Below are positions 1-42,339 of a stretch of 42,339 bases of DNA, in pieces. A model generated the notes under the pieces. It saw only the letters and a list, made by a program, of their open reading frames with translations, was not told the origin of the DNA and did no database searches. The stretch is from positions 1 through 42,339 of IMG/VR virus record IMGVR_UViG_3300031224_000021, one strand, 5' to 3'. This DNA comes from a virus. Numbering within the stretch: position 1 is the first letter of the stretch; each line of letters starts with the position of its first letter. A program made the position numbers and the translations under genes.

Positions 1-31
1 AGCATAGTCCTCCGGTTACCAATATTTTCAT
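1..31 (-). CDS. Start of a gene cut by the window edge, possible Rossmann-type protein
   Basis: Only the first ten codons are inside the window; they read MKILVTGGLC. Its ATG overlaps the TGA stop of the gene before it (ATGA), the same coupling seen elsewhere in this genome, so the start is credible. The sequence resembles the first beta strand and glycine turn of NAD-dependent sugar epimerases and dehydratases (MKILVTGGxGFIG), but ten residues cannot prove this; the GxxG pattern is not completed before the edge. Confidence 0.5.
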   Translation of the reverse strand, partial: MKILVTGGLC

Positions 32-396
32 TTCTTGTCGTGTTTAAGTATTAGTTCTGTATTTTCTAACATAAAGCTTTCTGTTGGAGTTGTTATTGTA
101 ACTCTAAATTGATCAAGACTGTGCATCAAAATTGTTGCCAGGGCAATAGCCCTGTCAAGTATGTCAGATTCTTGCATTTCAAATCTTGGATATTGTATCA
201 GACCAACAACTACGCCAGGTTCATTGCCACCTGCGTATATGAATTCTGTTGGTGTAACAGTAACGCAATCTTTCACATCGTCAGTCCAAGTCTGACATAG
301 TGACCTAACCACTTCGGGATGGACTATTGTGTCTGGATTGTAATGCTGACCAAGACCAACCCATATTTGCACATTATAACTTTTCAGTATTTTCAT
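28..396 (-). CDS. Hypothetical protein, 122 aa
   Basis: I do not recognise this family. The protein is a compact alpha/beta type without membrane segments or signal peptide. It has a hydrophobic stretch near residues 60-70 (GVVVGLIQYPRF), then a helical segment around residues 78-95. The ATG is followed by Lys and Ile codons and preceded by an A-rich leader. It lies 3 bases downstream of a 51-aa gene and overlaps the next gene by an ATGA, so it is the middle of a tightly packed operon. Confidence 0.7.
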   Translation of the reverse strand: MKILKSYNVQIWVGLGQHYNPDTIVHPEVVRSLCQTWTDDVKDCVTVTPTEFIYAGGNEPGVVVGLIQYPRFEMQESDILDRAIALATILMHSLDQFRVTITTPTESFMLENTELILKHDKK

Positions 397-399
397 TTC

Positions 400-555
400 T
401 TAGTCTTTAAATTGTTCAATTACAAAGTCACGAAGTGACCTTGGCAATGTTGATTTACCAGCCAGGACAAGTGACCGTTCATCTCGTAAAGTGCCGGACT
501 GGGCCTCTATGTGATCCAATACCTTGGTCATTTTAGTTGACCACTGGCTAGTCAT
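400..555 (-). CDS. Small hypothetical protein, 51 aa
   Basis: A short open frame begins with ATG at 555, inside the last 8 bases of the gene before it, and ends with TAA 3 bases before the next ATG. The product begins MTSQWSTKMTKVLDHIEAQS and ends LRDFVIEQFKD. It is charged, probably helical, without a recognised domain. The tight fit between two genes (overlap on one side, 3-base gap on the other) is the main support for coding; no homology is claimed. Confidence 0.6.
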   Translation of the reverse strand: MTSQWSTKMTKVLDHIEAQSGTLRDERSLVLAGKSTLPRSLRDFVIEQFKD

Positions 556-1039
556 GTTGCATGTCCATTATTGCATCTAGCAAGTTGTCGCTTGTTGATT
601 CTGAACCAGGTGACAGTTTTTGTCTATCCCACATTGCAACAAGCCACTCATGCGTTGGTATACCATCTGGAAAAATCGTGTGTCCCATATTTGAAATAGT
701 AACTTTTTCTAACAAGGCATTTTTAGCTCGCCAATACGTATACGCGAGCAGCATCACAGCAATGCCGGGTGTTGAACAATGACTAGAAAGCCAAACTATA
801 GCAGAAGGTGACATTGTCATATTTTCAAAACCTGTAAGCTTTACCTGTATGATCTTAATCATAAAGGTCTCCTCGTCTACGATATCTGACATTTTAGCCA
901 AGTCTTGCGTTTCGTTTTCATATACAAGCAAGGCACTAAATAGCCTAAAGTTTTCAAGCGTTAGCATAGTTGGTGTAAATTTACTAAAAGCTGTTGCCCA
1001 ATCTGACAATGCCTTTATTTGTTTCTCTTCTCTTACCAT
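548..1039 (-). CDS. Hypothetical protein, 163 aa
   Basis: No known domain recognised. The N-terminal 60 residues are helical and mixed-charge. A hydrophobic segment near residues 95-105 (AVMLLAYTYW) is too short and isolated for a confident membrane span. The C-terminus is acidic (LLDAIMDMQHD). It starts 5 bases after the stop of the DUF2786-like gene, so the two are probably co-translated. It sits in the operon led by the DNA ligase B-type subunit, but this neighbourhood does not by itself assign a role. Confidence 0.7.
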   Translation of the reverse strand: MVREEKQIKALSDWATAFSKFTPTMLTLENFRLFSALLVYENETQDLAKMSDIVDEETFMIKIIQVKLTGFENMTMSPSAIVWLSSHCSTPGIAVMLLAYTYWRAKNALLEKVTISNMGHTIFPDGIPTHEWLVAMWDRQKLSPGSESTSDNLLDAIMDMQHD

Positions 1040-1044
1040 GTTGT

Positions 1045-1584
1045 TTATTTTTGTTCTTTTCCTATTTTAGTCATTGGTGTCAATTTTGGCTTTCTGCCTG
1101 CCAGATTATTAATAAGATCAAAGTCGATAGCATCGTTTGGTTTACTCTTGTTGCCACGCTTTTTGTCAGAAAATAGACCATGTCTAGATATAAAAGCAAG
1201 AAAAAAGTTTTCTCTAAGTTCTGCCAATTCTTCTTTATGTAAAGACCTGTAAAAGATATACCATTCTCTAACGTTAATAAATTCTTTTGCTGTTAGTTCA
1301 ACCTCTATGCGCTTGACACCGTTTTTGAATGTCGCAAAAACTGTAAGTTCTGTTAGCATTGACAATAATTGCATTAGCAAACGTCTGTCTTCTGGTGTTT
1401 TAAATTGAAACTCGTATTTGCTAGTTGCATCATCGTCAGACATGACACGGTCAGGGTTAATACCGTGACGTTTACAAACTCTTTTTATTTTGTCTAGTGC
1501 GTTAGCAATTTCTGCCTCAGTAGTACCACCTCGCCATAATGAGACTAGTTTACCTATTTTTTCTAACTCTTTGCCTTGTTCCAT
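1045..1584 (-). CDS. DUF2786-like protein, 179 aa
   Basis: The first about 45 residues match the pattern of the DUF2786 domain: a leading KIGKLVSLW helix, then TTEAEIANALDKIKRVCKRHGI, where the family usually reads a KIxKLLALA helix followed by TxxEAxxAxxKAxxLxxKHGI. The rest is helical and ends in a very basic tail (KKRGNKSK and RKPKLTP), which suggests nucleic acid contact. The function of DUF2786 is unknown. The start codon overlaps the stop of the ligase B subunit by one base (TAATG), which implies translational coupling. Confidence 0.65.
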   Translation of the reverse strand: MEQGKELEKIGKLVSLWRGGTTEAEIANALDKIKRVCKRHGINPDRVMSDDDATSKYEFQFKTPEDRRLLMQLLSMLTELTVFATFKNGVKRIEVELTAKEFINVREWYIFYRSLHKEELAELRENFFLAFISRHGLFSDKKRGNKSKPNDAIDFDLINNLAGRKPKLTPMTKIGKEQK

Positions 1585-2411
1585 TATGCCTTTGCTTTTA
1601 ATACAGCCATGCCGTATGTTATTGTTTCAATACCAAGTGACTTGGCTTGTTTCATTTTTGATGATGTAGATTGTAGGTTATCTGTAATCAGTACCTGTGC
1701 ATCTTTAAGCTTGTCAACCTCAAGCCATGTTACCAGTTCAGACTTAAACAAGGCCTTTGTTTTGTAACCAAAACTTTTTGGTGAACCAGTCATTAAAAAC
1801 TTTACAGTATTGGCAGCTGGTGCCGTGTCTTCCACTGGCAAGTGTATAGTGTAACCCATATTACGTAACCTCATTTGCATGTTGTTAATACGATGGTCTG
1901 AATTTTCTAATTCTTCGAGTACTTTGCCTGCCATACTATCGAAATTGTAACCAATACCTGCTAGTTTCTTAGACCATTCTTTTGCAATTCGGTTACCACA
2001 ATTATTAATGCCTAGTGACCTAATGATTCTAAATAGTTCAAAGCCTTTTGTTCTCCATTTTAGTATGCCATGTAGCAGTAATTCTGTTTGTCTTGGTCCA
2101 AAGCCAACCTCATTCAATACTTTTGCATTTACAATTACAGGATCGAAAAAACCTATTGGACTTTGTAGTAATGTATCAACTTGCATTAATCGCTTAAATG
2201 ATTTACCGCTAAAGCCTCGTATTGGGAAGCATGCCATAAAATGATAAAATTGTAGTCTTTGCATTGCTTGACCATCATCAATAACCATTGCATTGCAACC
2301 TTTAACTATTGCCATTTCTGGTAAGTTAAAATTAGACCTAAGTTGTGCATATGTAATGTCTTTACCTGCAATTCTTGCAATATCTGTTGGTTCTGGTATC
2401 TCTTGAAGCAT
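1584..2411 (-). CDS. ligB: NAD-dependent DNA ligase, C-terminal subunit (HhH and BRCT)
   Basis: This corresponds to the second half of bacterial LigA. Residues about 70-90 (IRGFSGKSFKRLM) align with the LigA segment after the zinc finger (I-GLGEK-I--L). Residues about 110-165 form helix-hairpin-helix repeats (NEVGFGPRQTELLLHGI and RIIRSLGINNCGNRIAKEWSKKL, compare LYALGIRxVG). The last about 75 residues form a BRCT domain (VKFLMTGSPKSFGYK through SLGIETITYGMAVL). The four zinc-binding cysteines of LigA are not present. It lacks the adenylation domain, which lies in a separate gene at 2770-3819. An own promoter-operator lies just upstream at 2429-2466. A split NAD ligase is known from phage T5; here the two parts even have separate promoters. 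The gene symbol is a role label. Confidence 0.85.
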   Translation of the reverse strand: MLQEIPEPTDIARIAGKDITYAQLRSNFNLPEMAIVKGCNAMVIDDGQAMQRLQFYHFMACFPIRGFSGKSFKRLMQVDTLLQSPIGFFDPVIVNAKVLNEVGFGPRQTELLLHGILKWRTKGFELFRIIRSLGINNCGNRIAKEWSKKLAGIGYNFDSMAGKVLEELENSDHRINNMQMRLRNMGYTIHLPVEDTAPAANTVKFLMTGSPKSFGYKTKALFKSELVTWLEVDKLKDAQVLITDNLQSTSSKMKQAKSLGIETITYGMAVLKAKA

Positions 2412-2428
2412 AATATTTATTTATTGGT

Positions 2429-2466
2429 GTTATATAAATATATAACAATTAATTGTTATATGACAC
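2429..2466 (-). promoter_or_regulatory. Promoter with 18-bp palindrome, before ligase B subunit
   Basis: On the minus strand GTGTCA (plus 2461-2466) is followed 14 bp later by the palindrome GTTATATATTTATATAAC (2429-2446), which includes a TATATT that can serve as -10. The same arrangement recurs eight times in the window. The palindrome over the -10 is a likely repressor or activator site. Confidence 0.7.
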
Positions 2467-2476
2467 TAATTGGTCA

Positions 2477-2767
2477 CTAAGTTATTAACAATAAAGTCTT
2501 TTTTAGTTCTTTTGTAAATGTTGCTGTGATTAGTTCTTGGTGTGAACCTTGCGTCATTGTTGCTGGATGGAATACTTCAATTTCATTACTGGTACCACAA
2601 TCATAGTAAAGTACAGGTACACATTTTGTTTTTATGACGTCTGGATAGCCCAGTTCGCCTGGGCACCAAATGCTAAGCTGTGTCATAACAATTCTGTAGT
2701 CTCGTTTAGTCAGGTACAATTGCATTTCTTGTTCTGTAAAATGTAACATGATTGATGTGTGTTCCAT
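2477..2767 (-). CDS. Hypothetical protein, 96 aa
   Basis: Not recognised. It begins MEHTSIMLHFTEQEMQLYL and looks like a small alpha/beta protein. It has three cysteines (IWCPGE, TKCVPV, YDCGT) that are not arranged as a standard zinc ribbon. It starts 2 bases after the stop of the ligase A subunit gene, so it is co-transcribed with it from the promoter at 3837-3875. It lies between the two ligase genes, which makes a role with the ligase possible but unproven. Confidence 0.7.
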   Translation of the reverse strand: MEHTSIMLHFTEQEMQLYLTKRDYRIVMTQLSIWCPGELGYPDVIKTKCVPVLYYDCGTSNEIEVFHPATMTQGSHQELITATFTKELKKTLLLIT

Positions 2768-2769
2768 AG

Positions 2770-3819
2770 TTATGCTTTTTTGATCATTGGGATTATGTCA
2801 TTAGCCAGTGTAACTGTAACATTTGATCCAATTTGGATATCGTTAACAACCAGGTATTGAAGGTGATGACCTGATGCTCTTTGTATTTTTCTACCATCAA
2901 CTATGATTGGCATAAAATAAACTACTGGGGTCCATCTTCCTGTCTTATTCATATTCCATTTAATATCAGTAACGGTTGACTGCATAGTTGGTGCCTTAAA
3001 TTTAATAGCAACTGCATGCTTAGGATATGTACCGTTATGTAATACCTTTTTGACACCTATTGTGTTAAAAACAATACCATCTGTACCAAATTGGTACTCT
3101 TTACGTCTTTGTGCCATACTGGCAAATGATGTTACTAATTGGTCCGGGGTGGTGCAATTGGTTATTTCTTTACAGGTAAATTCAGGAAACATGTCTAAGT
3201 CTAATATTTCACCAGTTGGTGTAACAGACTCTAACATAATTGGTATAAGATCATGTTTTCTAACATCATCTTTGTTAATGTCATTAACTATGCCAGCAAC
3301 CAGATTTCTAGAGTGTGAATACTTATCTGAATATTTACTTTCGAATACTCTTTGATTCATAACCATTTCAAAACGAATACCAACATGGTCTTTGTAACCA
3401 ATACATTGTGGAAATAATGAAGCCAATTTTGCATGGACATTAACACCCATGTTGCCATCACCTCTGGTGGAAACCATTTCTAGTTTACCCATTTTGTAAC
3501 TGGCTTCAATTGCAACACCATCATATTTCCAACTGAGTTGGCCTGGACCAATACGATCAAATAAGGCCTGTGCAGTTTCATTTGACATACCATTTGTTTC
3601 CACTTTAGTCTTAGAAAGACTTAACATTCGATGGCCATGCTTAACCTTTCTTTCTGTTGATACCTCTTGGTAACCAACCGTTGGATCAAAACCTTGTTCT
3701 ATAAGTTCATCTTCTAAAGAGTCAAATTCATCATCTGATATAATAGCTTCTCCTTGATAATATGCATCTTTTGCTATATAGTATAGATCAACTTTAGCCT
3801 TGTAGTCTGATTGTGACAT
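2770..3819 (-). CDS. ligA: NAD-dependent DNA ligase, adenylation/OB subunit
   Basis: This is the first half of an NAD-dependent DNA ligase, which seals nicks using NAD as cofactor. Residues 12-42 match the Ia domain that binds NMN (YYIAKDAYYQGEAIISDDEFDSL). The adenylation motif is KYDGVA with the nucleophilic Lys at residue 98. STRGDG at about 117-122 matches the next nucleotidyltransferase motif. The C-terminal OB fold is clear: TGRWTPVVYFMPI, then IQRASGHH, then ANDIIPMI, compared with TGxxTPVAxxxPV, VxRATLHN and AGDVIPxI of LigA. At 349 aa it stops right after the OB fold; HhH and BRCT are encoded at 1584-2411. An 18-bp palindromic promoter lies 18 bp before the ATG. Confidence 0.92.
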   Translation of the reverse strand: MSQSDYKAKVDLYYIAKDAYYQGEAIISDDEFDSLEDELIEQGFDPTVGYQEVSTERKVKHGHRMLSLSKTKVETNGMSNETAQALFDRIGPGQLSWKYDGVAIEASYKMGKLEMVSTRGDGNMGVNVHAKLASLFPQCIGYKDHVGIRFEMVMNQRVFESKYSDKYSHSRNLVAGIVNDINKDDVRKHDLIPIMLESVTPTGEILDLDMFPEFTCKEITNCTTPDQLVTSFASMAQRRKEYQFGTDGIVFNTIGVKKVLHNGTYPKHAVAIKFKAPTMQSTVTDIKWNMNKTGRWTPVVYFMPIIVDGRKIQRASGHHLQYLVVNDIQIGSNVTVTLANDIIPMIKKA

Positions 3820-3836
3820 AGTATTTATATTTGTTT

Positions 3837-3875
3837 GTTATATAAATATATAACAATTAGTGGTTAAATGACAAC
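3837..3875 (-). promoter_or_regulatory. Promoter with 18-bp palindrome, before ligase A subunit
   Basis: TTGTCA on the minus strand (plus 3869-3874), 14 bp, then the palindrome at 3837-3854 containing TATATT. The -35 to -10 spacing is 18 bp. Further upstream the sequence GTTAACAACTTTG (about 3895-3907) recurs in similar form before other members. Confidence 0.75.
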
Positions 3876-3936
3876 TTAAACAGTTAAAAATAGGCAAAGT
3901 TGTTAACATGTTGCAGTTCAATATTGAGTTGCTTTC

Positions 3937-4290
3937 CTACACTCTTGTCTTTTTGAGTCTATTTCGACGTGCGTAAAGAAAGTCAACGTAGTTACCCCAA
4001 TGAAACGTATCTGAACTTGTCACATGCCTAAACTTTTTTAAACTACAACTTTCGATAAGGTCTACTGCATCAGCTAATGCCTTGTTATATGTTGAAAATG
4101 TGCCTGACCACACATTGTCACCATTATGATCAGAATACCCTAGTTCGGTGCCACTTCTAACCATCATTGCTGACCACAAAAAACCTGAAGCATTAGTATA
4201 AACGCTAATAAGAACATCCCTAGTTGTCATTAGGGCATAGTGTCTCTTTGTTAACTCGACAAGCATTGCTAATTCTTCTTGACTTTTCAT
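3937..4290 (-). CDS. Hypothetical protein, 117 aa
   Basis: The frame is open up to 4389, but the upstream part overlaps a packaged-protein gene. The ATG at 4290 (MKSQEELAMLVELTKRHY) is preferred because it has an A-rich leader and a TGTTTAATT motif about 20 bases upstream. No family is recognised. The sequence suggests a small alpha/beta fold with a central FLWSAMMVRSGTELGYSDHNGDNVW region and a basic C-terminus (ARRNRLKKTRV). Although the start is MKS, there is no (L/I)xE site in place, so it is not a member of the packaged set. Confidence 0.65.
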   Translation of the reverse strand: MKSQEELAMLVELTKRHYALMTTRDVLISVYTNASGFLWSAMMVRSGTELGYSDHNGDNVWSGTFSTYNKALADAVDLIESCSLKKFRHVTSSDTFHWGNYVDFLYARRNRLKKTRV

Positions 4291-4357
4291 ATGTTGTATT
4301 ATTTTAAAATTAAACACTAAAAAAGAAGATGGTGCAAAGTCGTACTGTCCTCTTTTG

Positions 4358-4666
4358 TTACAACTCTCTCCTGACGTGGCCGGCCTCAATGGCAGACTGA
4401 AACTTTGACAGCCCCATAGTTATCTTTTCTTTCTTTGTGCCAAGATAGTCTAAAAACTGAATAATGCCTTCACTGTAGCCTAAAAATTCAAAGCTGTTTC
4501 GCCATTCGCCCTTGTCAACAACAATTAGTTTATCACCCATTTGTAACTGGACATGACTGGTAACAGGTTGACCAAATTGCCCCTTGGTTAGGCCAGGGCC
4601 TATGCTCATTCCGTCTAGATCGATGGCCTCAAATGATTCGTTAATGTGACTGCTTAGTGACTTCAT
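4358..4666 (-). CDS. Predicted packaged (internal head) protein, 102 aa, paralogue of 4963-5286
   Basis: Begins MKSLSSHINE|SF, the shared capsid-targeting propeptide; the predicted cut is after INE, residue 10. The remainder is a near-paralogue of the product of 4963-5286: GPGLTKGQFGQPVTSHVQL pairs with ANGLKKSDFGDLVTSIQDL, MGDKLIVVDKGEWRNSFEFLG with LGDSIIIVNRSDNEWRDQVEFLG. This looks like a small beta-barrel (GDxIxVV...EW...xEFLG). The paralogues flank two very small genes. By analogy with T4 internal proteins it would be packed in the head and injected, but the cargo function is unknown. Confidence 0.75.
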   Translation of the reverse strand: MKSLSSHINESFEAIDLDGMSIGPGLTKGQFGQPVTSHVQLQMGDKLIVVDKGEWRNSFEFLGYSEGIIQFLDYLGTKKEKITMGLSKFQSAIEAGHVRREL

Positions 4667-4796
4667 TATTTTGTTTTCTTTTATGTTTTGACCAAAAAAA
4701 TCTAGACTTTATTGCATTGCAGTTAGGACACTGCCAAAATAAAAAGTTTTTAACTCTAAGCGGAAAGTCGTGATTGCAATTTATTACGTGTTCCAT
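4641..4796 (-). CDS. Small putative zinc-binding protein, 51 aa
   Basis: Short frame starting MEHVINCNHDFPLRVKNFLF followed by WQCPNCNAIKSRFFWSKHKR. C7, H9, C23 and C26 could form a half-conserved zinc site; the FxFWxCPxCN part resembles the zinc-ribbon part of the product of 20412-20678 (FWSFCPECNS). It starts 5 bases after the TAA of the gene before it. Its last 8 codons overlap the start of the packaged-protein gene at 4666. Codon order and position support a real gene, but it is short. Confidence 0.5.
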   Translation of the reverse strand: MEHVINCNHDFPLRVKNFLFWQCPNCNAIKSRFFWSKHKRKQNNEVTKQSH

Positions 4797-4801
4797 TATG
4801 T

Positions 4802-4963
4802 TTAGGTTTTAACTGCTATTGCACCAAAGCTGCCATTAATCATATCGCTATTAATATGATCAGGTTTGTCTAGCAAGGTATAGTCAGGGAAGTCAACCCG
4901 CCATTGTTTGTTAGCAAACTTAAAAATAAGTTCGTTAAAATAGTCAAGCATAATTTGACGCAT
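4802..4963 (-). CDS. Small hypothetical protein, 53 aa
   Basis: Its ATG overlaps the TAA of the preceding packaged-protein gene by one base (TAATG), so it is probably translated by re-initiation. The product begins MRQIMLDYFNELIFKFANKQ and continues WRVDFPDYTLLDKPDHINSD. The predicted amphipathic N-terminal helix is followed by an acidic segment. No homology recognised. The exact stop-start junction is the main support. Confidence 0.6.
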   Translation of the reverse strand: MRQIMLDYFNELIFKFANKQWRVDFPDYTLLDKPDHINSDMINGSFGAIAVKT

Positions 4964-5286
4964 TATTTCTTTTTGTATACGAAACCAAGACTAATGTCTT
5001 CTAAGAACCAACTGTATCTTATTTTCACCTTTTCATTATTGCCACCATAAGTAAACAATAATTGGACAGCATTACCAGAATCACCTAAAAATTCAACCTG
5101 ATCTCGCCATTCGTTGTCTGATCTGTTTACTATAATTATGCTGTCTCCTAGCTTTAGGTCTTGTATGCTAGTGACTAAGTCACCAAAGTCACTCTTTTTC
5201 AGACCGTTTGCTAAACTTAAGCTGTCAATCTTAATGTTATTTTGCGGTCTGAAAGATTCGTTTATGTGTTTGCTAAGTGAATTCAT
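4963..5286 (-). CDS. Predicted packaged protein, 107 aa, paralogue of 4358-4666
   Basis: Begins MNSLSKHINE|SF, a capsid-targeting propeptide variant with Asn at position 2. Body clearly related to the product of 4358-4666 (see there), including GDSIIIVN, EWRDQVEFLG and a C-terminal YSWFLEDISLG against LSKFQSAIEAG. The paralogy implies a local duplication that was later separated by insertion of, or birth of, two small genes. It is 12 bases downstream of the cysteine-peptidase-like gene. Confidence 0.75.
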   Translation of the reverse strand: MNSLSKHINESFRPQNNIKIDSLSLANGLKKSDFGDLVTSIQDLKLGDSIIIVNRSDNEWRDQVEFLGDSGNAVQLLFTYGGNNEKVKIRYSWFLEDISLGFVYKKK

Positions 5287-5298
5287 AGTGTTGTTTGT

Positions 5299-5631
5299 TT
5301 AGTTAAATTTTATTTTAGAATTGTCAATTTCGTGCCACGGTCCATAATGTTTAAATTTAAACGCATGTTGTAGTACTTCCTGTTTAGTATATCTTACTGT
5401 TGTGTCTGGTGAAAATGTTGCAATAAACATTTCCTTACTGTAATGCTTTTGTAGTACTGGATCGTATAGTTTACCAGTTGCATTGTGTTCACACCATGCA
5501 TGATCTATTGTATTGCCAGTGCCAAAAATATTATCTGTAATAAAGCCGTGACACAATGTCCAATCTTGTTTTTCTGTTACATGTTGATATGCCAACATGT
5601 AACATTTACCTAGTCTATCTTTTAGTGCCAT
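5299..5631 (-). CDS. Small protein with a Cys-His-Asp pattern (transglutaminase/peptidase-like)
   Basis: The order RLGKCYMLAYQHV, LCHGFI, TIDHAWCEH, KLYDPVLQKHY recalls small phage proteins with a papain or transglutaminase-like core, where a Cys near the N-terminus, a His in HAWxE and an Asp in YDP make the catalytic set (here C10, H44, D57). This is pattern recognition, not a proven assignment. At 110 aa it would be a minimal version. No export signal. It overlaps the preceding gene by one base (TAATG). Confidence 0.55.
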   Translation of the reverse strand: MALKDRLGKCYMLAYQHVTEKQDWTLCHGFITDNIFGTGNTIDHAWCEHNATGKLYDPVLQKHYSKEMFIATFSPDTTVRYTKQEVLQHAFKFKHYGPWHEIDNSKIKFN

Positions 5632-6035
5632 TATGCGATTGCTTTTGTGTTAATCATATTTTCATAGAGCCACATTATTGATATGGTGCGTATTCTGTTA
5701 CCAACTTTACTAAAACTAATTGGGTTATTTTCTCCATTTGTGGTAAAAAATACTCGTTTTGATTTAAAGTCTATTATAACAAAAGCAGATGTTCCAAAAA
5801 TTGAAGATCTTTTTGTTTGTACAGTGAATATCATTTGATGTTCAGGTAACTGAATGTGACCTGTTAACTCTTGGTCTATTTCTGACAGTCTATGTAACAT
5901 ATACATTGAATACTTTTCGGTAGTACCAGTATGGCTAAATGTTCCAACAAAATTATCAATGTTTTTGTTGTTATCGATAACGTTTTGGCTAAATAATTCG
6001 CCCCAGGTGGATAATATTGAGATTGACGTGTTCAT
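5631..6035 (-). CDS. Hypothetical protein, 134 aa
   Basis: Not recognised. Mixed alpha/beta composition with a central strand-rich part (HQMIFTVQTKRSSIFGTSAFVIIDFKSKRVFFTT) and a helical C-terminus (RTISIMWLYENMIN). First gene after the palindromic promoter at 6059-6096, with a leader of 23 bases between the palindrome and its ATG, so it leads a short operon with the peptidase-like gene and the packaged-protein gene at 4963-5286. Confidence 0.7.
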   Translation of the reverse strand: MNTSISILSTWGELFSQNVIDNNKNIDNFVGTFSHTGTTEKYSMYMLHRLSEIDQELTGHIQLPEHQMIFTVQTKRSSIFGTSAFVIIDFKSKRVFFTTNGENNPISFSKVGNRIRTISIMWLYENMINTKAIA

Positions 6036-6058
6036 AATAGATGTATTAGTTTTTTATT

Positions 6059-6096
6059 GTTATATAAATATATAACAATTAGTGCATAAATGACAC
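6059..6096 (-). promoter_or_regulatory. Promoter with 18-bp palindrome
   Basis: Perfect palindrome at 6059-6076; GTGTCA (plus 6091-6096) lies 14 bp upstream on the minus strand. Upstream of it are two copies of GTTAAC-type sequence (about 6108-6130), as found before other members. Confidence 0.7.
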
Positions 6097-6141
6097 CTTA
6101 ATTTGTTAACTTTTCAATAACTTGTTAACAAAAACGCTTGA

Positions 6142-6330
6142 TTATTTTCTATTCTTATCTCCTGCAATGCTTATACTTTGTTGCCAATACTTCATTTCAT
6201 TACTTTCATCGTCTAGTCTAGTCACTTGTGCAGTAGGCCAACCTGTAATTGGATTAATTTTTCGATCCCAAAAAGGTAAGTCTTGCATTTTACATTTAGG
6301 TTCACCTCTTTTTGTGATTTTTTTTGGCAT
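6142..6330 (-). CDS. Small hypothetical protein, 62 aa
   Basis: Begins MPKKITKRGEPKCKMQDLPF. Basic N-terminus, aromatic centre (FWDRKINPITGWPT), acidic then helical C-terminus. No domain recognised. It lies in the same direction as all neighbours, 35 bases after the stop of the gene before it, and ends 45 bases before the palindromic promoter. An opposite-strand frame at 6122-6376 covers the same bases but fits the gene order less well. Confidence 0.55.
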   Translation of the reverse strand: MPKKITKRGEPKCKMQDLPFWDRKINPITGWPTAQVTRLDDESNEMKYWQQSISIAGDKNRK

Positions 6331-6365
6331 GGGTTTTAAGTTATGTTACTGTTTTCATGTTGGCA

Positions 6366-6914
6366 CTATAGGCTAAACGTCCACATTTTTGGGTTGCTAA
6401 ATAGTTTACGTTCAAGTTTAGCCTGGTCCCTCTCTTTTTGGTTGCTAGGTCTAGTTAGACCTGTACTGTCTTTTGTTTGTTGCAGCAATGGCTCTTTTGG
6501 TGAAGTTTGGCCTCTTGTATTTCTTTTGTACTTTGTTGGTCTCTTTGAAGATTGAGCCATTGTGCTAGTATCAGTCTTAGCCTTTGTTGCTGTTGCAGTC
6601 TTTCGTTTTAGTAAAATATTGGTAGCCGTTTTTATTTCGTGTTCAGAAAGCAAAGATACAAAGTCTTCTACTATGTTTGCTAATTGCAAGCCCCATACTT
6701 TTTGTTTGTACAGACCTGTTTTTTTGCCGTCAAAGAACCTGTACGTCTCGTACCACATATTTTGACCGCGTACAGATGTAATTGAAATACAAAGTTGTGC
6801 GGCGTCAATAGTACACAACTCGTAGTGTTGACCTGTACAATTTTTAATGCCTAGCTGTGACAATTTTAGTAATTCAAATTCAATTAACAGTTTATTTTCT
6901 TGTACTTTTGTCAT
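6366..6914 (-). CDS. Hypothetical protein with long basic tail, 182 aa
   Basis: Residues 1-100 form an alpha/beta domain (CTIDAAQLCISITSV, MWYETYRFFDGKKTGLY, VEDFVSLLSEHEIKTATNIL). Residues about 103-182 are low-complexity and strongly basic (TATATKAKTDTS, KRPTKYKRNTRGQTSP, KERDQAKLERKLF), which suggests nucleic acid binding or a disordered tail. It overlaps the stop of the kinase gene by ATGA. I do not recognise the family. Confidence 0.65.
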   Translation of the reverse strand: MTKVQENKLLIEFELLKLSQLGIKNCTGQHYELCTIDAAQLCISITSVRGQNMWYETYRFFDGKKTGLYKQKVWGLQLANIVEDFVSLLSEHEIKTATNILLKRKTATATKAKTDTSTMAQSSKRPTKYKRNTRGQTSPKEPLLQQTKDSTGLTRPSNQKERDQAKLERKLFSNPKMWTFSL

Positions 6915-7453
6915 GTAAGTTTGTATTTTTCTATCCAGGTGTTTACAACCTCTTCAGCTGCTAGTCTAAGTTCAGCTAGTGCCAAGTTGTTGTTGACCTG
7001 TATGTCATAGTCGTAAGGTAAAGTAGAGCCAACGTCTCCTGTATTATTGTCAACGATGTCAACTGAAGTACGTGATATCTTTAAAGTTTGGCAATGTATC
7101 ATATGCGTCTTGCACCATTCCACTATTGCTGTAATTTCTTCTGGCTCTCTAATATGTAGAAATACTATTGCCCTGTTGGCACGTTCAACGTGGCCTGTCA
7201 TATACTTAAATGGGCTGTTACTGTACGCTGTTGCAAGGTCTTTTATGTCAGACAAGAACTGCCTAGACTTGTTGTCCTTATCACCATGCCACCCTAGTAA
7301 GCGTGCTGCCTGTTTAACCCGGTCTACTGATGACACATTATGTACTACTATGTCTGCGCCAATTGACTCAACGTGTTCTGCTGCCATTGCTGCAAAGGTG
7401 TCTTTGCCCGAACCGGCCATACCATTAATAGGTACACAAAGTAAGTTTTTCAT
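6911..7453 (-). CDS. Deoxynucleoside monophosphate kinase-like P-loop protein
   Basis: A clear Walker A motif lies at residues 11-18 (GMAGSGKDT), after one beta strand. IVFLHIREPEEI at about 95-106 fits the second strand and DxxxREP-like region of phage dNMP kinases (T4 gp1 and relatives), which phosphorylate dNMPs to feed replication. Length, 180 aa, is shorter than T4 gp1 (241 aa). It is fused by ATGA overlaps to the nuclease gene before it and the basic-tail gene after it, so the three are co-translated. A general adenylate-kinase-type NMP kinase is the alternative. Confidence 0.7.
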   Translation of the reverse strand: MKNLLCVPINGMAGSGKDTFAAMAAEHVESIGADIVVHNVSSVDRVKQAARLLGWHGDKDNKSRQFLSDIKDLATAYSNSPFKYMTGHVERANRAIVFLHIREPEEITAIVEWCKTHMIHCQTLKISRTSVDIVDNNTGDVGSTLPYDYDIQVNNNLALAELRLAAEEVVNTWIEKYKLT

Positions 7454-8220
7454 TTTTCTATTCTTGTAAAGTTAACGATTGCTTCAATAAAAGTAGGATC
7501 AAAATCAAATGCGGGACCTAATGTTTCATAGCCCGTTGTCTTAAATTGAAAGCATCGAGCTATAATCTCGTCAAATATACCATATTCTAGAAGTATGTAT
7601 TGATAAATTTGAAACTGTATTGTATAGTTAACCCATTCGCAATCATAAAGGTGTGATGCTGGGCCGATAAGTTTCTCAAATCTGTTCGAGGTTGCAATAC
7701 TTTCTGTGTTTTTCCATTCAGCAATAAGACAAATTTGTGGGCTGTCTTTCGCTAGGAACAGGCTGTCACATCGAACGCTAAGACCTAGCACTTTAGATGT
7801 TAGCCAAATCTCTGTGCCAATCCAAGAATGCATGCGGCTAAGCACAGTATCATATAGGTTGTCAAAGTGACCCATTTTTGACAATAGTTTGGGGTCTTCA
7901 ATACCTGCGATGTCTACTTGACCACCGTGTGCCAATTTTGAGTCAATGTAGTCCTCTAACTTTAGTCCGCGATTTTGTCCTTTTTTGCCTCTCGACGACC
8001 ATTCAAGTCTGATTGCTTCAACTGTAAGACCAAACATTTCATGATTAGGATTATTTGAACATTTTAGTGCTATTGCATCCCAATCTTTTGGCTCTTGTAG
8101 TGCTTTGTTAATTGCATACGTAGACAATAGCTTTTGGTCTGGATGGGCATTTTGCCAAGCCGTTCTGTTGTCCCAACCTGTTCGTTTAAGCTCTTGAAAT
8201 AATGTTGAATTTCTTTGCAT
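7450..8220 (-). CDS. PD-(D/E)XK superfamily nuclease
   Basis: Catalytic core pattern: VRCDSLFL with D152, then ICLIAEWKNTE with E168 and K170, which is the D-x(15)-ExK form. An upstream acidic residue in RGLKLEDYIDSKL (about 85-97) fits the first helix, and QFQIYQYIL (about 202-210) matches the QxxxY helix found in Cas4, RecB-type and lambda-exonuclease-type enzymes. It may process phage or host DNA. The C-terminus (DPTFIEAIVNFTRIEK) is helical. It is the first of three coupled genes with the kinase. Confidence 0.75.
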   Translation of the reverse strand: MQRNSTLFQELKRTGWDNRTAWQNAHPDQKLLSTYAINKALQEPKDWDAIALKCSNNPNHEMFGLTVEAIRLEWSSRGKKGQNRGLKLEDYIDSKLAHGGQVDIAGIEDPKLLSKMGHFDNLYDTVLSRMHSWIGTEIWLTSKVLGLSVRCDSLFLAKDSPQICLIAEWKNTESIATSNRFEKLIGPASHLYDCEWVNYTIQFQIYQYILLEYGIFDEIIARCFQFKTTGYETLGPAFDFDPTFIEAIVNFTRIEK

Positions 8221-8230
8221 GCTGTTTGTG

Positions 8231-8467
8231 TTATGGTTCTAACAACTTAGACGTCATAGTCTTTTTGTCTTCTGCATCATTCAGCACACTAAGCTGGGTG
8301 TCTCGTTGAGCCTTTTTCGCAAGCTGCTTTCGTTGTTCCTCTTCAAGCATAATCTTGTTAACTCGACGTTTGAGGTTATGTGCGTCTTGCTTTTTTTGTG
8401 CAAGCTGAGTAGATTTAAGTTTGTTTGCTTTCGCTTTGAATCCTTTACGGTGCTTTGATTTAGGCAT
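8231..8467 (-). CDS. Very basic small protein, 78 aa
   Basis: Begins MPKSKHRKGFKAKANKLKST and continues with a helical, Lys/Arg/Gln-rich stretch (KKQDAHNLKRRVNKIMLEEEQRKQLAKKAQRD) typical of a short coiled coil or nucleic-acid-binding helix. No known family. A TGTTTAATT motif (plus 8497-8505) lies about 30 bases upstream, next to a hairpin terminator of the previous gene. An alternative frame (8281-8529) overlaps, but reads through the hairpin and is rejected. Confidence 0.65.
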   Translation of the reverse strand: MPKSKHRKGFKAKANKLKSTQLAQKKQDAHNLKRRVNKIMLEEEQRKQLAKKAQRDTQLSVLNDAEDKKTMTSKLLEP

Positions 8468-8505
8468 AAATTGTGTAATTTTTTTAGTTGTATAATTAAA
8501 TTAAA

Positions 8506-8534
8506 CAACGATGCATAAAATATATGCACCGTTG
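8506..8534 (-). terminator. Hairpin terminator after the packaged-protein cluster
   Basis: Twelve-base stem CAACGRTGCATA at 8506-8517 and 8523-8534 with a 5-base loop. One position is A/C on plus DNA but G.U in minus-strand RNA, which fits minus-strand transcription. A T-rich stretch (TTTAATTTAATT) follows. It lies 11 bases after the stop of the last gene of the 8.5-12.4 kb array. Confidence 0.7.
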
Positions 8535-8544
8535 CAGCATTTGC

Positions 8545-9021
8545 TTAAATTTCTGAATTTTTGACTTCTACACTATTGCCATCTTGTAAATCAAGCATGT
8601 AACTGTCTTTTAATATTAGTGTAACTGTGCCACTTTGGCCTGACCATTTACCCATCTTTACAGTCACTGTGTCACCTTGACCTATGCCTTCTGTTACCGC
8701 TTCTGTTACCGGGTCTTGCAACCAACGCCCTGACTGTTTAGCCCTGCCTGATATTATTGCCTGAAAGTCAGACTTTGACATATCAGTCCACAGTTCAAGT
8801 GTCTCTTCGTCCCATTTTGCAACCGCCTGTTTTGTCTTAATACTTAATAAAATATCAAGGCCACTGTCGGTAACTGTTCTCAAAGACCTGTTTGTTGCCT
8901 TGGCTATTTTAACAAATGTACGCCATTCATGTGGCATTATTGTAAAACGATTGCCAAGAATGTCAGACTCGTTAACGGTTGTCGCCAAGGTCTCTGTAAG
9001 GTGTTTACTTAATGATTTCAT
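8545..9021 (-). CDS. Predicted packaged protein with KOW-like C-terminus, 158 aa
   Basis: The start is set at 9021 because it gives MKSLSKHLTE|TL, a member of the shared propeptide family, and an A-rich leader with AACTATG; the frame upstream to 9072 overlaps the gene before it. The last about 45 residues (GQGDTVTVKMGKWSGQSGTVTLI, then YMLDLQDGNSVEVKNSEI) match a KOW/SH3-type barrel, as in NusG and ribosomal L24, suggesting RNA, ribosome or polymerase contact. The middle is helical (HEWRTFVKIAKATNRSLRTV). Cargo likely released by cleavage after LTE. Confidence 0.75.
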   Translation of the reverse strand: MKSLSKHLTETLATTVNESDILGNRFTIMPHEWRTFVKIAKATNRSLRTVTDSGLDILLSIKTKQAVAKWDEETLELWTDMSKSDFQAIISGRAKQSGRWLQDPVTEAVTEGIGQGDTVTVKMGKWSGQSGTVTLILKDSYMLDLQDGNSVEVKNSEI

Positions 9022-9048
9022 AGTTGTTTTGCCTAGTAATTTCGTGTG

Positions 9049-9085
9049 TTTATCAATAGTTGACTTTATCAATAGTTGACTTTAT
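9049..9085. repeat. 16-bp tandem duplication at a gene 3' end
   Basis: The unit TCAATAGTTGACTTTA occurs twice in a row (period 16). It covers the stop codon region of the gene at 9053-9457. As a result the codons for IKSTIDK at the end of that protein are repeated out of frame just after its stop, which creates a false upward extension of the next gene. This looks like a recent replication slippage. Confidence 0.8.
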
Positions 9086-9457
9086 GTCTTGTATGACATT
9101 ATCGTCGATGCTATATAGCGTAGTATTATCTAGTTGCAAAGTATCTCGTGGATCAATTTTGAGATTAGGGAATCGTTTAGCAAAGTCTGCTAATTCTTGT
9201 CCTGCCTTGTCCAAATCTTTAATAATTATGGATTCTGCACCACCTTTTTTGTCTTGCTTAACAAAACTGGCAAGATTACGTTTGTTATTAGACGTGATCG
9301 GTACAATAGCAATGCTAACAGGTTTACGTCCTGTCGGTTTAGTTTGACCTGGACGCATAATGTTAATCATTTCAGTATAGACATAGAGATTGATAATCTC
9401 TTGCCCTGCTTCATCAATTTGAAACGATTCTGTAATGTGTGTGCTTAATGATTTCAT
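9053..9457 (-). CDS. Predicted packaged protein, 134 aa
   Basis: Begins MKSLSTHITE|SF. The body has an alpha/beta pattern: INLYVYTEMINIM, GRKPVSIAIVPI, ESIIIKDLDKAGQELADFAKRF, then a basic C-terminus. No known domain seen. The leader at 9458-9508 is almost pure A on the minus strand with three copies of a 10-base AAAAAAGAAC-like unit; it nearly matches the leader sequence that has become coding inside the fused gene at 11310-12362. Confidence 0.75.
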   Translation of the reverse strand: MKSLSTHITESFQIDEAGQEIINLYVYTEMINIMRPGQTKPTGRKPVSIAIVPITSNNKRNLASFVKQDKKGGAESIIIKDLDKAGQELADFAKRFPNLKIDPRDTLQLDNTTLYSIDDNVIQDIKSTIDKVNY

Positions 9458-9508
9458 AGTTTTCTTTTTTTTTTTTGTTATTTTTTGTTCTTTTTTGTTC
9501 TTTTTTGT

Positions 9509-10108
9509 TTAGCTATAGTAGACACATTCGGAGCCCTTATCACCGCCGGCACTCGCGCCTATTTGTATGTTTAACTTATTCCCAAACTGAGATAGGGCCG
9601 CAATGATCTTATCTGCCATTTCGTCATCGTAACCACGACCTAGAGCAAATCCAATAGTGTTGTCACCGTCTGTTACGATAAAACTTGTATACACTACAGC
9701 GTCATACAAGGCCTTGCTAATATCTAAAGCGCTAATACCTCTAACTGGTTCAGGTATTTTAAGTATCGATATAGAATCTAACGTCAACGTAATATTACCA
9801 ACGAATTTATTTCGACCATTTCTACTAGAGACAGCAAACAATTCACCCATTATATAATTGCCTTGCGGTTTTACATTTTTAACTACTGTTCCTTTTTCAA
9901 TGATAGTAGGTACAACACCAAATGGATTAGGGCTAACGACTACTTCATCATATCTGTCGAAGTCTTCTTCTGAGATTTCTTTAAAGTCTGTGCCTTCTCT
10001 TAAGTCTTTAGTAATGACTAAATCAAATCCACTTTTGGCTGCTGACTTGACATCTTGGACAGCTTCGTTGACGAATGATTCTGTAATGTGGGTGCTTAAT
10101 GATTTCAT
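9509..10108 (-). CDS. Predicted packaged protein, 199 aa
   Basis: Begins MKSLSTHITE|SFVNEA; cleavage after ITE expected. The first half has GFDLVITKDLREGTDF, an acidic segment (EISEEDFDRYDEVVVSPNPFG), then a strand-rich part (GTVVKNVKPQGNYIMGELFAVSS) resembling a small barrel. The second half (LDISKALYDAVVYTSFIVTDGDNTIGFALG, then DEMADKIIAALSQFG) is alpha/beta. No domain identified. Nucleotides of the first about 12 codons are almost identical to those of the neighbouring genes, pointing to recent spread of the propeptide cassette. Confidence 0.75.
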   Translation of the reverse strand: MKSLSTHITESFVNEAVQDVKSAAKSGFDLVITKDLREGTDFKEISEEDFDRYDEVVVSPNPFGVVPTIIEKGTVVKNVKPQGNYIMGELFAVSSRNGRNKFVGNITLTLDSISILKIPEPVRGISALDISKALYDAVVYTSFIVTDGDNTIGFALGRGYDDEMADKIIAALSQFGNKLNIQIGASAGGDKGSECVYYS

Positions 10109-10126
10109 ATTTTTTCATTTTGTTTT

Positions 10127-10450
10127 TTATTCCTTAAAACCAGAACTTAGAACAACAGTCCTACTGCTATCAGATTCAAACAGGTTGCCGTTAACTGGTA
10201 CAACAACGTATTTTAAACGATAGTGCTTACGTTCTCCGGGCGACATTGATTTATTCATTCTTTTTGCTTTCGCCGTGGCGTCTTCCTTACTGAACAGCTG
10301 TTCATCTTTTGGTACCGGCATGCCCTTAAATTCCCTAGCGTTTGACGGTCTTGGCTTGTCGCCTATAGAGCCTCCTGTTAACATAACAGCAAACATGCTA
10401 TTTGACTCGTTGACAAATGATTCTGTAATATGTGTGCTTAATGATTTCAT
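10127..10450 (-). CDS. Predicted packaged protein, 107 aa
   Basis: The start at 10450 gives MKSLSTHITE|SFVNES; seven extra codons up to 10471 are in frame but overlap the preceding gene and lack the conserved leader. Body: SMFAVMLTGGSIGDKPRPSN, then a basic segment (SKEDATAKAKRMNKSMSPGERKHYRLKYVVVPV). This helix-loop with many Lys/Arg and the final strand pair are compatible with a small nucleic-acid or protein-binding fold. Not recognised. Confidence 0.75.
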   Translation of the reverse strand: MKSLSTHITESFVNESNSMFAVMLTGGSIGDKPRPSNAREFKGMPVPKDEQLFSKEDATAKAKRMNKSMSPGERKHYRLKYVVVPVNGNLFESDSSRTVVLSSGFKE

Positions 10451-10467
10451 AGTTGTTTTTATTTGTG

Positions 10468-10824
10468 TCATTTATCTATTGATATGTTAAAGTTATAATC
10501 AGTGTTACCAGGTAATTGAAAACTTACGTTATGCTTTGCCAAGTCATTACCTAGTCTTTTAAAACTAATACCACATGATCTATCAAAATAAAAAACGATT
10601 TGCTTACCTGCATCCCATATACCATGTATACTATAGTCTGGGCTACCTACTTTAAAACTATCTTCTATAATACTTTGCATATGTGGATAAACTTGTATGA
10701 TCTCTTTGTATACTTTAAAATTATGTGTAGGATTACCGTTCTGTGCTTCTGTAAAATTATCGTCTTTCATTTCGTTTAGCAAACCGCCGAATGATTCTGT
10801 AATATGTGTGCTTAATGATTTCAT
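10468..10824 (-). CDS. Predicted packaged protein, 118 aa
   Basis: Begins MKSLSTHITE|SFGGLL. A second LNE at residues 16-18 (GLLNEM) could be another (L/I)xE cut site. Body is alpha/beta: IQVYPHMQSIIEDSFKVG, then SIHGIWDAGKQIVFYFDRSCGISFKRLGNDLAKH, then a beta ending (VSFQLPGNTDYNFNISI). This reminds me of small phage proteins with one helix packed on a sheet, but I do not recognise the family. Spacing of 17 bases to the preceding stop contains the conserved AACAACT leader. Confidence 0.75.
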   Translation of the reverse strand: MKSLSTHITESFGGLLNEMKDDNFTEAQNGNPTHNFKVYKEIIQVYPHMQSIIEDSFKVGSPDYSIHGIWDAGKQIVFYFDRSCGISFKRLGNDLAKHNVSFQLPGNTDYNFNISIDK

Positions 10825-10842
10825 AGTTGTTTTTGTGTGTTA

Positions 10843-11292
10843 TTACATGTTAAGTACGGACATACAAAACCATTCTAAACCGTAGTCAAACATACTGTCA
10901 TCACCTACTGGTGAACCTTGCTGATCTTTAATGTAAGTCTTTGCTTGTTGTGGCAATGCTTTCATGTAGCCTGCTAGGTCAGAATCATCAGTCTCTTGCG
11001 TCATTATACAACCGACTATTGTGTCGAAGTGCTTACGATCCGAAGCGCTAATTTGTTTAAACTCTGGAAAAGAAACAATAGCTAATTTATATAAATCTGC
11101 AGCAGCCTGTATTTCGTCAGTTCGCCAAACAATTTCTAAAGTGTGTGATAACCAGCGACCAGCATTCATATATTTAGGGTCGTTTTTATTGTCAAGACCA
11201 GCCGGGTTATCTGATAACCATTTTTCATAGTTTGGAGCCGTAACCTTGCTGAAACTAAATGATTCTGTAATGTGTGCGCTTAATGATTTCAT
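10843..11292 (-). CDS. Predicted packaged protein, 149 aa
   Basis: Begins MKSLSAHITE|SF. The body is mainly helical: NYEKWLSDNPAGLDNKNDPKY, RWLSHTLEIVWRTDEIQAAADLYKLAIVSFPEF, DRKHFDTIVGCIMTQETDDSDLAGYMKAL, and ends YGLEWFCMSVLNM. No catalytic motif stands out. Its spacing to both neighbours (17-18 bases) matches the rest of the array. Confidence 0.75.
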   Translation of the reverse strand: MKSLSAHITESFSFSKVTAPNYEKWLSDNPAGLDNKNDPKYMNAGRWLSHTLEIVWRTDEIQAAADLYKLAIVSFPEFKQISASDRKHFDTIVGCIMTQETDDSDLAGYMKALPQQAKTYIKDQQGSPVGDDSMFDYGLEWFCMSVLNM

Positions 11293-11309
11293 AGTTGTTT
11301 TTTTGTGTG

Positions 11310-12362
11310 TTATTTTATTGCTTCAGGTAATGCTATTTCTTTACTAAATCGATATGTTTCTGCCTGTTGTCTTGAGACGTTTGTGCCTGCTTCAAATTTA
11401 TGTAGCTCTTGTACACTGTTAAATATTACAGGGCCATCTGTTTCATAACCACGAAAGTATGCCATATACGTAGCTCGATCATTTTGTAACTTTGTCAATA
11501 CAAACGTTTGAGATGACTTTTTGTTGTAATATCTAGGCCAACCTGATACCATTTCACTAGCCTCGTTAACTAATGATTCGGTGATATGTGTGCTTAATGA
11601 TTTTATAGTTTTCTTTTTCTTTTTGTTATTTTTTGATTCAGCAACATAAGGGTCTCTAATATCAATATCACCATTGGACATTGACTTAGTAACTTTATCA
11701 ACTTGTTCTGGTTCTATTTTTGGCATGTCCTTTCGGGCCGGTGCACCAACTGGAGGCTTTGCAGCTTGTAGCATAGAAAGTCTTTTTGATATAGTACTGG
11801 CACCAATGCTTTCGTACCAATCAATTGCTTTTTGTTGGTTGTAAAATGCAACATCCATGCCTTTACCTTTGTAAATGCTGTCTTCAATATCTGAAACTGT
11901 CGCCTTAAATACGTTAAGGTCACCAGAAACCTGATCGTTGCCTCTTTTGTTACCATAATTGTCACCAGCTGCACGAAGTACTGGTATAAGATCACCAATT
12001 GTCATGTTAGCTTTGCTAACATCTAGTATTGCATTAGGATTATTAAACATCGTAGCAGCCCATCTATGGTGACCGTCTAGTATACGATTTTCTTTACTAA
12101 CAATACTGCCAAGATCACCACCAGAAACACCACCAATCGCCATGCTTAAAGATTTACCTAAGTAAACAGCATCTTGTGAAGCAAGAAGCTCTTTTGCTGA
12201 TATTTTAACTTTTACTGTCTTAACAATGTCATCGACCTTGTTACCATCTCGTTGACCCTTGCTGAAAAAGTCACGATCAGTTTTGCCGCCGTTCGGAAAA
12301 CGGGTAGCATCAACATCTTGTGTAGCCAATTTTTCGTTAATGTATGAAGTTATACTTTTCAT
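11310..12362 (-). CDS. Fused packaged protein: ParB-like cargo plus a second cargo with an internal propeptide
   Basis: The N-terminus MKSITSYINE|KL is a propeptide variant. Residues about 45-130 contain a ParB/sulfiredoxin-superfamily pattern, with SKENRILDGHHRWAAT (the DGHHR motif) followed by helices. About residues 225-252 form a linker (DPYVAESKNNKKKKK). At codon 253, minus 11606-11604, the sequence TIKSLSTHITE|SLVNEA repeats the propeptide, with ATA where other genes have ATG. The bases coding KNNKKKKK are almost identical to the noncoding leader of the gene at 9053-9457. So two genes were joined by loss of a start codon and readthrough. The second cargo is about 90 residues (GWPRYYNKKSSQTFVLTKL, then HKFEAGTNVSRQQAETYRF). 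If the head protease cuts both sites, one chain gives two cargos. Confidence 0.8.
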   Translation of the reverse strand: MKSITSYINEKLATQDVDATRFPNGGKTDRDFFSKGQRDGNKVDDIVKTVKVKISAKELLASQDAVYLGKSLSMAIGGVSGGDLGSIVSKENRILDGHHRWAATMFNNPNAILDVSKANMTIGDLIPVLRAAGDNYGNKRGNDQVSGDLNVFKATVSDIEDSIYKGKGMDVAFYNQQKAIDWYESIGASTISKRLSMLQAAKPPVGAPARKDMPKIEPEQVDKVTKSMSNGDIDIRDPYVAESKNNKKKKKTIKSLSTHITESLVNEASEMVSGWPRYYNKKSSQTFVLTKLQNDRATYMAYFRGYETDGPVIFNSVQELHKFEAGTNVSRQQAETYRFSKEIALPEAIK

Positions 12363-12371
12363 CCTTTATGC

Positions 12372-12400
12372 TTAGTTTAGATTATATGTATACAAGAATG
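12372..12400 (-). promoter_or_regulatory. Candidate promoter with ATATAATCTAAA motif
   Basis: Minus strand reads TTGTATACATATAATCTAAA, about 15 bases before the first packaged-protein gene of the array. The same ATATAATCTAAA occurs before the packaged-protein gene at 22358 and a close form (TATACATATCTAAAG) before the virion gene at 40959. It could be a late-type promoter of this phage. Confidence 0.4.
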
Positions 12401-12429
12401 AAATAACGTAAAGTTTTTATGCTAGCTCA

Positions 12430-12741
12430 TTATGCCTCGGTATGTGTTGCATTAACCTCTAACGGCGTCAGGCCTTGATTAGCAATGTCCGTCGACCTAA
12501 TAAACATTTGCTCAAACATTGACCGTAAAAGGCTACTTGTCAGGTCCACACCAGGAGGCTTAGCACTAATTGTACTCGTTAGCAGTTGACATCTTGTCTC
12601 TTCTCTTTCCTTGTTATCACTATCTTCTAATAGGATTGAAATTGTAATCTTTTTGTGTCCATTACTCTTTGCGCAATAGGCTAGAATTTCATCTATATCA
12701 CCATTATGCCATAAGTCTTGTTGCTCTTTCGTGTAATTCAT
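12430..12741 (-). CDS. Hypothetical protein, 103 aa
   Basis: Begins MNYTKEQQDLWHNGDIDEIL. Acidic and helical at both ends, with a strand KKITISILLEDSD in the centre. No family recognised. It follows the gp47/46 gene by 10 bases and is probably translated with it. It carries no propeptide and ends 67 bases before the packaged-protein array. Confidence 0.65.
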   Translation of the reverse strand: MNYTKEQQDLWHNGDIDEILAYCAKSNGHKKITISILLEDSDNKEREETRCQLLTSTISAKPPGVDLTSSLLRSMFEQMFIRSTDIANQGLTPLEVNATHTEA

Positions 12742-12751
12742 ATTGTTTTAT

Positions 12752-15700
12752 TTATTTTCTGTATTTTAAGTTTGAACCGCCTGTGTCAGGAAAGACTTCT
12801 ATAACCTTAGAGTCCTTAAATGTTAGCGTGTGGTCAACAATGACAACCTGGCAGCCCTTACTAATAGTTGCTATAAATTGCTGAACCAATTCTTTGTAAT
12901 TTCTTGCCTCGTATGTAAGGTCTTTGCCGTCGTTTAGCTTACCAGATATTTCATCAATCATTAAGACATTAAATTGTTTGCTACCGTTTAACTGCCTCAT
13001 AATATTAATCAAGGCCAGGGCTATGACTGTCGTTTGCATACCTGATACAAATTGTACTGGTCTCATAACATCTTGCTTAAGATCGATAAATTTAAGCTCC
13101 AATGTGTCTTGATCGAATTGTAGTCTAAAGTCTACGCCTTCAAGGCTTTCGTTTAGCTTAGTATTAATTAGACCAACAATATGTGCAAATATGTACTGAG
13201 GCAGGCCATGTTTACCAAGCAGTCGTTTATACAATTTAAGACTTGATTCAACTAGTCTCCATTGTCTAACTTCTCCTATTTTGCCGTTAAGTATTTCAAC
13301 CTGTTGAATACCTGATGCCTTTTCTTGCGCGAATGCGGCTAGTGTTTCATTAACTGACCTTGCCTGTTCTTTCATGTCACCTAGCAACCTGTCTTGCGTG
13401 TCTATCTTTAATTGTGTTTCTTTATTTTCTATTGACCATCTTAGCCTTTGTGTAAGCAGTTGTTGTGTACCCCTTTCTTTTTCATTGTCTACCAAGTGAA
13501 GCTTAACCGCATCATTAAGTTCCTGTATGTTGTCATCAATTGTGGCTAGTTCTGCAAGCTTGGCTTCAATTTTAGCCATATCAATCTTAATGTCTATAAC
13601 TGCCTGTTTTAGCAAGGCCTCTGACCCCTTGTGCTCTTCAAGTTCTTGAGTAACCTTTACTATTTGTGACTTTGCTTCAATAACACGATCGTGTTGCTTA
13701 AGTTTTGCACCTAGTTCTGCACCAAAGTGAACAACTTCAGCAGTAAGAGTCTCTAGCTGTTCACTTTGGTCTGCTAACTCCTTTGTTATTGCCTGACCCA
13801 TTGCAAAAGCCTGTTGCCATTCTGAAATATTAGGTACTGTTTCACCTAAAAGTAAGGCTTTAAGCTTTATCGACTCTTTGTTATGCTCTGCCTGTATGGC
13901 TTTGTTTAGTTCAATCTTTGTCTGACACTGTGACCAATCTGCCTTTATGGTGTCAACCTTTCCGCCTAGCAATAGCATTTCTGCTTCTTGGTCTACTATT
14001 GACTTCTTTACTGTTACTATTTGTTTGTCAATTGCCTCTTGTGCACTTTTTGATTTTGTTTGCTTACAGGTTAGGCAAACCTTAGATGTTACTAAGTCAG
14101 CAACCTTTTTTTCTGCACGTTCTATCTTTTCAGTAATTGTCTTTTTTGCCATTGCGACTTCTGCGGCTACAATTTTTATTGCTGACAGTGCATCATTAAG
14201 ACCTGAGCCAACTGTAATAGACTTGTTGAGTAATTCATCAACTGCATTTTTGCTACGCTGTACTTCATTTAACCAAGAAGCCACGTGGGCTGACTTTTTG
14301 CCTTTAAGTTCTAGTATTAATTCTCTCTTTGCTGAAATTGACTTTTCTTGTATTGCTATTTCACTATTTAACTCAAACGTAACGTCTTTAACTATTAGTA
14401 CTGCATCAGACTTTTTAGCATCAATAGTTTGCCTTATTGACTCTGCCCTTTGTTCACTTTGTTCTACCTTATGCCTAGCGTTAACAAGTTTAAGTTCTAA
14501 GGCATGACTACCGTCTTTTAACTTGTCAATTGACATTGAATCTTTGGTTGCCAGTAAGAGGTCTAGACGAGCCTGTTTTTCAGTAATTGTATCCTGTCGC
14601 CTTGCCACATTTGCGTTAATGACTTCTATTTGTGCGTCTATAATGTGCGTCTTGTCTACCTGATGCAGTTTAGAACGTAACCCGTTTGTGTCTTTAGTCT
14701 TCGCGTCTACCTCTGTCTCAATTGCCTCTGCTTCTGACCGCTTGGCCTTGGTATCATGCTCTAAAGTTTGAGCTTTGGTTTCAATCTGTGCTATTTGTTC
14801 GACAATTTGATTTACTGTCATTGCAGGTTTAGCCAACGGACCAAGCTTTGCAGCCTTAACATCTTCTATTTGACCCAGTAGGTCTGTCATTGCATCAAGA
14901 CCAATAATGTTTAAGAATCTAGCAGACAAGTCTTCAGGCTTCATATTAATTAGACGATCGAAAGAAAAGCTGTTAATGAATACAAGTTGCTCTAACTCTT
15001 GAAAAGTAAATAAACTGTCCATGTATTCCACAACTTCTTGTGTGTTATCAGTTGTAAGGTTAGACGAAGTTAGGGTTAATGACATCGTTGGCGTACCAGA
15101 TAGGTTGTCTATCCAATTTTTAGCAAATATGTCTTTTTTGCCTTTTTTCCAAGAACGGGTTAACGTCTTAACCAATTTGTGTGGTTTACCGTTAACAATA
15201 AACTTAAGTTCACCACTAACAGTGTCAGCTTCTGAATGATCATTAAAATACAGGGCGTAGTTATATCGTTTGTTTCTTAGATTTTGACTACTACTTATTT
15301 GATCTTTAGTCATCCATTTTAAAAAGTCAAACAGTTTTGTTTTGCCAACACCATTGGCCCCCGTTATCTTAGTAATTGGTGCATTACCAAATCGTATTTG
15401 TACATCTTTTGTAAATGACATAAAGTTACTAACAGTACCGCCGATAATGTCAATGCTTAATTTTTTGTTAGTCAAGTCTGCAGCAAGCAATTGTTCTTCA
15501 AACATTTCATATATCATTGCTGCTGATGCTTCACGATCTTCTGTTTCAATTGTTGTTGACTGTTTAACAATAGTGTCTATGTACTTTTTTGAAATCTTTA
15601 GCATTTTGTCCTTATCAACTATTTGTGATAAGTCAGCATATTCCGTAGTATCAACCTCAACACTAAGGACATCTTTGGCCCAGTCTGTTTCAACAGAGCA

Positions 15701-16726
15701 AGTATACTTAGACTTAAAGTGTCGAACTAGGGCCTCTTCATTTTTAGTAAATTCACTAAGGCCAGATTTGCAAACCAGTCTAATCTTATTTAGTTCTGTA
15801 GCCTCAATACTTAGTAATGCAGTCATAGTTTCATAATCAAACTTGTCAGACAGGTATATCGTATGCCTACTAACAACCTGATTAAGACTAAAAAATTCAA
15901 TATCAACAACCCGGTTAATGTCAGTATCAAAAGTCAAAATGTTGTAGCCATGCTGACAGTTACCCTTTACTGTCAATTTGTGACCATCGTAATAGTCACC
16001 TTCACCAAAATTACGCTGTACTAGTGAACTACAATATGTAAATGTCTTGTCACCGTCTCTAACAATGTCAGGTGCATGAATATCACCAGCAAGTACTGTT
16101 GGTGCCTGAAAGTCTGCCATCGTAATTTTGTAATTTTCGAAATGCTTACTAGGTTGACCGTCAAAGTGTTTGCAACCCATAACTGGATCGTGAAACAATT
16201 CAATAACAGAAGATGTTTTTACTGACTTAATGTCATTGTCTACCCAAGGGCTATATGCTGGTTTTACGTCAGCCATACTATGCTTGGTCCATTGTGACCA
16301 AACTGCCCAGGTAATGTCAAAAGTAGTGTCCTCGTAGAGTCCGGTTTTTTGGTAATATGATATTTTAGGTGACTTTACTGCAGTAACAGCAAGATCAATA
16401 GCATCGGTTAAGTTTCTTTTTTCTGTGCTAGTCGTTAGTGCAATACCTCTTTGTCTAACATCGTGATTCCCAGGTATGATGATGACTCTTTTGCAAGTGG
16501 GTAAAATAGCATGTAAGTGTTGAGTAAACAATTTTAACTCTTCAGCATTAGCATCTTGAAATTCAAAAATATCACCAGGAATAACTATAATGTCAGGTTG
16601 CATCCTTTGAGCAACTGCTTCGATGTCTTGAAGACCTCTTGCAAATTCATCATATCTTTGTGCACCAGTACCGCTGGTTCTAACTTCTATTTGAATATCT
16701 GCGTAATGCAACATTTGTATTTTCAT
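12752..16726 (-). CDS. Fused gp47-gp46 recombination nuclease (SbcD-SbcC / Mre11-Rad50 type)
   Basis: Residues 1 to about 420 are an Mre11-type metallophosphoesterase: YADIQ (residues 8-12), PGDIFEF (50-56), PGNHD (85-89), LFHDP (177-181), GDIHAPD (214-220). The first motif is normally DxH; here it is DxQ. Residues about 425-1324 are a Rad50/SbcC-type ATPase: Walker A GANGVGKT (456-463), long coiled coil with a zinc hook CLTC near residue 880, signature-like VSGMQTTVIALALINI, and Walker B NVLMIDEISGKL near 1257. In T4 these are two proteins that make DNA ends single-stranded for recombination-dependent replication. A single 1324-aa polypeptide is unusual. It shares an operon with a DNA glycosylase upstream. 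Confidence 0.92.
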   Translation of the reverse strand: MKIQMLHYADIQIEVRTSGTGAQRYDEFARGLQDIEAVAQRMQPDIIVIPGDIFEFQDANAEELKLFTQHLHAILPTCKRVIIIPGNHDVRQRGIALTTSTEKRNLTDAIDLAVTAVKSPKISYYQKTGLYEDTTFDITWAVWSQWTKHSMADVKPAYSPWVDNDIKSVKTSSVIELFHDPVMGCKHFDGQPSKHFENYKITMADFQAPTVLAGDIHAPDIVRDGDKTFTYCSSLVQRNFGEGDYYDGHKLTVKGNCQHGYNILTFDTDINRVVDIEFFSLNQVVSRHTIYLSDKFDYETMTALLSIEATELNKIRLVCKSGLSEFTKNEEALVRHFKSKYTCSVETDWAKDVLSVEVDTTEYADLSQIVDKDKMLKISKKYIDTIVKQSTTIETEDREASAAMIYEMFEEQLLAADLTNKKLSIDIIGGTVSNFMSFTKDVQIRFGNAPITKITGANGVGKTKLFDFLKWMTKDQISSSQNLRNKRYNYALYFNDHSEADTVSGELKFIVNGKPHKLVKTLTRSWKKGKKDIFAKNWIDNLSGTPTMSLTLTSSNLTTDNTQEVVEYMDSLFTFQELEQLVFINSFSFDRLINMKPEDLSARFLNIIGLDAMTDLLGQIEDVKAAKLGPLAKPAMTVNQIVEQIAQIETKAQTLEHDTKAKRSEAEAIETEVDAKTKDTNGLRSKLHQVDKTHIIDAQIEVINANVARRQDTITEKQARLDLLLATKDSMSIDKLKDGSHALELKLVNARHKVEQSEQRAESIRQTIDAKKSDAVLIVKDVTFELNSEIAIQEKSISAKRELILELKGKKSAHVASWLNEVQRSKNAVDELLNKSITVGSGLNDALSAIKIVAAEVAMAKKTITEKIERAEKKVADLVTSKVCLTCKQTKSKSAQEAIDKQIVTVKKSIVDQEAEMLLLGGKVDTIKADWSQCQTKIELNKAIQAEHNKESIKLKALLLGETVPNISEWQQAFAMGQAITKELADQSEQLETLTAEVVHFGAELGAKLKQHDRVIEAKSQIVKVTQELEEHKGSEALLKQAVIDIKIDMAKIEAKLAELATIDDNIQELNDAVKLHLVDNEKERGTQQLLTQRLRWSIENKETQLKIDTQDRLLGDMKEQARSVNETLAAFAQEKASGIQQVEILNGKIGEVRQWRLVESSLKLYKRLLGKHGLPQYIFAHIVGLINTKLNESLEGVDFRLQFDQDTLELKFIDLKQDVMRPVQFVSGMQTTVIALALINIMRQLNGSKQFNVLMIDEISGKLNDGKDLTYEARNYKELVQQFIATISKGCQVVIVDHTLTFKDSKVIEVFPDTGGSNLKYRK

Positions 16727-16776
16727 AATCTTTTGATAAATTTACCGTATTTTAAATATAACACTATTGCTGCAGT

Positions 16777-17625
16777 TTATGCCTTTTCGCCAATTGTCTT
16801 GGTTGGCCAAGCCATTGCAACCTGTTCTTTCCATTTAGGATGGAACCAAAGCCTGCGACCAGATGGGTCATAAACATGGCACATACCTCGTTGACTATAA
16901 CAATAAAACTTTGTCAACTTTTGATACTCGAGACCTGGAGTTTTAAATGACTGAAGTCGACCACCGCCAACCTGATACATTTGAATGCATAGACCAGCCA
17001 TAACATCAACAAAATGATCAACACCATGATGTGCAATAACCTGCTCAATAGTCCAAGTTGGGCTGACATCAAGTATATAAAGGAGGTCACTCCTAAGATA
17101 GTTACCAATGCCGTTAAACCAAAACTGATTCAATAGCATTGCTGGTGCAGATTTTAAACGGTCTTTATGCATTAGCAGTTTTTCCATATGTTGCTTGACT
17201 AGTGCTGGACTAGTAATAACATCAGGGCCTCGGTTTGGATGCCATGTTTGAATAGGTTTCCATGTACCAAATCGCCGAGGATCAACAAAGCTAAGCTGAT
17301 CGTCATAGTTGAGACTAAATGTTATGTGTGCATGCTTTGGTCTAGTCGTAGTGTCATGCAGTACAAAGTGACCAGACATACCAAGATTAAAACGAACCCT
17401 TAATGACAAATTGGTGTCTTGTGGGTGTGACATAATAACATGCAGTTCTTTGCCTCTTGCCTCTGAGCTAAGCTTACTTATACCCCAACTGCAATTGTCA
17501 TTGTACCAAGGCTCAAGATCAAGACCTTTATGTACTTGGCTTTTAGTAATGCCACTACATCGTTGACCTCTACTAACCTCATTAATGTAATCTGAAACTA
17601 ATCTAACTTCTGCTATTTCTGGCAT
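16777..17625 (-). CDS. Fpg/Nei-family DNA glycosylase
   Basis: Begins MPEIAEVRLV: Pro2 and Glu3 are the catalytic N-terminus of formamidopyrimidine-DNA glycosylase and endonuclease VIII, which remove oxidised bases and cut the strand. EARGKELHVI contains the conserved Lys loop; LSLRVRFNLGMSGHF fits LxxHLGMSG. The H2TH motif is clear in LLNQFWFNGIGNYLRSDLLYILDVSP (about residues 163-188). The C-terminal zinc finger is reduced: YCYSQRGMC then GRRLWFHPKWKEQ keeps the GRxxWxHPxxQ-like end, but not the usual four cysteines, so it may be a zincless finger. Length (282 aa) fits the family (about 270). Phage copies are uncommon. Confidence 0.85.
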   Translation of the reverse strand: MPEIAEVRLVSDYINEVSRGQRCSGITKSQVHKGLDLEPWYNDNCSWGISKLSSEARGKELHVIMSHPQDTNLSLRVRFNLGMSGHFVLHDTTTRPKHAHITFSLNYDDQLSFVDPRRFGTWKPIQTWHPNRGPDVITSPALVKQHMEKLLMHKDRLKSAPAMLLNQFWFNGIGNYLRSDLLYILDVSPTWTIEQVIAHHGVDHFVDVMAGLCIQMYQVGGGRLQSFKTPGLEYQKLTKFYCYSQRGMCHVYDPSGRRLWFHPKWKEQVAMAWPTKTIGEKA

Positions 17626-17651
17626 CTTTTATGTTTGCGTTTTATTTTTCA

Positions 17652-18407
17652 TTATCCTTGTAATTTTTTATATCGGTCTTCGTAACTACTTAGTATCAAT
17701 TTTCCTTTTTCACTAAGCTTGCCACTTTTAAATTGATTAACAAAAACAGAAGTTGCGACTTCGTCCTGGTATATTGCTGCTTTCCATACAAAAGATGGTA
17801 ATGCATTAAGTTCTTTGTTGTAGTCAGAAAGTTTAGCCAGAGTAGCTGTAGCGGCAGTATATGCAACAGCTGTAGAATCCAAGACTATACTAACTTGCTT
17901 TTTGTAACCTAACGACTTGATAGACTTATACATTTTTTTGTATACAGCAAGCATGTCAAGTTTTAGTTGCGGGTCAGATATTGCTGAGTCAAGAAAAACT
18001 AATACTTGTTCAGCCTTTATGTCGTGACCCTGTATGTGATATATAGAACCTTTAGCTATTCTTTTGTCTCCGTGTTCCTGAACAAACTTTTTTTCTGCTG
18101 ATTTTTGTTTTACTAAACCGACGGACACTACTTTGTAGTTAGTTATGCTTTGTAATTCATACTGATGAATAATGTCAGTATTATCACGTTCATCAACCCA
18201 GTCCATTGCTTGTTCAAAAACGTCAATCGTATAGTCGTCAGGTAATGATGTTAGTTTAGGGTTGTATTTTAGAAGTATTTCCTTGAGCTTGCCACTTACC
18301 TTTTTTGTTATGTCACTAAACTCTACACCAGTTTCAAACTCATGCTTAAAGGTCTTACTCTTTCCTGTATTGTATGACACACCGAAAAATTTAATTGATA
18401 TTTTCAT
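17652..18407 (-). CDS. Hypothetical protein, 251 aa
   Basis: Not recognised. The first 60 residues form a beta-strand hairpin and helix (MKISIKFFGVSYNTGK through KLKEILLKYNPKL). The middle (VLVFLDSAISDPQ, then QVSIVLDSTAVAYTAATATLAKLSDYNKEL) has an alpha/beta pattern with VFLDS and IVLDS repeated, and could be a vWA-like or Rossmann-like fold. It has an AAGGA sequence 7 bases before the ATG, one of few clear Shine-Dalgarno sites here. It follows the RyR gene by 10 bases and precedes the glycosylase. Confidence 0.7.
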   Translation of the reverse strand: MKISIKFFGVSYNTGKSKTFKHEFETGVEFSDITKKVSGKLKEILLKYNPKLTSLPDDYTIDVFEQAMDWVDERDNTDIIHQYELQSITNYKVVSVGLVKQKSAEKKFVQEHGDKRIAKGSIYHIQGHDIKAEQVLVFLDSAISDPQLKLDMLAVYKKMYKSIKSLGYKKQVSIVLDSTAVAYTAATATLAKLSDYNKELNALPSFVWKAAIYQDEVATSVFVNQFKSGKLSEKGKLILSSYEDRYKKLQG

Positions 18408-18417
18408 GAGTTTTTCC

Positions 18418-18777
18418 TTATTTTTTGAATGACATAACGATATCGAAAAACATGATGTCTTTAAATATGTTTGCTGGTGTTAACTTGTCAAATGCTGTTA
18501 ATCTAGGATTGTGTTTTAGTTCTACATTGTGAACCGGAGCCCAAACCCAACCGCCTTCTAATTTCATATTAACAAAGTTTTCGTGAGCCTCTTGTGGTGA
18601 CCGTAGTTCACCAGAAAGTATTTTCTTAATAGAATTGTAAACTGTTAACTTGTGGCTTTGTGTCGTTTCCGGCCAAGTTGGTTGTTTTGACTGTTCAACA
18701 TTAATACAAAATGCACGATGTGCAGCATGTGCAGTTTTTGCAATTTGTATGACGTTGTGCTTTTGACTTGTACTCAT
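18418..18777 (-). CDS. RyR-domain protein, 119 aa
   Basis: The pattern AHAAHRAFCINVEQS, QPTWPETTQSHKLTVYNSIKKILSG, SPQEAHENFVNMKLEGGWVWAPVHNVELKHNPRLTAFDKLTP and KDIMFFDIV matches the RyR repeat fold seen in ryanodine receptors and in short bacterial and phage proteins: AHxxxRxWC, then ExxHExW---K---GWxYGPxxdxxxKTHPxLVPYdxL, then KDxxFxxxV. The whole protein is one domain. Its role in phages is not established. First gene after the palindromic promoter at 18801-18838. Confidence 0.85.
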   Translation of the reverse strand: MSTSQKHNVIQIAKTAHAAHRAFCINVEQSKQPTWPETTQSHKLTVYNSIKKILSGELRSPQEAHENFVNMKLEGGWVWAPVHNVELKHNPRLTAFDKLTPANIFKDIMFFDIVMSFKK

Positions 18778-18800
18778 AATAGTTGTATTTATTTATTGGT

Positions 18801-18838
18801 GTTATATAAATATATAACAATTAGTGGTTATATGACAA
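18801..18838 (-). promoter_or_regulatory. Promoter with 18-bp palindrome, before the RyR gene
   Basis: Palindrome at 18801-18818; TTGTCA on the minus strand (plus 18833-18838) 14 bp upstream. Upstream is TTGAAAATTTAACACTTTAA (about 18840-18859), shared with the elements at 23070 and 26587. The 150-base gap 18778-18928 holds only this. Confidence 0.75.
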
Positions 18839-18928
18839 CTTAAAGTGTTAAATTTTCAAAAGAAAATTGTTGCTTTGCATAAAATTTCAAGAAGTTGTTA
18901 CATTTAATTACTCATACTTAATTGTCTT

Positions 18929-19360
18929 TCATAAAGTTTTTTGTATGCCTAGTATTTCATATATGTCTTCGTTTTGACAATACATTAATTCTTGCCCTTT
19001 TGTCAGTAATTTAATGTCACTATGGCAACTGACTAGGCTATGTATGACCTTGCTTGTTGTACCAATAACTTTTCTATCGTAAAGACTTGTAGCATTGTGC
19101 CATTTAGTGACTTCGTGATCTATTGCACGTATTTTAATCTTTTTAGCCTTTAGACAATAGAATACGTCACCAGGCAAAATTTCTTCTGATGATAATGTAA
19201 ACAAGTCATGATATTCATCGTTCATGTCCTTTTGTGCACTGCCATAGTATTCCCTAAAGTGAGGCATGCCTTTGCCAACACCTTTTGTTGGTACGATAAT
19301 ATTTGTGTCTTGCAAGCTAGGTAATGTTTCCATGCTAAAAATAATCCTTTGAGTCTTCAT
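18929..19360 (-). CDS. Hypothetical protein, 143 aa
   Basis: Not recognised. Begins MKTQRIIFSMETLPSLQDTN. It contains a likely beta-barrel portion (EEILPGDVFYCLKAKKIKIRAIDHEVTKW and SLYDRKVIGTTSKVIHSLVS), which could be a small OB or SH3-like fold, and ends IYEILGIQKTL. Cysteines are scattered and do not form a zinc motif. It ends about 90 bases before the palindromic promoter of the RyR unit and follows the 63-aa gene by about 48 bases. Confidence 0.65.
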   Translation of the reverse strand: MKTQRIIFSMETLPSLQDTNIIVPTKGVGKGMPHFREYYGSAQKDMNDEYHDLFTLSSEEILPGDVFYCLKAKKIKIRAIDHEVTKWHNATSLYDRKVIGTTSKVIHSLVSCHSDIKLLTKGQELMYCQNEDIYEILGIQKTL

Positions 19361-19408
19361 TTGTTTGTTACTTGTCTTGTTAATTAAGTCAGTTGCTAAT
19401 TCGGGGTG

Positions 19409-19600
19409 CTAGAGATTTTGTGCCCAATCATTGCCGTATTTGTTAACTAACCATCCATAATATACGCCTGCAAATAAGTGTTTTTCTAAATCTGAAGCGA
19501 AGAAACCTGGTTTCTTGTCCCCATCAGCATCTTTAATTGCTTTTAGAAATTCATCGTTTCGTCGGCCACCTTTGTAAATATCTCTAACGTATGTTGTCAC
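19409..19600 (-). CDS. Small hypothetical protein, 63 aa, GTG start
   Basis: The frame begins with GTG at 19600, 12 bases after the stop of the polymerase-like gene; no ATG is available near. The product (VTTYVRDIYKGGRRNDEFLK in direct translation, with fMet at position 1) is charged and ends LVNKYGNDWAQNL. It has a hydrophobic patch (KHLFAGVYYGWLVNKYG). Its position next to the polymerase-like gene may be meaningful. Function unknown. Confidence 0.55.
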   Translation of the reverse strand: MTTYVRDIYKGGRRNDEFLKAIKDADGDKKPGFFASDLEKHLFAGVYYGWLVNKYGNDWAQNL

Positions 19601-19612
19601 AATGTTTTGTCT

Positions 19613-20359
19613 TTAGCCTTTTATGAATTTTTCGTATGCTCTATTTGTGCTTTTGCTAGGTCTAAAGTCTACATTTTTGTCTGCAACTACTTTTGATGCA
19701 ATTGTAAAGCCGTATTTATCCTGTAGCTCTTTTAGCATTATATGTGCTTCTGCTGTGTCTTTTAGCCACATAATGTCGATGTCTACTGCTATGGTGTATG
19801 GTTTGTATAGTACTAATGATGATATGTCCTCCATACATTGTTTCATAGCAGAAGTTTGTTTACTGTTTACACGAAGTGGCATGTCTGTGCCAATTATATA
19901 CGATGCTGCAGCAATAACACCATATAAAGAGTTGAGTATGTATCTTGCTACATAGTATGCTCCAGCGTTTTCTTGGACCTTTAGTATTTGTATGTTGTCT
20001 AGTAGCCAAATATACATTTTGTCAAAATTTGGTCTGTTTGTTTCTAATAATTTGTTGATAAACATGTGCCTAAATATCGTAGGGTACATGTAGTTGACAT
20101 CAACGACAAGGTGATTGTCTGCTGTTGCAAGTCTGTTACGTGTAAAGTCATCTAGCCGCATAGGATATACAGGCATCATAGTACTGTTATGTTCAGCGGT
20201 TTCTGACATATCCAAACCTAGTGCCTTTGCTACATCTGTATACAGGGCACCAAATGGCTTTGTTTTTATTTTAGTGCCATTTTTGACTAGGAAAGTATGT
20301 ACGTGTCTGTCTAGTGCTTTGACCACTTTGTCGATTATTTCTTGTTGAATTTCATTCAT
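19613..20359 (-). CDS. Miniature family B DNA polymerase-like protein, 248 aa
   Basis: All three family B palm motifs are found in the right order in a very short protein. Motif A: VVDVNYMYPTI with D87 and Y92 (compare DxxSLYPSI). Motif B: ARYILNSLYGVIA with R139, N143, Y146, G147 (compare KxxxNSxYG; the Lys is Arg here). The following MPLRVNSKQTSAMKQCMEDI resembles the segment after motif B in RB69 polymerase. Motif C: AVDIDIMWL with D193 and D195 (compare YGDTDS). The carboxylates for two metal ions are thus kept. There is no 3'-5' exonuclease and little thumb. It could be a reduced polymerase, a subunit of a split polymerase, or a remnant with another role. Normal family B enzymes have about 600-900 aa. 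Confidence 0.75.
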   Translation of the reverse strand: MNEIQQEIIDKVVKALDRHVHTFLVKNGTKIKTKPFGALYTDVAKALGLDMSETAEHNSTMMPVYPMRLDDFTRNRLATADNHLVVDVNYMYPTIFRHMFINKLLETNRPNFDKMYIWLLDNIQILKVQENAGAYYVARYILNSLYGVIAAASYIIGTDMPLRVNSKQTSAMKQCMEDISSLVLYKPYTIAVDIDIMWLKDTAEAHIMLKELQDKYGFTIASKVVADKNVDFRPSKSTNRAYEKFIKG

Positions 20360-20411
20360 AATAGTTTTTTTATTTATTTTTGTTAATTGCTTGTGTCCTG
20401 TTTATCCGTTG

Positions 20412-20678
20412 TTATAAGTCATTTAAGTAATCTTGCAATTTCCAGTTGTTCCAATACTCTTTCTTTTTTGCCCCATTAAATGGGGAATTCGTATCCCATT
20501 GACAAACCTTACAATCATATAATTTTGGTGCGTCACTATTACATTCAGGGCAAAAAGACCAAAAGTGGATTCGTGTCCAAGCAAAAAAACGCCCTATAAG
20601 ACTGTATATGTTTGATTTAACAGGCTCGTAGTGTATCTGACCAGTTTCGTTATTTATAAAATTTTGCATTAACCTCAT
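20412..20678 (-). CDS. Zinc-ribbon protein, 88 aa
   Basis: Two CxxC knuckles: FCPECNS (C43, C46) and DCKVCQW (C56, C59), the classic spacing of a zinc ribbon. The N-terminal part (MRLMQNFINNETGQIHYEPV) and the aromatic C-terminus (KKKEYWNNWKLQDYLNDL) have no known domain. It precedes the polymerase-like gene by about 50 bases, so a DNA-binding or adaptor role is possible. An unusual hydrophobic run, LIGRFFAWTRIHFWSF, precedes the first knuckle. Confidence 0.7.
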   Translation of the reverse strand: MRLMQNFINNETGQIHYEPVKSNIYSLIGRFFAWTRIHFWSFCPECNSDAPKLYDCKVCQWDTNSPFNGAKKKEYWNNWKLQDYLNDL

Positions 20679-20688
20679 GTTGTTTCTT

Positions 20689-20832
20689 TTAAATGACCTC
20701 TAAGCCTTGCAATTTAATTATTTCTTTTTTAGCCATGCTATTCCAATAACAATTTGTTAAACTGCCCCATTTATCTCTTATAAATGACCTTTGCCATTTT
20801 TTAATTTTTATCTTAATTTCAATTCGTTTCAT
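20689..20832 (-). CDS. Small basic hypothetical protein, 47 aa
   Basis: Starts MKRIEIKIKIKKWQRSFIRD and ends KLQGLEVI. ATG at 20832, TAA 10 bases before the ATG of the zinc-ribbon gene. It fits the gap and the direction, with A-rich codons like its neighbours. The strongly basic N-terminus suggests nucleic acid binding. No homology claimed. Confidence 0.5.
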   Translation of the reverse strand: MKRIEIKIKIKKWQRSFIRDKWGSLTNCYWNSMAKKEIIKLQGLEVI

Positions 20833-20855
20833 ACACAAGTTCTAAGTTTTTTCAT

Positions 20856-20939
20856 TTATTGCCTACTAATACTTTCATCAAATATAGTCTCAATGTCATT
20901 CAATAGTTGTGCTTTAATATCTTTAGTTAATCTAACCAT
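20856..20939 (-). CDS. Possible 27-aa peptide
   Basis: Frame MVRLTKDIKAQLLNDIETIF then DESISRQ, ATG at 20939 inside the end of the preceding gene (13-base overlap), TAA at 20858-20856. It would form one amphipathic helix. The overlap is similar to other gene junctions here, but the length is too small for confidence. Confidence 0.3.
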   Translation of the reverse strand: MVRLTKDIKAQLLNDIETIFDESISRQ

Positions 20940-21208
20940 GATCGCACTTGTCTTAGCATTTCTGACTTTCTGGCTTCTGATGTGGTGCCTAGTGGTGCCA
21001 TAAAGATACCATCGTAATATGTTGACATGTACTGTTCACCCTTTAAGTGCTGCTCTGGCACAAATACTGCAATCATGTCTAAAAATATGTTGGCCTTGTC
21101 AAAGTTGTTAAGACCAACAAAGTGTCTATTGTTATTAACTGCAGCAGTGAACCGTTTTGCTATGTTATTCTTATACTGTGCACTGCTTTGTTCTTTCAAG
21201 TTATCCAT
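20927..21208 (-). CDS. Hypothetical protein, 93 aa
   Basis: Only TTG is available at 21226; the ATG at 21208 (MDNLKEQSSAQYKNNIAKRF) is chosen and overlaps the preceding stop by 8 bases. Helical protein with a central NFDKANIFLDMIAVFVP and a final RQVRSWLD. No family recognised. Probably co-translated with the 121-aa gene before it. Confidence 0.65.
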   Translation of the reverse strand: MDNLKEQSSAQYKNNIAKRFTAAVNNNRHFVGLNNFDKANIFLDMIAVFVPEQHLKGEQYMSTYYDGIFMAPLGTTSEARKSEMLRQVRSWLD

Positions 21209-21566
21209 TGGTTGCTGTTTTTGCAAGTTCTATAAATTGAGCCTGTGCCTCTTCTGTAGCAGTTGCTGACAGTACGGTTACAGTAACGTTGGTATTGTTA
21301 ACATGTGATGCAGCAAGTAATGCCGTTTGACCAGTAACAATTGTTAGTCTTAGCTGGTCTTGACCCTGTATGACGTGAATTGGTGGATGACTAAGACCTG
21401 AGTGTATACAGGCTATAGCGTTTGCCAAGCCATCTATTGCATATGTATCGTCAATAATAATTAGCTGGTCGTTTATTAAGTCACGTAGTAAATCAGAACT
21501 AAACAGTTTAGTCGTTACAAATGATGCCAGTGTCATCATTTGTTTTTTCGTAGTCGGTAATGCCAT
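21201..21566 (-). CDS. Hypothetical protein, 121 aa
   Basis: Begins MALPTTKKQMMTLASFVTTK. It has regular alternating strands and helices (QLIIIDDTYAIDGLANAIACIHSG, IHVIQGQDQLRLTIVTGQTALLAASH, NVTVTVLSATATEEAQAQFIELAKT), suggesting a small alpha/beta sandwich. I do not recognise it. First gene after the palindromic promoter variant at 21581-21620, with a 14-base leader. Confidence 0.7.
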   Translation of the reverse strand: MALPTTKKQMMTLASFVTTKLFSSDLLRDLINDQLIIIDDTYAIDGLANAIACIHSGLSHPPIHVIQGQDQLRLTIVTGQTALLAASHVNNTNVTVTVLSATATEEAQAQFIELAKTATNG

Positions 21567-21580
21567 TGTATGTATTTTTT

Positions 21581-21620
21581 GTTATATATAAATATAACAA
21601 TTTTATTCATAACTTGACAA
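21581..21620 (-). promoter_or_regulatory. Promoter with variant palindrome
   Basis: Sequence GTTATATATAAATATAAC at 21581-21598 is a 7-4-7 inverted repeat instead of the 8-2-8 form seen elsewhere. TTGTCA (minus strand, plus 21615-21620) lies 16 bp upstream. GTTAACAACT-type sequences occur twice further upstream (about 21637-21665). Confidence 0.65.
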
Positions 21621-21666
21621 CTTTATATGGTGTAGTTGTTAACATTTTTTGTAAGTTGTTAACATC

Positions 21667-21699
21667 AATAAAGGGCTGATTTCGAATCAACCCTTTATT
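21667..21699 (-). terminator. Rho-independent terminator after the 21765-22358 gene
   Basis: Stem AATAAAGGGYTGATT at 21667-21681 with its complement at 21685-21699 and a 3-base loop (15 paired positions). One pair is C.A on plus but U.G in minus RNA. It lies about 65 bases after the packaged-protein stop and before the next promoter. Confidence 0.8.
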
Positions 21700-21764
21700 T
21701 TAACAAAAACAAATACTGTAGCTATGGCGTAACTACAATTCTTTTAACGATGCCTATACGCTAT

Positions 21765-22358
21765 CTATCTTTTTGGTTGTATTGTGCCAAACATCATTTT
21801 CTTGTGGACTTCTTTGCCAGCTCCACCTAAAATTCTACTATAAGTATACACATCATGTGCAGTTAGTTCCCTACTGGTCAGTATAGCTTGAGCTTCTTTA
21901 ACAGTTAATCTATATTGCTTAAATTCCTGAGGAAAACCTTTACGTAAAAAATCAAGCATGCCACCAGAAACTTCCATAATACTACGTTTAAAGTCGTCTT
22001 TAATCATATTCGAAAATTTCTTTTTTGCCATTGCTTTAGTTTCAGGGTCTCTTAGTATTCCACCTGCTGCCATTTTTCTAAATGTGACACCGTTAGGGGA
22101 TTCTTGCTTAAATTTGTACAAAATCACAGCAAGTACTTTACCGTCTACAATGTCAAGTTTCCAAAATGGAATACGTAACATGTCTTGTTTAGACGCAAAA
22201 CCAGAACCTTTTATGCCACCTTGACTGGCATATGCATCTTTAAGCAATTGCCAAACTTGGTCAACCATTGCTGTCTTTTTATCTAGATCACCAGCTAATA
22301 AATTTTGAACAGATTCATTAACTAATGATTCGTTAAGTCTAACTCTTAGTGATTTCAT
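21765..22358 (-). CDS. Predicted packaged protein, 197 aa
   Basis: Begins MKSLRVRLNE|SLVNESVQ, a divergent propeptide with LNE as cut site and a SLVNE continuation like in the fused gene. The body is helical and basic: KKTAMVDQVWQLLKDAYASQ, VKEAQAILTSRELTAHDVYTYSRIL, KKFSNMIKDDFKRSIMEVSGGML. LDIVDGKVLAVILYKF suggests one sheet. No domain identified. The minus strand has TATATAATCTAAAAAG just before the ATG, the same motif as at 12372-12400. Followed by a strong terminator, so it is a single-gene unit. Confidence 0.75.
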   Translation of the reverse strand: MKSLRVRLNESLVNESVQNLLAGDLDKKTAMVDQVWQLLKDAYASQGGIKGSGFASKQDMLRIPFWKLDIVDGKVLAVILYKFKQESPNGVTFRKMAAGGILRDPETKAMAKKKFSNMIKDDFKRSIMEVSGGMLDFLRKGFPQEFKQYRLTVKEAQAILTSRELTAHDVYTYSRILGGAGKEVHKKMMFGTIQPKR

Positions 22359-22398
22359 TTTTTCTTTTTAGATTATATATCAATAGGTTGTAATTAAA

Positions 22399-22546
22399 AG
22401 CTATTGTATTACTAAACAGCTATTGTATTACTAACAGCTATTGTATTACTAACAGCTATTGTATTACTAAACAGCTATTGTATTACTAACAGCTATTGTA
22501 TTACTAACAGCTATTGTATTACTAAACAGCTATTGTATTACTAAAC
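22399..22546. repeat. Minisatellite: 8 copies of an 18/19-bp unit at a gene 3' end
   Basis: Unit AGCTATTGTATTACTAAAC (19 bp) or the same with one A less (18 bp). Copy lengths in plus order are 19, 18, 18, 19, 18, 18, 19, 19, so there is also a 55-bp higher order (19+18+18). The unit at 22528-22546 and part of the one before it code for the last residues (FSNTIAV and stop) of the hydrolase gene; the other copies lie downstream of the stop. Variation in copy number would not change the protein, since the first unit brings the stop. Confidence 0.9.
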
Positions 22547-23049
22547 AGTACCATGTCTTTAATATAGCGGCTAAAACCGAGTACTGCATGGCCTCCTGGT
22601 ATTCTTTTTACTTCAGTTGACCGTAATACTTGACCTGGTATTTCTGAATAGTCTAATATTTCATCCTCTCTTGGCAGCAATAGCATAGCATCATTTAATG
22701 TTGCAACTGTGACAATTTGATCAATTATGTTTTTGGGTAGAATAGAAGAGTCAATAAGCTGTTTTGTATTAAAAATTGGTGCAATTATTATTAACTTACA
22801 CCATGAGTTTGCCTTTGTTATTTCAGTTCTAAATTGTAAAGCGAGGTTTGAACCAGCAGAGTCACCAATAATCAATACATCTTTAGTAGACGTTGACATT
22901 TCAACTGCTAAAGTTTTAATTCTTTGACTTAGTTGCTTTTCTGTTGGTGTCCAATAAAAACATTTTGCCTGAGGCCATTGCTTTTGTATTGCTAAAAATT
23001 TAGGTGACTGAGGTCCACTGTTTAGACCGTGAAAATATAGTACTTGCAT
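22522..23049 (-). CDS. Small alpha/beta hydrolase (YqiA/RBBP9-like), 175 aa
   Basis: Begins MQVLYFHGLNSGPQSPKF, the typical strand plus HGLxSxPxSxK start of YqiA-type esterases. The nucleophile elbow is GDSAGSN (Ser about residue 65) after VLIIGD. A Glu/Asp-rich part (LLPREDEILDYSEIPGQVL) and the last His in PGGHAVLGF (about residue 154) can complete the triad. The substrate is unknown; related proteins cleave short acyl esters. The end of the gene is inside the minisatellite at 22399-22546. Single gene after a palindromic promoter. Confidence 0.8.
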   Translation of the reverse strand: MQVLYFHGLNSGPQSPKFLAIQKQWPQAKCFYWTPTEKQLSQRIKTLAVEMSTSTKDVLIIGDSAGSNLALQFRTEITKANSWCKLIIIAPIFNTKQLIDSSILPKNIIDQIVTVATLNDAMLLLPREDEILDYSEIPGQVLRSTEVKRIPGGHAVLGFSRYIKDMVLFSNTIAV

Positions 23050-23069
23050 AATATTGTTTACTTTTTGTT

Positions 23070-23107
23070 GTCATATAAATATATAACAATTAGTTGTTAC
23101 GTGACAA
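23070..23107 (-). promoter_or_regulatory. Promoter with near-palindrome, before the hydrolase
   Basis: GTCATATAAATATATAAC at 23070-23087 has one mismatch in the inverted repeat. TTGTCA (minus; plus 23102-23107) is 14 bp upstream, followed by the shared TTGAAAATTTAACACTTTAA element. Confidence 0.7.
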
Positions 23108-23130
23108 CTTAAAGTGTTAAATTTTCAAGA

Positions 23131-23197
23131 AGTTGTTACTTTGCATAAATTTTAAAGAAGTTGTTACTTTGCATAAATTTTAAAGAAGTTGTTACTT
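23131..23197. repeat. 28-bp tandem repeat upstream of the hydrolase promoter
   Basis: Two full 28-bp copies (23131-23158 and 23159-23186) and 11 bp of a third (23187-23197). On the minus strand each unit has a TTTGCATAA-complement, TTATGCAAAG, followed by TAACAACTTC. The third copy covers the stop codon of the J-domain gene. They lie directly upstream of the promoter, with a similar sequence once near 18865-18895, so they could be regulator sites in phase with the promoter. Confidence 0.75.
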
Positions 23198-23770
23198 GCT
23201 TAAGTACTTAATGCATTTGTTTTTTGCCTCAGTTATTTGTATAAACATTGCCTGTTTGCCTCCACAATCTGGATGATGCTTCATTGACAACTTTCTGTAT
23301 GTTGACTTAACATCTTGTAACGTTGCATCAATAGTAAGACCAAGTTGGACAAAAGAACTTGTTGGCGTAACCAGTACTGACATAAATGCCATACTTAAGT
23401 TAGACCAACTGTCACCATAGTATTCATCGTTGAATTTTTTCCTATCTTCGTATTGCTTTTGTCTTTCTGCCTTTGCGTCTTGCCTCCTTTTAGTCACTGC
23501 TGGACAAAGCTGTTCTCGTAAAGGTACAATAACTGCTGCAAAAAAGAAACCCCAAAAAGAACTAATGTCACCGAGAGTTTTGTTGTTAATTGCATCGAAT
23601 TTCATTTTGATAACTTTAACTGAGTTGTCAAAACCTTTAATGTTATCCTTGGCCTTGTTTAGTTCTAAGAATGCAATGAATTCTGATGTTAGGTCTTCTT
23701 TAAATGCAGACCTGTCAAAGTTAGTGCCCTTGTCTAACCCGTAACGCTTGATAAATTCGATTGGTTTCAT
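23192..23770 (-). CDS. J-domain (DnaJ-type) protein with C-terminal J domain, 192 aa
   Basis: The last about 65 residues are a J domain: LTIDATLQDVKSTYRKLSMKHHPDCGG, with the HPD tripeptide needed to stimulate Hsp70 ATPase, then FIQITEAKNKCIKYL. The N-terminal part (MKPIEFIKRYGLDKGTNFDR, then a long helix and WGFFFAAVIVPLREQL) has no known domain and probably binds a target. The start at 23770 is chosen; ten in-frame codons to 23800 overlap the preceding gene. A J protein could recruit host DnaK for replication or head assembly; that role is inference. Confidence 0.85.
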   Translation of the reverse strand: MKPIEFIKRYGLDKGTNFDRSAFKEDLTSEFIAFLELNKAKDNIKGFDNSVKVIKMKFDAINNKTLGDISSFWGFFFAAVIVPLREQLCPAVTKRRQDAKAERQKQYEDRKKFNDEYYGDSWSNLSMAFMSVLVTPTSSFVQLGLTIDATLQDVKSTYRKLSMKHHPDCGGKQAMFIQITEAKNKCIKYLSK

Positions 23771-23780
23771 AATTGCTTTA

Positions 23781-24014
23781 TTATAGTGTGATTTTTGCAT
23801 GACCGTTACCGTATTTATCGTAAAACACTATAAAAGTGTACTGCATCAAAATTGGCAATATTTGTTCTTTCTTAAAAGAATCTTTTATCCTAACATCAAT
23901 TATTTCATTTGTTGATGTGTCTTGTACTCTAATTCCCGTTAAATCATCTATATCGATGATACCGTTAGCCTCTGCATTACTCATTTCAAATTTAAAGTCT
24001 TCATATCCTCTCAT
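23781..24014 (-). CDS. Small hypothetical protein, 77 aa
   Basis: Begins MRGYEDFKFEMSNAEANGII. Acidic beta-rich protein (DIDDLTGIRVQDTSTNEIIDVRI), ending with PILMQYTFIVFYDKYGNGHAKITL, perhaps a small barrel. No family recognised. First gene after the promoter at 24036-24066 and 10 bases before the J-domain gene start, so both are one operon. Confidence 0.65.
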   Translation of the reverse strand: MRGYEDFKFEMSNAEANGIIDIDDLTGIRVQDTSTNEIIDVRIKDSFKKEQILPILMQYTFIVFYDKYGNGHAKITL

Positions 24015-24035
24015 AATTTCTATTTGTTTTTTATT

Positions 24036-24066
24036 GTTATATAAATATATAACAAATAAATGACAC
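24036..24066 (-). promoter_or_regulatory. Promoter with 18-bp palindrome and short spacing
   Basis: Perfect palindrome at 24036-24053. The nearest TGTCA is only 7 bp upstream (plus 24061-24066), unlike 14 bp elsewhere, so the -35 assignment here is uncertain, or seven bases were lost. Confidence 0.55.
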
Positions 24067-24105
24067 TGGACTAGTTAAAGTGTTAAACTTTCAAGTCTAG
24101 TGTCA
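24061..24105 (-). terminator. Long imperfect hairpin, terminator of the ADP-ribosyltransferase unit
   Basis: TGACACTgGACTagttAAAG pairs with CTTTcaAGTCtAGTGTCA across a 7-base loop. It begins 15 bases after the stop of the gene at 24120-25382, and shares bases with the next promoter's TGTCA. Terminator and promoter thus overlap. Confidence 0.55.
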
Positions 24106-24119
24106 AAAAAGAAATGTTT

Positions 24120-25382
24120 TTAGTTTAAGTTTTTAAACAGTTTTTTCATGTTGTTAACCATGCTATCAATTGCAACAGCTTGTTCTTTACCAATAAGGCT
24201 ATTTATTTTATCGACTGACGCCTTGCTATTTAATTCTTTGTAGTATTCACCAACTTTAATATTTAAAAGTCGACCAATTTTGCTTGCTAATTTAGTGTCC
24301 ATAAACTTAGACATCATTTCTAATCCATCAACTCGAAAAAAGTAGTCTTGTTCGGTTGATAAGTTTAGCATTTCAAATTCTTGAACGAGACTGCCCCCTA
24401 ATTGATCAATTGCCTGTTTAACTTTTTCTTGGTCTGCATCAGTAAATAGATGCAAATACGCCAAAAGATTTCTATTAAAACCTTTAGCAAATAGTATAGC
24501 CTTAACTTGCTTTTTATCTTTAAGCAATGAGTCTGTACCATATTCACTTGAATACTTATCATCTCTTTCTGGTTCTAAAAATTGACCTGCTTTAGTTATT
24601 GCGTCATAACTGTCCATTGTGCCCGTTTTAATCACCCAACTTGCACTTGTCATGCCACCAGAAAACATTTGAAATAGGTGTTTTCTAGAATCGTCATTCA
24701 ATTGCTCTTCATAATTAGCTAAAATATGTTCTAGCATTGAGTAGTCCATTTGTTGACCAAGACCACTTTTTATCTTTCGCTGTTTCATGACATATTCGTT
24801 TAGGTCTACAATATCTTTAACACCTTGTCTGTGTGGCTTAAACGTTTTTAAAATCTTAACAACATAGTTACCAGCTGGCAGTATAAGCTCGTCTTCTTGA
24901 CTAACGTGTGGCACTAGACTAACGTCTATTGCCTGTTCTCGCCTAATAACCGTTTCAATGATAACACCATATCCTTGCGTATAGTCTTTTACTTTTCTTC
25001 TTTGATCTTCAGACTTAAAAAATTCACGACCAAGCAGCATAATGTTATTTGTTGGTGATGTTAAGGCAAACTGTTGTGCAGTGTCGACAGATCGAGTCCA
25101 GCTAGTATAGCCTGACAGGTCTATTTTGTTACTTTTGATGTCAGCAACAAATCCTTTGTAACTTTCAATATCCCTAAAAAATAGACCTCTGAAAGCAAGC
25201 ATCTTTTTTTGATTTGGGTACTTTTTTAGTAAAGAATTTAGTGCAGCCGGGTCAATGAACCCAACACTTGCGTCATAGACATATGCTGCCAGTTTTCCTT
25301 CTGGCTCATGGTCATCATAGTATGATGACCATTGACCTTCTGCGACAAGAGATTCAGTAAGATGTTTACTTAATGCCTTCAT
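24120..25382 (-). CDS. Predicted packaged ADP-ribosyltransferase, 420 aa
   Basis: Propeptide MKALSKHLTE|SL, then an ART domain of the R-S-E class. R65 in LAFRGLFF is the NAD-binding Arg; YTSWTRSVDTAQQFA (about 92-106) is the STS-like strand; SQEDELILPAG has the ExE motif with E163 and E165. The order and spacing match T4 Alt/ModA and VIP2-type toxins. T4 Alt is also packaged, injected and modifies host RNA polymerase, so this is a likely functional analogue. Residues about 200-420 are helical (EHILANYEEQLNDDSRKHLFQ and others) and may guide packaging or targeting. It heads toward a hairpin terminator and follows two other packaged-protein genes. Confidence 0.85.
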   Translation of the reverse strand: MKALSKHLTESLVAEGQWSSYYDDHEPEGKLAAYVYDASVGFIDPAALNSLLKKYPNQKKMLAFRGLFFRDIESYKGFVADIKSNKIDLSGYTSWTRSVDTAQQFALTSPTNNIMLLGREFFKSEDQRRKVKDYTQGYGVIIETVIRREQAIDVSLVPHVSQEDELILPAGNYVVKILKTFKPHRQGVKDIVDLNEYVMKQRKIKSGLGQQMDYSMLEHILANYEEQLNDDSRKHLFQMFSGGMTSASWVIKTGTMDSYDAITKAGQFLEPERDDKYSSEYGTDSLLKDKKQVKAILFAKGFNRNLLAYLHLFTDADQEKVKQAIDQLGGSLVQEFEMLNLSTEQDYFFRVDGLEMMSKFMDTKLASKIGRLLNIKVGEYYKELNSKASVDKINSLIGKEQAVAIDSMVNNMKKLFKNLN

Positions 25383-25393
25383 ATTGTAAAGTT

Positions 25394-25846
25394 TTAGGTT
25401 AAATCTATACTAAGAGTTCCTGTCTTTGCAGACCATTGCATTTTAGATTTATCTATTTTAACTGCTGTCATCTCATCTTTTATTGTTTCAATCTCATCAT
25501 CAGACATTCTGGATGACTTAAATTTTAGATATAAAGCAGGGTTACCGTTTGCTGCGGTTGACAATTTAAATGATAACGATTTAAAGACATCCTGTCTACT
25601 ATTAACATATTTGACCACCGAATTATTAGCATCGACTGCTTTCCTATTTTTTTTAACTGCTTGCAGTTTGTCTACGTCGACGTTTAAAGACTTGATGTCT
25701 TCTTCTTTTGATTTTTTAGTAGATAGGTCAGCAATAACACGATTAATATTGTTAATTTGCTGATCAACTACAATATTTAAGTCGAGCACACACATCACAG
25801 ACTCGTTAACAAACGATTCTGTGATGTGTGTGCTTAGTGATTTCAT
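25394..25846 (-). CDS. Predicted packaged protein, 150 aa
   Basis: Begins MKSLSTHITE|SFVNESV. Body: an LNIVVDQQINNINRVIADLS helix, a charged coiled-coil-like segment (KKSKEEDIKSLNVDVDKLQAVKKNRK), then a compact alpha/beta C-terminus (PALYLKFKSSRMSDDEIETI, SKMQWSAKTGTLSIDL). No family recognised. DNA of the propeptide is close to that of the array at 9-11 kb although it is 14 kb away. It lies 11 bases before the ART gene. Confidence 0.75.
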   Translation of the reverse strand: MKSLSTHITESFVNESVMCVLDLNIVVDQQINNINRVIADLSTKKSKEEDIKSLNVDVDKLQAVKKNRKAVDANNSVVKYVNSRQDVFKSLSFKLSTAANGNPALYLKFKSSRMSDDEIETIKDEMTAVKIDKSKMQWSAKTGTLSIDLT

Positions 25847-25891
25847 GTCTTATTATTAAAATATATTACTATTCTTATTTATGCGTTTGTA

Positions 25892-26260
25892 TTATGCTCT
25901 AATTTTTCCTGCTTTCCAGTCTTTATAGACGAGAGCAAGATCACCAACAACAGAACCAGTAGAACCCATGTAGTCATCAGCCTTATTGTCAAGTTTAACC
26001 GTTTCACCTACTGCAGTCTCTATTGACATTGTTACGTTTCTGTCTGCTGTATATTCTATCATATCGCCATTACTAAATGTAACGGTTACGTCTGTTTCAC
26101 TGTCGCTTATTGTACCAGTTACTTCAGACATAGTAATTTCTGTCGTAATTTTAAACTTTCGTTGTGCATTTTTTTCTGATGCAGCATCGAAAGGTGCAAT
26201 AACATCAAGGTCAAACTTTACTGTTGCTGCTTCGTTAATGTAAGATTTTAATGATTTCAT
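25892..26260 (-). CDS. Predicted packaged protein, 122 aa
   Basis: Begins MKSLKSYINE|AA, a variant close to MKSITSYINE of the fused gene. The body is nearly all beta: FDLDVIAPF, KFKITTEITMSEVTGTI, DVTVTFSNGDMIEYTADRNV, ETAVGETVKLDNK, suggestive of an Ig-like or barrel fold, and ends with DWKAGKIRA. No motif of function. First gene of the three-gene packaged unit that includes the ART; a poly-T run (plus 26261-26272) gives an A-rich leader. Confidence 0.7.
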   Translation of the reverse strand: MKSLKSYINEAATVKFDLDVIAPFDAASEKNAQRKFKITTEITMSEVTGTISDSETDVTVTFSNGDMIEYTADRNVTMSIETAVGETVKLDNKADDYMGSTGSVVGDLALVYKDWKAGKIRA

Positions 26261-26381
26261 TTTTTTTTTTTTTTAATGTATTATGTATTACAGTTAGGTA
26301 ATTGCTAAGTTAAATTATTTTACGTATTGCAATGCTAACGAAACTATTTAGACAATAGGTGACCAGGCATGAGTTTGATAA

Positions 26382-26570
26382 TTAGCTTTTCGGTTGCATC
26401 GTTTGTGTATTTTCTGTTTTTGATATTCTAACTAAAACTTCAACTGGTGCATGACCGGGTTTGTGATGCATTACTAGTTTTTCTCTTAAAGATATGCAAC
26501 GCACTGGTTCATAATAGCCAAGTCTAATAGATTTTAAATATTCTGATGCTGTTGTTGTTACTGTTTGCAT
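26382..26570 (-). CDS. Small hypothetical protein, 62 aa
   Basis: Start at 26570 (MQTVTTTASEYLKSIRLGYY): in-frame codons further upstream run into the promoter palindrome, so they are excluded. The YEPVRCISLREKLVMHHKPGHAPVEVLVRI part looks like a small beta barrel. Not recognised. Only gene in its unit; 120 bases downstream without a gene separate it from the packaged unit. Confidence 0.6.
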   Translation of the reverse strand: MQTVTTTASEYLKSIRLGYYEPVRCISLREKLVMHHKPGHAPVEVLVRISKTENTQTMQPKS

Positions 26571-26586
26571 TATTGTTGTTTTTATT

Positions 26587-26624
26587 GTTATATAAATATA
26601 TAACAATTAGACTCTTTAGAGCAA
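26587..26624 (-). promoter_or_regulatory. Promoter with 18-bp palindrome
   Basis: Perfect palindrome at 26587-26604; the hexamer 14 bp upstream is TTGCTC (plus 26619-26624), a weaker form of TTGTCA. Upstream it shares TTGAAAATTTAACA with the elements at 18801 and 23070. Confidence 0.65.
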
Positions 26625-26694
26625 TCTAAAATGTTAAATTTTCAACAGAAAATTGTTGCATTGTATAAACTTTTCAGTAGTAGTAAACAAATAA

Positions 26695-26723
26695 AGGGCA
26701 AGAAACATTAAGTCTCCTGCCCT
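26695..26723 (-). terminator. Terminator after nrdB
   Basis: Twelve-base stem AGGGCARGARAC at 26695-26706 and 26712-26723, 5-base loop. Two pairs are G.U in minus-strand RNA. Followed by TTATTTGTTT. It begins 31 bases after the nrdB stop. Confidence 0.85.
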
Positions 26724-26754
26724 CTAACTGAGTTATCCTAACCTCAATAGGTTC

Positions 26755-27837
26755 CTAGAAGTCAACGTTTATTTCACCGTCTTGTATATTACCGTCCATT
26801 GAATTTGACAAGTACGAAGTAATTTCTGTTTCTTGCGGTGCTACTTGAACACTACCAGAATCAACATACTTGTTAATCCAAGTTATTGGGTTTTTTGTTT
26901 TTTCAAAAATAGGTGTAAATCCGCAATTTTTCATTCGTAGGTTTACTAAATGCTTCATGTACTTTGTTAGTATTTCAGCATTAAGACCCATTAGGTCTCC
27001 GTCTTTAAACAAGTATTCAGCCCACTTTATTTCTTCTTGGGCAGCATCAGACCACATTTTTTGTACTATGTCCTCGCAATCTTTTGCAACTTCGATAAAG
27101 CCTTCGTCTTCTCTTGTTCTTAATTGCTTGACTACAAACCTTGTTAATGAACCATGAATGTTTTCATCTCTGTTGATTAACTTAATAATGCTTGCGTTAC
27201 CAATCATTTTGCCTTGCTCAGCAAAGTAGTATGAACACGCAAACGATATGTAAAACCTAACAAACTCTAAAATTTGAATTGAAACAAGAGTAAGATACAA
27301 TTTTTTCTTTTTGTCGTACTGGGTTTCATTACCAATATTGTTGATTAAGTCGTCATAGTATTGTGTCACTGAAGAGGCACGCTTTATGATTTCTTCGTCA
27401 GTTGATATTTCATCAAATATTGTAGACGGATTCGGGTATACATTTTTTATGATGTGAGTGTAAGACCGTGCGTGTATGCCTTCAAAGAAAGCCCATTCTT
27501 CACAGAACGATTCAAATTCTAAGTTTGAACAGTCTTCTAATAAGTGTAAAATACCTCTAGACTGTATGCTGTCTAGTAATATTTGATAACCTAAGTTTTT
27601 AGTAAAAATAAACTTTTCATGCTCGGTAAGAGTATGGAAATCTGCACGATCTTTTGTTAGGTCTATTTCTTGTGGCCGCCAAAACATAGACAATTGTGCT
27701 TCATACAGTTCGTCAATTTGTGTATACTTAGGATTGTCATATCGCTGAAACCCCATGGGCTCACCAAAGAAAATTGGTTGCGTTGACTGGTCTACTATGT
27801 TTGTGTTGATAATCTTTTTTGTTTGTGTTGAACCCAT
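26755..27837 (-). CDS. nrdB: Ribonucleotide reductase class I, beta subunit
   Basis: Di-iron protein that makes the tyrosyl radical for NrdA. Key motifs: NLGYQILLDSIQSRG has the radical Tyr (as Tyr122 of E. coli NrdB in NLKYQTLLDSIQGR); EEWAFFEGIHARSYTH and RDENIHG carry the E-x-x-H iron ligands; FVRFYISFACSYYFAEQ is the core helix. The C-terminus (DGEINVDF) is the acidic tail for NrdA docking. Length 360 aa is normal. It starts 18 bases after nrdA, and a strong terminator follows. Confidence 0.96.
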   Translation of the reverse strand: MGSTQTKKIINTNIVDQSTQPIFFGEPMGFQRYDNPKYTQIDELYEAQLSMFWRPQEIDLTKDRADFHTLTEHEKFIFTKNLGYQILLDSIQSRGILHLLEDCSNLEFESFCEEWAFFEGIHARSYTHIIKNVYPNPSTIFDEISTDEEIIKRASSVTQYYDDLINNIGNETQYDKKKKLYLTLVSIQILEFVRFYISFACSYYFAEQGKMIGNASIIKLINRDENIHGSLTRFVVKQLRTREDEGFIEVAKDCEDIVQKMWSDAAQEEIKWAEYLFKDGDLMGLNAEILTKYMKHLVNLRMKNCGFTPIFEKTKNPITWINKYVDSGSVQVAPQETEITSYLSNSMDGNIQDGEINVDF

Positions 27838-27854
27838 TTTAGTTTTTTGTTAAA

Positions 27855-30116
27855 TTATAGTGTGCATGCACCGCTTTCGCAATCATTAGTATCATCCTCT
27901 ACCACTGCATCCAGTGTATTTGCATAATACAAATTATTACCGCCATACTTAAAGAAGTCTATGATGTCATTAATAACAACTTTTGCTGGTACCTTTTTAC
28001 CTTCAAAAGATAATGGGTTATAGTAATGATTTACAGATATTGATTGATCTATCCACTTTTGTATAACTGCAGATATATCGTTAATTGGCTTATTAGACTT
28101 AAGGTCCCAAGCTGTCGTATACCTAGCACCTAGTGATTTTATAGATGGCACTACGACTTTGATGCTACCGTTTTTATTTGTCTTCGTAGTGACCAATGCT
28201 CTTGGTGGCTCTATGCCATTTGTCGAGTTTGTAACTGGTGACGATGATTCAGCAGGCATTATTGCAGAAAGTACAGAGTTTCGCATTCCATGTTCTAAAA
28301 CTTCTAGTCTTAAGGCTTCCCAGTCTAATGTGTAGTCACGCATGACTAGTTCATCAACGTTTTTGTTGTATCTATCGATAGGTAATATACCTTGTGCATA
28401 CTTAGTCTGGTCAAAAAATTCACACTTTCCGCGTTCTTTTGCTAATTGTACAGATGCCTTGATGAGGTAGTACTGAATGTGTTCAAATAGTTCATCAACT
28501 AAAGGTAGAGTTGCAGAGTCACCGTAGGCTAGGCCATTTTTTGCTAACCAATATGCAAAGTTTGTTACGCCAACGCCAATGCTTCTTCGTTTAGTTTGTT
28601 TTTCTGCTGCTGGCACCGGGTATTCTTGTATTGAAATTATATTGTCAATACCTTTAACCAACATTGATAGTGGTTTTTCTAATTTATGAAAAGTATCAGG
28701 ACCACTAATTTTACCGAGGTTAACACCACCTAACATACATAGTGCAATTTCACCGTTGATATCGTTTATGTCATAAATTGGCTTTGTTGGTAGCTTTATT
28801 TCTTGACACAAGTTACTCATTTGTATAAGGTCTACCCAAGGGCTATTGTTGTTTACATTATCTAGCATAGAAATGTAAATTCGACCAGTATTGATTCTTT
28901 CGTTGACGAGGGACATTAGTAAGTCTCTACCCTGTATAACCTTTCGTTTGACACTTGGGTCATTTTCAAATTTGATGTATTCTGCGTCAAAACCAGGACC
29001 ACCCCATAATGGGTATAAGGTAGGAACATCTGAAGAGCTAAACAAAGATATTTTTTCGTTTTTAACCATTCTCATAAGAAACAACCTGGTTATTTGAATT
29101 GAGTAGTCCATTTTACGTACTCTGTTTTCACTAGTGCCTTTGTTGTTCTTAAGTACAAGTATGTCTTCTATTTCAATATGCCATATAGGAAATGCAACTG
29201 TTGCACCACCGTCTCTAATACTGCCTTGTGAGCATGATTTTGTTGCTGCTTCTTGAAACTTTAGGAACGGAATAACACCAGTTGTTATTGCCTCACCTGC
29301 TCGTATTTGTGAACCAAGGCCTCTAATCGCACCCATATTAAGACCAATTCCAGCCTTTCTGCTAACAAAACGACCAACTGCATGCGCTGAAGCGTAAATT
29401 GAATCAAGATCATCAGCAATATCAATAAGCGTACATGATGCAAACTGCTTTGTTTGGGTTCTAAGACCAGCCATAACTGGCGTTGGTATATTTAGCCAAC
29501 GACCTTTTAGCATACCATAATAATCTTTAATATCAGCAAGATCATCAAACTTTGTTGCAGCAATAAGTATAAATGCTATTTGCGGCGTTTCATATATGTA
29601 ATTGCTGTGCCTGTTTTTAGCAAGATACGTATCTGTCATTTTTTTGTATGCAGCATGCTCTAACTTACCATCGGCAGAGTGATCAATCATAGAGTTTATT
29701 TTATTCCACTCTTCGGTTGTATACTTGTCTTCTAGTGCAGTGTCATATAGACCTATTGCTGTATTTGACTTAACAACGTCTAAGATGTGTGGCATGTCTT
29801 CATCTCTAAAAACACCAAACACCTGTTTTCTAGTGTAGAAGTTAAGTAGCCGACCTGCAACATATTGATAGTCAGGTGTGCGACCACTAATGAGGTCATA
29901 TGCAGAATTGACTAAGATTTCATGTATTTTTGTAGACTTAATGCCATCATAAATTTTTATTTTGGCATTCATTATAACATCTGACGGATTGGCTACTAGA
30001 CCTTCGCATGCCCAATTGACTACTGCGTTTATTTTATCTACATTTAATTTTTCTGACGAGCCGTTACGTTTAATGACATTCATCTTAGTAACAGACATTG
30101 TATTTGTTTCTTCCAT
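27855..30116 (-). CDS. nrdA: Ribonucleotide reductase class I, alpha subunit
   Basis: Reduces NDPs to dNDPs for phage DNA synthesis. The N-terminal about 100 residues are an ATP-cone (MNVIKRNGSSEKLNVDKINA), so allosteric control by dATP is possible. FASCTLID has the first redox Cys; SNLCQEI carries the N-C-E catalytic triad; EIALCMLGGVNLGKI has the second redox Cys. The C-terminus CESGACTL holds the Cys pair that takes electrons from thioredoxin or glutaredoxin. Length 753 aa matches E. coli NrdA (761). A TGTTTAATT motif (plus 30150-30158) lies about 33 bases upstream. Confidence 0.96.
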   Translation of the reverse strand: MEETNTMSVTKMNVIKRNGSSEKLNVDKINAVVNWACEGLVANPSDVIMNAKIKIYDGIKSTKIHEILVNSAYDLISGRTPDYQYVAGRLLNFYTRKQVFGVFRDEDMPHILDVVKSNTAIGLYDTALEDKYTTEEWNKINSMIDHSADGKLEHAAYKKMTDTYLAKNRHSNYIYETPQIAFILIAATKFDDLADIKDYYGMLKGRWLNIPTPVMAGLRTQTKQFASCTLIDIADDLDSIYASAHAVGRFVSRKAGIGLNMGAIRGLGSQIRAGEAITTGVIPFLKFQEAATKSCSQGSIRDGGATVAFPIWHIEIEDILVLKNNKGTSENRVRKMDYSIQITRLFLMRMVKNEKISLFSSSDVPTLYPLWGGPGFDAEYIKFENDPSVKRKVIQGRDLLMSLVNERINTGRIYISMLDNVNNNSPWVDLIQMSNLCQEIKLPTKPIYDINDINGEIALCMLGGVNLGKISGPDTFHKLEKPLSMLVKGIDNIISIQEYPVPAAEKQTKRRSIGVGVTNFAYWLAKNGLAYGDSATLPLVDELFEHIQYYLIKASVQLAKERGKCEFFDQTKYAQGILPIDRYNKNVDELVMRDYTLDWEALRLEVLEHGMRNSVLSAIMPAESSSPVTNSTNGIEPPRALVTTKTNKNGSIKVVVPSIKSLGARYTTAWDLKSNKPINDISAVIQKWIDQSISVNHYYNPLSFEGKKVPAKVVINDIIDFFKYGGNNLYYANTLDAVVEDDTNDCESGACTL

Positions 30117-30177
30117 ATTTTATTTATCTTTTGTTTGTCCTTTTGATCAATTAAACACTTATATGCATAAGCATACT

Positions 30178-30221
30178 AGACAAAGCAAGACGTTAACACA
30201 CTGTTAACGTCTTGCTTGTCT
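30178..30221 (-). terminator. Long hairpin after the lipoprotein gene
   Basis: GCAAGACGTTAAC at 30185-30197 pairs perfectly with GTTAACGTCTTGC at 30203-30215, and the flanks extend the stem with one bulge (to 30178 and 30221). Loop ACACT. It directly follows the stop of the gene at 30221-30478. The T tract after it is poor, so termination may be partial or the hairpin may protect the RNA. Confidence 0.65.
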
Positions 30222-30478
30222 TATTTTTTCATATGTGACACGTAATCTTTTTGGTTTACGTCAGTCCTATCATGAACCCAGAATTGCACGAGCTCACCAA
30301 CTGCTATATCTGTTTGTGGCACTAGGCAAATTCTTACACCAGTATCTAACATAATTGCAAAATAATTATTGCCTGAAATCTTTGTTACTGTGCCTGTAAT
30401 TGTTACTGTGCTCATTGACTGTCTGCTTGCGCAAGATGTTGCAAGTAGCAACACAATTGCTAATACTAAGTTTTTCAT
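30221..30478 (-). CDS. Small lipoprotein, 85 aa
   Basis: Signal peptide MKNLVLAIVLLLATSC with lipobox LATS|C (Cys16), so it is likely attached to a membrane by lipid. The mature part is a small beta protein: VTITGTVTKISGNNYFAIMLDTGVRICLVPQ and VQFWVHDRTD, compatible with an OB-like fold. Phage lipoproteins can block superinfection or act in lysis; nothing here decides. It follows the membrane-protein gene by 12 bases. Confidence 0.75.
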   Translation of the reverse strand: MKNLVLAIVLLLATSCASRQSMSTVTITGTVTKISGNNYFAIMLDTGVRICLVPQTDIAVGELVQFWVHDRTDVNQKDYVSHMKK

Positions 30479-30490
30479 TTATGACTTGTT

Positions 30491-31165
30491 TTAACCTAAT
30501 GTAATGATTGATTTTTTCTTGTCTTCTCCATCGCCAACTGTAATCTGCACGTGTTCACCTCTTTTAAGGAACTCGTCTGGATTAATTTTACTCAGTGTAT
30601 CGTTAATGCCGCTAAGGCCTTGTTCAATTGCAGCAAAGCGCTCGTCTAGTATTGCTATTTGTGAAGTTGACATGTCTGACTGCTCTTGTATTGCGTCGAT
30701 ATCTCCAAATTCTAAACGGTTGTCTGAACTAATAACACCAGCAAATTGTTTGATTGCATACGGCATAATGTAAGCAAACGGCATTGCTACTGTTACATAT
30801 ATCCAATCTTTAATCTCTAGTGTATTAAAATCTTTTAGCAAGATAATAGAATTCCAGTAGTAAAATATGTTAGTGAAAACTTCAAAGTAAAAGAAAACGT
30901 TGATGATTTGTTTTATTTGTAAATTTTTGCCATCGTACTTTAGAGTAAATACTGCAAGTGCACAACTAATAAACAAGCCAATACCCATTGCAACAGTAAA
31001 CCTAAGCCACGGCTGATCGAATGCAGCAACTTCATACATTAATAGTGTTGTATGTGATGCCTGCAACATAACACCTAACATAACAATAATAAATGAGCTG
31101 CCTCTAGAGCTTAACTCTCTGGCCCAAACAACAAACCTGTCTGACTGTCTTTGTAAGTTTTTCAT
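30491..31165 (-). CDS. Membrane protein with four TM segments and coiled-coil tail, 224 aa
   Basis: Predicted membrane spans near residues 24-44 (FIIVMLGVMLQASHTTLLMY), 53-73 (FTVAMGIGLFISCALAVFTL), 88-106 (INVFFYFEVFTNIFYYW) and 121-139 (WIYVTVAMPFAYIMPYAI). After this, a soluble, acidic, helical part (QSDMSTSQIAILDERFAAIEQG) ends VQITVGDGEDKKKSIITLG. Unknown function. A holin is possible, but four spans plus tail are not typical of small holins. Confidence 0.7.
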   Translation of the reverse strand: MKNLQRQSDRFVVWARELSSRGSSFIIVMLGVMLQASHTTLLMYEVAAFDQPWLRFTVAMGIGLFISCALAVFTLKYDGKNLQIKQIINVFFYFEVFTNIFYYWNSIILLKDFNTLEIKDWIYVTVAMPFAYIMPYAIKQFAGVISSDNRLEFGDIDAIQEQSDMSTSQIAILDERFAAIEQGLSGINDTLSKINPDEFLKRGEHVQITVGDGEDKKKSIITLG

Positions 31166-31187
31166 TTAATTGTGTTAAGTTAGTGAT

Positions 31188-31227
31188 AAAAAGGAGGCAC
31201 TTACAATTATGCAAGTGCCTCCTTTTT
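31188..31227 (-). terminator. Strong rho-independent terminator
   Basis: Fifteen-base perfect stem AAAAAGGAGGCACTT at 31188-31202 with its complement at 31213-31227, 10-base loop, flanked by T runs on both strands. It ends the unit with the 31244-31789 gene. It could also act on the plus strand. Confidence 0.9.
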
Positions 31228-31243
31228 TTAGTTATTTATTTAT

Positions 31244-31789
31244 TTATACCTTAGTCAGTGGCGTGTCTGCTTTTTCAGTTGGTGCAGGTAAATCTTCTGC
31301 CGTGTCGTCCTTTTTGTGTTCCAAGCCAGTTTCTTTTACTTGCTCGATTCTATTTAAGAATTCTGCAACATGCTTAGCCTCTTCTTCAAATCTGGACATT
31401 TCAACATTTATTGGATTTAGTGCAACTAAAACATTGTCAACAATACCAGCAGCTTCTAGGCTTGTGATTGTTGTGTGTTTCAGAATTGTTTCCTGAATGA
31501 TACGAAGATGCAAAACTGTTAATTCTGACTTTGCGTCATTAAGAACTCCGTTAACACTAGCTAAACCTTTTGCTAATCTAAAATCAATAGACCAAATACC
31601 GGTTGAACCAAAAAATGCCTTTAAAGTTGTGCGTGTCTTTTTGTCAAGTAAAAACGTTGTGTCATTTTGCTTGGCCATTAAGGCATCAAAACGTTCAATT
31701 AGAGTTTTCTCATCATGTGACCCTAAGTTTTCACGAAGTGTGTTGATTTCTGCTGCCGTGTATGGCATTAATACTTTTACTTTTTTCAT
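31244..31789 (-). CDS. Hypothetical helical protein, 181 aa
   Basis: Begins MKKVKVLMPYTAAEINTLRE. Mostly helical, with a long acidic C-terminal helix and tail (NVEMSRFEEEAKHVAEFLNRIEQVKET then KKDDTAEDLPAPTEKADTPL). No domain recognised. It may be a virion assembly or scaffold-like protein by composition, but this is a guess. A TGTTTAATT motif (plus 31827-31835) lies about 40 bases before its ATG, and a strong terminator follows, so it is a single-gene unit. Confidence 0.7.
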   Translation of the reverse strand: MKKVKVLMPYTAAEINTLRENLGSHDEKTLIERFDALMAKQNDTTFLLDKKTRTTLKAFFGSTGIWSIDFRLAKGLASVNGVLNDAKSELTVLHLRIIQETILKHTTITSLEAAGIVDNVLVALNPINVEMSRFEEEAKHVAEFLNRIEQVKETGLEHKKDDTAEDLPAPTEKADTPLTKV

Positions 31790-31863
31790 AAATCTAATAA
31801 TTGTAATTTTGTTATTATGATATAATTAAACATTGTACTTTTTGTTTTGCGCTGTAAATAGTC

Positions 31864-32337
31864 TTAGACGTAAATAAAGCCTAATGCTGTAAGCATTGCA
31901 ACAAATGCCGAAGCTATTAGTAAATCTGTGCTGTCACGTACTAAAACTGGCAGGTTACTAGGTGAAATTGTTGCACGTACACTTTCACCGTCAAGTTGAC
32001 AGTTGCAAAATATTACACCAAACAAATTTTCACCTTCAACCCATCTCATAACAACTCCGATTATCGTTTTGTTTGCTATTTCGTTTATTTGTTCAATCGT
32101 TAGGCCTTTTTCGTATGGCATTTCTGTTGTTAACTGGCCAAAACGACCAAAAGGTCTAAACCCAATATGACCCAATGCAGAAAAGAAGTCATTGTTGTCA
32201 TTTATAACTGACTTTAGAATCGCAGACTCTTTTCGAACAAGTATATACGAATTAATTGTGTTGTAGATACAAAGAGGCAAAATAAGCCTTTGTAGCCATC
32301 TACTATTAAAATGTAAGTCTTTAAATGGATTTTTCAT
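31864..32337 (-). CDS. Hypothetical protein with C-terminal TM, 157 aa
   Basis: Starts MKNPFKDLHFNSRWLQRLIL; the ATG shares a base with the TGA of the preceding gene (TGATG). LILPLCIYNTINSYILV (about 17-33) is hydrophobic and may be a first span; LLIASAFVAMLTALGFIYV at the C-terminus is a clear span or hydrophobic tail. The middle has a small beta domain (IIGVVMRWVEGENLFGVIFC). Possibly a virion or membrane protein; not recognised. Confidence 0.65.
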   Translation of the reverse strand: MKNPFKDLHFNSRWLQRLILPLCIYNTINSYILVRKESAILKSVINDNNDFFSALGHIGFRPFGRFGQLTTEMPYEKGLTIEQINEIANKTIIGVVMRWVEGENLFGVIFCNCQLDGESVRATISPSNLPVLVRDSTDLLIASAFVAMLTALGFIYV

Positions 32338-33065
32338 CAATTTTCTGGTTTATTTATTATTTGCTTACTGCTAATCGACTCTACCTTGGTCGTATGTTCT
32401 ATGCTTTGCATTGTCTCATTTGGCGCAAAGCCATCGTGACCCTTATGGTTACCAACAGGATAAATATCAAATGCTGGATATTGCAGTTCTAACATAAAGT
32501 TTAGTGGCAATCTTCTTTCTCTTTTGCTTGTATCGTATGCAAGGTTTAGACTAACGTTTGTCTCTACATCAGTTGGTATTAAAAACATGCAGTGATATTC
32601 TGACCCAGCATAGAAAAAAGAAAATGTGTGATTGTGATGCGAGACTGTTAGAAAAATCTCAGTGAACGTAAGAAATTCAAAAATATTGTTGAATACAACC
32701 TCAGTATTAAATGTCCACGTCACGGGTATTCTTCTAACTGGTAGTTTTACTCTTTTGTTAAAGCCAGCACTGTCTTGCACAGTAGCATTGGCAAGTACGT
32801 CATGATAATTTGTTAGTTGCTCACTTTGTATTCCTATTCCTCTAACGTCGAGTGACATTCTAGGTATTGAACTGTATAGTGGCTTTTCATTGTCAACAAC
32901 ATCGTTAAACATGTTATGCAAAAATATTTCATCGCCTGTATTCGTAATCATAATTGGAAATGTACTACCAATATTGTCACTAAACGGCTTAAACATTTGA
33001 TCGAGGTAGTCTATAAATGCTTTACCTGCCAGTTCAAAAAACTCATGCTTTATTTTAGTACTCAT
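32337..33065 (-). CDS. Probable virion protein, 242 aa
   Basis: Begins MSTKIKHEFFELAGKAFIDYLDQ. Beta-rich with FKPFSDNIGSTFPIMITNTGDEIFL, RRIPVTWTFNTEVVFNNIFEFLTFTEIFLTV and FSFFYAGSEYHCMFLIP, the kind of sequence seen in small tail-completion or baseplate proteins of myoviruses. I do not recognise a specific T4 counterpart. It overlaps neighbours by 1 and 4 bases, so it is in a translationally coupled trio with 33062-33520 and 31864-32337. Confidence 0.6.
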   Translation of the reverse strand: MSTKIKHEFFELAGKAFIDYLDQMFKPFSDNIGSTFPIMITNTGDEIFLHNMFNDVVDNEKPLYSSIPRMSLDVRGIGIQSEQLTNYHDVLANATVQDSAGFNKRVKLPVRRIPVTWTFNTEVVFNNIFEFLTFTEIFLTVSHHNHTFSFFYAGSEYHCMFLIPTDVETNVSLNLAYDTSKRERRLPLNFMLELQYPAFDIYPVGNHKGHDGFAPNETMQSIEHTTKVESISSKQIINKPEN

Positions 33066-33520
33066 AATGTGTCTTTAGTAAAAATTAAGTTAAAAGCCAT
33101 TTGTACTCTGTCTTTACCTATTTTTTGTGGCTCCTCTGTTTTCATTTTGCCCATTCTAGCCTCAAGATCAACTACAAGTTTTTTCCTGTATGCCTGCACT
33201 AGCTTGTCAAAGTATTGCTTGCCGCTAATATTATAAAAATCAGTAATAATGTGAAACAATTGCACAGTGTCAAGCGTTTTTGTGAATTTAGATAGACAAT
33301 CTTCAAATATTTTATTGACTATTGCAGTGTCACAAATGACATTTCCGCTTTTTTGTGTAGTGAAATACGAATCCCAATTTTTAGACAGGAGGTACGTAAC
33401 TAATTCTTCACTATGGTCCATGTCTTGGAATGTTTCTTCATGCGAAAAGTCATTATGTGACAGCGTTACGTTGTGTCTTTCGGATTCGTAAAAACGTAAT
33501 GCTTCTTTTGGTGCGCTCAT
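33062..33520 (-). CDS. Hypothetical protein, 152 aa
   Basis: Begins MSAPKEALRFYESERHNVTL. Mainly helical (EELVTYLLSKNWDSYFTT, DTAIVNKIFEDCLSKFTKTL, LFHIITDFYNISGKQYFDKLVQAYRKKL), acidic at the start and basic later. No family recognised. First gene of the coupled trio; TGTTTAATT (plus 33541-33549) lies about 22 bases before its ATG. It follows the helicase gene by about 40 bases. Confidence 0.65.
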   Translation of the reverse strand: MSAPKEALRFYESERHNVTLSHNDFSHEETFQDMDHSEELVTYLLSKNWDSYFTTQKSGNVICDTAIVNKIFEDCLSKFTKTLDTVQLFHIITDFYNISGKQYFDKLVQAYRKKLVVDLEARMGKMKTEEPQKIGKDRVQMAFNLIFTKDTL

Positions 33521-33561
33521 AGAGTTATTTTGTTATTAGAATTAAACAATAGTGCAGTTAG

Positions 33562-35073
33562 TTACAGCAGCACCTGCTTTGCTGTGTACTCCATTTTTTG
33601 TTGTTTGTATATTTTAACTCTAGCACTTGCATGCTTAACACTAATGTTTTTGCCTTTTGGTCCACCCCATTCACGATTAGATTTTGGATAGTGATCAAAA
33701 TAGTCCATTAGCAACGCAAAGCTTTTATTTTTATGCAGTCTAAGACCTCTACCGATTGACTGTCTAACCATAATAAAAGATTTAGAGCTTTCCATGTAGT
33801 GTATAGTAGACAAGTTATTGATACTAACACCAGTTGACATTGTGCCGTATGTAGCACAAATAATAACGTTGTCATTTAATTCTGTGACCTGCTTTATCTT
33901 CTCTCTTTCATTGCTGCTAACATCTCCGTTAATTTGCATAACCTGTCGGTCTAGACAGTTTGCTTTTAGATATCTAAAGAATACATCGCAATACTTACGA
34001 GTCTTAAACAGGAGTAGTTGATTATACTCTAATGAAGCAATAACTTTAAAAATATACTTGAATCTTGGGACTTGGCTTCTAGTGAACTTTTGGTCAAAAT
34101 GATATCTTTTGTTGCTGTCTTGACAATCTTCATGATTATAGTACTGTTCTGATACTTCAGCGCTGTGTGTTAACTTAACTTGCGTTATCTTAACAGGGCT
34201 AATTGCACCTTCTTTCGCCAGTAGTGCATATGGAACATCTATAAGAATTGGACCACTAATCGACATAGCAGGAAAGTCTTCTGCCTGTTCTGGCGCATAA
34301 AACGTACCACTTGCACTATAAATTAGGCTTAGCTTGCAAGGATTTAGTCTAGCAGCAATAACTTGATAGCTATCAGACTTTACTTTGTGACCTTCATCAA
34401 ACATAACCGCACCAAAGTCTAAAAAGAAATCGCTGTCATAGTTAACCAAAGAGTCTATGTTGCCAATTACAACTTGTGCATCTTTGTTTCTTTTGCTACC
34501 TGAGTATATTTTATCTGTTAAAATTTGTGCTGCTGAAAAGGGGTGATCTAAGAAGTCTGCGTGAGTTTGGTTGACCAACATTACTGCAGGCACAACTATT
34601 AATATTTTTTTATCTGGTGCTAAAACATGCTCTATTAGGTATCTAGATATCATGTACATAATGAACGTTTTACCAGCTGATGTTGCAAATTGACCTCTGC
34701 TAATAGGGTATTTAAGGGCTAGGAATGCACCTTTTGTTTGGTACCATCTTGGTGTATGTTTTGTGTCTAGGCTATTTGCCCAGTCAACAAATGTATCGAA
34801 GTCTATTTTTCTAACAAAGTCTGCAGTGTTTGTAATAGTAACACTATGACCCATTTTCTTTAAGGCTAGTACTTTATGCCAAAATCCACCAGGTAAGTAT
34901 TTGTCCTGGTGCATATAGCTTTTTTCAAACTTTTTTAGCTTTCGACCTTGACCTTTTTGCATTACCCAACTAGACCATTTCGCTGTAGCTAGTTGTCTTA
35001 ATTGCTTTAATTCAATTTCAGTACACTCTACTATTTCAAGTATTCTATTTTGTTGTATAAATTTTAGCTTCAT
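33562..35073 (-). CDS. uvsW: UvsW-like DNA helicase (superfamily 2)
   Basis: All main SF2 motifs are seen: QFATSAGKTFIMYM (Walker A, about residues 131-144), LIVVPAVMLVNQT (Ia), VMFDEGHK (DEAH-like box), LIYSASGT (motif III), LLLFKTRKYCDVFF (IV), VIICATYGTMSTGVSINNL (V) and RQSIGRGLRLH (VI). The N-terminal about 100 residues, with FWHKVLALKKMGHSV, fit the small DNA-binding domain of T4 UvsW. UvsW unwinds R-loops and drives branch migration, moving replication from origin to recombination mode. Length 503 is the same as T4 UvsW scale. It lies downstream of the SSB gene with a terminator between. Confidence 0.92.
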   Translation of the reverse strand: MKLKFIQQNRILEIVECTEIELKQLRQLATAKWSSWVMQKGQGRKLKKFEKSYMHQDKYLPGGFWHKVLALKKMGHSVTITNTADFVRKIDFDTFVDWANSLDTKHTPRWYQTKGAFLALKYPISRGQFATSAGKTFIMYMISRYLIEHVLAPDKKILIVVPAVMLVNQTHADFLDHPFSAAQILTDKIYSGSKRNKDAQVVIGNIDSLVNYDSDFFLDFGAVMFDEGHKVKSDSYQVIAARLNPCKLSLIYSASGTFYAPEQAEDFPAMSISGPILIDVPYALLAKEGAISPVKITQVKLTHSAEVSEQYYNHEDCQDSNKRYHFDQKFTRSQVPRFKYIFKVIASLEYNQLLLFKTRKYCDVFFRYLKANCLDRQVMQINGDVSSNEREKIKQVTELNDNVIICATYGTMSTGVSINNLSTIHYMESSKSFIMVRQSIGRGLRLHKNKSFALLMDYFDHYPKSNREWGGPKGKNISVKHASARVKIYKQQKMEYTAKQVLL

Positions 35074-35107
35074 ATATGTTTGTGTTATACTGCGAGTTTA
35101 CAAAAAT

Positions 35108-35139
35108 AAAAGAGCATGCCAATTAAGACATGCCCTTTT
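35108..35139 (-). terminator. Terminator after gp32-like SSB gene
   Basis: Stem AAAAGRGCATG at 35108-35118 and 35129-35139 with a 10-base loop. One pair is A.C on plus and G.U in minus-strand RNA. Followed by TTTATTTTTG. It begins 19 bases after the SSB stop. Confidence 0.85.
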
Positions 35140-35157
35140 AAAAACTTAAGAGTAGAC

Positions 35158-36186
35158 TTAGTCTAAGCCAAGTTCTTTCATTAAGGCAGCATCAGACTTT
35201 GATGTGTCTGCTGTTTGTTCTGCTTCCGGTTCAGTAGCTTCAGCCTTTGCTTCCGGTTCAGTAGCTTCAGCCTTTGCTTCCGGTTCAGTAGCTTCCGGCT
35301 TTGCTTCCGGCTTTGCTTCAGCCTTTGCTTCCGGCTTTGCTTCAGCCTTTGCTTCAACTGCGGTACCTGTTAATGCAGCTAAGGCATTTTGTACTCTTGT
35401 TAAAGTTTCTGCAGTTGCAGGTTCATACGCAAGACCATTAAGACTTGGGCCAGCTTTGATTGTTTCAAGCATTTTCATTTGCACTGCTCTTAATTCAGTA
35501 GCGTCAGTAGGAAGCGTTGCCGGTTTGCTTTCGCCTTCAATGATCATAGGTAATACACGATCAACGAAATTACATTCATCGTAATTTCTATATTCAGCTT
35601 CACCTTTTTTCTCAATTGGAATTTTGAGAGCCATAGGAGCACCGTTAATTGGATCGAAAATGTTATTTGCTTCTTTGCCCATTTCAACATCTTCTTTAGT
35701 TGGGAACATTTTAGCGTTAATTTTCTTTTCAATTGCCTGTGGAATTTTCCAAAGCATAACCTTACCAACATTTGCTGGCGTAGTCTTATCCATAATAATC
35801 TGGACTAGTGCATAGGCTGAAGGCTTCCATACAATCTTTTTAGCCTTTTCTTGTTCCATTACGTTTTTGGAACCTTTAAGTGCCCAAAAAGTATTTGCAA
35901 CAGGACAGTCTTCATACTTACCTAGTGACTTAGGACTATCAAACATAAAACCTTGATCACCTTCTGGTACCCAATATCTAATTTTAGTAATTAATTGACG
36001 TTCGCCTTCCAAGTTAGGTAAAAATTTTACCATACCATAAAATGTTTGGTTTGGTGAATTTTTGCTGTCTGGATTAAAGAAGTCACTACTACCCTCTTCT
36101 TGTGTGCCAAGATTAATATCTTTAGCCTCTTTGTTGAAAACACCGAACATGTCTTCTAATAACTTGTCATTTGCCTGTTCACTCAT
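35158..36186 (-). CDS. gp32-like single-stranded DNA-binding protein, without zinc site
   Basis: Core aligns with T4/RB69 gp32: the segment DCPVANTFWALKG matches DxCPVCxYI, followed by KPSAYALVQIIMDKTTPANVGKVMLWKIPQAIEKKIN (gp32: ANILVVKDPxxPENEGKVFxYRFGKKIWDKIN), then VEMG and the EYRNYDECNF end of the core. In gp32 CPVC provides two zinc ligands; here the second Cys is Ala and the other ligands are not visible, so zinc is probably not used. The N-terminus (MSEQANDKLLEDMFGVFNKE) would give cooperativity. The C-terminal 70 residues are an acidic repeat tail (KPEAKAEA, ATEPEAKAE) ending LMKELGLD, likely for protein contacts. Confidence 0.88.
   Translation of the reverse strand: MSEQANDKLLEDMFGVFNKEAKDINLGTQEEGSSDFFNPDSKNSPNQTFYGMVKFLPNLEGERQLITKIRYWVPEGDQGFMFDSPKSLGKYEDCPVANTFWALKGSKNVMEQEKAKKIVWKPSAYALVQIIMDKTTPANVGKVMLWKIPQAIEKKINAKMFPTKEDVEMGKEANNIFDPINGAPMALKIPIEKKGEAEYRNYDECNFVDRVLPMIIEGESKPATLPTDATELRAVQMKMLETIKAGPSLNGLAYEPATAETLTRVQNALAALTGTAVEAKAEAKPEAKAEAKPEAKPEATEPEAKAEATEPEAKAEATEPEAEQTADTSKSDAALMKELGLD
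35225..35356. repeat. Coding tandem repeats in the SSB tail
   Basis: DNA repeats based on the 9-base unit GCTTCCGGY / GCTTCAGCC and a 30-base unit containing TTCAGTAGCTTCAGCC. They code the EATEPEAKA and KPEAKAEA repeats of the SSB tail. In-frame repeats of this kind change copy number easily. Confidence 0.8.
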
Positions 36187-36293
36187 AATAATTCTTTTTA
36201 GATTAATTTAGATTAATTTAGATTCTGTTAATTACATTATCTTATTGATATAAATTAAACACTAAAGAATAAATTTATGCTGCAAACTTTTCG

Positions 36294-36467
36294 TCAACGT
36301 TCAAACCATTTACTACACCATGCTGCAGTTAATGCAATCAAACCAAACATTAAGCAAACCGTAACAGTCTTAACGGTTGGTGTCCATTTATACTCAAATA
36401 TAAGCCATACTAGTATTCGTATATTAATGACTAAGTAAAGTATAAATATTGCCGTTAGTGGTATCAT
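36294..36467 (-). CDS. Small membrane protein, 57 aa, two TM
   Basis: Frame begins MIPLTAIFILYLVINIRILV and continues WLIFEYKWTPTVKTVTVCLM, then FGLIALTAAWCSKWFER. Two hydrophobic spans separated by a short EYKWTPTVK loop form a hairpin with a positive C-terminus. ATG at 36467 is 10 bases after the stop of the RuvC-like gene. Its size and shape fit a small holin or another inner-membrane phage peptide, but nothing shows which. The remaining gap, 36187-36293, has three ATTAATCTAA-type repeats and a TGTTTAATT motif. Confidence 0.65.
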   Translation of the reverse strand: MIPLTAIFILYLVINIRILVWLIFEYKWTPTVKTVTVCLMFGLIALTAAWCSKWFER

Positions 36468-36477
36468 TTGTTTTAAA

Positions 36478-37095
36478 TTAAAAGTTATATTCGTTTGTTG
36501 ACTTACACCAACCTTTTTCTTTAGTTAGTTGTGCAGTAGCTAAGAAGTAGGCATCTGCAATGTCATCAATTTTACCAGTCCTGTCAAAGTCTGGAAACTT
36601 AAGCATAAAGTGCTTAACTATTTCTTCTTTTTTGCAACGACCTTTACCTGTAGCATATTTTTTAAGAGCAGTTGGGGCAATAGTTGCAATGTCAGTTACA
36701 GTATCATTAGACAATAGCATTAGTTTCATTATTGTATTAAAACTAACCATCTGTGTCATTCTTGACTGTTTTTGGAATCGACCACCCATAATGTGACCTT
36801 CAGTTCTAACAGACAGTTCTGTTATGCCATATTGTGAAGTAAATCTTTTGATTAGACCACTAATTCTTGCAGCTAATCGTTTTGCATCAACTACTGTTGC
36901 TAGGTCCATTGTGCTATAATTGCCTTTTGCCCAAGTTCTGTTATAGGTTACTAGTTCTGCTGATTCTGAGTTTTTTTCTACACTAGGACAAATTCTCATA
37001 AATTTTGTTATGTCTGCTTGACCGTCTTGTCCATGTATGTGAAACACGCAACCAGTCGAGTTCATTGAAATGTCTAATCCTAAAAATGCTTTCAT
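36478..37095 (-). CDS. RuvC-like Holliday-junction resolvase (RNase H fold)
   Basis: Acidic catalytic residues are in RuvC order: D8 in FLGLDIS, E99 in VRTEGH, and the D177-D178/D181 cluster in KIDDIADAYFLA. KKYATGKGRCKKEEIV resembles the KxxxxGxGxxxKxxV part of RuvC. Length 205 aa (RuvC is about 173). It would cut branched DNA before packaging, a job done by endonuclease VII in T4, which is unrelated in fold. Same unit as SSB. Confidence 0.85.
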   Translation of the reverse strand: MKAFLGLDISMNSTGCVFHIHGQDGQADITKFMRICPSVEKNSESAELVTYNRTWAKGNYSTMDLATVVDAKRLAARISGLIKRFTSQYGITELSVRTEGHIMGGRFQKQSRMTQMVSFNTIMKLMLLSNDTVTDIATIAPTALKKYATGKGRCKKEEIVKHFMLKFPDFDRTGKIDDIADAYFLATAQLTKEKGWCKSTNEYNF

Positions 37096-37103
37096 AAATT
37101 GTG

Positions 37104-37472
37104 TTAGTTATTGTATTGGCTAATAGTTTTGTCTAAAATGTTACTTTTTAAATGCTTAATGAACCCATCTTCGTACCTAATAAATAAATGACTATGTAAA
37201 GACCGCTGAGAACTAGGTTTGTGTAATGTACAAAATAATTGACTACTACTAAAGTGGCCAAGTCGAAGTAGAGATTCTATGTTGACGTTGACTTCTTTTT
37301 TACACTCAAAGCAAGGCCATGCAATTGTTACACTGTCGTTGTACATGATGTCAATCACTGTGTCTTTACTGTATTGTGTATAGAATTTTAAACAGACTTG
37401 CTTAAGTCTATTGTCAATATTTACATCAGTTGATTTGTGTACCTTACTATGAAAGCTTATTTGCTGCTTCAT
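37104..37472 (-). CDS. Hypothetical protein with possible zinc site, 122 aa
   Basis: Begins MKQQISFHSKVHKSTDVNID. PCFECKKEV (CxxC) and LFCTLHKP (CxxH) about 25 residues apart could bind zinc. Ends with a basic helical segment (FIKHLKSNILDKTISQYNN). Overlaps the end of the 37447-37824 gene by 26 bases, so it is co-translated. It precedes the resolvase gene by 8 bases. Function unknown. Confidence 0.6.
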   Translation of the reverse strand: MKQQISFHSKVHKSTDVNIDNRLKQVCLKFYTQYSKDTVIDIMYNDSVTIAWPCFECKKEVNVNIESLLRLGHFSSSQLFCTLHKPSSQRSLHSHLFIRYEDGFIKHLKSNILDKTISQYNN

Positions 37473-37824
37473 TTTGCTTAATAATTTTTGACTGCAATTC
37501 TAGCAACGTATTAGTAAATTCGCCATAATTAGCATATGTGACATTTTCTGCATGACCGCAATAGTTAATTTCTAGTCTATTAGTATACAAAAGGGGGTCA
37601 AACGCTATAGTAATGCGAAGGTCTCCGTTTGGCATAATGCCACTAAATTCCTTAACTATGCCATTATCACTACAAGTAAAGTCCAAGACGTTAAATGTCT
37701 TGTTGATCATTATGCATAGCTTTTTGGCGTATTTTTCGCCTAACTTCATAGACATTTCTAAATCTGCAGCCTTTGGTTTACTTGCTAATAATGCTGCTGT
37801 TGAATAATGTTGCAATGACTTCAT
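37447..37824 (-). CDS. Hypothetical protein, 125 aa
   Basis: Begins MKSLQHYSTAALLASKPKAA. It is tempting to place it with the packaged proteins because of MKSL, but there is no (L/I)xE cut site in the first 15 residues. Body: AKKLCIMINKTFNVLDFTCSDNG, GDLRITIAFDPLLYTNRLEINYC, then a helical C-terminus. Not recognised. A TATATATCTTAATTAAT sequence lies just upstream. Confidence 0.65.
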   Translation of the reverse strand: MKSLQHYSTAALLASKPKAADLEMSMKLGEKYAKKLCIMINKTFNVLDFTCSDNGIVKEFSGIMPNGDLRITIAFDPLLYTNRLEINYCGHAENVTYANYGEFTNTLLELQSKIIKQNEAANKLS

Positions 37825-37875
37825 GTACGTAGATAATTATTAATTAAGATATATATGGCTATGCAAATATGACGT

Positions 37876-38388
37876 TTATAATATAGCAGCAGCAAGTATA
37901 CCTAGCACGACAACTATACCACCAACCCATGTTTTAGTTAGCTTTAGTCTCATAGATTTCATGTCTGTGTCGTATTTTTCTTGCTGATACGAAATCATAC
38001 CTATCTGAGTATCTAAAACACTGCCTTGCCTTTCTGCCAATAACTGATATGCTGTTATATTTTTTGACAGGTCAGCAACCCTTGCATCGAGGTTAGTATT
38101 GATTTCTTTGTATTGCAACTCTCTATACAACAAGGCACTATGTTCAGCAAATATTTGGTTTGCTGCTCTAACCTTAGACATTTTAATTGTCACGAATGAA
38201 TCAACGACTATGCCTGTAAATTTAAAACTTTTTGTGTTCACAGCAGCAGAGTCAACCTTTACTTGCTTACTTGTTGAGTCCAGCTTCGGTGTTGACTGTG
38301 CCCATATACTGCTCGATGTAAGCATTAAAATAGTACAAGTTACTATCGTTATTAGCATTGCTAAGTTTGACTTTTTCATAATTTTCAT
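37876..38388 (-). CDS. Exported coiled-coil protein with C-terminal TM, spanin-like, 170 aa
   Basis: ATG at 38388 or 38379 (MKKSNLAMLITIVTC); a TTG at 38406 is less likely. A signal peptide (MLITIVTCTILMLTSSSIWA|QS) is followed by about 110 residues with helical heptad character (ANQIFAEHSALLYRELQYKEI, DARVADLSKNITAYQLLAERQG) and a C-terminal TM span (WVGGIVVVLGILAAAIL). An N-terminal export signal plus C-terminal TM is the layout of unimolecular spanins. IVTC is a poor lipobox. It overlaps the upstream gene by 122 bases in another frame. Confidence 0.6.
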   Translation of the reverse strand: MKIMKKSNLAMLITIVTCTILMLTSSSIWAQSTPKLDSTSKQVKVDSAAVNTKSFKFTGIVVDSFVTIKMSKVRAANQIFAEHSALLYRELQYKEINTNLDARVADLSKNITAYQLLAERQGSVLDTQIGMISYQQEKYDTDMKSMRLKLTKTWVGGIVVVLGILAAAIL

Positions 38389-38668
38389 TTTTAATACTTG
38401 TTTCAATTTTTATTTGACTTTTACTAATTAATTTTATTACTGAATCCTGAAACATAATAGACTCTTTAATCCGGGCACTATTTGCAGCTTGTGCCTGCTC
38501 TAGCAACCGTGTTTGCATTTCAATTTTTGTTTGCAGTTCTATTAAGAAACGATCGTTTTGGTCACCTTTTAAGTCTGGCCAAAGCATGAATGCCAATATT
38601 GCACCAAGCATGCCAATAATAAGCATAAACAGCAATTTTGGTTGCTTTACTGTAACTGTATTTTCCAT
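38267..38668 (-). CDS. Inner-membrane anchored coiled-coil protein, 133 aa, possible i-spanin
   Basis: Short cytoplasmic N-terminus, one TM span (LLFMLIIGMLGAILAFMLW, about residues 12-30), then a periplasmic helical part (DRFLIELQTKIEMQTRLLEQAQAANSARIKESI). This is the arrangement of Rz-type i-spanins. Its last 40 codons overlap the beginning of the next gene out of frame, another feature of spanin pairs. No direct homology claimed; role as lysis protein is inference. Confidence 0.6.
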   Translation of the reverse strand: MENTVTVKQPKLLFMLIIGMLGAILAFMLWPDLKGDQNDRFLIELQTKIEMQTRLLEQAQAANSARIKESIMFQDSVIKLISKSQIKIETSIKNENYEKVKLSNANNDSNLYYFNAYIEQYMGTVNTEAGLNK

Positions 38669-38688
38669 AATTTTTGTATTTATTTTGA

Positions 38689-39180
38689 CTAATAAGTGAC
38701 TAATAGTGTCATGTTAGAAATAGATGTTTCACCAGAAGCAGTGAAATATTGGTCGAAATTTATTATAACGTTGTTAAACCTAACGTTTGTATCTTCGTCT
38801 GATGAAAACTTAACAAGTATTGGTACTGTTTGACCACCAATTATTGCAGTAATTTGTAACAGTTCAGCTGACAGGTTATGTGCCCAAGACCAGTCATTTG
38901 GGTTACTTTCGTCATAAGTAATAGTATCACCCGGTTCAACTGTTGTTATCATTGCAACCTTTTTCAGATCAGAGTTATTAACGCCACCTAAAAAATGATA
39001 CATACGATCAACGTCTTTAACGTGAATTTGTAAACCAATATATCTTTGTGCAATAGGTAGCTCTGCGTCAATGTCAGAAAGCTGCGTAATTGTTGTCCTA
39101 GAATCAAGAGGATTGTTGTTCATTACGTTAAACGATTTTATTATCGTTTTTTGCCATTTAGTTTGTGTTAGTCCGGCCAT
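38689..39180 (-). CDS. Virion surface or tail protein with NPLDSR-type N-terminus, 163 aa
   Basis: Residues 22-65 (NPLDSRTTITQLSDIDAELPIAQRYIGLQIHVKDVDRMYHFLGG) match a repeat found in many phage head-fibre and tail proteins (xPLDxRTxVxxxxDL, YxGxxVxVxDxxxxYxx). The remainder is beta-rich (VEPGDTITYDESNPNDWSW, VRFNNVIINFDQYF). It lies 1 base after the stop of the next structural gene. The exact place in the virion cannot be told. Confidence 0.65.
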   Translation of the reverse strand: MAGLTQTKWQKTIIKSFNVMNNNPLDSRTTITQLSDIDAELPIAQRYIGLQIHVKDVDRMYHFLGGVNNSDLKKVAMITTVEPGDTITYDESNPNDWSWAHNLSAELLQITAIIGGQTVPILVKFSSDEDTNVRFNNVIINFDQYFTASGETSISNMTLLVTY

Positions 39181-39181
39181 A

Positions 39182-40222
39182 TTATCTTAGATTAATTGTT
39201 AGTTTTGTGTCAGTTTCTATTGCTATTGGTAAAGTAACAACAAAGGCTGTGTAGTTTTGTACTAGACCTGAACCAAATGCATCTGGTACGTTGTCAACTT
39301 CTGCTATTTCAAACAATCCAGATATTGTTTCATCACCTTGCTTAACATCAAGCTGCCATGCCTTGTTAGCGATTTGTGGTATTGCTATTATTATAGTTTT
39401 AAATGTGTTTGTTAGCAATGCGTCTGTTTGTATAACCGTTTCATTTTGTTCTATCAGTTTTACTTTATGTACTGTTGCTGAAGCCATTGTTGACATTAGC
39501 TGAGCTGCTGCTGGTGTTGCAACTGTTCCAGTAAAAACAGATACAAATTTAGGCCAAACAGATGTAAAATCATATTGTAGTGATAATTGAGCCGCAGCAA
39601 AAATTGGGTTTGCCGTTGATCCGACCTCGTCATCGTTGCCTTGGTTGTCTGTTGCTGGAGTTGAAGCCTTATAGTCTACTGTAAAAATAGATGACATAGA
39701 TTTTCGTATTATAAAGGCAGATGTTTCAAAATCAGAAGTGGCTGGTGAAGTCGTAGTTGTGAAGCCACCACCTGTGATAGTAGACGTAAATGGAGCAGCG
39801 TCTATTGGTCCAGCACTGTCATTAAATTCTATGGTTGCATCGTTACCTATTTTTACACTTCGACCAATTTCTATCCTGTCGACGTCTTGAATAACTGCTG
39901 ACGTTAGTGTGTCAATAATTGTTGTTTGAACTGAAAGTGTTGGTAGTATGTAATCGTGTGCAATTGCAACAAAAAGCAATTCGTCTAGTATCTCATTAAC
40001 TGTTTTTGTTGCTAGTGTTGACTTTTCAACACCAAAAATACTATGAACTGTAGCGTTGCTATCTGACAGTTTGTCAGACGTGTAATTAAGCAATGCTAGT
40101 GACCACCCTTTATTTACGACTGATTCGTCTACTAGATTTGCTGGATTAGCTATTAGGACCTTCGCGTTCGACAAATAGTTACCGTTAAGGTCTATCGGCT
40201 TAAAAAATTGATGTGGCTTCAT
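39182..40222 (-). CDS. Tail fibre/baseplate-type protein, 346 aa
   Basis: The N-terminus MKPHQFFKPIDLNGNYLSNA then NPANLVDESVVNKGW follows the phage fibre pattern (IDLNGNxIxNxxxPxxxxDAVNKxY). The rest is rich in Thr, Ala, Asp and beta strands (DVDRIEIGRSVKIGNDATIEF), with low-complexity TTTTSPATSDFET. The C-terminal about 100 residues (QTDALLTNTFKTIIIAIPQI, NYTAFVVTLPIAIETDTKLTINL) resemble the end of 40225-40959. Part of a four-gene structural run. Confidence 0.65.
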   Translation of the reverse strand: MKPHQFFKPIDLNGNYLSNAKVLIANPANLVDESVVNKGWSLALLNYTSDKLSDSNATVHSIFGVEKSTLATKTVNEILDELLFVAIAHDYILPTLSVQTTIIDTLTSAVIQDVDRIEIGRSVKIGNDATIEFNDSAGPIDAAPFTSTITGGGFTTTTSPATSDFETSAFIIRKSMSSIFTVDYKASTPATDNQGNDDEVGSTANPIFAAAQLSLQYDFTSVWPKFVSVFTGTVATPAAAQLMSTMASATVHKVKLIEQNETVIQTDALLTNTFKTIIIAIPQIANKAWQLDVKQGDETISGLFEIAEVDNVPDAFGSGLVQNYTAFVVTLPIAIETDTKLTINLR

Positions 40223-40224
40223 AC

Positions 40225-40959
40225 TTAAAGACTAAATGTTATTAAAATATTTTTTTCTGTAGTTTGTGCTGCATCATAGTGTAAACCAGACAAGTCACCA
40301 GTAAATGCAACTTCACAATTTAATGTACCAGCTTCAGTATAAACCCTAAAGGCTGGTTCTACTTTGTGCCATACTATGTTACCGGAAACTCTTTCGCCAA
40401 AGTCACCCCATATGTTTATGTTTGGTATTCTAGATCCGTTATCGGTTACGACCTCTGAAACTTCATGACTAATTGTATGTGTTGATGCAGTATCGGGGTC
40501 AAGTCTATGGTCTATTTGTTCGAATAGTACGGTAGCAGTAACTGATTGACTTGCACTAACGTTAAGCCATAAATTTGCATCTGATTCTGGTGACTCGTTT
40601 GCAGCAATAGACGAAAGACCAATAAAAAATCCTGTGTTGTTGCCGGAGTCAGTAAATGTTATGCAAGAGCCAACACCATATGTTTCAGAATCTAACCAAG
40701 CAGGAAAGGAAATAGCATTAAGACCGACAGCAGACCATTTCGCTACTGTAACAGAGTCAACTGCTGTTGCCCAAGCTGACTGATACCAAAATTTATTATC
40801 TGCTCGATTAAACAATACAGCATTAGCAAAGCCATATTGACCATAATCACCAAAAATAGATTTTAATGCATCAACTGTAATTGCATCAACATACAGTCTG
40901 TCGTCTATCGGTTCGTTTGACTTTATTTTTAAACCAGCAAAAAATTCATGCTTTTTCAT
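40225..40959 (-). CDS. Virion structural protein, 244 aa
   Basis: N-terminus MKKHEFFAGLKIKSNEPIDD resembles that of the next gene (MKPHQFFKPIDLNGN), so both may attach to the same site. VAKWSAVGLNAISFP and TYGVGSCITFTDSGNNTGFFIGLSSI are typical for fibre or baseplate proteins (chitin-binding or carbohydrate-type patches: WLDSETYGVGSCITF). The C-terminal half is beta (VSGNIVWHKVEPAFRVYTEAGTLNCEVAFTGDL). The gene is preceded by TATACATATCTAAAG, the late-type motif candidate. Confidence 0.65.
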   Translation of the reverse strand: MKKHEFFAGLKIKSNEPIDDRLYVDAITVDALKSIFGDYGQYGFANAVLFNRADNKFWYQSAWATAVDSVTVAKWSAVGLNAISFPAWLDSETYGVGSCITFTDSGNNTGFFIGLSSIAANESPESDANLWLNVSASQSVTATVLFEQIDHRLDPDTASTHTISHEVSEVVTDNGSRIPNINIWGDFGERVSGNIVWHKVEPAFRVYTEAGTLNCEVAFTGDLSGLHYDAAQTTEKNILITFSL

Positions 40960-40993
40960 GTTAAATTTTCTTTAGATATGTATACTTAATAAG

Positions 40994-42339
40994 TTATACG
41001 TTAAAACTATCTCTTTGTATTTTAAGGTTACCACTTACTAAGAATTCGTACATTTGATTAATTGCGTTAACAACATCTTCGTTTGCAAACTGTAAACTTT
41101 CTTCCATATTAGGGAAAGCAGCCTTTATTGTTTCTATTTTAGTTTCTGTTGCAGTGTTATTGTTAACTACTTGAACAGGTTGAGTCATTTGTGAATTTTG
41201 GCCTCCGCTGGCACGTAATGATTCGAGATCAGCAAGTCTTTCTATAAATTCAGAAAAGACAGCTACTAGTTCATCAATTGCTGAATTTTTGCCCATTTCG
41301 TTAAGATTATACAATACATCGTTAAACTTAGACATTTTAGACAAGTCTATTGCGTTTAGTGAATCTTTTACTGTTACAACATCCTTTGAAAACCTATTGA
41401 ATGACTTAGAGCCAGCTTCAAACTTTTCGTTGGTAACATCAGCCAGTAGTGACTTTACTGACATTGTACTATGTCTTAAAACTTCTGCCTGTTCTTTATT
41501 AAGGTCTAAGTTTTCACCTGACATTGCCTTACCAAGACCACCAAGTAAGGTAGCAATATTTGTGCTAAATGCGTTTACAAATTGTTTGTCTACACCATTT
41601 TTACTCCAAACATTAATAAGGTCTGCAAGAGGTGAAAATACAGAACCAATACCTTGCAATGCTTCAATTCCTTTTTCTACTTTATTACTAAATGGATTTG
41701 TTATTGCTATACCACCAATACTAAAAGAGTCTTTTTTCGAACCAATCATGGCAAGTGGTTCCGTTAGTGAGTTAATAATAGTACCAATGCTTGCGCCAAC
41801 TTTAGCAAAGTCATCTGGTGTAAATTTTCTGACGCCTGTTGTTACAACTTTACCGTTAACTACTGATTTTTCAAGGAACTCTAGGTTACTAATTTTTTGT
41901 ACACTATCTGCAATTTCACCAACCATTTGACCAAGACCAAAAAACGCATCAACGTTATCCCGTATTGCACCTAGTTTGTTTTTATTTTTCTCGAATGTTG
42001 TAGCAACACCACTAATAAAAATATCTAATGATGACGTTGCATTTTGTACTGAGGCTGGGTCAGCTGATAGTTTACTAAAAGCCCAAATACCAGCTGCAGT
42101 AGCAACAGATGCTAATGATATAACTGTCATAACTGCAGCACCAGCTGTCATTCTAGCCATTTCAATAAGCCCAAAGGAACTATAAATTGAAGACATTTTA
42201 GTTACACCAAGTTCTAGATTTTCCCAGCTTGATTGGTTAATAATAGGTAGTTTCGATACAGCGTACATTGCAGCCGATGTTGCCAGAACACCAGCAGAAA
42301 GTGCCAAGCCGGCAGGCAGAGCAAGCGCCAATCCAGCAA
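40994..42339 (-). CDS. Tape-measure-like protein, C-terminal part, cut by window edge
   Basis: The frame stays open to 42339, so the N-terminus is outside. Residues inside start with a hydrophobic GLALALPAGLALSAGVLATSA, followed by further hydrophobic stretches (MARMTAGAAVMTVISLASVA, GIWAFSKLSADPASV), then amphipathic helices without clear domains (DNVDAFFGLGQMVGEIADSV, GSVFSPLADLINVWSKNGV, FNDVLYNLNEMGKNSAIDEL) and ends with a helical SLQFANEDVVNAINQMYEFLVSG. Hydrophobic spans and long amphipathic helices are usual in tail tape-measure proteins. A large membrane or ejection protein is the alternative. Confidence 0.65.
   Translation of the reverse strand, partial: AGLALALPAGLALSAGVLATSAAMYAVSKLPIINQSSWENLELGVTKMSSIYSSFGLIEMARMTAGAAVMTVISLASVATAAGIWAFSKLSADPASVQNATSSLDIFISGVATTFEKNKNKLGAIRDNVDAFFGLGQMVGEIADSVQKISNLEFLEKSVVNGKVVTTGVRKFTPDDFAKVGASIGTIINSLTEPLAMIGSKKDSFSIGGIAITNPFSNKVEKGIEALQGIGSVFSPLADLINVWSKNGVDKQFVNAFSTNIATLLGGLGKAMSGENLDLNKEQAEVLRHSTMSVKSLLADVTNEKFEAGSKSFNRFSKDVVTVKDSLNAIDLSKMSKFNDVLYNLNEMGKNSAIDELVAVFSEFIERLADLESLRASGGQNSQMTQPVQVVNNNTATETKIETIKAAFPNMEESLQFANEDVVNAINQMYEFLVSGNLKIQRDSFNV

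Follow-up and report, generated by a model that had tools for sequence, protein, structure and literature searches.

A putative two-cargo polyprotein delimited by capsid-targeting propeptides in a T4-like phage

Polyproteins are common in RNA viruses; in tailed phages, to our knowledge, they have rarely been described. The capsid-targeting propeptide (CTS) of phage T4 is about 10 residues long, its targeting depends mainly on positions 4 and 7 and its processing on positions 8 and 10, and the head protease gp21 cuts after L/I-X-E (PMC9026906). The authors who described polyvalent proteins drew an analogy with polyproteins (Iyer et al. 2017, PMC5512222), and our literature search, which covered open-licence papers only, found no earlier description of natural CTS polyproteins.

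We analysed a window of 42,339 nucleotides, which is the whole stretch taken from the viral record IMGVR_UViG_3300031224_000021. Its sequence suggests, with a probability of roughly 0.7, that the gene at 11310-12362 encodes a CTS-delimited two-cargo polyprotein of a T4-like phage, which would be cut in the prohead to free two proteins and would have arisen by fusion. The features on which the analysis is based are as follows:

11310..12362, minus strand: single ORF, cargo fusion of 350 aa, open throughout with no internal stop
12333..12362, minus strand: N-terminal CTS MKSITSYINE, residues 1-10, predicted cut after E10
11646..12311, minus strand: ParB/Srx-like cargo domain, residues 18-239, from a 51-row alignment, AlphaFold2 and Foldseek
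11607..11645, minus strand: linker VAESKNNKKKKKT, residues 240-252, from the leader match and the stop position of stand-alone relatives
11604..11606, minus strand: ATA codon, residue 253, replacing the ATG of a stand-alone cargo gene
11577..11606, minus strand: internal propeptide IKSLSTHITE, residues 253-262, predicted cut after E262
11313..11576, minus strand: second cargo, residues 263-350, 88 aa, from its in-frame coding score; no known homologue
8545..11292, minus strand: six separate cargo genes with an MKSLS-type CTS, starting at 9021, 9457, 10108, 10450, 10824 and 11292
9458..9508, minus strand: A-rich leader of the cargo gene at 9053-9457, compared with the linker

The N-terminal CTS, with its length of 10 and I8-x-E10, fits the T4 rule, as do the CTS decapeptides of the window generally (a hydrophobic residue at position 4, Tyr or His at 7, I8 and E10); relatives carry the versions MKHIKTYQEFINE and MKKLISFEQFVINE. 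With the predicted cut written as a slash, the N-terminus reads MKSITSYINE/K and the internal site IKSLSTHITE/S, and the latter differs from the common MKSLSTHITE in its first residue only. Both sites match the L/I-X-E rule and appear intact, as the first-pass annotation had proposed, although its internal cut after residue about 263 had to be moved to after residue 262. That annotation had also described the ORF on the minus strand with codon 253 as ATA at 11604-11606, followed by the full KSLSTHITE, and this proved accurate. The 30-base DNA pattern of the CTS occurs seven times in the window (0 expected from 100 shuffles), and the six other copies all begin with ATG. A recognisable CTS is present in about a dozen of the window's ORFs, each time before a different body, so that a propeptide of about 10 residues ending in L/I-X-E is shared here by several unrelated putative mature proteins, as in T4. 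One of the CTS proteins, of 420 aa (24120-25382, MKALSKHLTE/S), resembles ADP-ribosyltransferases by eye and is perhaps a counterpart of Alt; it gave only a weak PHROG match, to a family of unknown function. The window also encodes, at 12752-16726, a 1324-aa chain that joins an SbcD-like phosphoesterase and an SbcC-like ATPase, the counterparts of T4 gp47 and gp46.

The DNA before the ATA codon, GAATCAAAAAATAACAAAAAGAAAAAGAAAACT, is identical in 31 of 34 columns to the leader of the gene at 9053-9457, which upholds the earlier claim that the lysine codons of the linker repeat this leader nearly base for base. Both sequences are A-rich; the local alignment score was 26, and the best of 500 composition-preserving shuffles of the leader reached 25. 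The linker therefore looks like a former untranslated leader. Since no stop interrupts the CTS frame within the leader of the 9053-9457 gene, a fusion needed the loss of the upstream stop only, and the loss of the ATG would be a separate step. Of the stop and start losses that had been proposed, the fusion itself is supported by relatives (below); because no homologue of the second cargo was found, we infer both losses in the lineage of the window, and only that of the stop is required.

The near-complete conservation of the leader would also be expected if ATA were a rare start codon, from which the second cargo was also made alone with its own CTS. AUA differs from AUG by a single base and can support weak initiation. 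In a paper on non-canonical initiation we found nothing on AUA as a start. Against this reading, all other copies of the CTS in the window use ATG, and no stop separates the two cargo parts. The only in-frame ATG, GTG or TTG codons near codon 253 are codons 228, 271 and 289, and a normal CTS protein would start at none of them; the predicted second product thus lacks a canonical internal start, as is characteristic of viral polyproteins. We regard initiation at ATA as improbable.

As the window is a metagenome assembly and the linker is rich in homopolymers, the ATA and the missing stop could in principle be sequencing or assembly errors. Contig IMGVR_UViG_3300031223_000012 has the same sequence across the fusion, including the ATA, while it differs from the window elsewhere (two SNPs in 16 kb and one repeat indel); it is not fully independent, because the two contigs may stem from one site or sample series. 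An ATA in place of the internal ATG is also found in an unrelated contig, L056, and errors would be needed at two places, the start and the stop. These observations make a base-calling error at the ATA unlikely and largely refute errors as the source of the fusion. The same 350-aa ORF is present in L001/L048. The repeat indel lies in a short tandem repeat at 22395-22548 of the window. A separate, dispersed repeat of about 32-69 bases with 90-100% identity (3821-3888, 6051-6101, 18785-18852, 24021-24058 and 26579-26610) may serve as a common promoter or leader.

The first cargo had been called ParB-like. AlphaFold2 predicted a well-folded ParB part at residues about 10-240 (pLDDT mostly above 90), with the linker and the internal CTS outside this domain and low confidence after about residue 240. 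In a Foldseek search against the PDB, the best 14 matches all belonged to the ParB/Srx superfamily (ParB, Atu1540 and sulfiredoxin), but they were weak (E at least 0.06) and a Pfam search of the 350-aa protein gave no match, including no peptidase domain, so that the identity suggested by the predicted fold is weakly supported. Pfam searches of the fusion protein together with its neighbours gave nothing useful either, and the ParB-like family phrog_1033 matched only the relative L006 (E 0.058). The motif LDGHHR is invariant in all 51 alignment rows, and R100 is a candidate for the conserved active-site arginine of ParB/Srx. Cultured phages gave weak ParB matches in Aeromonas phage 65 (a 142-aa protein without CTS) and in Pseudomonas phages. 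A PDB sequence search with a five-row ParB profile hit only a nanobody, by chance. In several ORFs (L119 166-1194, L121 5821-6906, L123 2-1066, also L125-L127), the ParB-like cargo is seemingly circularly permuted, with the C-terminal part first (KATxxD...GKNMDPKFYNKEKA...RGDMPVIPP...IDVRPPYA) and the LDGHHRW-containing N-terminal part after it; such ORFs would result if a tandem fusion were later trimmed.

To compare the locus with relatives, we used five relatives at first and then fetched 80 loci. The comparison with two-gene relatives that had been suggested as a check on the fusion agreed with it, in that the ParB-like part ends at the same place, pairs of two-gene and fused loci occur, and L056 shows a parallel difference between ATG and ATA. 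Stand-alone ParB-like relatives stop 1-6 residues past a conserved PY, which is the start of the window linker. When rows extended at the C-terminus by some 50 residues or more were counted as fused, 18 of the 51 rows were fused and 33 stood alone, and the tree of the 51 rows required at least 10 changes between the two states. In L061, the stop of the ParB gene ends at 6762 and a CTS gene, MKNIPSFDNFINE..., begins 15 bases on, whereas in its sister L064 a single ORF, ...NESKVPTFKKFINESLSPDL..., joins the two genes (identity between the loci 80% in the ParB part and 88% in the second cargo; dN 0.048 and dS 0.858 for the latter). The junction in L055 and L057 reads ACT ATG AAA GCG TTA AAC GAA TTT TTA AAC GAA, with the ATG kept, and that in L056 reads ACT ATA AAA GGA TTA AAC GAA ..., with ATA in its place. 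Across this difference, the second cargo of the L055 group has dN/dS values of 0.17 and 0.11 (purifying selection), suggesting that selection on the second cargo has persisted in a second lineage despite the lack of an ATG. By the AU test, a clade uniting the window with L055-L058 was not rejected (p 0.46); the window and L055 have unrelated second cargos, which argues for separate events in the two ATA cases. Taken together, the sequences indicate that such fusions are frequent in related phages, with the internal ATG kept in some and lost in others, and with some chains of many modules. Two stand-alone ParB ORFs have CTS-like tails (L061 5989-6762, NIPTFEKFVR; L068 5983-6768, FMKFSDFVNE), as if fused and then split, so some gene pairs may be fissions.

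The cut site is not always kept on fusion. In L077 and L073 the ParB and cargo genes are separate, the stop overlapping the start, and in L087 and L065 the two genes are fused and the internal CTS is lost, which indicates that uncut fusions are tolerated. The chain of the window might likewise be cut only at its N-terminal CTS and act as one bifunctional protein, the internal CTS being a relic. We consider this unlikely, if less so than initiation at ATA, since 9 of the 10 residues of the window's internal CTS are intact, I8 and E10 among them, and in L055-L057 and L064, where the start codon varies or is gone, the internal CTS is retained with its x-N-E end. Retention of the CTS while the start changes is expected if the peptide, and not the start, is under selection.

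The second cargo codes, by codon usage, in the fusion frame only (0.357 bits/codon, all other frames being negative), and the adjacent cargo genes score 0.21-0.35 bits/codon. No homologue of it was found in viral contigs, in phage isolates (E up to 1) or, apart from the CTS, in the fetched loci. With no known relative, selection on it in the window is not directly measurable, as would also be the case if it were a decaying or useless passenger. Its 88 codons nevertheless remain open with normal codon usage, and fused second cargos in the parallel cases have dN/dS values of 0.06-0.32; we find a passenger slightly less credible even than a start at ATA.

Chains with more than two modules were also observed. 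Of 53 ORFs that start with a CTS, eight also contain an internal CTS core, against 0.39 expected by shuffling, some of the eight being related to one another or due to chance; the matches in L058 and L039 look like chance. The ORF at 5143-8574 of L053 (identical in L054) encodes 1143 aa with a ParB domain inside and seven ES-x-NE motifs (0.021 expected from shuffles), and its segments 103-200, 768-837 and 1045-1143 start at or beside these motifs and match separate ORFs with their own N-terminal CTS in other contigs. L044 has a 741-aa ORF in the same style. In the companion contig G001, a 356-aa ORF has MRKFTTKINES at its start and MTTNNKHKN-MKSLSQRLNES inside, with the ATG kept. Predicted cut sites thus lie at module borders, another feature of viral polyproteins, in the window linker, L055-L057, L064 and L053. 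The Pelagibacter phage HTVC008M has one module in common with L053, in a 596-aa protein that is not clearly CTS-delimited. L036, from a companion contig of the same metagenome, has a two-CTS ORF at 509-1585 with the internal ATG kept; a frame at 1536-2423 of L036 reads into an internal CTS but lacks one at its N-terminus, and was left out of the counts. The ORFs of about 1000 aa at 3258-6302 of L006 and 3940-7065 of L108 combine a metallopeptidase-like N-terminal domain (HELVHHAQN) with a ParB cargo, and have several CTS-like stretches between domains in a layout nearer to that of polyvalent proteins. The chances seem even that environmental T4-like phages repeatedly make cargo polyproteins of 2 to about 10 modules by read-through fusion, reusing the CTS as an internal cut site and portable module border, with erosion of internal starts and packaging in a fixed ratio.

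No gp21-family protease gene was found in the window contig, which is a fragment. Such a gene (phrog_207, 'head maturation protease') is present in G002 (E 7e-49), a contig from the same metagenome as the near-identical twin contig of the window, whose tetranucleotide signature correlates with that of the window at r 0.967 (0.16-0.41 for other relatives); the family is also found in G017, the 294-kb contig carrying the fused L064 (E 2e-42). By analogy with T4, the N-terminal CTS would bring the complete 350-aa chain into the core of the prohead, where a gp21-like head protease would cut after E10 and E262, at the I-x-E sites. Cutting would free two proteins, the ParB/Srx-like one, which would keep a lysine-rich tail and the former CTS at its end, and the 88-aa second cargo. 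They would be packaged along with the DNA and reach the host by ejection, in a fixed and presumably equal ratio. The predicted tail of the freed ParB-like protein is KNNKKKKKTIKSLSTHITE. Lysines of T4 internal proteins contact the packaged DNA (PMC3012670), and we speculate that the tail could hold the ParB-like cargo on DNA. As for the origin, a ParB-like CTS gene would have lost its stop, so that translation continued through the leader and propeptide of the adjoining cargo gene, and we propose that the ATG of the second cargo became ATA because the start was no longer needed after fusion.

If confirmed, T4-like phages would build injected payloads by fusing tagged genes and leaving the head protease to separate the parts, which would explain the shuffling of cargo sets and their fixed ratio. 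The route is testable, as separate, fused-with-start and fused-without-start states stand side by side in L055/L056/L057 and L061/L064. With confirmation, gene finders could also use recurring x-N-E motifs as a guide to reading long phage proteins now labelled 'hypothetical'.

The locus resembles the T4 internal proteins (IPI, IPII, IPIII and Alt) in its 10-residue N-terminal propeptide ending in I/L-x-E, in the sharing of this propeptide by unrelated cargos and in the gp21-family protease, found here in companion contigs. T4, however, has one cargo per gene, whereas here a full second propeptide delimits a second cargo in the chain. Several internal head-protease sites, here predicted, are also known from the T4 core proteins gp22, gp67 and gp68, in which cutting breaks down the scaffold; here the segments that lie between the sites would be cargo. 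As in polyvalent proteins, one phage polypeptide would deliver several effector domains, a ParB-like one included; release in some of their members is attributed to embedded peptidase domains (Iyer et al. 2017, PMC5512222), whereas none was found here and the borders are repeated CTS or cut motifs, which a separate head protease would recognise. The head proteins of the giant phages phiKZ and SPN3US are similar in having a gp21-related head protease, a short motif ending in E and, as predicted here, packaging and ejection, but their propeptides, which are cut after glutamate, are terminal and no two-cargo precursor has been reported (PMC10052503), while one propeptide is internal here. Finally, GFP and staphylococcal nuclease have been packaged in T4 by joining a CTS to them (PMC3012670), showing that a CTS carries another protein into the head; those constructs were laboratory-made with one cargo, whereas the present gene is natural and would have two cargos and two CTS.

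Follow-up and report, generated by a model that had tools for sequence, protein, structure and literature searches.

The window, the whole 42.3-kb stretch of DNA that was analyzed, is a virus record that represents an incomplete genome. On its minus strand, at 19613-20359, lies an open reading frame (ORF) of 248 amino acids that begins with ATG. A previous sequence-only reading had reported this ORF, which is present where it was placed, but did not state its strand. In frame, the codon log-odds amount to 0.241 per codon, similar to those of the neighboring genes, and they are negative in all five alternative frames (-0.021 and -0.110 in the other two minus-strand frames); the plus strand opposite the gene is stop-rich throughout. 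By codon use the ORF is coding. Its features are as follows.

19613..20359, minus strand: predicted palm/fingers mini-protein of 248 aa derived from family B DNA polymerases (PolB), from translation, family profile and leave-one-out searches, and codon usage
20102..20359, minus strand: N-terminal 86 residues preceding the motif A Asp, from translation by eye and alignments
20072..20107, minus strand: motif A, VVDVNYMYPTIF, residues 85-96, from translation and from alignment to DFNSLYP (LR745206) and to the PolB motif A in Protein Data Bank (PDB) entries
19919..19948, minus strand: motif B, ARYILNSLYG, residues 138-147, from translation and alignments
19766..19789, minus strand: motif C, AVDIDIMW, residues 191-198, with D193 and D195, from translation and alignments

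The three motifs can all be read in the translation in the claimed order. The main metal ligands of PolB enzymes are the motif A Asp and the second motif C Asp. Motif A of the window protein reads DVNYMYP, compared with D-x-x-S-L-Y-P in PolB, and the metal-binding Asp is present as D87, a predicted metal ligand. Motif B (R139-YIL-N143-SLYG, ending in Y146 and G147) differs from the PolB pattern K-x3-N-S-x-Y-G by the conservative Lys to Arg change at R139 that had been noticed previously, the remainder being intact. Motif C (VDIDIM) retains both Asp residues of the PolB pattern Y-x-D-T-D-S in an altered context, and the earlier remark that the YGDTDS setting is gone is correct. Motif A is separated from motif B by 52 residues, and motif B from motif C by 54. 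With 86 residues preceding motif A and 56 from motif C to the end there is no room for an exonuclease or a thumb in this chain. No exonuclease motifs were recognized by eye in the N-terminal 86 residues, which show little conservation in alignments of the family members described below, and a KKxY hairpin, with which the PolB palm ends, is not clearly recognizable there. The protein had been described as lacking an exonuclease and as about a third of the normal size, which agrees with 248 aa compared with the 898 aa of T4 gp43. AlphaFold2 models made from two and four sequences had pLDDT values of 39.1 and 41.7, too low for use.

A second contig, G001 (49.8 kb), belongs to the same virus (99.95-99.99% identity) and adds 18 kb beyond window position 1. 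The window genes match those of the Tenacibaculum phage PTm1 and, more weakly, those of PAU, pT24 and MA9V-1, and encode a ribonucleotide reductase, a UvsW-like helicase, a single-strand binding protein, a RuvC-like resolvase and a split NAD ligase. The two parts of the NAD-dependent DNA ligase gene (2770-3819 and 1584-2411) have a small gene between them; the parts are about 15 kb apart in PTm1, and the ligase is a single gene in PAU, pT24 and MA9V-1. An AT-rich palindrome-like repeat near TTGTTATATATTTATATAACA lies just upstream of the window genes that start at 6035, 18777, 21566, 23049 and 24014, similar repeats are present in the extension contig, and the element is perhaps a phage promoter. 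Self-matches revealed short tandem repeats at 22395-22548, on the coordinate-start side of a UPF0227-like gene (22522-23049, minus strand). About 13 window minus-strand proteins share a leader like MKSLSTHITESFVNE at or near the N terminus and are, by eye, unrelated beyond it. The leader-bearing genes, identified by eye, are listed here.

4358-4666, 4963-5286, 8545-9072, 9053-9457, 9509-10108, 10127-10471 and 10468-10824, minus strand: leader-bearing genes
10843-11292, 11310-12362, 21765-22358, 24120-25382, 25394-25846 and 25892-26260, minus strand: leader-bearing genes, continued

We take the MKSLSTHITESFVNE leader to resemble the capsid-targeting leader of T4 internal proteins, and by this analogy the proteins may be packaged in the virion. 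Similar leaders (MKYLKSFNES) are found in the uncultured phage LR745206.

When searched alone, the window protein matched no Pfam family, and neither PHROGs nor the PDB offered a convincing hit. Such single-sequence nulls are weak evidence, since Pfam also misses the genuine ReqiPepy6 PolB (E 0.0072, below the cut-off), and a PF03175 search of the virus's own record, which gave no match, is uninformative because the controls were likewise silent. Against 50,697 phage records, tblastn with the window protein produced only two weak matches (E 0.03 and 0.1), which are hypothetical proteins of 287-288 aa in MA9V-2 and MA9V-1; among 2,578 ORFs the window/MA9V match is reciprocal, with E about 3e-6. 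A 263-aa ORF of PTm1 has the same layout with a weak score (E 0.15, 2,578 ORFs), and its best phage match beyond PTm1/PTm5 is the polymerase portion of ReqiPepy6 (E 0.2). A profile run over 50 phage records, most of them collected via the N-terminal replicase part Pol-N, gave one match, in LR756501 (E 1.6e-4; L186:844-2214, equivalent to LR756501 497200-498570). The LR756501 protein then led to LR756504, and the next profile to LR745206 and from there to LR756502. The last two encode the most canonical members: the LR745206 protein has DFNSLYP, DAD and KKRY within 216 aa, and that of LR756502 has the canonical motif C YIDTDS and RKRY within 210 aa.

The family thus assembled consists of seven lineages, namely the window virus, the Tenacibaculum phages PTm1/PTm5, the Chryseobacterium phages MA9V-1/-2 and four uncultured phages of 630-735 kb (LR756501, LR756502, LR756504 and LR745206). 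Its members are 210-290 aa long, except for that of LR756501 with 456 aa. A profile of eight trimmed cores, each beginning at motif A with the start chosen by eye, returned exactly the seven known records from 44, with a single copy in each; it detected no member in PAU, pT24, LR756500 and Lak-B6, nor in 33 other IMG/VR records, many of which are fragmentary. Scans of the collections for near relatives returned only the same virus, only PTm1 itself, or no match. A DNA pattern for motif B picked out the same virus and no other in viral_contigs; in genome_contigs it found 20 loci, with the peptide present in eight and a polymerase-like context, judged by eye, in none. A second LR756501 match (431894-432079, E=6.1e-4) was dropped, its ORFs being without PolB motifs by eye, as were four first-look candidates after inspection (pT24:86137, PAU:201664, L047:560 and L059:7805). 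The mini-protein family is rare and stand-alone, with one copy per genome, in jumbo phages and mega-phages that have a split replicase. We found no description of it in the open-license literature, including the accessible portions of a 2021 jumbo-phage survey (PMC7824862) and of a 2024 paper on polymerase swapping (PMC11348598). It is apparently a hitherto undescribed branch of mini-PolB proteins, which may be described outside the open-license literature.

The evidence for PolB descent comes from profiles. When the eight-core profile was compared with 177,635 PDB sequences, the top 37 of the 42 matches at E<=10 were all family B polymerases, the best being 5mdn_A (E=4e-6), and the best matches align in register from motif A through KKRY. 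The other five are non-polymerase proteins, four telomere-binding protein beta sequences and one KaiC (E 0.034-1.5). Without the two most canonical members, the resulting six-member profile gave three PDB matches at E<=10, all PolB (E 0.98-1.9). A leave-one-out profile made from the other seven members recovers the window protein among 6,937 ORFs with E=8e-16, and the same procedure recovers MA9V-1 (5e-12), MA9V-2 (5e-11), PTm1 (2.2e-5), LR756501 (1.4e-13), LR756504 (5.4e-11), LR745206 (1.2e-13) and LR756502 (4.4e-8). The three best non-family ORFs for the six-member profile, of 8,449, are all PolB (P162 5.8e-4, Scarif 0.11 and ReqiPepy6 0.13). Non-PolB sequences, for example L163:10408-10887 (160 aa, E 0.0012-0.12), are also among the top-scoring ORFs outside the family in the leave-one-out searches, and such rows alone are therefore not proof. 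When profiles were compared with those of ReqiPepy6-type PolBs, the register came out correctly, but at a probability of only 16% (P=0.0016). Together, the PDB profile match and the leave-one-out recovery establish PolB descent for the family and the window protein at the level of sequence profiles, and they also show that the motif pattern is not due to chance. The sequence-only reading had said that it would fall if profile searches gave no family B hit: single-sequence searches were indeed empty, but the family profile matches PolB. Its miniature PolB core was right as to descent, the predicted protein consisting of a palm and short fingers without exonuclease or thumb.

The compact PolBs of the ReqiPepy6/Lactococcus P162 type (PHROG 4210 and 1252) are the best non-family profile matches among the 8,449 ORFs. 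They have motifs B and C in register and share with the family a 'YGY/YGF' after motif C. However, they are parts of 600-1300-aa enzymes in which an exonuclease or a primase domain is also present and motif C is of the TDS type, whereas the mini-proteins, at 210-290 aa (one of 456), are without any extra domains.

The active site varies across the family. The motif A residue is Asp in the window virus, PTm1 and LR745206 (3/7 lineages), Glu in MA9V-1/2 and LR756504 (2/7) and Ser in LR756501 and LR756502 (2/7). For LR756504, Glu is obtained if IEL rather than a VDINPDY further upstream is taken as motif A, a choice favored by the spacing to motif B (51 residues, compared with 68 for VDINPDY), and motif A of PTm1 can be aligned either ungapped or with two inserted residues. 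At the motif B Lys position, four lineages have the Lys itself; the window virus and MA9V have Arg there, and LR756501 has Asn. The motif B Asn (N143 in the window protein) and the second motif C Asp (D195) are retained in all eight proteins, and the latter suggests that metal binding still matters; the first motif C Asp is retained in six and is Ser in both MA9V proteins. Variants of KKxY are KKRY in LR745206, KKDY in LR756501, KKKF in LR756504 and RKRY in LR756502. In a tree based on a motif-anchored alignment of 244 columns, in which some nodes are weak, LR756502 groups with LR745206 (90%) and LR756501 with LR756504 (only 55%). Because the members with Ser are on separate branches, the change of the motif A Asp looks recurrent across the family, a view to which the tree gives modest support.

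Core identity is 13-28% across lineages and 84% within the MA9V pair. Such very fast divergence, together with domain loss and a patchy presence (by profile the gene is absent from PAU, pT24, LR756500 and Lak-B6), would be expected if the gene were a decaying, functionless remnant of a second polymerase gene. We consider this very improbable, since the ORF is intact and single copy in 7/7 lineages, the motif C Asp and motif B Asn persist in 8/8 proteins, and dN/dS is 0.12-0.13 in two independent pairs: 0.116 for the MA9V-1/-2 mini-proteins and 0.132 for the LR756501 member and its IMG/VR relative. The two genes following the MA9V member have values of 0.107 and 0.091. As judged from these substitution rates, the mini-protein family is under purifying selection.

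It had been proposed that the rest of the genome be searched for a full polymerase or its missing parts. One part was found outside the window: a Pol-N of 500 aa (L005:2039-3541, minus strand, in G001), which shares 48% identity with the gene that is annotated as DNA polymerase in PTm1, is matched by PF00136, and stops after its motif A, SDFSALYPRLMQSYNMS, before motif B. Matches to Pol-N are present in all genomes that encode a mini-protein. The C-terminal part, Pol-C, was not found in about 60 kb of sequence of the window virus. In relatives of the window virus it is encoded by a separate gene and has motif B, YxDTDS and KKxY; in complete genomes it is 400-470 aa long and located near Pol-N.

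PAU: Pol-C, gp110
pT24: Pol-C, HYP10_gp168
MA9V-1: Pol-C, MA9V1_138
PTm1: Pol-C in two pieces

The two PTm1 pieces (NC_049340 168659-171501, gp239/gp241) flank a gene annotated as VSR endonuclease, and the first, gp239, is annotated as intein-containing, so that the PTm1 replicase is spread over at least three genes. In G001, Pol-N is followed by a dUTPase, recognized by eye and position, as in PAU, and the contig ends short of the position where PAU has Pol-C.

That the mini-protein is itself a piece of the split replicase, the missing C-terminal partner of Pol-N, was among the earlier suggestions. The window-virus Pol-N does end between motifs A and B, and its Pol-C is the part that was unfound. 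Nevertheless we regard this explanation as extremely improbable. The replicase of these Bacteroidetes jumbo phages (PTm1, PAU, pT24 and MA9V) belongs to the same superfamily and occurs in the same viruses, but it is encoded separately, elsewhere in the genome, with Pol-N comprising the exonuclease and motif A, and Pol-C comprising motif B, motif C, KKxY and the thumb; the mini-protein has motifs A, B and C alone, including a motif A of its own, and no thumb. Moreover, PTm1 and MA9V-1 carry a true Pol-C near Pol-N and the mini-protein elsewhere, so the mini-protein coexists with both replicase halves, and the contig of the window virus ends before the PAU-type Pol-C position downstream of Pol-N and dUTPase.

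The reading we prefer, at about an even chance, is that the mini-protein descends from PolB and serves replication or repair as an accessory protein, with possible residual activity in the window member. The loss of the motif A Asp in some lineages, together with the lack of thumb and exonuclease, argues against a shared polymerizing role, and the conserved job of the family would be independent of nucleotide addition. The retained D195-type Asp and motif B Asn, together with purifying selection, suggest that the palm may still bind metal, nucleotide or primer-template. Most likely the palm would bind primer-template, dNTP or metal, or else the split replicase itself, and the mini-protein would act as an accessory subunit in replication or repair. 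Catalysis would have been lost in some lineages (motif A Asp to Ser) and altered in others (Asp to Glu), and the window member, with its three active-site Asp residues intact, may retain weak, distributive activity. Among the roles suggested by the sequence-only reading, a catalytically altered regulator fits the family best, while its small active enzyme may apply to the window member. It does count against the accessory reading that the window protein retains all of D87, D193, D195, N143, Y146 and G147; if catalysis did not matter in this virus, such complete retention would be surprising.

The same residues, with three catalytic Asp and an intact motif B NSLYG, are what would be expected of an active minimal DNA polymerase without exonuclease, performing short distributive synthesis (across lesions, in gaps or from primers at damaged forks) and inactivated only in side lineages. 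This is the main competing explanation, albeit a somewhat unlikely one. PTm1 and LR745206 also keep the motif A Asp, the latter in a near-canonical protein of 216 aa, and the window has repair genes for an Fpg-like glycosylase and an SbcD/SbcC-type protein (the latter identified by eye). A precedent is the crenarchaeal Dpo2, which, in the available text of its description, lacks an exonuclease and has the first Asp of the PolC motif substituted; this PolB was once predicted to be inactive, yet it is needed for damage tolerance (PMC7390963). As described there, PolB2/Dpo2 resembles the mini-protein in its small size, its lack of an exonuclease, its altered catalytic motif and its occurrence alongside a full replicase; comparing by description, the change of the first motif C Asp is shared with MA9V and not with the window protein. 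Against a minimal polymerase stand the absence of a thumb to grip primer-template, the replacement of the motif A Asp in four lineages (Ser in 2/7, Glu in 2/7), the Arg (window and MA9V) or Asn (LR756501) in place of the motif B Lys, and the unclear KKxY of the window protein.

A bolder proposal, which we hold to be rather unlikely, is that these are the smallest natural PolBs, free palm-finger enzymes of 210-250 aa that would copy DNA despite having neither thumb nor exonuclease, with Pol-N, the clamp or the single-strand binding protein supplying the grip, as a second polymerase dedicated to repair or primers, some lineages turning into a dead replisome subunit through the change of the motif A Asp to Glu or Ser.

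For the accessory role that we prefer, other polymerases offer parallels. According to the accessible parts of the respective sources, the C-terminal module of Pol epsilon (PMC2669801) and the poxvirus protein F12 (PMC4304020) are inactivated PolB proteins kept for another role. Compared by description, they share with the mini-proteins PolB descent, lost catalytic residues and a new role; they differ in retaining inactivated exonuclease and polymerase domains, where the mini-proteins are confined to palm and short fingers and include members that look intact. The divPolA2 of barbaviruses, as far as the consulted text describes it, is likewise an extra polymerase core without thumb and exonuclease beside a PolB replicase, but belongs to family A rather than B (PMC11348598).

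A role outside the replisome, linked to the virion or to DNA injection, with at least one relative packaged or capsid-associated, comes into consideration through the 456-aa LR756501 member. The C-terminal tail of this protein repeats a stretch located close to the beginning of another ORF of that phage, 608 aa long, which we take to be a gp23-like major capsid protein. However, the capsid identification was made by eye, no comparable tail was seen in any other lineage, including that of the window protein, and a virion role is in our judgment improbable. As a separate observation, a 157-aa ORF of LR745206 carries the LR756501 tail stretch, and tail-related loci are L192, L193 and L191.

The mini-proteins add to the family B polymerases a compact branch that appears to be reduced to the palm and short fingers. 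In several of its lineages the motif A Asp has changed while the remaining palm has been kept, and the family may thus provide a natural series in which to ask how far a PolB can be reduced and still work, and what purpose a non-catalytic palm serves. One more gene related to PolB, annotated as hypothetical, is retained by giant phages whose replicase is split.
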